Part shown: piece after piece, positions 1 through 64,000 of the stretch
Layout: every line of letters starts with the position of its first letter
Position numbering within the stretch: the stretch's first letter is position 1
Origin: Centroberyx gerrardi
Taxonomy: Eukaryota; Chordata; Actinopteri; Beryciformes; Berycidae
NCBI RefSeq assembly: GCF_048128805.1
Contig: NC_136020.1
Location: 11,461,153-11,525,152, forward strand
Length of the DNA stretch: 64,000 bases
Direction: 5' to 3'
Position numbers and translations under genes: made by a program
Notes under the pieces: model-generated
What the model was told of the DNA's origin: nothing
The model's database searches: none
What the model saw: only the letters and a program-made list of their open reading frames with translations

Positions 1-314
1 ATGTGCTGCATACAAAGGATTATTGTTGGATTGCTTACAACTTTTAGACACTTAAACCCACTTTCTGAGAATGCTGACTAGATGAGTCTGATCACATGTG
101 CATGCCATTTCTGTTATGGTAATGCAGCCAAAAAATGCCAATGAGGTACAGGTGAGATAAGTTAGAGGCACAATCAAAATGCAGCAACAATCAAGATCAA
201 ATTTAACTCAGTTCTTCTCACAGACAGCCAAGTTTTTAAGCTACAAAATAGAGTTTGTGTAGGTAGTGGAGTACTGGTTGAGATTCTTATTTCACAAAAA
301 CAACAGCAAATGAC

Positions 315-788
315 AAGTTTTATAAATTGATGCATTTATTACAATATAACCATTGTAAACAACCTATTACAATAATTCATACCCATCTTTACCAAATTAC
401 AAAACATTCAATCTTTTTTTCAGCACTTCCCATGATGCACAAGTACAAAAATAAATAGCGCAGATTGACATTACAATGCAAGTGCAAAAATACTGCCAAT
501 AAAAGATTTGAGGCTCTTTTTTGTAGGACACAGCCAGTGCTCTGAATCTCGTTTCTAAATACACAAAAACACCATCCAGTATCAGCTTATATTCACAGAA
601 GCAAACTGCAGTTCATCTAGGGATCCACAGACATTTCAAAACTTGGACCAGTTTGATCGATGACTTGTGTGGCACTAGTAATGTATAATCCACATCACTT
701 GAAGATATTCCAGTATATTAAATCAACTGAGGCTTCTGTATAGTGGCAAGGAATTGTAGGACTTCATGATTCCACTTTCACCAGCAGA
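315..788 (-). other. cax1: 3' UTR of the cax1-like gene
   Basis: This non-coding stretch follows the TGA stop at 789-791 on the minus strand. A canonical AATAAA lies at 335-340 (read on minus), with GT-rich sequence just beyond it, so cleavage is expected near 310-320. Nothing recognisable lies in 1-314, which is downstream of the gene. Confidence 0.65.
335..340 (-). terminator. Poly(A) signal AATAAA of the cax1-like gene
   Basis: Minus-strand AATAAA (tttatt on plus) is followed within about 50 bases by a GT-rich run (ttgctgttgtttttgtg on minus), the usual downstream element. Confidence 0.6.
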
Positions 789-3700
789 TCAACAAGAACG
801 TGGTGAAGGAGCGAAGAAGTAGAGGGCCAAGAGGATAAGGTAGACGACCACCAGAGCAGTACCTGCACACAAAACAGAACGCATTATAATTGTGGCCAAT
901 AGGAAGTATCTATCATGACTGGGGCTATACATCAGCCAGACTACAAAACAAGGCCACAGGCACATGTCCTCTTTTACTTGCTACTTCATGTATCTGCATG
1001 GTTTGAATGGATAAGTGGAGATAATGCTGATTGTATGACATTTTAATAAAAGCAGCCTTTTTTGCTAAACGCATTTAGGATTCTCTGCTCGTCCCTGGGA
1101 AGTGATGATGTCCGTTTCTGCTGTGGGGAAATCTCTGCATCATTACTCACCCTGAAAGTAGTCACATTTTCCATCCATGAAGATGTAGTTGACCACAATG
1201 ACACTGAAGATGCTGGCCCAGAGGTGGATATCACTGAAGACGAGCACGAATCCCACATCCTGGAAAAGTCAGCCAAGTCATGAGAGAAACAATTCCATTA
1301 CACAAAAAATAAAAAGCTACAAAAATCTGCTTCATTGATGTACGTTTTAACTCACGTAGAATGCGTTGAAGAGGATGAGCAGGGGAATCTGAATCATGCA
1401 GACCTGCACAGCTATACAACTGCCCACTTCAAGGCTGAAGACAAACATTTATACAAGTTAAAATTTCATAAACACTTGACTTTACAATGGCCTGATTCCT
1501 GTGTATTGACCTTGGTATTAGCCTATGGGAAAACTACTGTAGGGACACAATAATGCTGAATACGTGCTAGATGAAAATCTCTACAATAGATAACTTACTT
1601 ACAAATGTGTAAGAATACATGTACAAATGTGCAAGTTGTAAATTGCGCTATTATACCTTTTAAGTACATGATGCATTTGGTAGATTTTCATCAAGCACTT
1701 ACACAGCATTGTGTTCTTACCATAAATCCCATAGACTAATAATAAATTGGACAGCAATTCAGTGGCTCGTACCTCAGGCTGATATTGTTCTGCAGTGCAA
1801 ACTGGATCCCGTTGACAATCTCAGGAAGCTCGGGCACCATGGCCAACACTGTGACACCGATGAAGTACTGCAGCAGAGGGGACAGGGACATCTTTCAATA
1901 CAATGAAACACACCGACTGAGGAAGACTCAAGCCTGTCAAGCCTAGCAAATACCTTAGGAATGAGCTGCTGAGCTCAGGTGGTTTTCTTGGCAGTTTTTC
2001 TCTCTACACACGTCAGGTGTAGTGAGGTTACATAAATATTGTATTTCGTCTTACTCCTCTTGTTGCACACAGTGTATTCAAAAAGGCACCTCTTTTCCCT
2101 GGTGTTACATGAATATCTCAACTCCCAATTTGGGCATTTTTAAATTTCTACTTGAATAGAAGGGTTCCTTAATATGCCAAGATGGTCTTGAATCGAGGGC
2201 CCATGAAATCTTTTTTCCTTCCTTTTTGAAGATTAAACAGGTTTAGAGTACCTGGGAGACGGAGGAATGGGCTATGATGGGCTGGATGTTCTCAGTGGTG
2301 AGGTCGGCACAGGCAGCCATCAGCAGGGTGGCGACAATCAGCACGGCCAAAGCCCTCCAGCGGGACCAGTGGACTACATGGTGGCCTCCTGGCAACACAC
2401 ACACACACACAATAAGCGGACGAGCAAGCACAGGCACAAATTTACAACTTACCTCACTGTTGGGAAAGTCTCTCTCCCTCCCTCCTCCACCTACATCCAT
2501 TCAGAAAGTCTGAACTTTACTTTATGTTCCCACACTTTGTTATTCACCCTTACATGCAGAATATATTTACATGCACCCCATCAAAGCTGACAAGCATGCA
2601 CAGGCACAAATTTACAACTTACCTCACAGCAAGGGAATGGCTTTCCTTTTCTCACTCGCATGCACAAACACAATAAGGTAACAAGCAGGCCACAGGCACA
2701 AACTCAAAACTCGTTCCTTCACTTACAGCTTATTCACTCCGGCATGCATGAGAACACCGCATGCACACAGCTTCTCACCACACACACACCTGTTCCCCAG
2801 TGGCTGGTGGTGATAATGCTGGCATTAATGGATGTGTAGTCCGTGACCAGATGGCCAACAGTGACCTCACTATTGGGGTGGTAGGTGATGGCGCCCTCAT
2901 GTGGGCACTGACCGTGTCCATGGCCCCCGTGGCCGTCGCTGATATGGATATCATAGATGTGGGAGTGGGTCTTCAGTGTGAAGATGAGGCCGATCAGATA
3001 CGCGGCAGGCAGCATGACGGAGATGGTGTACACCAGGGGCCTGGAGACACACAAAGACATCAAATAACTACTGAGACACTGTTCTGGTCCTTTGCTGCAT
3101 TTTGCTGAGCCAATTACTTTGGGAATCTGCTGCAAAATAAAACAAATCTAATGCAGGTATCAGCTGTACTTACTCAATATGGGACAGAACCAAATGCGGG
3201 TCAGTTTGACTCTGTTAAAAACAAAGAATGACGGGAAAAAATAGAAGATCATACAGGTGCTCACTGCCAAGGTTTATACATTATATAAGGTTAAGACAAC
3301 AGCCATAAAACAATCATGTTTCCCTGGCAACAACCGGAATGTCTGGCAGCTGCGGGACCCATGAAGTTTTAATCTCTATGGTGGGAACGACTGAACTGTG
3401 TCGATACAAACATCAAAGCAATGGAGCGGAGAGAAAACGCGGCACACGTGAATCGCACTATTGTTCTAGACTGCTGGTCCCCTGTCAGTCCATTGTGTCG
3501 TTTAAATCTGGAATAAAACTACATGTTCTCAAATTAGTTCAAGGCCCAGCATTGAACAAACAAGGCTGCTTTGTCGCTCGCTCTCGTCTGTGACAACACG
3601 CTCGGGAAGCACGTTGCCTCTGGATTCACACAAGATCGTTCGCTGTCTCTCCGATAAGCTGGAAGTCACAGGGAAAGTTGTGACCCACCGTGTCGTAGTG

Positions 3701-6700
3701 ACAGTCCTTGCAGACGAAGGGTGCGCTGACGTTGCCCGGGGTGTTGGTGCAGCTCTCACACATCAGATTACCAAAGGTCTTCGAGAAGAGGGTGGGAGCA
3801 AACACACCTGGGGACAGTATTACAGAACGTGGATAGGTGGAAAGCTTTATGAATCTATTAATTGAGGCATTATGGTTTAGGTGTGTATGTGAGAAGGGAG
3901 CTGCCATACATACCTCCTATGGATATGAAGAGCAAGGCTGAGCTCACCCCTGCTGAACGGCTGTTAAATCGCTGCTCCCTGTGCTTAATGCCCCCGATGA
4001 TCATACAGATACCCTGGGCAGACGACAGAAACACACATACACACACAGTCAACAAGAGGTGAGTGCATGTGTATGAGCATCTGTTGACCCATTTCAGGGA
4101 TGAGTTGCCATGATTGGCGCCTGATTTGACACACTTCCGCAATTGTGACCCAAGTGGAAGATGTTGGAGCCTACAAAAAAAAAATCCCTCATGTCCTTGT
4201 AATTACCACTAGGAGGCTGATGTGAATGGTTATTCCTTGTCGGCAGCTTGAAATTTACGGCAAATGTGATATGATGTGAACGTGCCATAAGTACCTGGAT
4301 GGTCCTTGTGTATCTATGACAAACTTTGGGATGTTCCTTGTTAATGTTGAATGTTAACTGATGTGTGTGTTGTCTGTCTGTCCTCCTCAGACACTCACAG
4401 GTATGAACAGTATGCACCCCAGCAAGGTCCCAGTGAGTGCAGCTTTCACAATCTCCTCGTAACACTTGCTGGCGGCACGGTGGCCCTGCAGCAGGGCCGT
4501 GATGTAGAACGTCATCTCTGTGATGGAGCCAAAGGTCGCATTCACCACCGCTCCCACCGCAAAGTTACTCTGTGCTGCAATGCTGCGGGGATACGCACAG
4601 ACCAAGAACAGACTCAGCACTACACAGACCTCTCACCATCTCAAGTGTCAGGGTTAAAAAAACATGTCAAAACTTCCTGTAGTTTCAAAGTACATACATC
4701 ATGAAACTACTAGAGGTATGCTATGAAATATCGATTTCAGGTTTTGCAGAGTATCTGACCGCCATCTCCTTAATAAGTAGTATGTCACAAAACAAAAAAC
4801 TCTTTACCTGGCAATACCCATGCCAATATAGTAGGAGAGAGGGATGATGGAAGAGATGGCCGTGGCGAACTTTGCCTCCACGCTGAAATAACGGTGGCCT
4901 CTGTCTGTGTAGCCAATGATCAGAGTGACCAACACCAAGGGAAGCAGGTCTGCAGGGAACACAGACTTAAGGACAACAGCACAGCCAATAGACAGACCAA
5001 TACAGATTAGGAAACACTGACCAGGATGACAGTGAATTTATAAGTCATGATGGAGATCTGTAGTGCACAATGACAGAAACAAAGAGCTTGTTCAAAATCA
5101 TGTCTGTCTGGAGATGGAACATGCCATATTACTCAAGCAGGAGGCTAAATGGCTTCAGTTTATCTTAGCTTTTTTAAGAACATAGACTTTGACAAGACTA
5201 TGGGGGATTGTCTGACTCCTGCTGGTCATTGTAGGAGGTGCAGCCAGTTGCACACTTGTTGCTGAAACTATTAGAGAAGTGTGTCATTTAGAGATATTGG
5301 CCGATATGGATTTTTCATTTGCATTACACCCATCCATTTTTGGATCTGTGACCAGACAGACACTATCCCCACAACAACCCCATGATTCATGTTGTGAGTA
5401 CAATTTACTGCAATGCATTCCAATGGTGTCACAGCTGAGCCTAGCAGATTGGATCTTCTCCCTTTAAATCTCTTTGCTTCTTTCTTACAAGCCACTGACA
5501 TGCCTCCCAGTCATCTGTTCCCCAGCGGGCCAACAAGGATACTGAGAGCGAAGATGTTGATTCCCTGGACAGTGTATTTGTAGTAATACACATTGAAAGC
5601 TCGGTAACAGCATAGGACCACCCTGGTCTCACACCCATGGGTCTGCAAAAGAGAACAAAGAACACCTCAGGCTGCAATTTCCTGATGAAGTTTAAGTAAC
5701 AACAAAAGTTACAGCAGACACTCCAATTAGATTGGCTTCTTATTGGACTGTTCACCACAGACTGCAATAGTAAACTAGAGTGCCATCAACGACAGAACAA
5801 GTGGGGTGCTGCAGAGAGTGCTTCAGTCGCACACTACAATAGTCAAGTAGGGGGCTATGACAAGCAGACAGTATAAAAACTTTAGGGCTGGTGGTTTGAC
5901 AAGTGCAGCTAATAAAAAAGGAAAATAATTGCACACTTGTCATTTCTCTTGCCTTGACATTTACTAACCACTGACATTTCAGGAGGTTTCCATGTACCTT
6001 TTCCAGTTTGTGGATCTGGACGTCCTCTGGTGCCATGAGGAGGATGGTGCCCAGGGTGCGAGCGTTCATCTTGGCCACAGGGATGGTGAAGACCAGCAGC
6101 CAGGAGAGCACACAGGCCAGGGAGTGCACCACAGCCAGCAGAGGGTAGCCCAGCACCAGCCACACATAGGTGTTGAAGCGACACTGTATGGGACAGGGAC
6201 AACAGCCACACAATGAACCAAAACACACAGACAGCAGCAAAAAATTAAAAAAGGATGAGTTAGAAACTAGAAATCCCTTTAAATCCATTAATGTTCTCAT
6301 GACTCTCACTATCCACAAACACTTTTCACACCAGACTAGTGATCTGGAAAATAAACAGGTCAACCATCAGTGTGAACGAGTTGACCCGGTTAAGTCAAAC
6401 CCTCAAAAGCCCTGGTCAAGAGGGTTGAGACCCGGTCAAACTCTACTCCGCTCTGTGTAAAAACTCAGTGTTTTACCCATGTTGAGGTGACACCTCCACC
6501 AGATCAGCATACCATAATATTCCTGGGTCATGGGTCAAAGGGGTAATAGTCAATCTTTCTGGTTGTGTAATTTGATTGTTTATCATTTGTGCAGCACTTT
6601 GTAACATTTTTTAAAGTGTTGTACGACTAAAGTTTATTATTATTAATCAATCAAGACTGTTTCAGCGAAACTGTGAATTTAATATCTGTATCAATGTAGG

Positions 6701-9700
6701 TGGTGCTAGGCAGAGGCAGTCTTGCCATTTAATTAAACACAACCGGTCAGTTTAGCATCATATTTTGCTGTTGACTCAAATCCAGCTGGTTACATGTGAA
6801 GTCCTATGTGTCGGTATGTGCGATGATACTTTGTAAGTCAACATCCATCTGCACTAGTGCCACACAAGACATTTCATTGCAAGTGAATGAAGTGATTCTG
6901 ATTTCCTCACCCAGTGTGGTGAAGATTTTTTTGAGGGGGGTTCTGGGACGGGGATCTCAATGGGGACAGGTGAAGACACCAGAAGGGGAGTGGTCTCCTT
7001 AACCCTGGAGAGGTCCTTGCTGACCTCGGTGTCCCTCTCCTCGGGGATCGCCTCACAGTTTGGGAACTTGACACAGCACTTCTTCCCTGCGTCGCTGGCC
7101 TGACCACACCGAGGGACAGGAGGAGAGAAAGAAAATCATGACCCACATGCGCTCAGTATTCCAGCTGAAGGTATATTTGGGATAGGCCATTTATATCAAT
7201 CTTTATTCTTGATCACAAGTATCCCTGTATACATGAATACACAGAATATTCTAAATGTTACAATGGGAACTGCAACACAACAGACTGCAACAAGCAGGAT
7301 AATGTGTTAATATGCCTCAGTATTACCAGCTGATATCAACATATCCCAGTTATTAGTTCTGCAAAATTGGAATTTGCGCTTATAATAGCCATTGTAAACA
7401 GGATATGGCGGTTACATGCATCAACTCTTTAATGGAATACTCAAGTATCCCAAATAATACTGCCAGATTAATGTGCAAATGAATACACTCACTGTCTGTG
7501 GGACCTAAATATTGAAGGTATCCCAGGTCATGAAAAACTAGCTGAAAATATACTGTATTAGATACCATATGTCTTATTACCTTCTCTATTGACTTTCCAA
7601 ATGGCCACATAAAGTAACAGGTCATCTTCCAACACAGTTTCCCTGGGAAAACAAAACGGTATCAGATTGCACATTTCAGAGATGAAACTCTGAATACTTT
7701 GAGCTGTGCAGGTTTTTAAAAGGATTTTAAAGAATGCCTACCATAAGGGGCACCGCAGATTGTGAGAAACATCACAGGACAAATTAGGAAGTAGATTAGA
7801 GAGATCCACCATCCAAATAAAAACACATAAGCTATGTTCCCACAGGTGATCACAGAGCCTGAAACAGAGGAGAAATAACAAAAATAAATGTAATTAGGCT
7901 ATGATCCAACTGTGGTGGGAGAAGATGATCTTTAAAAGACAAGGATCAAATTCTATTACTTGGGCAATTCTTGTCTGAATGAGTATGCGTCTCCTTTGAA
8001 ACTGAACTAAATGGAGAGGAGGGAAAGAAAAGAGACGGACCTGCTTGAGGCTTAACAGTGTTCAGATCAGAGTAAAGCTCTTTGACAATGTCCGACCTGT
8101 CCTTGATGGGCCTCTCCGTCACATTGCCCTTCCACTTTCTGAAGCCAAACTGAAGGGAATAAAGAGTTTATGTATGCATCAGTTATGTTACATCAAGCAG
8201 AATGAACACACACAATATGATTTGATACCATTTTATACGATGACAACTTCAAGTTGAATAGGGAGATAAATGTAGTCAGAATATTATACATTTAAAAACT
8301 ATGTTGTCTTACAGTTAAAAGACAATAAGAATTGTATAAAAATTATAATGACTGCACCATTTATATATTTTAAAGCTGTTTCCTTGGGGTTAAATGTAAC
8401 TTGTCCATCATGCTAGGCTAGTAATAGATGAAAATCAAATTGAAATCTGTTCAGTTTCCTATTAGAAGTCGATTCATCAGCAGATATTACAGTATATGGT
8501 GTAGAGGAGAATCTGGACTAAGCAGAAGTGGTACCTTGTAGTTGTTGGCCTCCCTGTTGGCCTCCACCTCATTCTCAGCTCTGATCGTGGTCTTGGTGCT
8601 GCCTTCATGCCAACCCTCTTCTCCGAACCGGGACAGAGTGGACCGGGCCGGGGTACCGGACTGTCCGCCTGTGAAGATCACAACTGTTAAAGCTGTTCCT
8701 CATGACAGAAAGAGGGGCGAGTCTGGGATAGAACAATCTACAGATGAGCGGTTGATGATCCCTGCTCTCACACTTTCCTCTAATATCCAAGCCAGGTTCC
8801 TATGCAGGCACTCAACCGTGTTTAACAGCAAGGGATACTGATCTTCATTTATTCCATAATTCTAGATAATCGCTTACCCCGGCCATATTAAACATCTTTG
8901 ATTATGAAAAAAACAATCAAATGTTCAACTATTCAAAAAAAGTTTTCTTTTAAATCATCTCAGTCAAGGGAATTTATAAAGTTATGGGATGACATTTGCC
9001 TTGATCTTGTGAGCTCATAACTCACAGAACATCTAAACAAGTCTTAAGCCTGACTCTGATAGCTGAGCCTGATATTTTTCAACAAGTGGAAAAAAAGGGG
9101 GTGCAAATGGGGTGAGACAATTTCACTTGTTTCCAATACAATTTCACTTGTTTCTAGAAAATTCCTGAAACAAGTGAAACTGTACTGGAAACAAGTGATT
9201 ATCTAACCTCACTGGCTGAGTTTTTCCACTCATTTTAAGACAAACGAGGAGTCAATACTGAACAACTTGAGGTGGGCATTTTTTACAGTGTATAACTAGA
9301 ATCTATAAGAAGAATATCAAGCCAGCAGCTGATTTCCATGGACAGAGGTTAACTTTGTATGTAGAGGAGAGCTGGCTGTGTGCGGCCTCACCTCTATGAA
9401 CAGCGAGGAGACACTTTGGTGTGTAGTGGCAGAAGTGGTGTGAAGCGTCCGGGGAAGGGGTCTCTGCCACAGCCAGGTCTGGGAGGTGGGGGCCGACACA
9501 GAGCCTGTCACTTTGGAACGGTCGCCGTGAAAACCGCTGATGCTGCTCAGGATCCGCTTGGTTCTCTGAAGATGGGAATGTTATGGAGAACAGAGTTCCT
9601 TTGATTTGGAATAAATCAGATCCAAGTTACAGATTTAAAAAGGTGCATTAAGTAAAATTGGCACGAAATGACTTATAGGGTTGTTGAGCAATACCAATGA

Positions 9701-11375
9701 CTCAACGATTACTTCGGCAGGTCTCAAAACTCACTTTCTGGCCCATAATGTTTTGGACTATATACAAGGTGTCCCATATTAAACAAAACAAACATTGCTG
9801 ACCCAAGTAAAATGGTCACATTTCACTCAAGGCGTGTGTGTTGACATCCAGAGCCTCTAGCTGTCCCGAGGAAACGTCTGTGACTAACAAAAACCTTCTG
9901 ACAGTCATGCAACATGTTCCCCCTATCCCCCCTCTGTCAACTGAGCATCAGGCCTTCTGATGCTCTGTCTGTCGTGACTGATCACATTATCAATGGATTA
10001 CAACGCATACGCATTATGGAACTTGGTGGAATGTGCTGTTCCCTTTAATCCTTCAAAAATAGAAGCATGCTGGGTGGTGAGTGGGTTAAGGTGTATGTAC
10101 CATGTACTCACAACCACCAACCCATCTTACCTGTCACTCTCCATCTCCGTCACTCTCCATTGTGCAAAAGTTTGATAAAGGAGATTAAATAAAAAAAAGC
10201 TTTAAAGCAATGGATAGGATTTTCTATTCCAGGTAGTTGACTTACAGACTGAGGAGTAGTGACTTTCAAGCATTTAACTGAATTTGGAATAAACCAGGGG
10301 AAAAGGTTGTTCGATGCCGCCTGCTACAACATTTTTAATCCATTTGGGTAGTGACCTTAAAACCTTATCTCCTCAAAAACGTATGAATTCCAGGAAATCG
10401 GACCACTGTGCGACATTGCCATTAAATCATGAAAATCATAATATGTGGAGAGTTAGGAGGAACTGGCTGAGGAGAGGGAAGGACAAGGACGATCAGTGGT
10501 TGCTCAACTCATTGCTATTGTTTGATTGTTTCAAGATTCAAGATTTCCTTTTATTGTCATTGTAGTGTACAAGTACAACGAAATTGTGTTATTATAAATT
10601 ATAAACCTAAGAGTTAAACTTTAGGGAGGGAGCTTTCTCCCTTATGAGAAAGACCATCAAACTCGCATGTAGGTTGGTGATCATCATAAGGAAAATCACC
10701 ACCAATATAAACAGAACGCCATTATATTTCCAGAAAATAATTAATTCATGCTTTTGCTTTAAAAAGGACACGATCCTCATATGACTAACATCAGTTTGAC
10801 AGTACACATAAGCAATTATGTTGTAGGCTATACTCTGAATATAGGTCAAAAATTTTTGTCGGGCCAAAAAGGAGGGGTCAACAATATTCCACAGATAAAA
10901 AGGTGGATTTACCCTCCACTACTTCCCTGCATGTAAGGCTATATGTCTCCATACTAAAAACATTGTGTGCTTAATGACTTTTAAAAGGCTTATGATCTTT
11001 TAAAAAAAACATTTTAGGCCTACTTGGAGAATTAGCTACAAAGTCCTAGTGAGAGGTAATTTACGGACAGAGTAAACTCGGACACCCTCGCAACGCAGGT
11101 GATTTTGATGAAGCATGATTAAGCTAATTTAATTAAAGATATAAACAAGCCGACTGACGCCTGTTTGCTTCTACGAAACCTAGGGAAAGTGCCCGAGTAA
11201 GGAAACGTATTATCATAGTATTTTACAGAGGAGATAACGCACTAAGCCATGTGTAAGGTTGATGAGAACATGAAGAAAAGTTGAATATTTTAGTCTCACC
11301 TGTGTTGTCCGCCGTGGACCTCCTCCGCAGGTTTTCCGGCTCACCTGGCATCCCATTAGTCTTCCTGTGGGACAT
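789..11375 (-). CDS. cax1: CAX-type cation/H+ exchanger, cax1/Vnx1-like (20 exons, 832 aa)
   Basis: Exons in coding order: 11375-11300, 9565-9392, 8668-8535, 8149-8041, 7858-7742, 7642-7581, 7099-6911, 6183-5998, 5642-5535, 4965-4808, 4582-4399, 4013-3914, 3807-3689, 3211-3174, 3040-2790, 2388-2252, 1867-1773, 1434-1356, 1259-1151, 862-789. The total is 2499 nt including the stop, with phases matching at all junctions. Residues 1-164 are hydrophilic. Hydrophobic segments near 168-200 resemble the YccF-like module ahead of the exchanger in fungal Vnx1. Residues 288-832 form the CAX core. The first alpha-repeat lies at 448-460 (GAVVNATFGSITE). A cytosolic-type loop at 540-580 carries CxxC pairs. 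A His-rich loop, DGHGGHGHG, spans 620-628. The degenerate second repeat is VPELPEIVNG at 725-734. Family members swap Ca2+ or monovalent cations for protons across endomembranes. The ATG follows a TATA-like ttataa about 60 bp upstream. The exon 9 donor (5534, gttggc) is weak; the exon 10 acceptor could instead be at 4949/4950. Family call is firm; the exact orthologue name is inferred. Confidence 0.88.
6575..6648 (+). repeat. Retroelement 3'-tail fragment
   Basis: The phrase gcagcactttgtaac, then aaagtgttgtacgac, then taaagtttattattatt is the familiar 3' tail of a fish retroposon ending in an ATT microsatellite. It lies in cax1 intron 7. Confidence 0.4.
9080..9290. mobile_element. Second MITE-like copy, cax1 intron 1/2 region
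   Basis: The right end is ttttttacagtg, an inverse of the CACTGTAAAAA type. The interior has an inverted repeat around a stem of caatttcacttgtttc and gaaacaagtgaaactg (9130-9185). It shares the ggaaacaagtg phrase with the element at 11508. The left end is unclear. Confidence 0.4.
10525..10600 (+). repeat. Retroelement 3'-tail fragment
   Basis: The sequence caagattcaagatttccttttattgtcat followed by acaagtacaacgaaattgtg matches the shape of a common fish LINE/SINE 3' end. No coding part remains. It lies in cax1 intron 1, which otherwise holds nothing I can identify. Confidence 0.4.
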
Positions 11376-11432
11376 TTCTCTGTTTGTCAGCTAGTGTCGC
11401 TCGTGCACCAGCTGTGCGCGTGGCCTCATCAC

Positions 11433-11443
11433 GGTTATAAAGT
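11433..11443 (-). promoter_or_regulatory. Candidate TATA-like box of the cax1-like gene
   Basis: The minus strand reads ctttataacc about 60-70 bases upstream of the ATG at 11375. A short untranslated leader would fit. No transcript evidence is available, so this is only a candidate. Confidence 0.25.
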
Positions 11444-11507
11444 CTGCCATTCATCCATTGGTGGGGGTTTACTACGGCATGCTGGGAGATTGAAAGAAAA
11501 ACGACTA

Positions 11508-11715
11508 CACTGCAAAAACTATCGAGCTTAACCAGTCAGTTAGTCTCATATCCAGTCAATATATTTCAAGATATTGTTTCAAGAAACAATATCTTGAAAT
11601 ATCTTGAAACAAACAAAAAAAAACTATTTGATTTGCCTTGGAAACAAGTGACAGATTTTTTGTTTTGGAGAAAAAATAGCCTACTCACTTGTTAATATGG
11701 ATTTTTTTCTGCACC
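11508..11715. mobile_element. MITE-like element with CACTGCAAAAA ends
   Basis: The left end reads cactgcaaaaac, and the right end reads tttttttctgcac, its degenerate inverse. Inside is a perfect hairpin (atattgtttc / gaaacaatat) at about 11570-11600 and the phrase ggaaacaagtg. CACTGCAAAAA ends are typical of short non-autonomous DNA transposons in fish genomes. It sits just upstream of the cax1 leader. The rest of 11440-12380 shows nothing else I recognise. Confidence 0.5.
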
Positions 11716-12379
11716 GTTAGGATCTATTTCTCAAGATTTTAACTTTAATCCAACTTTCCTTTTGTAATCCACTCACAGTAAAAACCGCAACCGCAAAAAT
11801 AAATTCTTCATAGAAACTCTTGGACTAACTTTGTTGTCACTGTGTGTTTTATGTCCATCAATTCCTTACGAAAAAGAACAATAGTAATCCTATAAAATTT
11901 TTTAGAGGGATGCTATACAAACATCACAACAAAACTATGAATTATGTCGCCTTTAATATCTTACAGGAATATTACAGTGATACCATAGGAGATACAAAAA
12001 AAAATAATAGGCTCCCATAAAGTTTGATATACTCACCACTGAGAACCACAGACACATAAGTCTCCATAGGAATATTATACGAACATTATTGATGATTGAT
12101 AATTTTTTGTAAAGGTTAAAATGTTCAAATTAAAATGTGATTATGCTTGTCAGTTTTAAAAAGTGTAAAGGGATTGTACAGAATAAAAGAAACATAGAAA
12201 GACCAATAAAAAGTGTGAAGTGCTACTGGATATTTAGTATAACTACAGTGACTTGTCGTATCTCTGTAGACTGTCATGTGATTTATTGACCAAAACTAGA
12301 AAATCATGATGATTTTTTGCAACATTATCAATGTCACCAGTCAGGTCATTTCATAATGTAAATGAGAAACAATGACACA

Positions 12380-14652
12380 AAAACTGTATGATTACTTTTT
12401 ATTTACATATACAAAAGTACAGCTGCACAGTAAAAAGTGACAGAAATTATTCTTCCACAGTTGGGAGACGACAGAGAAAACCAAACTGCCTTTAAAAGAC
12501 CATCAATTCTTTTGACAGCTTACAAAAACAGAATTTATACCTACTTTTTAAGGCATAAAAGACAAGGAGGGATTTGTTTTCAGTCAACCAAACAGACGTA
12601 AACAGCTTTACCAAGGGCATGTATTTCAATATTTTAAAAATGACTACTAAGTGTAGTTTGGTAATATCGAATTTCCAAAGCAATCTCTATTTCATCTCTT
12701 AATACTCTTTGAACGTCATCTTGTTGGGTGGATAACAGCTATAGTCTATTCTTATGGTGCAAAACTCCAAATATATGAATCTCTAATACTACAGTGTTCA
12801 TTTCATAGCAGTGCTGTACAGCCGGCTTAACAAAGAAGACTAAATAATTACATAAATAATCCTCTCTCATACACATCGCACATCAATAAGTAGGCACTTA
12901 AGACAAACTAATTTGTGTTAGCTATGGACTATCACAGTCTACTTCAGCATCATTGCTCCATGGTGAGTGTAACATGACATGGTAATACTAGGTGAAGTTT
13001 TGGTTACAGCATAGGTACATTTACAGCGTGACTTTTCATAGCAGTTGACTCTTCCCTTTTCTTTATCATCTCAGCAGAGTAATCAAGTGATTGGATACAG
13101 AAATCTGTACAAACGATACCTTACTGAGATAACTATAAACAGCCTATATACACACACATTTAGAAAGACAGAAATCAAGAAGCAGATTGGAAATACTAAA
13201 AAAACTGAGGGGAGAAAAACAAACATTTAACCCCATCATAGGGTAAAGTACATCACAGAAAAGACTCAACTGGACTGAGCAGAACAGGACACACATATGA
13301 AGCCAAGTTTACCTTAAATATGTACAACAGAATAAAAACAGAAAGTAGAAATACTGCTGTATAAAAATAACCCTTTTAAAAATAATTGTACACAGGGAAA
13401 AGTCAGACTAAAACATACAAGGAGAACCCATTGAAAAAGGACTGCCATTCCATTCAATTCAGTCTATGAAAGCTGCTATATATTTTTATCTCCAGGTAAA
13501 ATAAACTAGCTGTTGGTTTATTGCACCAGGCAATAGAGTGTATACAAATAATTAGTGTGTATTTTAGTTCGACATATTATTGGCTGATTTAACAAAATCA
13601 TGTCATTATTACTTTGCTCATGCCAAAAATGTCTAAGCAAAGGAAGGCCAGGCAAAAAAAAAAAAAATGCAATTAATTTGGGTTATTCTGTTTAGTGTGA
13701 ACGCTGTGTTTGAGGTAAATCAAAGCAATTGGTGTGAGCGAAATAAGGAAGTGAAGCTTTTTGTTTTCATAACTTTCTCATGTACATCAAACATTTTTCT
13801 TTACTACTTCCTGGCCTCCGGTGTGTGTCACAAGCCATTTCTGGTTGCAGGCCACATCTCTTTTAACAACATAACACAAATATTAGTATTAATAGAGCAA
13901 AGGGGATAAGGCTAGTACCTCAGGTTAACTGTACACAAACACAAATAATTATCGGCTAAATGGTGGTGGGTCAAACCGTATTTGCAAGTAGTTTTAATGT
14001 TTATTTTAACCATGATTTATCACATGGGTGGGGTTTACTGCATTAGGACAATTCAAAATGTTCTGGCTCTCAGTGTATTGTCCTGTGAGGTAATCCCAAT
14101 CCAACTGACACCTAAGGAGGCTAAAACAAATCATTAAAAGCCCCTGCAAACACAACTAGACTGTGGTTCAAGAGTACATGCGGTTATTTAGTGATCCATC
14201 CTTGGCTGATGAGTAACCTTGTCCGACAGCCACAGACTACACCAGCTGTCTTAAAGGGATCAATGTTGTGGCAAGCAGAGCCGAGACGATTCCTGCTGCT
14301 GAACATGACAGATAGAGGGGTTGCAGAATAATGTCTATTGTTTCAAGCCATGAAGATTTTAGCTGCCTCATTTGTTTTGTCATCACGGAGTTGCCTATGA
14401 AACTTTATTGGACACATAAAACGTATAAAAAATATCTTTTTCATTAACTTATTTACAATGTGACATTTTTTCCTTTAGCCCTTCCCTTTTTCTAAAAAAA
14501 CCAAACAGAACTGACCGGCTTGGTTCCATCTTGACCACTGGGCATTGGGGAAGGGTGCACCTTCGTAAGTGTTTGAAAGTATCCAGCACTTTTTTCTAGC
14601 TTACAGTCTGTGTACCACAAAGCAACACCCAGAATGCAATGCAGCCACGGTC
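12380..14652 (-). other. smo: 3' UTR of smo
   Basis: About 2.3 kb without any plausible exon follows the smo TAA. It is AT-rich, unlike the GC-rich last coding exon. It ends at an AATAAA (12398-12403, minus) followed by a GT-rich element. I saw no gene in it on either strand. The short open frames are chance. Confidence 0.6.
12398..12403 (-). terminator. Poly(A) signal AATAAA of smo
   Basis: Minus-strand AATAAA is followed by a T/GT-rich stretch (cagtttttgtgtc on minus) 20-40 bases on. It is the last good signal before the intergenic region to cax1. Confidence 0.5.
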
Positions 14653-23636
<8,984 letters not shown>

Positions 23637-24370
23637 CTTGGGAGAGAGATTCAACTGTGCAACTTGGTGCCCAAAAAAAAACGATACTTTGTATTCTAGC
23701 GCTTCAAAATCCAGCTATCCAAGAAACCCAGAGAGGTTATCTTCCTTGGTTTCCAAATATGTTTCCAAACGCGACATGGTCAGGAGAAGCTGTAGGGCTT
23801 TTCAACGCTTTCACGCAGTCCTCCCAAACTTTTTTATTTTGCACTTCTCGTCCGACCCTTGATGGATCCTTCTGAATCCCTTCATTATCCACACTCCGGC
23901 TGCCCCAAACTGTCTTCGAATGAAACAAAAAGTGATAATCAACCTAAAGCCATGCAAAGTATTCCTTTGAAGCGTTTAAGCTGGGTATGAAAAAGAAATC
24001 AGGCCGAGAAAGTTACAGATTCGCCCTCCCCCCACCTCCAAAAAACTTGCCATGAAAAAGTCTGGATCTCTGTAATAGGATCTCTAGCTCAGTTGCACCA
24101 CCCCCTTCTCCATAGCCCCCTTTTTGCTTGCAGAAAAAAGATGATAAATGATCCTATATCTTTCTACGTGTCCAAAAAAGTTTTTCTGCTTCAGAGATCC
24201 CCGGTGGAGTTTCTGATGAAGGCTTTTGCAGTGTTTGTTGTGTTCCTGTGACTTGCAGTCCTGTGTCTGGTTGTTTTTTCTGTCTCTGGTATGCACATGG
24301 TGGGGGAGAGCCAGAGAAACAAAACCTCCCCTCCCATCCCCCTCTTCAAGTGGAAGAATGTGCCTTATAG

Positions 24371-24613
24371 CAGGGTTTCCCAAAGCTCCTCATATCAAGG
24401 ACCCCCAAATAGATCACACACCCCTGTGAGATAAGATTTGACCCCAGCTCAGAAGAACTTTGTTGTTGGATATGACGTTGTACTGACTCATATACCTGTC
24501 ATTCTCATAGCTTACATTCTTTCATTGTGTCAACTTGTAGGGAGTGAAATTAAAATATTTCTCATTTTGTTGTGGACCCCCAGTGGTGCCGGACCCTATT
24601 TGGGGAACCACTG
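24371..24613. mobile_element. hAT-like MITE between smo and tspan33
   Basis: The left end is cagggtttcccaaa and the right end is ttggggaaccactg, imperfect inverses of each other. CAGnGTTTCCCAAA ends are typical of hAT superfamily transposons. Only about 240 bases lie between them, with no transposase. The flanking 8 bases do not match well, so a target duplication is not certain. Confidence 0.65.
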
Positions 24614-25785
24614 CCTCACCAAAACAATATATAGCCAACAGCTCCCATTAACTCAGCTCTTATTTATTAATATCAATCAAACTCCAAATTATATCTCAAA
24701 ACAAGTTGTTTCTCCTGTGCATCACTGGGAAAACTGACTGCTGCTGCTCATTTACCATTCTGCCTTCACCATCTATTATGTGCTTTTCACCCCTGTTTGA
24801 ATACAACATACACATACTGTACATGTGAAGTGAGTGTAGCTGCCAGTAGCGTTCATAGGTGCAGTTTGGGAAGAACAGTTTGTCCCTATACTTAACAACA
24901 GAACACCCAGATGTAAACCTAAATTCAGTTTCACCCGCTTTTTATTAGCGGACCAGACCCACCTTTTTAGGCTGACATAAATCTTTATAATGAAGATACA
25001 TAGTATACACCATAGTTAAGTAGTATCAAACAGATGTAAGTTAAATGAGGATGGGGTTTCTAGGGGAAAAAAATCAGAAATTAAGTCTTTTCTGAAATGA
25101 TAAATGGCTTTTGATTATAACTGGTGGTCATAGCCACTTTCTGATTTGCAACTGCTTCACTGGGAATATCCCAAGCTTTAGCGATGATTCTGTAAGGCTA
25201 TGGTTTTACATGGAGTTTTAAAAACGTATTACATATTTATACAATAGCAGTGGTAGATGTTGGTGTATGTGTGTGTATGGAGGGTACAGTTAACTCAAAT
25301 ACTATGTTAAATCAGTTTCCTTTGGGACATTCATAATGGACATGGGCTTCCTCTCTCCTGGTTAAGGTGGCTTCAGGAATACTTAACAGAAGCATAACTG
25401 CCAACACAGGCAATAACACACATGGAACACAAAACAAACACAGTTACATTATTTGACGTTTATGTAAAGTTTATTTGAATGCTCTGCTCTATGTAAAGAT
25501 ACCAAATCAACAGAAGAAACATTTTTCAAACGCGTCAAATCCCCCTGGGGTGCTGTTGTTATCAAATTAATTGGATGGTGCACTTGAGGTATTTGTATGG
25601 CTGCAGATGCTTTTGTTTCTCCTCTGCTGTCTTGAATGTGCCACTGGGTTAACTCTGCTCCCTCCTCTGTGCGTCTGTCTGGGCCTCCTTAAAGCCCACA
25701 GCAACATGGCTGCCTGAGTGAGTCAGAGGCAAAACCAGGGACCACACACAGAGCAACGCAGCCCAGGCCAAATCTCTCTCTCTCT

Positions 25786-25787
<2 letters not shown>

Positions 25788-25842
<55 letters not shown>
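25788..25842. repeat. (CA)n microsatellite
   Basis: About 27 uninterrupted CA units follow a short (CT)n run. It lies between smo and tspan33. Confidence 0.97.
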
Positions 25843-25843
<1 letters not shown>

Positions 25844-26739
25844 AAAACACACTCGACAACAGGAGAAACTGCTCTACAGAACCATAAATTGTGCATAAAA
25901 CTGTCATTTTTCATTCACAACAGACAGTACGTTCAAATGCCTCGATTCAGTTTCACCCATTACATTATAAACAGCTAACATACCCAAAAAAAACCTCCAA
26001 AAAACCTGCTTTCACTTGTTTGTGGTATTACATTGGTGGATACATCTTGTATGTGCTGCAAAAATTACAGTATGGGAGTCCAAACAATTTAAACCAACTT
26101 ACACATGTCATACATGCACACACATACATACCTATTATGTACAGTACATACATATACACACTCACATATGGTATGTGAAAATAGAAAAATAGAAACATTT
26201 TGACACAGATGTTTTACTGGTTTCACACACCAAAGTGGTTTTCTAATTCTAAAAACTGGGTGTTTTCATCAAAGATCTGTAACAAAACAAACTACCATAT
26301 TTCGTAGCCATGTTATAGAGAGTCAAATCACCAGTGTAAACATTATTGTTACAGTTATTGTCAAACCAAACACCTTGAAATCATTAGGCTATGTAACAGG
26401 GATACAGGGCATTTTTGGGACCCAGAGGTAAATATTTATTTTAATGTGTAGACCTGTGAAAATACAAAAAACTAGATACCAAGTTGCGTACGTGCAATGC
26501 TCCAAAATCCAAAAGGCTTTCTTCATATTAAGGAATGTAGGTCTACCTTTTCTTTGAAATAGGTATTTCAGCTACAGTGAAAAATAATACATTTTAGAAT
26601 ATGAGAACAGTCACTGTAACGAAAAACCTTAACGCTGAATATAAATACAAATCATCTCTGAAATAAATTCCAGCAAATGTGTCACAAGTATTTCCCACAC
26701 CTGTTAGCAGCCATGAAGCGACATTATTGAGCATGCATA

Positions 26740-27367
26740 GGTCATTCTGCCTGATTATTTATTTTATTTCATTTTATTAAATCAAGTGATATCGGAAAGT
26801 TGCTTTCCCTTGTCAGTTGGTTAATGCCTTCTGTAATATTGATGCAGCTGAAGCAAGGGGCACAGACACTCATGAGTTCCCAGTCCCATTTAGCATCTGT
26901 GGTGAAGAAAGGAGCAGTAGAAAAACAAACTGACTTATTGTAGACATAGTGCGGTCCATATTTAAAGATCAGATAAGATCTTGAGCACCAAACCACCTCT
27001 TCACCAGGCTTGGGTCTGAGCAAGACAAGGATGAAAAAATAAGGCCTCTTGGTAAATGCAAGCCTGCTCTATGTCCAACAGAGGGGGATAGAGTCCTACA
27101 GGCAGAGCTGCTTCTCACTTTTCCACCTGTTTCCTCAGTGTGTGCACACTTCCACCTCCACGCATCGATTTAAACGAACATTATTGGTCTGTCCATGTGC
27201 TCTTAACACTAATCCTGGTATTTTAAATCCAGGTGGGACGGAGAGTGACTGCTCATGTCAGGAAGAGTGGTATAGAGGCAAGAACGACTCAACTCATCTA
27301 TCCACAGCTAGTGGTGACACCAGATTTCTGGTCCGGTCTGTCAGAATCTGGTTAGATCCGGTCTGGG
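26740..27367 (-). other. tspan33: 3' UTR of tspan33
   Basis: About 0.6 kb of non-coding sequence follows the TGA (27368-27370). Three minus-strand AATAAA signals stand in a row at 26758-26763, 26763-26768 and 26773-26778, so the message most likely ends near 26740. Confidence 0.55.
26758..26778 (-). terminator. Cluster of three AATAAA poly(A) signals of tspan33
   Basis: Three overlapping or adjacent AATAAA hexamers on the minus strand lie about 600 bases past the stop codon. Confidence 0.5.
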
Positions 27368-28763
27368 TCAGTTCCAGGGGTCGGAGCGGTGCAACTGGTT
27401 GTAGTTCTGGAGCTCGATCTGGTCTTTAATCTGGTTGATCAGAATCTGAGACAGGAGGATCCCAACCAGCTGCGGAAGAGGAAGCACAAGACAGAGGCGT
27501 CAGCAACAGCGGTTAGTCAAGACCACCTTAGTCCAAGTCAGTTCCAAGACCAGGTCAAGTCGAGTACGAGTCAACACCAGGACCAAAGCAGTTTGAGACC
27601 AAGAGACCAAGACCCAGAGCAAGTTAAATCCTATTCAAGACCAAGACCAAAATAGGCAATAAACTGTGTACAATTCTTTCCAAATGTAAAAATAATGCTT
27701 AAGGAGCTTCATAAGGATCAACAGATATGTGGATCTGTCTGCAGGAGCTTCAACATCCAACTAGCACAGGATTTTGACTAATCAGTGCAAAGAAGTTTGA
27801 GGACCATTACATACCAGACCAATATTTTTTGTAATACTGGGGAGAAAATTAATGAACGTGGACCAGGTGGAGAAAACTGATTTTTGAAAATCTTTGGATA
27901 GACAGAACAAGAAATCGAGTCAACATCCAATAGGGGCCAAGACCAAGACAAGTCCGAGTCAAAAGACAAGTCTGAGTCAAAATCATCACAAGACTGAGAC
28001 AAGTCTAAGACATCAGAAAAGTTGTCTTAATGTAATGATTGGTTTATGAACAACCTGGGGTAAAGCTGAATCAGGTACCTCCACTGTGTGCAGACTGAAG
28101 TCTGGGAGCTCCAGGACAAATAAACATGCTTTTGTTGGTGCTAAAGCAGCAGAACTTAGCTGTAATCCTTCTTCATTTGGTTTATTAGTGCATATGACTC
28201 TTATTTTTATTTTTTTTTTAACCTTTATTCAGGGGAGTTTCACTGAGAGCAATGCTCTCTTTTTCAGGAACGCCCTGATCACATTCACACCTGGAAGCTG
28301 ATCAGTACAACCACAGTCTGATCTGCTGGCCACTGAGCAGCTCCACTGGAGCGGTTGGGGTTAAGGGCCATGCTCAAGGGCACCTCAGTGGTGGTAATGA
28401 GGGAGGGGCAAGCGCTGCTTTTCACTTTCCCCACCCAGATTTATCCTGCCGGTCCGGGGGATTGAACCGACGACCTTCTGGTCACAAGCTCGCTTCTCTA
28501 ACCTTTAGGCCACCACTGCCCTTATAGGCGTGAACAGAAAGTGTGTGTTGGTGTGTATGTTGTCTGCTACATCCTACCTGTGGTATGGCCAGCCCCAAGG
28601 CAATGCCTCCCAATAGGAACAGGTTGCTGTGGATCCAGTTAACCAGCTTGTCTATGCAGCCATTGGTGTGGATGAAGGCTCCAGCTTTGAGGTATTCCTT
28701 TTCCTGCATGCTCCGCCCACACATGGTGTTGATAACTGCCTGCACAAGCACATAGACATGTAC

Positions 28764-28822
<59 letters not shown>

Positions 28823-31800
28823 TTCCTTTGAAAATACTGACGGTTGAGTATGAAGCCATCCAAACACACTCTAGTATGTTGTATGCAAGCTATCAGCAAA
28901 ACCAACATGTTTACTTTGGAAGTATCACTTCTACTTTCTGAAGAAGACAAAAAGGCTGGACCTCATCTTTGGATATGAGACAGCAGGAGAAGGGGACAGA
29001 GCAGCGCTCTCTGCTGGGGTTGTCGGGGGTGCAGTTGAAGTACATGTTGTGGGACCAGTCAGTGTAGGTCACACCACCACAGCAGTTGAACTAAGCACAC
29101 AAATAGGCATTTGGGGAGGAGCAAATTAGAAGATATGCTAGACATATGTAAATATAAAAACAGCTCTGGTATTTGTAAAATATGTACGACAGTATGACAT
29201 GAATCTTAGAATATCAGGATGTCAATTAAACAAACAAACACACACACAGAGTCTGTATTTGGAGAAAATCCATACCTCTTTCTGACCAAAGTCAATAAGG
29301 TTTTGTAGATCAATGTCATCTCTGTAATGGACAATGGCGTTGTTGATGATCTCACTCACTTTATCCCGTGCCTTGGCAGAATACAGAAAAGTCATTTCAG
29401 TATAAAAAGATACACAACATATACAATGTATAGACTGTATGTATAGACACAGTTGTCAAATCAGTGCAATCAGTGAGAAAGACACATCAACCTATTGGTA
29501 ATCTTTTGTGGTGATTTGGTGACAAATTAAAATAAAGCTGTCTTTGTTATTGCCCTATAATAACCCCAGAAATCCAATCCATTCTCAAGCTCTTCATGCC
29601 TTTAAACAAACAAAATCAAGTTAAGTCTAACAAATCTGTCTGTGAGCAAACACTCTGATTTGATTCAACAGACAGAACAGCAGAGGGCGCTCTTTGGCAA
29701 TCCTCTCATTTCTCCCTTCATACTTATTAAGCAAAAAGGGCCCAAAGCAAACCATTTATTAGTAGTTTCACCATTACATTAAACTGCTGGGAGAAAAAAA
29801 CCCTGTATAAAGCCCAGCCTATGTAAGTGTATTTCAGGATATGCAATTTGGACTATGATTTATAATGTAAAAATAACATTAAATTTTAGTGGTCAGTATG
29901 GCCTCTCAATTATTCAATGAGAATCAACTTTTTCAAGGGTATTTTCAATGGACATGTCTGTGTTCAGGCAATCAATCAATCAGAAGCAGCCTCACTTATC
30001 AAATCCAAAAATACTGCAGTCTTGATCAAAACACTGTTATTGAAGCCCATTAAAAAAGAGAATCTCACTGTTGTAGTAATATTGATACATTACCTTATCT
30101 GAGAAGATGAAGCCCAGGATACCAGCAGTCAGCTGGAGTATGAAGATCACCGTCAGACAGATACAGAACTGGGTGGAAAAAGAGAGATGGGTACACTTTC
30201 AAAAACACTGCAATGTTTAATCTGTTTAGTGTTAATGTTTCAGAGGATGAATTCTGCCTGTTAAGGAAAGGACCCTGTTGCGACTCAGTGAATGGATAAA
30301 TGAATAAATCAGTGAATGAATGAGACTTTAGAGAAACGTGCAGGAAAAGTAAGAAACCTAAGAGGGCTTGGACACGGACCTCCACTAGAGAGACAATGGA
30401 AAAAATAGACAACTAGAAAAATTGTTTGCAGACTGCTGACTGACCGTCTGCAGGAGGCAGATGTTTTCCCGCAGGGAGCCCACACAGCCACAGAAGGTGA
30501 GGAGGAACATGAGGACCCCCACGATCATCAGCAGCATGGCGGGGTCCACCGACAGACAGGCCAAGGCTGCCTCTGAAGTGAAGAGGGACAGAGAGGGTAA
30601 AGACTGGTGTGAACTGAGCCAGGCTGGCTTCTCTTTCAGGGACACAATTCATCCTCTGAAGCATTAACACAAAACATTTATGAAGGAGTTTTTTAAAGCC
30701 TCTCTGACTCTCTCATACTAAGTAGAGAGAGAATTTCAAATGCTACAAACAGTGCCTGCAAGTGGAATTACTTTACCCTTTTTGCATTTCTTACATTTCA
30801 TTTTCTGGACTAAAGCATGAACAATGCAGACCTTGGATGTTGTGTTACCGGTCTGCTAAAGGCATGTTGCTGACAACATGTTGCTGACAACACGTTGCTG
30901 AAAGCATGTTGCTGAAAGCTTCGGCCTATTGAAGGACGCTTTATGGAAGCACAAAGCCACAACACAAGGATGGTCGTGACACTCGATACTCCCAGCCTCT
31001 CACACCGAATGTGAGGAATGACTGTATCCCATCAATGGAGGATCATTTACCTGCATGCTTCGTCATGCGGGCGTACACGCCGATCGACACCATCACCAGG
31101 GCGATCAACTGAAGGAGGGAAGAAAAAGACAACTTTTTTATTTTCACTTTAAGCAGGTATTGTGTGTTTCAAAATATCACAGATGGGATAATGAGTGGAA
31201 AAACACTATGATGAGTTCTCCCACTTTAGGAAACCTTTATTTATTCTGTGTTCATACTTGTCTGGGGAGTGGCGGCTTTTCCCAGAACACTTCATCATGA
31301 TATGTAAGTTACAGCAATGTGAGGCAGGCATGCTTGGATATTTGCAGAAATGTGAGTCATAAAGAAGATAAAGATGCTAGCACCGATCAAATCAAAGCAA
31401 AAGTTTAAAATATACAGTCAAGATCAGAAAGAATCCACCTTGAACTTGTCAAACATGACCCAGTAGGAGTCAAACTGCTTACTGTGGCAGTGTTAGAAAA
31501 AGACCTTTTCACTCAGCACTCCTCTCCACTCAGGGAGATCCAAGCTCAGTCTCAATAGAATAATAGGGAGCCCTCAGCAATACTCTTCCCTCCCCAAATC
31601 AAATGGATCCAGTTACAACAGGCGCTGCTGCACCTTCTTGGGAGGGAACTGCTGCTGGAACAAACCAGACGAGACACCTGAAGCAAACAGTGTTTTTGTT
31701 TTTTTTGTTACATAATCGACAGAAAGATAGTGAAATGGGTGTAATCTGATTCTGTGGCTTTGTGGTCTACATGTCTGCAAGCGTTTTATTCTTGAAATGA

Positions 31801-33770
31801 GTAAACAGTCTAGTGAAGAGTTATGCTACAGCTAAAACTAACTCAGTTAAAGACATAGATTGTATAGATCCAGACTGATTCATTGGTAACGCTTCGGTTA
31901 CACAACTGATACTGACACTGATACTTGTTGGTTAATGAGTCATCGTTGCATCAACTCACCAGACGTGGTGAATCAACAAAATCATCAAAAAAAAATTCCA
32001 TGACATTTCTCAGGATTTTAGTCTAGATCACAAAAGCACCACAAAACATGTAGGAATCTTTGGTGTGTCTTTCTGACAAAACCCACTATAGCCAGAGGCA
32101 ACAAAAAAAATGACAACAATACATTCCACCTTGAATAGCTTCAAGTTTTTACACGGTCTTATCCTGTCTGTACAGGGCCAACAGGCACGCTCACAGACTG
32201 GACACACTGTGATGCACTCATACGGGTTAGTTTCAAAGATGGTGCCACTTGTTCCACTGTAGACGTTAATGTGAAAGTAAAGACAGAAGACTATGGGACA
32301 TGCAGACTTCATGAAGTGTCAGATATCACGCTGTGTGAACAAATGCAACACTTTTTTTTTTAACTGAGCATGTACTGCAGTGGGGAAAATAGAGCACAGC
32401 ACAAACCCCAAAACCTCACATCCTGCCCCTATTCTGTTTGTTTCCTCATTCCTGCCAGCCTCCAGTTTGTTTAAACTCAGCATTTTGTAGTTCTCAGTTT
32501 CTCTGTGTTATTTGCTTTGTGGTTTCTGCCGCCCCAGAAAGCATTACAACCCTCCAAGCATAACTCCATGGCAAAGTCTCCTCATACTGCACTAAACCCC
32601 AACAATGCAAAGCTCAATCTGCAAGAACAGGCCTGATCTAAAAAGGTTTTAAGTCAAAAATCCCCTTAGAGCAGATGAGGTTATGGTCCCCAAGCACCTG
32701 ACACAAAGCAAACCCAATGGTGTGAACTTTGCATAGTTTACAACCAGCAGCTACGCTTTGCAGTTACTTTTTAACATTTGTTTATAGTTGTTAACATCCT
32801 ATAGTGTTACGGGAGACACAGTATAGTAATAATCCACTGTAATAACCTGCAGTGTTCACCAAAGCTTGTTTGAGGAACAAAAGTAACATATTTCACTAAC
32901 TGTAAAATCTGCTGCACAGGCACCATGTTTCCCTTAGCCACAGAAAACTAAACTATCTGGAGTGGGGGCCCACTTCTCACACAACTCTGCGTGGCCCCAT
33001 CAGCATATGAATCAATGAAACTTTGTGTCCCTTGGCAACTGCATAGGCCATGAAAGGGACCGGTGAAAGTGGATTGGCATAAAGTACAGTGTATGGTGCC
33101 TAAAAAACTCAATGGAGTTTTGTCTACCGAGTCTACGGCTTTTATGCATTGTTATTGTAATGAGTGTGAACAAGACTGAGCCAAACAGCCTCTAAGCTCG
33201 GTAAAAAATAGACGCTCTGTGATGAAAAAATAACCATATATTCACAACTACAAATTCCTGTGTTGCAAACCAATGATAAAACTTGGCTATTGTCCAATGT
33301 GTGAGCAGCAAGCACCTGGAGTGTCAGGTCTGCATGCGGGCCAGGCGTTCACTTCCCTTCTCCTGCTTCCTTCTTCTTTGACACTGAACTTGTAGTAAAA
33401 CACCCGTCTAATTACAGCTAAATCAGACCATGCAGTAGTCCAGCTGGTACAGCAGACACAATTTAACACAAATAGGAAACACAGACTGCTGACTATAAAA
33501 GGTCACTGGACTCCTGGATTTCTTTTTATTCTCAACAGGTAGTTTAGGGTTGGTTACTGGCTGCCAAGACAAATAAATGATTAACCTGGCCACAGAATGG
33601 AAAATAAGGTTCCCACGCGTATGAGATCCGCTTTTCACTCATTCTTTTTATGGCTGAAGAATACTCACCCAAAATATCAAATTAAATATGAAGAGTAGGT
33701 ACTTGACAATTGGACTGACAAAGGTGAAGTCCTCGTCATGCTCAGCTACGGCTCTGCGTCTTCTTCCCAT
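27368..33770 (-). CDS. tspan33: Tetraspanin-33 (TspanC8 subgroup; 8 exons, 283 aa)
   Basis: Exons in coding order: 33770-33669, 31108-31051, 30572-30445, 30168-30094, 29371-29276, 29090-28962, 28739-28578, 27469-27368; 852 nt including TGA. The 283-residue length equals that of human TSPAN33. Four membrane helices lie near 23-45, 64-84, 95-118 and 232-258. The large extracellular loop (about 120-231) has CCG at 156-158 and eight cysteines (156, 157, 173, 183, 189, 190, 203, 224), the hallmark of TspanC8 proteins. These bind ADAM10 and steer its exit from the ER and its sheddase activity; TSPAN33 is also linked to erythroid cells and activated B cells. The start ATGGGAAGAAG lies in cgccatggg, a good Kozak context. 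The neighbour smo is also next to TSPAN33 in human, which supports orthology. Intron 7 holds a SINE and a (CA)n tract. Teleosts may have a and b copies; I cannot tell which this is. Confidence 0.96.
27515..28015. repeat. Degenerate 'accaagaccaag' simple repeats
   Basis: Two blocks (27515-27655 and 27925-28015) are made of variants of caagacca, gtccgagtcaa and gacaagtctgagtc. They form a decayed minisatellite in tspan33 intron 7. Short open frames across it are low-complexity artefacts. Confidence 0.6.
28201..28523 (-). mobile_element. tRNA-derived SINE in tspan33 intron 7
   Basis: On the minus strand the element begins with an A box (gtggtggcctaaaggttaga, near 28500-28518) and a B box (cggttcaatcccc, near 28458-28470). 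The body includes tgagcatggcccttaacccc, and the 3' end is ctgaataaaggtt followed by an A-rich tail at 28201-28225. This order is that of a full-length tRNA-type SINE with a poly(A)-like tail. It has the same orientation as the host gene. Confidence 0.85.
28764..28821. repeat. (CA)n microsatellite
   Basis: About 29 CA units lie 25 bases from the acceptor side of tspan33 exon 7 (minus strand: a GT run upstream of the exon). Confidence 0.97.
30863..30918. repeat. 14-bp tandem repeat, four copies
   Basis: Four head-to-tail copies of catgttgctgacaa, the last two ending in gaaag. It lies in tspan33 intron 2. Confidence 0.75.
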
Positions 33771-34082
33771 GGCGACGAGTAGGCTCTCCAAACCTGTTAC
33801 TCAAATTATCCAAATTTGTTTTGCGCACAAATGTGTAAGCTGCCTTTCAGAGCACTATCTAAAAAAGTTATCCATGCTAAAGCAAAACCGGAGAGACGTC
33901 AGCATGATGATCACATCAGGAGCGGGGGGTTTCCTTGTAATACTTGAGCCGACACGACAGCGATTGACTGCGCTTGGATTGAGTTGGCTGCCGCCCGAGC
34001 TGTCTGGAGGTGGGCGTGTAAACTCACTGGGTGTGTTACTATTGTCTCGTGTCTTACCATGTTCATATGACACCGCCTGGAG

Positions 34083-34386
34083 CACTGGCTCCCAAACACA
34101 ACCCCAGGGGTCCTTCAGGGGGGGGGGGGGGGGGGGGGTCGAGGGTGCCCAGCAACATTAGGAATCGTTTAATTTCACTGTTATTTTATTCACTAGAAAT
34201 TTACACAATGAGAGAATATGCAAGAATGCCTAAAGTGACCAGAGGTTTCATTCTTATCCCACCTGCAGTAGACAACCAAAATCTCAGATTTGAGTTGCCG
34301 GGACAAAACCTTTATCAAATGCTGGTCTGGTGGTCTAAAGCCTCATATTTGGGGGTCCTTTTCATGAAAAAGTTTGGAAAGCTCTG
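34083..34386. mobile_element. Probable hAT-like MITE containing a G21 run
   Basis: The left end cactggctcccaaac and the right end gtttggaaagctctg are rough inverses, and the inner text (aatttcactgttattt, agagaatatgcaagaatgcc) resembles the repeat at 22228-22500. A run of 21 G (34118-34138) sits near the left end. Confidence 0.4.
34118..34138. repeat. Homopolymer run of 21 G
   Basis: Twenty-one consecutive G residues. Such a run could form a G-quadruplex and is also prone to sequencing-length error. Confidence 0.9.
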
Positions 34387-34829
34387 TTTATGATTCCTAT
34401 GATTTAAGCGCATGCAATATGCAACAGGTTAGTTCTATTTCAAGTTGGCCTAGCCGCTTGCTACTTGCCCTCTCCTCCTAATGGTTTACTGAAATTTGCA
34501 TACATACAATCAACCAATCAGAATTTAAAAAATTTTAAATTGTGGTAATCAAGGATGAAAATTGTACATTTCTGTCCAGGCTCCTGGAAAATTATCTTTA
34601 TTCTCTAGAATATTAAGTAGCAGAGATGAGAAGCTCAGTCTTTATTTTAATTACAAATAAATCAAGAACAACCACAAAGCTGCAATCATGCTATCATTGG
34701 AGTGTGTGGTGAAGGGGCTAGGACGTTAGAGAAGCCTGATACAGTTAACCAAAAACATAATGTCTGAACAGAAAAGGTGTGACTATAAGGGTAAGTACTC
34801 AACACGCTTTCACTTCAACTTTCTTTCCA

Positions 34830-35475
34830 CAGAAGAGCCAAATGAATAAAGAGCAACCCATTGTTTCTGTCCTCTGTGATGGAGAGAAAGGCTGGCAGCC
34901 CACAATATTCAGCCTCCAGCTCTCCATCACCACCCAAGAAATGACCAGGAGCATAGGGAGAGTGGAGAGATTAATAAAGTGTACACCCTAAACTGAAGTC
35001 AGAGATGCAAAGATGATACCTTGATGAGAAGGACAAAGAATTTGAAAAAGAAAGACAAAGGGGAGGAAAGTGAAATAAAACCAACTTTATGAGATTATTT
35101 GAACTAAGAATGTGGAGGAAAAACAAAAGCATCTGGATAAGAAAATCAAGAATATGAGGTGATGGAAATCTTTGAAGAAATCAATCATTTAAAGAAATCA
35201 AACAAGCAAAAGGCTGAATTGTTAAGATAAAAGCTCACACAGAGTAAGATGGAGTTTCTGCTCCTGGATAAAGACTGAAAAGTTGACCATCTTCAGGCCT
35301 GAGACGGATAAAAATAAAACCCAGGAACTGTGTCAGAAACTTGAAAAGGAAGTAGAGGCTCTCACAATCCAGAAAGGGAAGGCGGCTAAAAGTGAAACCT
35401 AGTTAGAGTTGAGGAAAACACATGAGGAGGAGGAGGAGGAGGAGAAGGAGAGAGGGTGAGGTGGAGGCAAGAGAG
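34830..35475 (+). pseudogene. Decayed coiled-coil reading frame
   Basis: One frame reads as charged heptad-like peptide interrupted by many stops, for example EVMEIFEEINHLKKSNKQKA near 35157-35216 and QELCQKLEKEVEALTIQKGK near 35323-35382, then a Glu-rich run near 35426-35455. The Leu/Ile spacing and the high Glu/Lys content look like an old coiled-coil exon or retrocopy. I do not recognise the parent gene. It may instead be biased purine-rich sequence. Confidence 0.35.
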
Positions 35476-35752
35476 ATAAGGAATAAGGCAGAGATGGAGG
35501 GGATGGAGCTGGGAAACCATCATCCATCAGCTGGTTGAGTAGGTCGCTCCTGAACCTCTCACTTACATCAATCTATTGCACCTATCCAAATGCTTCTGTT
35601 ACGCATTTATCCAGCCTAGGAAATGAAGGGCTTTGTTCTAAAATGTGGTATCCACCATTTCCAGAAATGGACTTGGACTCTCAACCAGATCTGAGAATGA
35701 TTTGTGCACATTTGCCATCTGGCTGCTATCTATCTGGCTCGTCTACAGAGAG

Positions 35753-35894
35753 ATTTCATAGAATCTGGAAACAAACAATGAGAATGAGACTGAAACTGCA
35801 GAGAAAAGTTTGGTTTTGACTGACTCTCTTCTCTGACAAAAGTGAGAAATGTGCGCCATCTAAAGGCATAAAGATGCACCTCCCATTTTGTATG

Positions 35895-35944
<50 letters not shown>

Positions 35945-35975
35945 GCGTGTGCGTGTGTGTGTATGTGTGTGTGTG
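35753..35975 (+). repeat. Dispersed repeat copy A with (GT)n tail
   Basis: The sequence from tttcatagaatctgg through agtttggttttgactgactc and gagaaatgtgcgccatc to ccattttgtatg, then (GT)n, recurs in reverse orientation at 45338-45537. The two copies agree over about 140 bases outside the microsatellite. The family is not one I can name. Confidence 0.75.
35897..35972. repeat. (GT)n microsatellite
   Basis: A long GT run, with cg and ta interruptions near its right end, forms the tail of repeat copy A. Confidence 0.95.
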
Positions 35976-36424
35976 GTCCTTATGGACACAGTGACAGTAA
36001 CCGTGGTGATTTTACAGGGAACATTACCTGGTTTCCTCTACTGTGAAATACAGCTAATTTGAATATAATCTCCTCTCACTTAATTGCTCTCCTTCTCTCC
36101 TCTTCTGTCCTCTCGTGCACTTTCCTCTCCTATTCTTCTCAGTATGTCCCCCTTTGTACCTCTTCTACATCTATATTTTCCACACGATTTTAATCAGTAG
36201 GTTCCCGTGCTAATTTTGATCAGCGATTTTTGCAAAAAACAACGAAAAAAACAAAACTTTTATTTTGAAGTTAAGCACGCAAAGAACGGTGGGATACAAA
36301 ACATCCGTGTCCAACCCGGAAGTTCTTAATGTTTCTTCCTTTACTCAGTTCAAAGAGGGAATGTTTTAACTCTGTGAGATGAATAAGTGATATTTACGTT
36401 AAATGTATAGGACGTTTTTATACG

Positions 36425-38555
36425 ATGGAAACCGTGTGGAAAAGCGAAGGTTTGTGCAATTATTTGTCTATCTACAAAGCTAAAAGCTAACTGACGAAGC
36501 TGGCTAACTGCTAGCTGTATTTATGGTGGAGACTCGAGGTAGCAAGAGACCAAGCAGGTGTTCTCCTTGTTTGAGAAGATAATAAAATGCATCACTATTA
36601 CCTTGGTTACTGTACATTTGAGAGAAAACTTGGGACGTGGACAAATTGCCTACAGAATAGTAACCATTTAGCTACTAACGTTACGTTATAACTAATGCGT
36701 TGTCCTAACTAACCTAGGCAGCTGTTTGTATTGTAGCCATCCTCTGACACGAGTCTGATTACTGAGCCTAGCTCCCAATGCACATAGGTTATTAATGTTA
36801 AATTGGCCCTAAAACATAATTCAGATATGCCACCTCTGCTTTCTGGGACAGGTATGAACAGGAACAAGTTTTCCTAAGTTAGAAAGCAGGGCACAAGGAC
36901 TGTAATCTGTAAAACTGCCTTTCCCAGCCTGTTACAGAACACAAACATTGTCCAACGTAGACAGTAATTTTCAACAAGTTTTGTAAGTGTATCAATGAAT
37001 CTGTCTGCAAGTGGCTAGGGTGTGCCAATGAACAGGAATATTTAAGTACAACAATACAATGAGTGAGAACTTGTTAATCAGCTTGTTAATGAAAATCGTT
37101 TTTAAATACAGCTACCAATCTTTCTTTAGCCACAAGTGAAAAACATGATGGGAATATGGTAGTAATTGCATGCACCATCTCCCTGATCAACAGAAATCCA
37201 TTTAAGATTTGTTTTTGTAATAATCTTGTCTCCCATCTCCTTGCCAGGTTCCCCTCTTCCTCTGCCCTCCCTACATCTCCTGGTTCCCCCGGTGCGTCTT
37301 ATGTCTGCTTTCATGTGGCAAGTAGCCCAGCAGCGCAATGTGATGCAGTATGACAAGCTGGTGGAGTTTATCAGCGTGGTGACGGAGATCGTTCCAGAGC
37401 TTCTGAGCTCCAGTCAGAGAGCTGAACTCGTCCTGGGACTGAGGGCAAAGGTGAGCAATTGATCTGAGATGTGATTTTCTTTTGCTTCTGTGTCAACTTT
37501 AACATATCTGGCGGTCAGCTCTGTTAAGTAACTGCAAAATGGTACGAATCGATAGTTTCATATTGCTATCGCAGCTTGGCATTGCCAGAAAGAGACTGGT
37601 ACTATTAACTGCAGGTTCAAGCAGATATAACCCTGCACTAATATTGCTGGCAAATATTCGCCTTTTGTAAATGTAGTGGTGCTTATATTGATTTAAGGAT
37701 GCACTGATAAAATAGTATAAAGTTAGATTTTTTTGCACAGTAACAAATTTCACTTTTACACGAAATCTTTGAGAAAAGTGTGCATCTTGCAAGGGCTACG
37801 AATCGATAATGTTTTTATGTTTGTTTTAGCAGTGAAACAGCCTTCACTGTATCCCTTTGTCTCAATGACTCTTGGGATACTTTCCATTAAGATGTTTATC
37901 TTTTGCTGTCTAAAAAATCTTAAGTGCATCACCTTAATTTTCCTTTCTTTCCTTCCCACCTTGATTTGCTCTCATGTGCATCAGGATGATATATTGTAGT
38001 TTTGGTGTTGGAGGCAGTGGCGTTTGGGGGTATTTTTAGTGTCGGTTCCTAATTTTGGTCTCTTGCAGTGGAGATCATTTTATATCTGTAATGGGAGTCA
38101 CAGTTTTCCCTGGTGTTTCCTGCTCTCCTGAGCTGAGTCTCCCACCTCTGCTCTGTTGCAGCTGGTTCTGGAGTTGTGTCGTAGTGACGGTCTGGCCAAC
38201 CTGCAGACCATCCAGAGCCACCTGGATAAAATCCAAGCCTGCAGCGCTGACCTGAGCTCCACTCACCGGCAGGTGGGTCTCCTCAACAAATCTGAAGCTC
38301 CACATTCACAGCTGCTCCATATGGAGGAATGATCCACAGACTTGAAAATCTGAGGTGCTCTCACAGTCATGCAAATGTAATTATATGTAATGTCATTACT
38401 GTAATCTGATTCCAAAAAGTTAATCACAAAAATAACAGCAATCAGATTACAGATACAACAATTATTTTCATTATCGGTTAATCTATTTATTATGGTAGTA
38501 ATGAGTAATGGATTACACTTTGAATGTTGGTGGTGGTGGTTTTGACCCTTACACT

Positions 38556-38606
<51 letters not shown>

Positions 38607-39917
38607 GTTTCTGTGGATAAAAGCAAGAGCTAAACACCTAAAATGTGAAATGTAATGTAAATGTAACCTTTCCCATCCTTGCTGATTTTCTGCACCTCTT
38701 GACAGACCAGCACTGAAGTCCTGAAGGCTTACACCAACTTTTCTAATCTGGTTCAGAAGTTGCTGGATGTTCCGTTTGAAAAGGAATACTTCTTCCAAGT
38801 GAGTCTATTTCGCTCTTCTGTCTGTGAGAAATGAATATCTCCAAAAGATCAAGGAGTAGGAAAATAGACCTGTTTTATTAATCAAGGATGATAGATTGTT
38901 GATGTTAATGGATTTATATGAATTTCAGGAGCTCATCCTTTAAAGACCCCAAATTCATCCTAAAACTTACCTACCAGTTTTTAACTAGATCCAAACATGT
39001 GGGTGGGTGGTAGACTAAAATGTGACAGAAGCAAAAGTGGAGTTACAGTTTTTAATCGACAACAGCGGTGAAGTTTCCTGTCTGTTGGGTAACCATAGCA
39101 GCATGTGCTGATAATTTAAATGCCAAGTGTTGTTGCTGTTTACCAAGACTCTCTGACTGTTTCTGTAGGAGGTTTTCCCAACAAACTACGGCTCTGCCTA
39201 CGACCAAACGCTGCAGCAGCTGGTGTCTGAGTTCCTGTCCAGGCTGGAGCAGCTGCTGCCAGCGCCAGACTACACACAGGTACTGAGACGGAAATGTCAG
39301 AAAATGGGAAAAATAATAAATCTCTCATTTGGTTTTACTGTGGTTGAACATTTTCACTTCCTAATATGAGCTGCACGATTAAGGCTAAAATGATAATCCT
39401 GCTTATTATGTAAAATGTCTCAATTGTTTGGTGAACAAAATTATTTTGTTTTACTTTTTTCTATAGTACTAATATAAACATCTTGACTATTTTCCATCAC
39501 AAATAAATGACACAAAATGTTTCAATATTGCCCAATTCTGTGATTATTAAATGTGGAAATCGCGACATAGTGCCATTATTCCTAGTATTCTGTTGCATCA
39601 CCACCATCTGCACTAGAAGAATCAAATTTGGAGTCTCTCTTGTCAAGCTGCATCTCTTTGGTCTTCCCTCTGCGCCTCAGACAGCAGCATGGCTGGCTGA
39701 AACAGCCGGTGTAGCAGAAGATTTCGGCCGGCATCTGTCTGACCCCTTTGCCCTGAAGACTCTGCTGCTTCACCACAGACAGCTAGGGACTCTCAGCACC
39801 CGTGAGTTTCACAGAGACTGGGCAGATCGTTTTCTCTCACAGAGGAGGATCTGCCACGAGACAAAAGGAATAAGTCATGACTGATGCAGTTGCATGTATG
39901 TGTAAAGGAACAAGGTG

Positions 39918-39948
<31 letters not shown>

Positions 39949-41527
39949 TCGACAAAGTAAGGCAGATTTTTTCTACTGTTGCACTCATTGTTAGTCTTCC
40001 TGGATAAATGCATCGTCTAAAAGCCAGATATGTAAAATGTATATTTCTTCTTCTATTATAGGTCCTTCATGCAGCCGGAAAGACATCATCCTCTCCACAC
40101 TGGCCCTCCCTCCGGAACTGGGAGTGGAGAAATACTCTGAGCTGTACAGTGAGGATGATGATTATAACGATGAGGAAGAGAGACTGGCAGTGCGGGACTC
40201 AGAAGATGAAGACTCGAGTCAAAGCTCGGACATCGCTAGTGACGACTGGTCGCCAACAAAGAAATCAGGTTAGACAAAACTGCAAATAACTAGCTAGCTT
40301 GGGTGTCTGAAGAAAAGTAATGATCCAATTGAAAATGTTGATATGAAACATATGATTGGGCACTGGTAATTTCTCCAAAGACATCATTAGTCTTCATCCA
40401 TAATTCTGTCTGTTTGGATAATATTGTGAACACTACAGTCGATCTGTCATACCAACATGCTGCGCTGCCTGCTGTTCCCAGGTCATCTGTCCAGTTTATT
40501 CATCTGTCCTCAGTGTCCATTTGCTCACCGAATAAAGAGGAGGGTCCAAGAGCACATCCAGAGGGAGCACCGGACGAGAGCTCCCCTTAAGAAAAAGGAA
40601 TCTGTGAGAAAAGCCAGTGGAAGGACTGAGCAAAAAAAGAAAGACTTGATCATTGAAAATAAGAAAGGACACAAACGGAAAAGCGGCTCACAGAAAAACG
40701 GGGATCGCAAACAGAAAGACACAATCGAAAAGAAGAGGGAACGCAAACAGAAGAAAGGCAATTCGGAAAACAAGAAGGAGCAACGCAAGCGGAAAGAGCC
40801 CACGGGGGAAGACAGGAGGTTTCTGAGCACGCGACCAGTGAACAAGAACTTCACAGAGGAGGAGACCAAATGCCCAAAGTGTGAAAAGGTGTTTGAGCTT
40901 CCGAATCAGCTGAAGACCCACCAGAGGCTGCACACCCTCCCGTACCACTGCAGCCAGTGTGAGAAGGGGTTCACCAGCAAGTCCGGCTACTACCAGCACC
41001 AGAGGCTCCACAAGAGAGGACGGATATTCGCGTGCGCCCAGTGCAACAGAGGATTCCTGTGCACCTATTCGCTCAAGCAGCACGAGCGCAAGCACGCCGA
41101 GGGCCCCAACCACCTGTGTGCGGTCTGCGGGAAGCGCTTCAGCAAAGTGGGCATCGTACGGCACATGCTGATGCACAGAGGGGAGAGGAACTACCTGTGC
41201 ACCACGTGCGGGAAGTCGTTTCTGTCCTCGGGAGAGCTGCTGCTGCACACCCGCTCTCACACGGGGGAGACGCCCTACACCTGCACCCACTGCGGGAAGG
41301 GTTTCTCCAGCAAGAGCCACCTAAACGTTCACATTCGCTCTCACACGGGCGAGCGTCCGTACCCCTGCCCCCAGTGCCCCAAGCGCTTCCTCACTCTGAA
41401 CTGCCTCAAGAGACACACGCTCTGCCACGACGGGGTGAAACCGTTCAAGTGTCCGAACTGTGGCAAGGAATTCTCCCAGCAGGGTAATTTGAAAAGACAT
41501 TTGACGACTCACCAACCTGACACATAA
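36425..41527 (+). CDS. TINF2_N (TIN2-like) domain / C2H2 zinc-finger fusion protein (8 exons, 638 aa)
   Basis: Exons: 36425-36449, 37248-37450, 38162-38272, 38706-38798, 39169-39279, 39681-39801, 40062-40268, 40482-41527; 1917 nt including TAA, with phases matching at all junctions. Residues about 9-215 are helical and resemble the N-terminal domain of shelterin protein TIN2 (TINF2). Key matches are LGLRAKLVLELC (human LGLKAKVVVEL-like), a central FFQEVFPTNYG, and FLSRLEQLLPAPDYTQTAAWL. In TIN2 this domain binds TPP1 and TRF2. Residues 240-285 are acidic and serine-rich. An isolated C2H2 finger is at about 299-320, followed by a Lys/Arg-rich linker (321-420), then eight C2H2 fingers (421-633). 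Finger linkers TGETPY and TGERPY are classical. One finger (HLCAVCGKRF) has an 11-residue loop between cysteine and histidine instead of 12. Exon 1 is only 25 nt (METVWKSE) and is the least certain part. A DNA-binding nuclear role is likely; a telomere role is inferred. Confidence 0.85.
38559..38604. repeat. (GT)n microsatellite
   Basis: About 23 GT units lie in intron 3 of the zinc-finger gene. Confidence 0.97.
38608..38668 (+). repeat. Retroelement tail fragment
   Basis: The phrase tgtggataaaagcaagagctaaacacc then aaatgtaatgtaaatg matches the common fish tail TGGATAAAAGCGTCTGCTAAA...AATGTAATG. It directly follows the (GT)n tract. Confidence 0.5.
39918..39950. repeat. (TTTC)n microsatellite
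   Basis: Eight units of tttc lie in intron 6 of the zinc-finger gene. Confidence 0.95.
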
Positions 41528-41595
41528 TGTGGAGTTTTCGCTGTCATTCAAATTCAGAGATGTTACCCTTCCATGTTTGCAGAAAACCGGTAGAA

Positions 41596-41601
41596 AATAA
41601 A
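41596..41601 (+). terminator. Poly(A) signal AATAAA of the zinc-finger gene
   Basis: AATAAA lies 69 bases past the TAA stop, giving a very short 3' UTR ending near 41620. A GT-rich stretch (tcctttgttgggatgtg) follows. Confidence 0.65.
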
Positions 41602-41624
41602 AAGCAATTGGAAAATATTGAAGT

Positions 41625-44600
41625 AATTTCCTTTGTTGGGATGTGATCTGCATAATCAGAGCAAACTTCTTCCTTCATTCAAATCTTTGGAGATGTTCAC
41701 CACCTCAGATTGTTGGAGTCAAGTATTCTGTAGTCGCTACAAACAAATGTTCAATTTTGCAGTGTTTGTTAATTAGAAACAAATGCAAATTAAAACAAAT
41801 GAAGTTCCTCAGGTTTGCTTTGGTTTCTCCATTACGTTTTGCAATTACAGTAATATTAACCCCTTATTTTCCCTCACACAGCTTTGTGGTGACAACATGT
41901 TTTCCCAAATGATAAAGCATGTCTACAACAAATTAAAAATGACAATCTCATTGTTGGCCAGAACTGGAAGTCACTGCCTTTTGCCTTTGTGGGGTAGTTT
42001 AATGACACACACACACAGTTGTCTGGTGCAGAACAGTTATCACTTTTATAAATGAAAGAATTAAAGGTCATTTTAATGTAAAAGCTCCAACATTGTTTGC
42101 TTTCTATGTTGTAAAAGTTCAACCAAGGTTTGGTTTCTTTGGGTTCCAGCTATTTACATTACAAATATTGAATTTAGATCATTTTAGTAAGATGTGAATT
42201 TTGTTTTAGGCTAATTTCTCTGTTTTAGATATTATGTAATTATGTTATTATAGTGCTGTTTTGCCATGTAATTCCAGTCTTTTCCCCCAAATGCCACATC
42301 TAAGTTCCTTTGAGAACCATAATTGTGAGCAAAATTATAAGCACTCCTGCTATGTGAAAAATAATGTATTTCTTAACAGTTAAGTGATCTAAAGCAATCC
42401 ATAAACATATTAGTGAAAACAGCATATAAACTGTATTAAATCTGTGACAATGGGCTGAAGGGTTAGTGTTATCCCACCAAGCATTGAGTAGTGGGCCCAC
42501 ATATTTAGTTACATAAATCAGGAATCTTGTCTTCGTGCAATTACAGTATTAGAGGTTTCTCTGCTGATATTGTTGAAGGTTATACAATTACTGCAAGTCG
42601 GCTGCAAAATTATTTAACAAGTATCAATACTAGTATTCAGTCTGGACTAGAATCAGAGAAAACAGAAGATGGGACTAGAGTACGTTTGAGGTTTACATCG
42701 GTGCAAACAGTAAAACTTTGTACATTAGAAAAGCTGTGAGGCTTTGTAAGTTTAGAGCCCAAGCTTGTAGCCATAGCCGCCTTTTAATTGATGGTGAAAC
42801 TAGTGACCCAAGAAATACGCAGGCCAGCTGTCAATGTGAAAAGGTCGACCCAGGTAAATAGACTCTGCAAAACAACCCTGGTGCAGATGAAACTCTGGTC
42901 CACTTGATGTGAAAGTTAAGTCCTTTCCCCTTTCGTGAAGCCTCGCCTCCTCGGCCTGTTTTTGTGGCACACGAGATGTAAAATGAACAATATTCAAGAG
43001 TGGTGTCTCCAAAGTTGAGACATTACAGCAGTGACAGTGAGGCTAATGAAACATAACAACATTTGGCTCAGGAACGCTTGAATAAAGTTGTACGCGCTGC
43101 TTGTAGTTGTGTGAAGCTGTCGTTCGGTGATTTAGCCAGTTTTTATTTTTGCTTAGATTCCTAAAGAAACTGACTGTTTATTCTTGTTCAGCAACATCAT
43201 CATAAGAAGAGATGAAGCAGGAAGAGGAGAGGGAGGAAAAGGAGGAGAAAGAGGGGTAGGAGGAAGAAAAGAGGTGGAGGAGGAGGAGGAAATAATCCAG
43301 TTACCCCTTCCCACCAATACTAAGACTACCAGCATCAATACTTTCATCACCATCACCACACTATCAATATCATCACCCCCCACCTTTAATATCACCACCC
43401 ATCACTCTGCCTCTCAGCATCATCATCATACAAATAAATCACAGTCAAATCAAAAATAATCCTTTGCATTCATTTGTCAGTTTAGCCTTCATTTCTGTTT
43501 CTTGTCTTATTAATTTGTACTCGATTTAATTTTGTTCATTGCTGACTAAGTACTGGTTCATTTTTAGTTTGGTTTTTTAATAAGTGATCCTTACAATGAG
43601 AAAACAGAAAAAATGAATATAAAATGAACATAAAGAACTTCTGGCCAAATGTATTTCCTGATATGAACCAATGTGAAAGTTCAGTGATGTGACTGTTTAT
43701 ATGCTGATACTATTCAACGGTAAGAATGAAAGCATCAATAGATGATGTGGATCAGTTTATTAGTGGCTGGAGGTAAACATGCATAGGATGACCTAAAACA
43801 ACAGATCTGTACTTTCTAGCCAATCCAGTCCTTTGTTGTTCCATGAAGCTGATATGAGCTGAGTTATTGGCACTTTTTACCTTAACTGAGCAGCAAAATA
43901 GGATTTTGTTTGTTCATTTGGCTTGAATACTTTCTTTAATTGGAAAATACAAAACCCATGCATTTGCAATTTAGAATAAGATGAGAGCCTGTATATGAAG
44001 TATTTTTCTCCATCTGTAAGTAAAGATAATATGTTCATCAGAAGAACAGCATGACTGGACCCAACAGAGAAACAACAAGAAAATTGTACTAAAGTAATCT
44101 ACCAGAGGTTCATGCATATGACAACGTGCAAAGCATTCTGTTGTTGGGCCTCAGCCAACTGTAAAACGTCACCAGGTAGGACAGGGCTTTCATCAGGTCT
44201 CTGTCAAAGTCATGTTTAGCAGGAAGTCTGGATTTTCATTGCAGCATCTGTAGCATCTGCAGCATCTGTAATCTGCAGCATCTGTAATCTGCAGAATCTG
44301 TAATCTGTAGCATCTGTAGTCTGCGGCATCTGCAACATCTGCAGCATCTCCCTGAAGCTAAGTGATAAACTCCAACATCATCAGCAAATTGTTAGATGGA
44401 TTTGGTCAATCAGACTGGCAATGTGGAGGAGGTTGATGGAAGAAAAGTAGAACCATACCTAGTTGTTCAACTATCAATAGTGAGGCTGTCTGGGATCTCG
44501 GTTTGAGATCACAGACAGATTTGCAATTCTTGCATAACAGATACAATGCCTGTATTGCACAAATGCACTGAATGTACAAAATATTAGTTACATCTTCCTG

Positions 44601-45004
44601 ATATTGAGTTGCAGCCCCTTTTGCACAATCTACATCTCACTTGTCTCAAAGCTTAAAAATCCTTCTGTAGCTCATCTGCATCGCTTTGTGATTGGTATAG
44701 ATTTAATAAGGGAAATCAATAAGGGATAGTGGCTTTTACCTGGATTCACCTCATCAGTGCACTTCATGAAAAGAGGAAGTGACCCTATTGTTTTCTACAT
44801 TCAGTGTATGTTGCATTTGTGGAGAGAGCTCTGCTTTCTGTGAAGTTTGACAGTATCTCAGACCACAAGTAGGTTTGAAACTTGTAAATGGAAAACAAGT
44901 CGTGGCTGGATTGAGAGTCGGCTGTGGGCAGGGATGTTATCTGAGATTTAACATCAGAAAAGCGAGATTGGCTTGTTTTCAGACTGATTAGAAATCCCAG
45001 CAAT
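41625..45004. other. Intergenic region and GT92 3' UTR
   Basis: The zinc-finger gene (+) and the GT92 gene (-) converge here. Part of it must be the GT92 3' UTR; a candidate minus-strand AATAAA lies at 43756-43761, with others near 43142 and 43180. It holds a purine-rich stretch (43190-43300) and a 9-bp minisatellite (44243-44350). I see no other gene. Confidence 0.5.
44243..44350. repeat. Minisatellite of 'gcatctgta' units
   Basis: Roughly eleven degenerate copies of gcatctgta/gcatctgca with intervening atctgcag phases, about 9-18 bp per unit. Spacing is irregular and there are no unique spacers, so it is not a CRISPR array. Confidence 0.75.
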
Positions 45005-45359
45005 TCAATTCCCCTCCTCCAGTTCACCGATCAAAAGGTCTTTGCTGGGCAGCTTCATGTTGCTCAGGGCAACGTTGACTTGTTCCACCAATCGCGGGGC
45101 GAACCTCAGCAGACCCTCGTCCCTGACCAGATCACTCCTCTTCAGTGCCGTGTTCTTCTGCCGCCGCATGTGGTAAAGCTGTCCCAGCTCTGGGCCAATC
45201 TATGGAATAAAATGAAATAAATGAATTACTGCAATAAGAAAGAAGGTAAAAAGAAATAAGAAAATAATTAAATCAAACAGAAAGCAAGTAAACCAACAAA
45301 CACAAATAAACCCAAATAAGCAATTCTAAATGAAATATTGAATGAACACACACACACAC

Positions 45360-45402
<43 letters not shown>

Positions 45403-48400
45403 AAATGGAAAATGCATCTTTATGTCTTTGGATGGCGCACATTTCTCACTTTAGTCAAAGAAGAGTCAGTCAAAACCAAACTTTTCACTGCAATTTCTTT
45501 GTGATTTTCATTGTTTGTTCCCAGACTCTATGAAATCAGAAGCAAACAGCCTGCCAGCCTCCTCCTGACCTTCACTGTGCCTCCTCCTGGGTTGTGCAGC
45601 TGGACGGCGTGGACCTCCATCTGCAGGACGCTGCGGGGGTTTACCACCAGCTTCCCTGTGGTGAAGCCCGCGTCACCTGGCTCCTTCAGCACATGGAGCA
45701 GGAAGTTGACCCCAGGAAGCCCCGCCCACTCTGCTACATCAAACCTGGAGGGTACAGCAGGTTTTTTAATGTTCTTTCTTTCTGTTTGTTTCTGCTCTCT
45801 TTATGTCGTAATATTGGTAATTTGTTGGTTTGTTGAGTCCAATATGGTTTCTGAATTTTGGGGTTTAAGGAGATATGAGTGTTCAGGGAGTCACAGCACA
45901 AATCTCCAATTATAGCTGATTGTTTGTTTGTACGCTTGTTTTATCCCTTTTCTTTCAGATGATGATGATTATGATTATTATTGTTATTTCATTGCTTCCT
46001 TTTGTTTGCTGGAGGGAGACGTTTTTGTCAACTACAGCCTGTACTACAAGTTGTAATTAATTCATTCACTCAGTAACACATTCACTCCTTTCTTCCTAAC
46101 CTGCTGTCTTTCTCCTTTTCTTCAATAGGGAAGATGTTGTTGGCAAAGTAGAAGTTGACGTTTTCTCCATGTTTGCTCTCCAGTGTGGACAGGAGCTCTG
46201 CCCAGCTGTCACTACCTGAAATACAACAATATAATACAACATAACATAGCATAACATAACATAATTTACAATGGAATTATTATGCACACCACCATCTTTA
46301 TCCCAAACACACTCTCACCCACACTCTCTCTCTCTTATGTGCAACACAGTGTGTGTTTGTCTCTCTGTCACACACACAGACACACACAGCTACCTGTGGG
46401 CAGTATGACTTCGTCTGCGTCATGCATGAACAGGTATCTGGTCTGGTACATGTATCTGTACACACAGTCGTTGTTGGCAGGTATCTGGCCGTAGTAGTGC
46501 AGGTCACCAGGCGACAGGGAGGGCAGCCAGCTGGATGATACCTTGAAGTGGGTGTCAATCGGCCAGGACAGCACCTCAACCAGACCCACCTGGGACGGTG
46601 TTTCACATTACATTAAGGCCGTTTAGCTGATGCTCTGACGCAACAGTAGAAAAAGCCTCGATCATCAGTAGAAGTCAATGCACAAACACATGGGCAGGAC
46701 CAAATCTGTAGCAGGCTGATCCAGCTCGAGGCCTTGAGTTTAATACATGTGCCACAGAGCCATAAGAGCTGGAAGGCATTATAAAATGGCACTAATCTTG
46801 CAATTTTCTCTTAAGTCTTTGATTATTACCAATACACAGGATCTGAGGTAACTATTGCTTGGCTGAGGCAAAATCTGAAACCTGGCTGAATGATGTCACA
46901 GACAAGACCCAATCATATCCTGCTCAAAGCTTCAGTTTTATGACTAATTGGTTATTAAATAACTTGAACATAAACAGCAGTTGGTGTTCAGTCTACTCAC
47001 TAATATATCTGTGACAGATGGGTTACCGACAATAAGTTTAATGGTCCTGGTGTACACATCTATCCAAGTTCCTAATTAATTATTTCTAACTTGAAGTTCC
47101 AAACATAATGATTGAAGTTTTCTGTAGACTATGGTTGGTTGTGATTATTAATGGAAATGTCAGTGTGTCCACTGTCACATGTGGCATAGCAAGCTCAAGA
47201 GACTAAACAGCTACTCTGGTTGCTATAGTTACTGTACCTGGTTGCTGTAGTAACGCAGCACCTCCTCCATGGCAGGGGAGCAGCTGCTCTTATAGACAAT
47301 GACCCTCTGAGCCCCTAGGAGGCGATACAGCTCCATTGCCTGGAAATAAAAATGTAAAAATGCGAATTATTTGGCTAATCATTTGGTTGATTTTAACGAA
47401 ATGCTTAGGAGGGAAACCAAACGGCTAAAACAAAATGGCTGCAAATTGGAAATATGAAATCAAATAAAAGAAAGAGCTAGTTATTGCTCAACTTTATATC
47501 ATGTAGTGTGATGTATAATAATATGCATTAAATAGATGTAATGTCACTAACCTGGATGAACTGAAGCACATTGTCATAGTGATTAAACATGGTGGACAGG
47601 CACACAGTGAAGTTCAGAGGGAAACTGGAGCGGCGTTCAGCCTGGTTCAGGACAGGCAGGACGGTGATGTCATTCTGCTCCACGCCTTCAGACAGCAGCC
47701 CTGCGTACCTGTTAAGTTTCAGTGTCAGAAAACATTATTTCCTATAATACACTCATCTTAGATATGGGTTCACAGACACGAAAACAGGGAAATGGCGTTG
47801 CAATTGTAAAAGCAAAAGATCAAGTGTTTAAAAAATAGATTTTAGCTAAAGTGTGACTGAATACATCAATTTACCTGAATTTGAATAAAACAATCACTGG
47901 TTACATTTACTGCACTTTGCTTTGTTTGCACATAAATAAATTGTAGCAATATGTAGCCCTTCAAATGACACCTGTTAAACACCCTGACTGGTTGACCATG
48001 TTCCTGGGTTTATTTTCTTCAACTACTAGGCTATCTAGATGCTGAACCCCCAACTTTTATAAAAGATTTGAGATATGTTTCAGAAAAAGTGGATTCTATT
48101 TGACAAACTACTTTAACTGTAATCAATCAATCAATCAATCAATCAATCATGTACTGGTTATCTCTAAGGTGCGCATGTGTAACTGTAAGACTGTACGGCT
48201 TTACTAAAAAGCACCATGTGTTCTGTGTCAACCTAACCTGGATAAATAGACCAAAACGCCACACACCCACATCACACATAATGTTTTTATCTTTTCTTAC
48301 ATTTCCTTTGTTTTTCTGCTCTTGAAGATAAGAGTGATTTATCCAGGATATCTTGACACTTCACCACTGTTATCTCCCATCCACACCCTGTTACACACAT

Positions 48401-51400
48401 TCACATCCGCTGGTAGAAGGGCTCATGGGGAACAATGACACTACTATACTACTACTATACTTTTTACTCCACTACTACATTTATGTGATGGCTGTACTTA
48501 CTAGTTACTTTGCAGAATAAGGTTTTACATGCAAAACATACAATAAGCTCATAAAATATGATGCATTGTTAGAGTTTAAACTCCCCAACAGTATATGGAG
48601 TAGTTAGATCTACAACATTAAAACACTTCTCACAGCTTAATGCATCAATAATTTAACACTCTGAAAGGGACTGTTCTTCACAATGAGTACTTTTACGTTT
48701 GATACTTAAGTACTGTTGAAGGAAATAATGTTATCTTTATAGTCAATGCATAATATATACTTAATCAATATAATCAAAGAGAAATATATATTTGCACATT
48801 CCTTTGATCAGACAGCACACATACATGTACTATGCACAGTAAGAAGAGAGTAGAGAGAAAGAGGCCTTTGATACCAGCTCATGCCAGTAAGTTTCTCACA
48901 GACAAGCGAGAATAATGGGATTGTTATTGCCAGAAAGTGAGGTTGTATCCAATATTGCACGCAGAAGAGCATTCATATCAAGGACAAAATGATCCAGGAA
49001 TTAGGGAGGAAGGCTCCTAGTTTCGGCCCTGAGGTACAAAACAGCTGGTGCTTTCCATCACCAATAGATGGATTGACGCACTGACCATATTCCGACAGTT
49101 AGACCAATTAGAGAGCCACATTAGGTAAAGTTTGGAAGCAGTCTATCCTTCTAGGTGGAGCATTGTGTGAAGGGGGGTTAGAAGATAGAAAAGAACCTGA
49201 AGATGAGAATTCTTGGTCAGACCCTTCACATAATCAGTTGTATCGTGTACTCTGTTATCTGAAGAATAAAGCAAAGGAAATTCTCATTCGTTCTGTGTTC
49301 AGCTCCTCGAACCTGAAGTGGAAGAGAGAAGAAAATCCACTACGACAGTACATTTTACTGCTAATACTTCTATACTTTTACCTAAGTAAATTATTGAATG
49401 CAGAACTTTTACTTTTAATGAAGCATTTTTCCATTATGGTATTGCTACTTTTACTTTAAGGGTAACCAAACCCCACCCAAATCTGTGGTGAAGCCTGACA
49501 CCTAATGGTGAAAAGTAGGGTAGTGAACTGGCCTTGGCCCGGCCTGGCATAAGAGGTGGAAAACGTACTCAAATCCAGCCAAATCAGCCATCTGCTATTG
49601 GCTGGTCTTTTTGCCAGGTGATGTCACCTTCTATAGAGTAAACAGGTGGTGACATTTCAAAGACCAGCCAATAGCAGATGGCTGATTTGGCGGGATTGGA
49701 GTACGTTTTCCACCTCTTATGCACTTATTCTACTGCCAGCATTTACTGTTATGCCTACTGTACATTAGAAGACTAAGAGCTAGACTACAAATGGCATAGC
49801 ATCTCACATTAATCATTTGTTTAAAGCTTGTCTTTCCATCACAGAGCCAGAAATGTTTTTCCGACAGTGTGGCAGGTCACCAGGTAGCTCGTATTCAAAA
49901 AGGTCAACTGAGAGTGTGTGGTACCTGGGTCGGCAGCCGTCAGGTATCTGACACAGGAAGTCCCCTGTGCTGTAGGGGAAGAAGTAGTGGGAGGGGTGGG
50001 TGTTACGTTCTGCTGCCACGGTAACCAGACGGCCGTCGTTATGGCAGCAGAAGACGCAGCGACTCCGCTGTTTGTCCTCTTCCCGCCACACGATGGCGAG
50101 CAGGCGGACGCTGGCCTTGGCCGCCCGGTGCTCATGGAAGGCGTTGAGCAGTGATGTTTTGGAGCCGTGAATGGGGGTGAAGGGGTGGGAGCCGACCTTC
50201 ACACCACACCGCTCCCTGGACTGGAGGTTTCGAGAGGGAGAACAGAGGGAGGAGTCACTGAGACCACGAAGGAGAGAGAGGGGCGGGGTTGATTCAAGCC
50301 CACAACACTGCCAGTAGATTGTATGTGCCCGCTTATTAGATCTCTGCTGTGGTTAACTAGCTTACTCCTCTATTGTGAAAATGTGACTTTATTAATTGTG
50401 TCAATCACAGGCCACCGTAAGCTGTGCCAGAAATCATGCTGTTGCAAGTCTTGGTCTCTGACAGCCAGTGGTTGATAAAGCTCATAGATTACTTAATGGC
50501 ACTTTAATGTTGCATCAGCAGGTTGTTCTCACAGTCATTGTACTGTAGCTGTTTCTTGTCACATCACACATGACATTTTTGGTATGCAAGTCCCAAGAAC
50601 CTGTAGTCACCTCCACCATCAGGAGTAACACAAAAGTCAAGTCTGTCAATCACTGCCACTAACCACAAGTAATATTAACACAAGAGTCAATAGAGTATAG
50701 TAGAGTTTCAGTAGGCCAACAGTGCGGAAGTCAGCTCTGCCATGGTTCGCTGGCAGCAGCTGCACTATAACTTCAGTGGGTTTTTGAATGTTGTTTTGGA
50801 CTGATGCCAAAAATAAGCTCTGTGTTTAACGCAGGCCTGTCTTGTCAATGTCTTGTCATACATTTTGTTATATGAGATAATTTTGACAAATCAACACTGC
50901 TTTCATTAATTTTAAAGCATAATTGTAATCACTGCAATCAATGCAAAACTGCATGGGATCAATGCACTTGATCCCATGCAGTTTGCTTATAGGCCACACA
51001 GAGGAGTAGAGGATGCCACAGTCACTTTGCTTAACTTACTTGTTAAACACTTGGAGGGAAATGGGTCTCATCCTAGACTTCTATTTGTTGATTTTTCCTC
51101 TGCTTTTAACACAATTCAACCCCATATTTTAACCAGCAGGTTAAAATATAGAACTTTTAGAACAATTTGATTTGAGTAACAATCTTGTGGGCTGGATCCT
51201 TGACTTTTTAACTAATAGGACACAAAGAGTGAGGGTAAATGGAATTCTGTCCGACCAAGTTTGCGCCTCAACTGGCTCCCCACAAGGATGTGTGCTTTCG
51301 CCCCTATTATTTATCCTCTACACAAATATGTGTCAGAGCAGGTGTGAAAATAGGACCATCTTAAAGTATGCAGATGACTCTGTTATTGTTAGTCGGCTCC

Positions 51401-53231
51401 AGGACAACGACACCTGCCACGGCCCGGTCATCGACGACTTTGTCAAGTGGTGTGAGGAGTCCTATCTTCAATTAAACATATCTAAGACAAAAGACATGAT
51501 AATTGATTTTAGAAGACATGCCCACACACATGAAGTCACATCCATTAAGGGCCAGACAGTGGAATGTGTGCAATTTTACAAATATCTTGGGACAATTATT
51601 GACTCAAAACTGAACACTGAAGAAAATTGTGAAGCCGTGTGCAAAAAGGGGCACCAGCGTTTGTTTTGTTTGAGGAAACTGTCCTATTTCCACATCGATA
51701 AAACCATGATGACCTTATTCTATCGTGCTTTTATTGAATTGATTTTATCTTTTTCTTTGGTGTCATGGTTTGGAAACCTATCTTTAAAGAACAGAAACTC
51801 TCTGAATCAGATTGTGAAATGGTCTAGTTGGCTGATTGGTGAGTCACAGCTTAACCCAGCGTCCCTGTACACCAGACAGTTACAGCGGATAACTGACTCG
51901 ATCTTAAATGACGACTCCCACCCTCTGCACAGTGAATTTCAGCTTCTTCCTTCTGGACAAAGGTTTATCGTCCCAAAGTGCAGAACAAAGTGGTATAAAA
52001 ATAGCTTTGTTCCAGCAGCCGTCACTCAGATTAACAAGTCGTAGCAACATTGCACAGATGATGTTTATTTATTTATTTATTTTATCTTTTAGTTTTAGTG
52101 GTTTAGTGATTTGGAACTTTGAGCCTACTTTTATTATGTTTGTCTACTGTTTGTGTTGTTTCTAAAATGTGTGTCAAGATGGATGACTCTCTACTGCAAA
52201 CCAAATCTACCTACGGGTACAAATAAAGTAACCTGAACCTGAACCTAATCCATGTTAGTAAAAAGCTAATGCTAGGCTAACCTGTGAAAAAAATAAACTA
52301 CAGCAGAGGTTGCATTCCTCCAACATCACAAACACAAAGCTTCAGCTTCAGGCAAGCTAGCACGCTAGCAAATTCAAAAACCTACAGTTTAAGAAACTAC
52401 TATTGTAAAAAAATATAAATCTGTAAATATTCTGCTTTATGACGTGTTATTGTGTGACAAACCCATTGCAGTTCAGTTTCTAAAACAGCCATTTGTTAGC
52501 AGCTTACTGTATTAGGGCGCATAAAACCTTCAAAATTCACGAAAGGGATGTTTAATGGTTTATTTTATCTCACAGAACGAAATGTTAAATCTTTCTTAAG
52601 CTTGTCTTAACCACAGACCTTATTTTCAGGCTTTTAACCAAAACCCCATTCAAATCGTAATAACTTTTCAGCCTAGGGAACCCACGGCTCAAAAATGCGT
52701 ACTCACTTCCGGGTTTTAGGACTCAAAACCGCTCTTGGTCCAAGGTGGCGGCACACCAATGAACTGTGGTCTACTACCCACTTTTGAACCATTATTTGTG
52801 ACAATGAAACATAAAACCTCAAATATGATCATGTCTGTATATTATGAACGGTAAAAGTTATTACTGAGGTGATTTACTCACTACATACAATTCCTGTATT
52901 AGATGTGCATGAGTGTGTGTCGGGCCACTACTGCAACTTTCTCCTGTTTGATCAAAACTTTGCTTAAAGAACTTTCCTCCCCCCAGCTGTAACCCTTCCT
53001 CCAATACAATCAATGGCAATTTGCGATCCTGGTCACTCTATTGTTCCTGGTGAGACCTGGTGAATCAGTTTCCCTGAATCTAGCTATACACCTTTCCCCT
53101 GTTCCACTGCAGTGACTCACCAGCTCATCTGTTGTCCAGTGCTGCTGAGTGAAGAAAACTACAACTCCCATCAGAGAGACCAGCAGAGCCAGGACCAGGA
53201 AGACCCTCCTCTGCTGTCTCCACGTCACCAT
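45005..53231 (-). CDS. Glycosyltransferase family 92 protein, type II membrane (8 coding exons, 448 aa)
   Basis: Coding exons in order: 53231-53121, 50220-49925, 47708-47552, 47339-47238, 46589-46394, 46215-46101, 45744-45570, 45199-45005; 1347 nt including TGA, phases consistent. Residues 10-30 (VFLVLALLVSLMGVVVFF) are a signal anchor after a short basic cytosolic tail, the layout of a Golgi type II enzyme. The lumenal domain carries the GT92 (formerly DUF23) hallmarks: FPLNFTVCLSTMFNHYDNVL, a KSSCSP motif, SWPIDTHF, GDLHYYGQIPANNDCVYRYMY, and the catalytic DxD-type HDADEVILP at 278-286, which should bind the divalent metal and nucleotide sugar. Characterised GT92 members, such as C. elegans GALT-1, add beta-1,4-galactose to fucose on N-glycans. 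The sugar used here is not known. An untranslated exon ends at about 54065. Intron 1 carries an L2-like LINE and other repeats. Confidence 0.92.
45338..45537 (-). repeat. Dispersed repeat copy B with (GT)n tail
   Basis: On the minus strand this reads tttcatagagtctggg, agtttggttttgactgactc, gagaaatgtgcgccatcc, ccattttgtatg and then (GT)n, matching copy A at 35753-35975. It lies in the last intron of the GT92 gene, about 30 bases from exon 7. Confidence 0.75.
45345..45399. repeat. (CA)n microsatellite
   Basis: A CA run with one cg interruption forms the tail of repeat copy B on the opposite strand. Confidence 0.95.
46600..46760 (-). repeat. Possible fish SINE/LINE fragment
   Basis: The start, acattacattaaggccgtttagctgatgctctgacgc, is the inverse of the common fish retroelement tail (gcgtctgctaaa...aatgtaatg). 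The rest is degenerate. It begins within 20 bases of GT92 exon 5. Confidence 0.45.
48121..48149. repeat. (AATC)n microsatellite
   Basis: Seven aatc units lie in the GT92 intron between exons at 47708 and 49925. Confidence 0.95.
49547..49722. mobile_element. Palindromic MITE with about 64-bp inverted arms
   Basis: The left arm starts gcataagaggtggaaaacg and the right arm ends cgttttccacctcttatgc. The arms pair over about 64 bases with a few mismatches (aaatccagcc versus aatcccgcc). A loop of about 45 bases itself holds a smaller inverted repeat (aggtgatgtcacct). There is no coding capacity. This is a classic fold-back non-autonomous DNA transposon. It lies 200 bases from GT92 exon 2. Confidence 0.8.
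50968..52255 (+). mobile_element. 5'-truncated LINE (L2/CR1-like reverse transcriptase)
   Basis: The element enters inside the reverse transcriptase at DPMQFAYRPHRG, continues through LLFVDFSSAFNTIQP, then STGSPQGCVLSPLLFILYTN and the catalytic KYADDSVIV, and then the thumb region to a stop at 52044. A frameshift with a stop near 51165-51172 splits it into two open pieces (50976-51170 and 51172-52044). The endonuclease and all 5' parts are missing. The 3' end is tacaaataaagtaacctgaacctgaacct, a short tandem tail typical of L2-type elements. It lies antisense in GT92 intron 1 and is inactive. The clade name is from general likeness; L2 is the best guess. Confidence 0.85.
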
Positions 53232-53416
53232 GGGAACTACCTGGATGGGTTGATTCAGATCAACAGACAGACATTACATTCATGCAATAATGAAAATAGG
53301 TATGTGTGCATACAGTGCATTATAAATGGATGGCCCCTTAATTTAAATTTTAAAATAACAAGGCTAAAAACATACATATATACATCTATTGGTGACGAGT
53401 GTGTAGGATAATTTTT

Positions 53417-53592
53417 GGTTTGATTTACACAGGCACAAAATATGTGATTTTAAACTATTTGGGGCACAGATCAGATCTTCTCATGGCTGTCTAACCAGGG
53501 AAAAACAGGAATCACTTTTTTTTTTAGGCAGGGAAATCACACCTGTGCCAAAGAACAATAAAAATCAGATTTTTATGTATCTGTGTAAACAA
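53417..53592. repeat. MITE-like element with TTTACACAG ends
   Basis: The left end gatttacacaggcac and right end tatctgtgtaaac are inverses. The interior carries cagatcttctcatggctgtctaacca, wording shared with 56050-56230 and 58826-59140. Confidence 0.5.
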
Positions 53593-54064
53593 AATTGGAG
53601 AAAGGCTCTTATACATTGTTTAATTAAATAATTTCATTGATCACACAAAAAATACCAGGCTTTCAAGCAAGAGGAACAAACAGACAGAAATAGGTCTTTT
53701 CAGCGTTGCCACATTTTCCTACTTCCTCCTTTCCTGCGACTTTATTACTTCAGTGACAGACATCACATTAGCTCTGTGCCTGTTGCATAGCCTACAGTTA
53801 CACTAAAACATGTAAACCTGAACTGCATTACCATACCACAGTACACTGGACATGTAAACTGCATGACTATGACTAAACTACACTTGAATTCTTGTTATTA
53901 TTATTGAGCAACCTGTTTGGCTAAAAAAATGGTTGAAAATAATAAATGAATAAAACATAATAAATAGAAAATAAATAGAAAACAAAATATTTAGAAAACT
54001 GGCATTAAGGCGAATAACTGATAAAAAGCAAAGTGAATGAGATGAAAATTATGAAGTTACTCAC

Positions 54065-54300
54065 CTCTGTTCTTCCTCTTCACAGCAAATAATTAGATCT
54101 ACTAATCTAAGAACAAAGAACCTGTTCAGCCTTAAGCCTCAAGTCTATGGCTGTAGCTGATGTCTGGTTAATGATTGATGGTGAGGGTAATATTTGTGGT
54201 ATAGGTGTTGCCTGTCACACACACAAACTTTCTCTCCCACATTCTCTTGCTGTCTTAAGTTACGCCTGTGAATCATATTTCATCAGACTTCACCGTGGAG
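54065..54300 (-). other. Probable 5' untranslated exon and promoter zone of the GT92 gene
   Basis: A strong minus-strand donor (gag|gtgagtaac) is at 54065/54064. It pairs with the acceptor catccag|gtagttccc at 53241/53240, which leaves 9 untranslated bases before the ATG at 53231. The 5' end of this exon cannot be set from sequence. Confidence 0.5.
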
Positions 54301-54939
54301 ACGTCAGATCAGTTTCAGAGTTAATAACCACGTCCTGTTGTGCCTGTGAACAGAACAGGAAGAGTTAAAGTGGTTAAAGAAAGAAGATTGCGCTAAATAA
54401 TTGTGTAAATATCTGACTCACAGTATGATTGCTTGACTTCTTAAGACTTGGATTATGCTGCACAAGCTGTATGGAGTCGTTTTATGGATATTTTTTTGCT
54501 CTTTTTGGAACTCTGAAGAACCAGACCCCACGGACTTCAGTTGTTCTGGAGAAGGCTGCTACGGAGTTGTGGCGGCAACCTCCCTGTGTGTTATATGGAC
54601 TAACTAATAGATAAGACTAACAAGATGAACTAACAAGAAGATAATGACCAGACTTTACTGGGCTGTAGGCTATTTAACACTGCAATGGAATACGTGTTCA
54701 CAAGATGACATCAATAAGACAAATTAAAATTTGACAGCATAAAGAAGAACAAATGGTCTCCTTACAAAAACAGCAAAAACGTACAGCCTGGAGCGATGTC
54801 CAGCCTAACCCTGACCTGATTCTAAGCCCAACCCTAACATTAACCCTCACCCAGACATGAAATATCTACACAGGTAGAGAACCTCTAATGGATTACAGAC
54901 ATAAAAGGGAAGCAAAAACCACAGCTGTAGGAAATGCAA

Positions 54940-54945
54940 TTTATT
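54940..54945 (-). terminator. Poly(A) signal of an unseen minus-strand gene
   Basis: Minus-strand AATAAA is followed 15-30 bases on by a GT-rich element (agctgtggtttttgc on minus). It lies upstream of the GT92 gene on the same strand, so it would end the next gene in the row. Confidence 0.45.
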
Positions 54946-55334
54946 TGCAATTTTTTAATAACATCATTCCTCAGATAAAAATGCAATGTTACAGGAATAT
55001 ACATCAGAGATTAATTTAAAACTTGCTTTCAAGGGACCATACAGTCTAAATATACTTTTTCCTTTTTTATTTACTGGTAGCGTGCGTTATAAGCAAGACA
55101 GACTCTGTCACCAATGACAGACTGACAAGTTACAGATACAAACTGTACATCACCTATTTACAAATCAACTTTTTGTTTGATTTTTCATTTCACTTTTTAT
55201 TGAAAATAGGAGTAGAAAAGTGATTGAATTAATATTCTGATTTATTTCATTTGTATTCTTTCCCTTTCTAAAATCTAAAATGAAACGAATGAACAAACGG
55301 AAAAAAGAAAGGATTTTCCTTTAGAAAAAGAAAG

Positions 55335-55375
55335 AGAAGAAGAAGAAGAAGAAGAAGAAGAAGAAGAAGAAGAAA
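55335..55375. repeat. (GAA)n microsatellite
   Basis: About 13 aag units form an uninterrupted purine tract. Confidence 0.95.
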
Positions 55376-56049
55376 AGGTGTGTCAACCGTGAGACCATGC
55401 AGTCGTCACCAAGGAGACAAGGTAACTGAGGAAACCAAATGAGGTCGGGCCAGTGTCACTTAGCAACCTCAGAACCAATGGAATCCCTCACATGGCGGAG
55501 GGGAAGTGGCTTATATGAACGAACTCAGTTACAAAATGGCCACCTGCCTCCAAAGCTACCATAAGCACAATAACACACTCTAGTTCATTTTTTGACCATA
55601 AATAGTGCTGTTATTAAATACTACATTTAACAGTAGCGCCACTACTAATATTACAACAAATAGGTTGTTGGTCTCTGTGTGAATATCTCTCTCCAAAAAA
55701 TAAACTTGAGGATTAACAGGCTTTTCTCCAATGGAAAAAAACAACAACACAACAGCTCAATCCTGTCAGCGGCCCTTTAACACTTTGCATGAGTAGTGAA
55801 CTAAAACTATGAACAAGTTTACCCGGTACGGAACACAAAAGCCTTCGCAACGAGCTGTGTATCCTGCCGTTGAATCAAACATAGTCTACTCTTGGTTTCA
55901 GTGGAGAGTTTTAGTGTCGTGCAGGCTGTTGAAGAGGCCTTTCCACACCAGCAAGAAATAAGTCTTGGAAGAAACACTGACAGTGTGCACAACAACCGCT
56001 CTTTACCTAAGAGTCTGATGCTCTGAAATGGGCCAACTCATTCATTAAA

Positions 56050-56230
56050 GCTGCATTTACACAGACATACAAGACCTCTTTGTTTTGAACTCTTTGTGGC
56101 ATGGCTGTGATCTCCTCGTGGCCGTCTAAACAAGAAAGAAACCACTTGGAATCCAACTTTTCCCAGTTTTGATGACCATGCGGAGATCTGATTTGTGCCA
56201 GCAAAGAGTTCAATTCAGATCTTTCACGTC
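56050..56230. repeat. Related MITE-like copy
   Basis: It begins gcatttacacagacatac and contains ctcgtggccgtctaaacaag, ccacttggaat and agatctgatttgtgcc, as in the elements at 53417 and 58826. Confidence 0.45.
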
Positions 56231-58825
56231 TGTAGAAATCATAGTCAAAAACGAGATCGCTGGAAAGCTAGCTAGATCTCCAACATCTAATCTTCTTCCA
56301 CAAAGGGCTGCTAAAGACTCCGAAACATGTCCAAACATAAACCAACAGTCTAAATATAACTTCCACATATTTAGTGTGGTTATTTCAGATATGGTAGAAC
56401 GCTAACATGAATGACACAGCATCCTATTGTTTGAGGGACAACAGCGTAGAAACAATGATCATTCATGGTGCAACATGTAGTAGCTCTTATTTTATAAAAC
56501 TACAGGGAAGAAGCGGATGCAGGGAGACAGAGACGTTCGGTCCACTCCGAGCAGAAAGTACTGAAAATGGAGGACGAGCCGCTGAGTCGGTAAAGCCAGA
56601 ACCACTGATGGAGAGTTCGTACCACAGATGCCATGTTGCTGCAACATCTCTACAACTGAGAAGTGTTGGCTGAGGATACGCAGCAATGGCGGGACGCTGC
56701 CAAACATGAGAAACTCTAGCTGGTATAGAATCACCAGGTCCGTAGCAACAGGACTGCTGACACTGAAAACTGCAGGGATCAAATTCCTCTCCTCAATGGC
56801 TAATCGACAAGCTGTGGGCAAAGAGAGCCAAAGATCTATGCGTCCAACTTGTGGTATTCTTATATGTGCAAACAGGGATCTCCTCTACATGTTTTGATTC
56901 ATATCGCCGCCTCTGCATATCAGTGATAATGATGAAGAAAGAATGATAAATAGAAGGCATGACAAAACTAACAGTCGTCCTGAATGTTCACATAGAGAGG
57001 TGCTGCTGTAGGTGCTGCTACACAACGGGTGGGTTTTTATCTAGCTATCCTATCTGTTATTTCTATATCTATGTACCTATTGGACAAGTGCATCTCATCT
57101 AAGTGGTTCATTTCTGGGCTCACCACCCCGGGAAAATTTGTTCAAATATAAAAAGGGAGATGCATTTGATAGTTATCAGAGGGGATGTAAAATATATTTT
57201 TGTGTCGAAAATGGATGGAGGGGGAAGTGTCGCCCCTTTTATCCCCTTCTGTTCACCACCAGCAGTCTCTGCAGTGAGCAAATCAAATCTTCCCAAGAGT
57301 TCAGAGGTGAGGCGTGAAGACTTTGCATGCATCAATGGAACTTTCCATGCATGAACATCCTATAGGAAGTCTGTGTTGCGATGAACCGGTACTTCAGCAA
57401 AGTAAGTACAGTACTTTATGCAAAGGGTTGGTAAGGCTACATTCAAAACATATCGGATTACTGATCACCATTTTATAATAGTAATCGGTAGCATAATCCA
57501 CAGGATTACACAAACTTCACGATGTAATCGAATTACTTTCAGTGACATTTGAATGACTTTGCCTCTAAAATCCATACGATATGATGTCAAACAATTTATT
57601 CCAGTTTACAGGCTGTAAATGGAATAATTGTGTTCATGGTGCATTGTCAACAACGATTACTGATAATAAAACAAAGCTTTTATCCATCATCTCACAATCT
57701 ATTGCCTGGTTACCTGATCATAATCCAGCTAGTAAATGCCTCATTTTCCAAAAGTATCTGTAATGTGTCTCTATGTTATGAAATGTAACGGACCACAGTC
57801 ACTTTCATCTTGTAGTTAGATTATTGTAATCCCATTGCATGTGTTCTGTTACTCCTAAAATCCTGCTTATGCACCGGCACAAAACACAGACAAAGGCAAA
57901 TCTGCATGCAAAGGAAACTTATCAATAGTGAACTATAAACTGCAGGGAAGCATTCAGCTGATGGTAAAAACCAGTGAGGCTTTTGTCCTCCGGTCCTAAA
58001 ATAGACAATGCCAGCGCATGTAGAGTTTAATACAACTCACAGCATGGCACCTAGAAACCTGATCAGGGCATCTTCCTTTTAAAAGAAAATCATTTCTTTG
58101 AATGTTAATCATCCTACAGGCTGCAGTATCCAACTCCAAATTGCCATTTGATATCTTATAATGTCGATATAGTTTTTCTATATAGAATATCTAAAATAGA
58201 AAACATTTGTAATATGTATTCTTATTTTTTATAATTGATTCCCTCTTTCACTTCCTTTTCCATTTCCGAAATGCATTCGTCAGCGTCGATAACGCGTCGA
58301 CGTCAAAATAATATCTGTACATCAGCAAAACAAAGAGGTGATGCGCTCTTGTTTCTCCAGAAAAGGGAATTCATATCTTTAATTAGAGTCCTACAACAGG
58401 CTATGCTGAATTTACCTAGAAAAAAAGAAAATAAAATCTATATTCAAAATAGTCATCTTAAAATATTTCTGTCAGGATCAAACGATGATCGACAAACAAT
58501 TCACTTTACAAGAAAATATAACATACATCTGTTGCAACTATGGTAGATCTACATGAGGAAATCTTTGAGTGATCCGACCTGGACAGGAAAAATAACAAGA
58601 CTCCTGCCAACCTGCCTGCTCTCAGTCTGTGATGCTTCAGTTGCACTCTTAAAGAAGGATGAGACACTTTCAACACGTCCTGCTGTCTAGTTTAGGAAAA
58701 CACACAGTTCTGTTACTTTTTAACACAACAAATGTTAATAACGCATGTAAATGTGTGTTACAATGTGTGTTGAAAACGACATGCTTTTTGAGAGTGTATA
58801 CTGAGCAGCTCAAATCTTATTTCTT

Positions 58826-59140
58826 CCACACAGACATAAAATCAGAGTTTTTATCCCTTTGTGGCTCAGATGTGATCCTCTTATTGTAAAGATGAAATCA
58901 CATGGAATATGAATTTAACCTGTTCAGATATCCATAAAAAGATCCGATTTGTGCCACAAAGGGCTTCTGATGAGCCGTCCCATTTGTAAATCTATCTGAT
59001 AAAACAATGATTTGATCCTCTCATTGCTGTATAAACATGGAAAAACACATGGAATTTAATTTGATGCTGTTGAGATTCAACTAAGTTGCCATATAGCAGA
59101 AGAAAATCAGATTTGAGCCTGCAGCGTAAATGCAGCCTGA
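58826..59140. repeat. Related MITE-like copies, possibly two nested
   Basis: It contains acacagacataaaatc, cacatggaatatgaattt, gatccgatttgtgccacaa, ctctcattgctgtataaac and gcgtaaatgcagcctg. The motif cacatggaat occurs twice, which suggests two overlapping copies. Confidence 0.45.
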
Positions 59141-60882
59141 CAAAATCAACTTGGGTCTCAATGCTGAACAATTTATCTAATTGGCCAGCTGCCCAGCTAC
59201 TACTTCCCTGTCTGCGTCCAATCAGAAATTCTCTAAAACGATGTAGTTCAAGTCATCCAAATCCTTTTTTGGAAGAAAAAGTAGAAGCTACATGATTTAC
59301 ATGGCTCAAAGCATAGAGAGATCTAGTCCTTCATAGGTTGAATTTTTGGTTAGATGTCTTTAGTAGCTCCCAAACAACATGTGCGTGTGTGTTTGTGAAT
59401 GTGTATATGTGTGTGTGTGTGTGTGTATCACTGATGTAGGACTAGTGAAAGAGAGACGAGTCTCTCAGTGCTACAATTAGACAATGTCCAGCCTCTGACC
59501 TGCACTGATAGGCTGCTGGTAGTTCAACTTCTCTCCACCGACTCACAAAACACAAAACAATTCATAAATCTATGCGTAGTTTCAGTTTCTTTTGATATGC
59601 AGCTTTTGCTATAGCTTGTTAGAACTAAGATCTCTCTGTTGCTTAAAACTGAACAGCGGCAATCAAGGTGGGACATAAACACCCTCTTACCATTATTTAG
59701 CTGGTGGCTGGTAAACTGGCAGATTATCAACCAGAATCTGGAGACTCTATTGTTTTCTATGTTTGGTAACATAACAACAGGAGTGGAATGGATAGAGCAG
59801 ACTCTCTCATAGACTGGACATCCACAACCATCTCTCAAAAACTGAACAATGATCACCATGATACACCAGATAAGACAAGATACACCAGGGAGTATGCTTT
59901 CTATTATTCTGGTTGGATTTTTGGAAAAGCCAGTTCTGACCAGCCCAGCCATATTTTACGGACTGGAAAGCCTGTCTCTGAAAAGTCCTACAAGCTCATC
60001 TGTTACATGCCATCAGCTAAAATATCCAATGTCTCCTCCTCAGTAATGTCACTACATTATTCCCTGTTGGTCCTTTTTGGCCAAAAATATAGTCAGTAAA
60101 GTGGGACATAGTTCAATAAATTCATATTGACTTACAGTCATAACATATTTTCATTTCACTAAATACATTCCCAAAGAAGTGTCCTGCCTTTTCCTTATCC
60201 TAACATTCTGTGGATTAAATACTATATATTCATATATATTTTGCTATATACGGTATATAAAAATATACAATCATCGGCTAGTGGTGAGACAAAAGATATT
60301 ATCATTCACATAGGACCAATACTTTATACCCTTGGAGAGTGAAACCCATGCACATAAAACATTATCAGTTACTTGGATACATAATTCACCACCTCAGAAC
60401 TTATACCACCCTGAAAGCCAAACACCATCAAAAACCTTGAACGACCCCCCAAAAACATTCTAGGATCCATCTACCTCGTCACATCCAAGATCCTTACACA
60501 ATCCAAAAAGCCGCTCTGTTCCTCCCAGAAACACATTGTCCTCAACCGCCAACTAGATTGTCGTCCGACAGAAATCGGTCACACAGAAATCAGGCCTAAT
60601 GTTCTCTAGCTCTGCTTCAAACCTAAACACTGCTGGACTCCTGGGTGTGGCAATATGACCAAGGTTTGAAATAAGCACAAGGCACCAGCTAAATCTGGGT
60701 CAAGTTACAATTGCAGCTGATTTGAACTGCATCTTCTAAACTGAATTTAGAGTTTAAATCCATTGAAACTCAGAGTCCACAAGCCCCTCTAGCTGGGTGT
60801 CAAAAGTTTGAAATTAGTGTCATGCTCTGTTTAGGATGGTAGTGAGTTAATGTAATCTGAGCATCAACACACGCCGAGAAAG

Positions 60883-60911
60883 TGTGTGTGTGTGTGGGTG
60901 TGTGTGTGTAG
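60883..60911. repeat. Short (GT)n tract
   Basis: A GT run interrupted by ggg. Similar short tracts occur at about 59396-59428 and 62420-62446. Confidence 0.85.
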
Positions 60912-62616
60912 ATTCACATGGCCCATGAGAGTGCTAACTGCCTAGCATTGCTATCAGTTTCTCTTAATGCCTAGTCGCAATGCAAAGTTATCAGTTCCTA
61001 ACAGTTTGCAGTCTGTTGGCAGCGGAGACAGCCAAATGTGTTAGCATGGCTAACATAGTAGGCTAACAATAATAAAATATAAATGCTTATATCTGGTTTA
61101 CAGAAACTATGTGGTAGGGACTGGATGGGGATTCACAAGTGTGTGTAAGTCAATTGTCATTGAGCTGATCAGCTGGTAAGTGAGTGCACTCTGTATACCT
61201 GCATTATAACAGACATTACACTTATAATTATGAGTAATTCAATCCTGTCCGTTACATACAAATCATTCCCACTGGTCTGTCTTGCCCATGTCAGGAAGAG
61301 GAAAGGGTAGAAGTTGAAGAGAAAATGAGGAAAGGCTAAAGAGAGACTATGGCTGCATGTAGGAAGGGAAAGAAAATCTGATCTGTAACCCTTTGTGACA
61401 CAGCTGGCGCAGCAGGGGAATAAAAAACAGTTTGATGTTGTTAAACCTATGACTAGACTATCATAAAAAGAGAAGCTCTGTGCCGCTCAGGGTCAAAAGT
61501 CAGATCATGAACCAGGAGCCACATGGACACAAGATATGCAAAATCACCTTCCAAAGCTCTGCCACTGCTGCCCACAGTCAAAATGCTTCCCCTAGAGAAG
61601 GAATAAAGTTGTTATATACACTAAACTAGAAACAGCTACTCTGTCATAATGTCAAAATGTGATATGATACTTTACCTGATAAAAAAACGATCAAAACAAC
61701 CGCAAAACTTGGCACACTGAAATGTCAAAATGTGAACCTCATGCAATACTGATGGTACACCCAGGTAGCTCAATCCATTTAGAAAACTGTAACTCGAAAT
61801 AAACAAGAGAGAAAAAGATACAGCCAATAAGTGCTGGGGCAGGGAGTTAAAGTTAGTCGTTTTTGCTGCTGTCTCAAGCTGTAAGAAGAAAAAACACCAA
61901 CTTCAGCTCACTGTCTCAATACACACTTTTGACTGTCCATGTAGATCCAACACTCTGGCACGAGAGATAAATAAATACATCTTTACTGTACTGCACTGCA
62001 ATGCACCTGGTTTCAAGTATGTTAGGTTTCACTGGGGCTGAAACCACTGAGTTTACTTTTAAAAACAAACAGAAAAAAAAAACAAAAACAGATCTTTATG
62101 ATTTTTTTTCACTTTTCACAAGTATTATATTTACTTCAGGAACCTTGTATACAGTCATAGTTATTGCATTGTTTTTGCATATCTTGTGGGATGCAGGAAA
62201 CACACCCACTCACACCATAATATACTACAACACCTCACAGTCCATGCTAACCTACAGAGCATAAAGAAACTGCAATGCTGCTCCACTCCACATGGGGGCG
62301 CCACAGGCCTCTGAATCTCTCACCAGCATCTTTGAAAAACCACAGAGCCTCACAGTATGATCGCACAGCTAAACCTGGGTTGGCACCTCTGATATGCATA
62401 CACTGACAGGGTTACTCTTTGTGTGTGTGTGTGTGTGTGTGTGTGTAGTGTCCTGTCTGTATGAGCTGCTTTCACATGCGCAATTCTGCATCCCCAAAGT
62501 AAGTAAACTGGATGTCTACTAGCAAGGACAACAAGTAACTGCCACAAACTGTCTGCAAACTGGAGCTGTGACACACAAGAAAAGGATATAAACTGAACGT
62601 AGTGTTGTATGTTTGT

Positions 62617-62618
<2 letters not shown>

Positions 62619-62658
<40 letters not shown>
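62619..62658. repeat. (GT)n microsatellite
   Basis: Twenty GT units. Confidence 0.95.
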
Positions 62659-62663
<5 letters not shown>

Positions 62664-62708
62664 ATCTTATTCACCAGCTTTGTACTCTCTGAGGGTTGGA
62701 GGTGGTAA

Positions 62709-62744
62709 TGGGTCTTAATGTTGTGGTAACAACATTAAGACCCA
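62709..62744. repeat. Perfect 16-bp hairpin
   Basis: The arms tgggtcttaatgttgt and acaacattaagaccca are exact inverses around a 4-base loop (ggta). It could be a small fold-back repeat or a structured piece of a 3' UTR. Confidence 0.7.
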
Positions 62745-64000
62745 ACAACATAACTTCAGTAAAACATTTATGAATGTTTTCATGAGCATCAGTTATGCAT
62801 CATAAAGCCTTGATGGCAAATTTACTGTTGAGAAAGTCCATCTGCTATACGACCTTGTGGAAACCTTCCCATCTTAACTTCACACTGGCAAAGTTCAGAG
62901 TAATCAGAGCAATTCAATATTAGCTTCCTGCAAATAGGGAGATTCAAACAGCATCCTGTGATGGAAATAAATACAGTGTTGAAGAAACTGTAATATCATA
63001 TCATCGTCGAAATTGACAACAATCGACTATCACTTTAGTCACACTTGCTGCAATATTGGTTGATCAACAAAATAGGTTGGTAGGAAGTTGAAACACTCAC
63101 TGGTTCCAACTTGGATATAAAAACTACTTTACCATTTAGGTGCCTAGCTGGAGCTACTGTTTCTAATCATGACTTGGGATTTAAGATCTAGTGAATCAGT
63201 TTAAATAGGCCTAATTGGAAAGTTAATGCTCAGAAAGTCTACTATCTTCTAAAGTCTGGGTTCCTTAAACTTTGAGAGGCAATCCTGACTAAACCAACAA
63301 AGTGTGGAAACAATGATGAGTACCTTAGACCTATATCAGCACTGAAACCAGATCCTGCACTGCACAGACACAAATACATCCTTTACCATACTGAGAGAGG
63401 AACTGACTTCTTAAAATGTAGACTTATACTTCAGCGTAACTGAGGGAGAAATGGTGACCATTTGTTTTTTTCTATGATCTTAAAGGTTCCTGGAAAAGAA
63501 AAATAACAGACTAAAATGTAAAAACCACAGTTTTTTGGGCCTGCAGTGTGACCATGACCACAAAACAATAGCACTGCCACTGAATACACACTCAACGTCC
63601 ACATGTAGTTTGCATATTAATGTCAGAAGTCTGTTACTGGCACAGGATGCACTGTATGGCAGTGTGTACATGCATATCCTTCCCTGCCAAAACCCTGCTC
63701 TGCTGAAAATGTAGTAGTGTAATAACAACAGCTTTGTATTTAGCCCTGTGAACGGGAGATGAGAGTGAAAACTAGCGGGTGTTTTGATGTGACAGTATCT
63801 CTGGATTGGAATCCAGAGCGTTTCAGAGATTTTAAATTTCGATTTTAGAGAGAGTTCATTCTCAAAAACGGTGCAAGGCCATAGCAATAACACGTGGATT
63901 CTTTTCATACTAACAAATGAGACAGAAGGTTATTAAAAAGTCGTTTCTTTACTTTGTAAGGGCATAAATTGACTTTCTTACAGAACTCCTTTCCAACTTT

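Follow-up and report, generated by a model that had tools for sequence, protein, structure and literature searches.

The interval 36425-41527 (+) of the window (the whole stretch of 64,000 nucleotides that was analysed) is, as read from its sequence, a real fish gene encoding a C2H2 paralogue of TIN2: a TIN2-type N-terminal domain (Pfam TINF2_N) lies in one frame with nine C2H2 zinc fingers. The fusion reported in the first-pass annotation is thereby confirmed, with splicing to the finger exon predicted from the genomic sequence. We consider it fairly probable that the product is a fish regulator whose TRFH-type domain would dock a partner other than TPP1. Protein databases list architectures combining TINF2_N with C2H2 fingers in fish. 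Judged by titles and abstract starts among the matches listed, a description of such a protein was not found in the literature. Zebrafish homologues of TIN2 have been in print since 2011 (PMC3032778; this and the other articles are cited from their accessible parts), but in the accessible main text of that article the word "zinc" does not occur and the zebrafish C-termini are not stated to be fingers.

Gene model and domain content

Exons were joined by hand from consensus splice sites, giving a complete frame of eight exons and 638 residues. It runs from an ATG at 36425 to a stop at 41527, exactly the interval given by the first-pass annotation. Exon 1 (36425-36449) holds the start codon and residues 1-8 and is open from the ATG to its GT donor. 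All seven introns are of the GT-AG type, each containing between 4 and 17 in-frame stops when read through. Exon GC is 0.54 and GC3 0.68, against 0.38 for intron GC. A pattern scan of 41501-42200 finds an AATAAA at 41596-41601 (+), 69 bases past the last base of the stop codon, which is likely the polyadenylation signal. Because of the intron stops, the exon/intron GC contrast and the Pfam matches of single exons described below, we do not regard the joined exons as an artefact.

In the whole protein TINF2_N (PF14973) is matched at residues 32-181 over profile positions 1-149 of 149, with an E-value of 3.9e-58 and 196.4 bits against a curated cutoff of 29.4 bits. The protein is thus a member of the TINF2_N family, and the TIN2 likeness that had earlier been read by eye is borne out by the profile search; the extent claimed for it (residues 9-215) is wider than the Pfam bounds. 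A search of single exons against Pfam took in exons 2-8 and left out exon 1 with its 8 codons. Exons 2 to 5 match consecutive stretches of the profile: exon 2 (37248-37450) positions 1-45 at 1.6e-16, exon 3 (38162-38272) positions 46-80 at 1.3e-05, exon 4 (38706-38798) positions 83-112 at 4.6e-05 and exon 5 (39169-39279) positions 113-149 at 8.5e-14, where exons 3 and 4 alone (26.1 and 24.2 bits) stay below the whole-protein cutoff of 29.4. Since these exons match singly, the TINF2_N match does not depend on how they were joined. It ends with exon 5, at residue 181.

The same part of human TIN2 (TINF2) scores nearly equally on the full-length model (191.3 bits). Searched against the PDB, residues 1-291 have human TIN2 (5xyf) as their only significant match (5.1e-13), the other three matches standing at 0.059, 0.12 and 0.9; 43 of the 157 aligned residues are identical. 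A chance likeness to TIN2 was rejected on the full-length match and on the single matches of exons 2-5.

Downstream of the domain, exon 6 (39681-39801) encodes a segment in frame that includes residues 205-214 (ALKTLLLHHR), and exon 7 (40062-40268) an acidic linker; neither matches Pfam when searched alone. The most acidic 40-residue stretch, between TINF2_N and finger 1, starts at residue 248 with a net charge of -15. Exon 8 (40482-41527) encodes finger 1, a basic linker (residues about 323-382; K/R-rich, net +18 over 60 residues from 323), fingers 2-9 and the stop. C2H2 patterns, nine in all, begin at residues 299, 421, 447, 475, 503, 530, 558, 586 and 614; finger 1 stands apart and the last eight are consecutive, so that the protein belongs with the poly-C2H2 proteins by its tandem fingers. 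The spacing from C to H is 12 residues in eight fingers and 11 in the fifth (residue 503). C2H2 families in Pfam are matched above cutoff by the whole protein as well as by exon 8 alone, and two TGE.P linkers are found near the C-terminal end.

At 1e-25 or better, exon 8 finds 15 PDB sequences, which come from the arrays of ZNF568, PRDM9, Aart (a designed protein), CTCF, ZBTB24 and ZBTB17. Such matches to DNA-binding arrays are what any C2H2 array would give.

Human TIN2 is not known to have fingers. The fish protein further differs from it in having Ser at the position of F152 and in lacking the motif [FY]xLxP, which is absent from all 638 residues; a scan of the same residues with [FYH].L.P gives a single hit, HLLVP at 18, which precedes the TINF2_N domain. 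The TRFH-binding motif of TIN2 is named as FxLxP (PMC5309834), and the C-terminal part examined here does not carry it. The proposal that a C2H2 array takes the place of the TRF1-binding tail of TIN2 therefore holds: there are nine fingers in frame and no [FY]xLxP motif.

Docking to shelterin and the zebrafish homologues

In human TIN2 the mutations A15R, F152A and E153A abolish binding of both TPP1 and TRF2, a W198 mutant shows partial loss and K160 is unimportant (PMC8262337). In our alignment to human TIN2, positions A15, F152, E153 and K160 correspond to M27, S164, E165 and Q172; W198 falls outside the alignment. Two of the three key interface positions thus differ (A15 to M27, F152 to S164) and one is kept (E153 as E165). 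These changes are suggestive of a lost TPP1 docking. They are not decisive, because A15 was tried only as Arg and the comparison is with human TIN2 rather than with a TPP1-binding fish domain such as that of zfTIN2-1: a Met at the A15 position may be tolerated and the change of F152 to Ser may not be diagnostic.

Three zebrafish homologues of TIN2, with a common N-domain and different C-termini, have been cloned (Xie et al. 2011, PMC3032778). A putative TRFH-binding motif is reported for zfTIN2-1 only, which lies on zebrafish chromosome 7 near TPP1. Likewise, in 293T cells and using N-regions only, TPP1 was co-precipitated by the N-region of zfTIN2-1 and not by those of zfTIN2-2 and zfTIN2-3 (PMC3032778).

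We translated the primers in Table 2 of the same article and scored them against residues 1-291, using 2000 shuffles each. The zfTIN2-2 N-construct ends in DMKSLLEHHT, which resembles ALKTLLLHHR at 205-214, with 7 of 2000 shuffles scoring as high; the start of zfTIN2-2 (MEALWTNKIED against METVWKSE here) is a weak match (152/2000). This construct covers residues 2-210 and the matching end here lies at 214, so both ends are in register. For zfTIN2-3 the construct start (MWQVLQHKSL) resembles MWQVAQQRNV at 31-40 (1/2000), but nothing within residues 1-291 significantly matches the second primer end, LMEPMQEEE (1846/2000). Neither end of zfTIN2-1 matches in these residues: 549 of 2000 shuffles score as high for its start and 1207 of 2000 for its N-construct end, whose primer was translated so as to end on a codon, the correct frame being uncertain. 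On the two short stretches compared, zfTIN2-2 is likely the nearest reported relative: it is said to share the TIN2 N-domain, and it resembles the present protein at the N-terminus and at a construct end lying at nearly the same residue number. Orthology with it is putative, as are fingers in it, since the comparison comes from a pair of short primer translations of which one matches weakly. The idea that fish genomes hold a family of such fusions is supported to the extent that more than one gene of this kind is plausible, given three zebrafish homologues with different C-termini (PMC3032778).

Taken with the interface residues, these data indicate that the TINF2_N domain probably does not dock TPP1, so that the protein probably stands outside canonical shelterin. 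A working shelterin docking surface, as proposed in the first-pass annotation, is at most partly supported: a domain score nearly equal to human TIN2's and the kept E153 speak for it, whereas the zfTIN2-2 and zfTIN2-3 N-regions did not co-precipitate TPP1 (PMC3032778) and F152 is Ser here.

Alternative readings

The protein could still act as a bridge to shelterin, with a domain that binds TRF2, or weakly TPP1, and with fingers that bring shelterin to other genomic sites or bind near telomeres. The TINF2_N score as good as that of human TIN2 (196 vs 191 bits) and the kept E153 would fit this, as would the enrichment of zinc finger proteins on telomeric DNA in vertebrate pull-downs, zebrafish included (PMC5309834, PMC11846949). 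Moreover, zebrafish tinf2 mutants are seemingly unaffected and become normal adults (PMC11846949), as redundancy predicts, and the protein might then cover for tinf2; these normal mutants leave room for such a TIN2-like relative and are thus a point against our non-shelterin reading. Nonetheless, we consider the bridge unlikely in view of the negative zfTIN2-2 and zfTIN2-3 N-regions (PMC3032778), the Ser at F152 and the lack of an [FY]xLxP motif. In addition, all six shelterin orthologues, Tinf2 included, are recovered on zebrafish telomeric DNA, and several zinc finger proteins are named in that pull-down, but among those named in the accessible part of the article there is no TIN2-like finger protein (PMC11846949).

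SCAN domains form dimers, and the TIN2-type domain might similarly dimerise among C2H2 paralogues, or else it might titrate TIN2 or its partners off telomeres. The domain is indeed common with TIN2 and several TIN2 homologues exist in one fish (PMC3032778), but titration of TPP1 is disfavoured by the co-precipitation results for zfTIN2-2 and zfTIN2-3 (PMC3032778); altogether we hold this role as decoy or competitor to be quite unlikely.

It is very improbable that exons 1-7 form a TIN2-like gene or transcript and exon 8 a separate finger gene. Read upstream, the finger frame stays open into intron 7, where it could begin from an in-frame ATG at 40457. However, neither AATAAA nor ATTAAA occurs in the 213 bases of intron 7, phase 1 is found on both its sides, exon 8 follows a TTCCCAG acceptor, and read-through from exon 7 reaches a stop after one residue; on these intron features and phases the two-gene reading was rejected as unlikely. 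That the locus is a pseudogene or non-functional relic, as the fifth finger with its one residue less between C and H might suggest, is scarcely credible given 638 codons open over eight exons and the GC3 of 0.68 against an intron GC of 0.38.

The neighbouring genes, together with the position of zfTIN2-1 near TPP1 on zebrafish chromosome 7, hint at a locus distinct from tinf2. Upstream on the - strand lies a smoothened gene, in which the Fz part (21211-21414) best matches Smoothened chains in the PDB (4c79, 3.6e-36; the top Frizzled chain stands at 1.1e-4). The membrane region of Frizzled/Smoothened is matched by 19223-19513 (4.7e-23). A tetraspanin exon at 30433-30645 (-) is barely over the cutoff (1e-07). 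In human, TSPAN33 adjoins SMO and TINF2 lies elsewhere. Rfam gave 0 matches at the gathering threshold in the window, which also holds no exact TTAGGG tandem (at least two units, either strand). A single-sequence scan of viral contigs with the 291 residues, which reaches close relatives only, returned 17 pattern stretches, none of them confirmed as a relative.

Proposed role and implications

KRAB, BTB and SCAN are N-terminal domains of other C2H2 proteins, and in the mechanism that we favour the TRFH-type fold stands in their place as an effector module. The protein would be nuclear, with fingers 2-9 predicted to bind DNA sequence-specifically. By docking a short peptide in a partner protein, the TRFH-type domain would bring a chromatin or transcription cofactor to the target genes. 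It is possible, and we put it forward only tentatively, that fish have turned the TIN2-type TRFH domain into the effector module of a family of C2H2 transcription factors, its peptide groove directed toward a non-shelterin partner or toward TRF2 at non-telomeric sites.

A similar layout is known from KRAB-ZNF proteins, with an N-terminal effector module and a finger array (PMC10547256, PMC11620358), and from the FiNZ-ZNF proteins of cyprinids, where the N-terminal module comes from one or more upstream exons and the array from a single exon (PMC11620358). In place of a KRAB or FiNZ module, the protein here has TINF2_N; neither article uses the words TINF2 or TIN2 in its accessible main text.

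A TIN2-like finger protein is a natural comparison for the residues of TIN2 that are important in TPP1 and TRF2 binding. If a DNA-binding paralogue is real, fish genes called tinf2 by their domain alone may be misnamed. Given the normal tinf2 mutants of zebrafish (PMC11846949), studies of fish shelterin need to know whether relatives share the work of tinf2. TIN2 is usually viewed as a hub of shelterin, and a DNA-binding paralogue would give its docking fold a second use.

Smoothened and tetraspanin exons

The Smoothened gene lies on the reverse strand at 19223-21528, where we find exons for the Frizzled-type (Fz) domain and the membrane region, and it possibly reaches 14656. At that end a frame of 190 residues (14656-15225) may represent the Smoothened tail exon; a Pfam search of this frame gave nothing above the cutoff. 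A tetraspanin exon is present at 30433-30645 on the reverse strand (Pfam match, 1e-07), with a score that barely clears the family threshold (32.3 bits against 32.1). Judging by SMO synteny, this exon perhaps belongs to tspan33.

Other coding-like frames

Two coding-like frames on the reverse strand, 45555-45731 and 46428-46604, resemble glycosyltransferase family 92 weakly (0.038 and 0.024, both below the Pfam cutoff), and the adjoining frames 45011-45196, 47591-47728 and 49855-50301 yielded no Pfam match. The hydrophobic frames at 2836-3045 and 5998-6180 (reverse strand), likewise without a Pfam hit above the cutoff, were judged by eye to be of ion transporter origin.

Repeated elements

A tandem array of 6.6 copies with a period of 16 occupies 44240-44349. 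At 51145-52044 on the forward strand, part of a reverse transcriptase (RVT_1, 7.2e-15) precedes a stretch that Pfam labels ALKBH8_N (3.6e-08); by its look, this region is a non-LTR retroelement.
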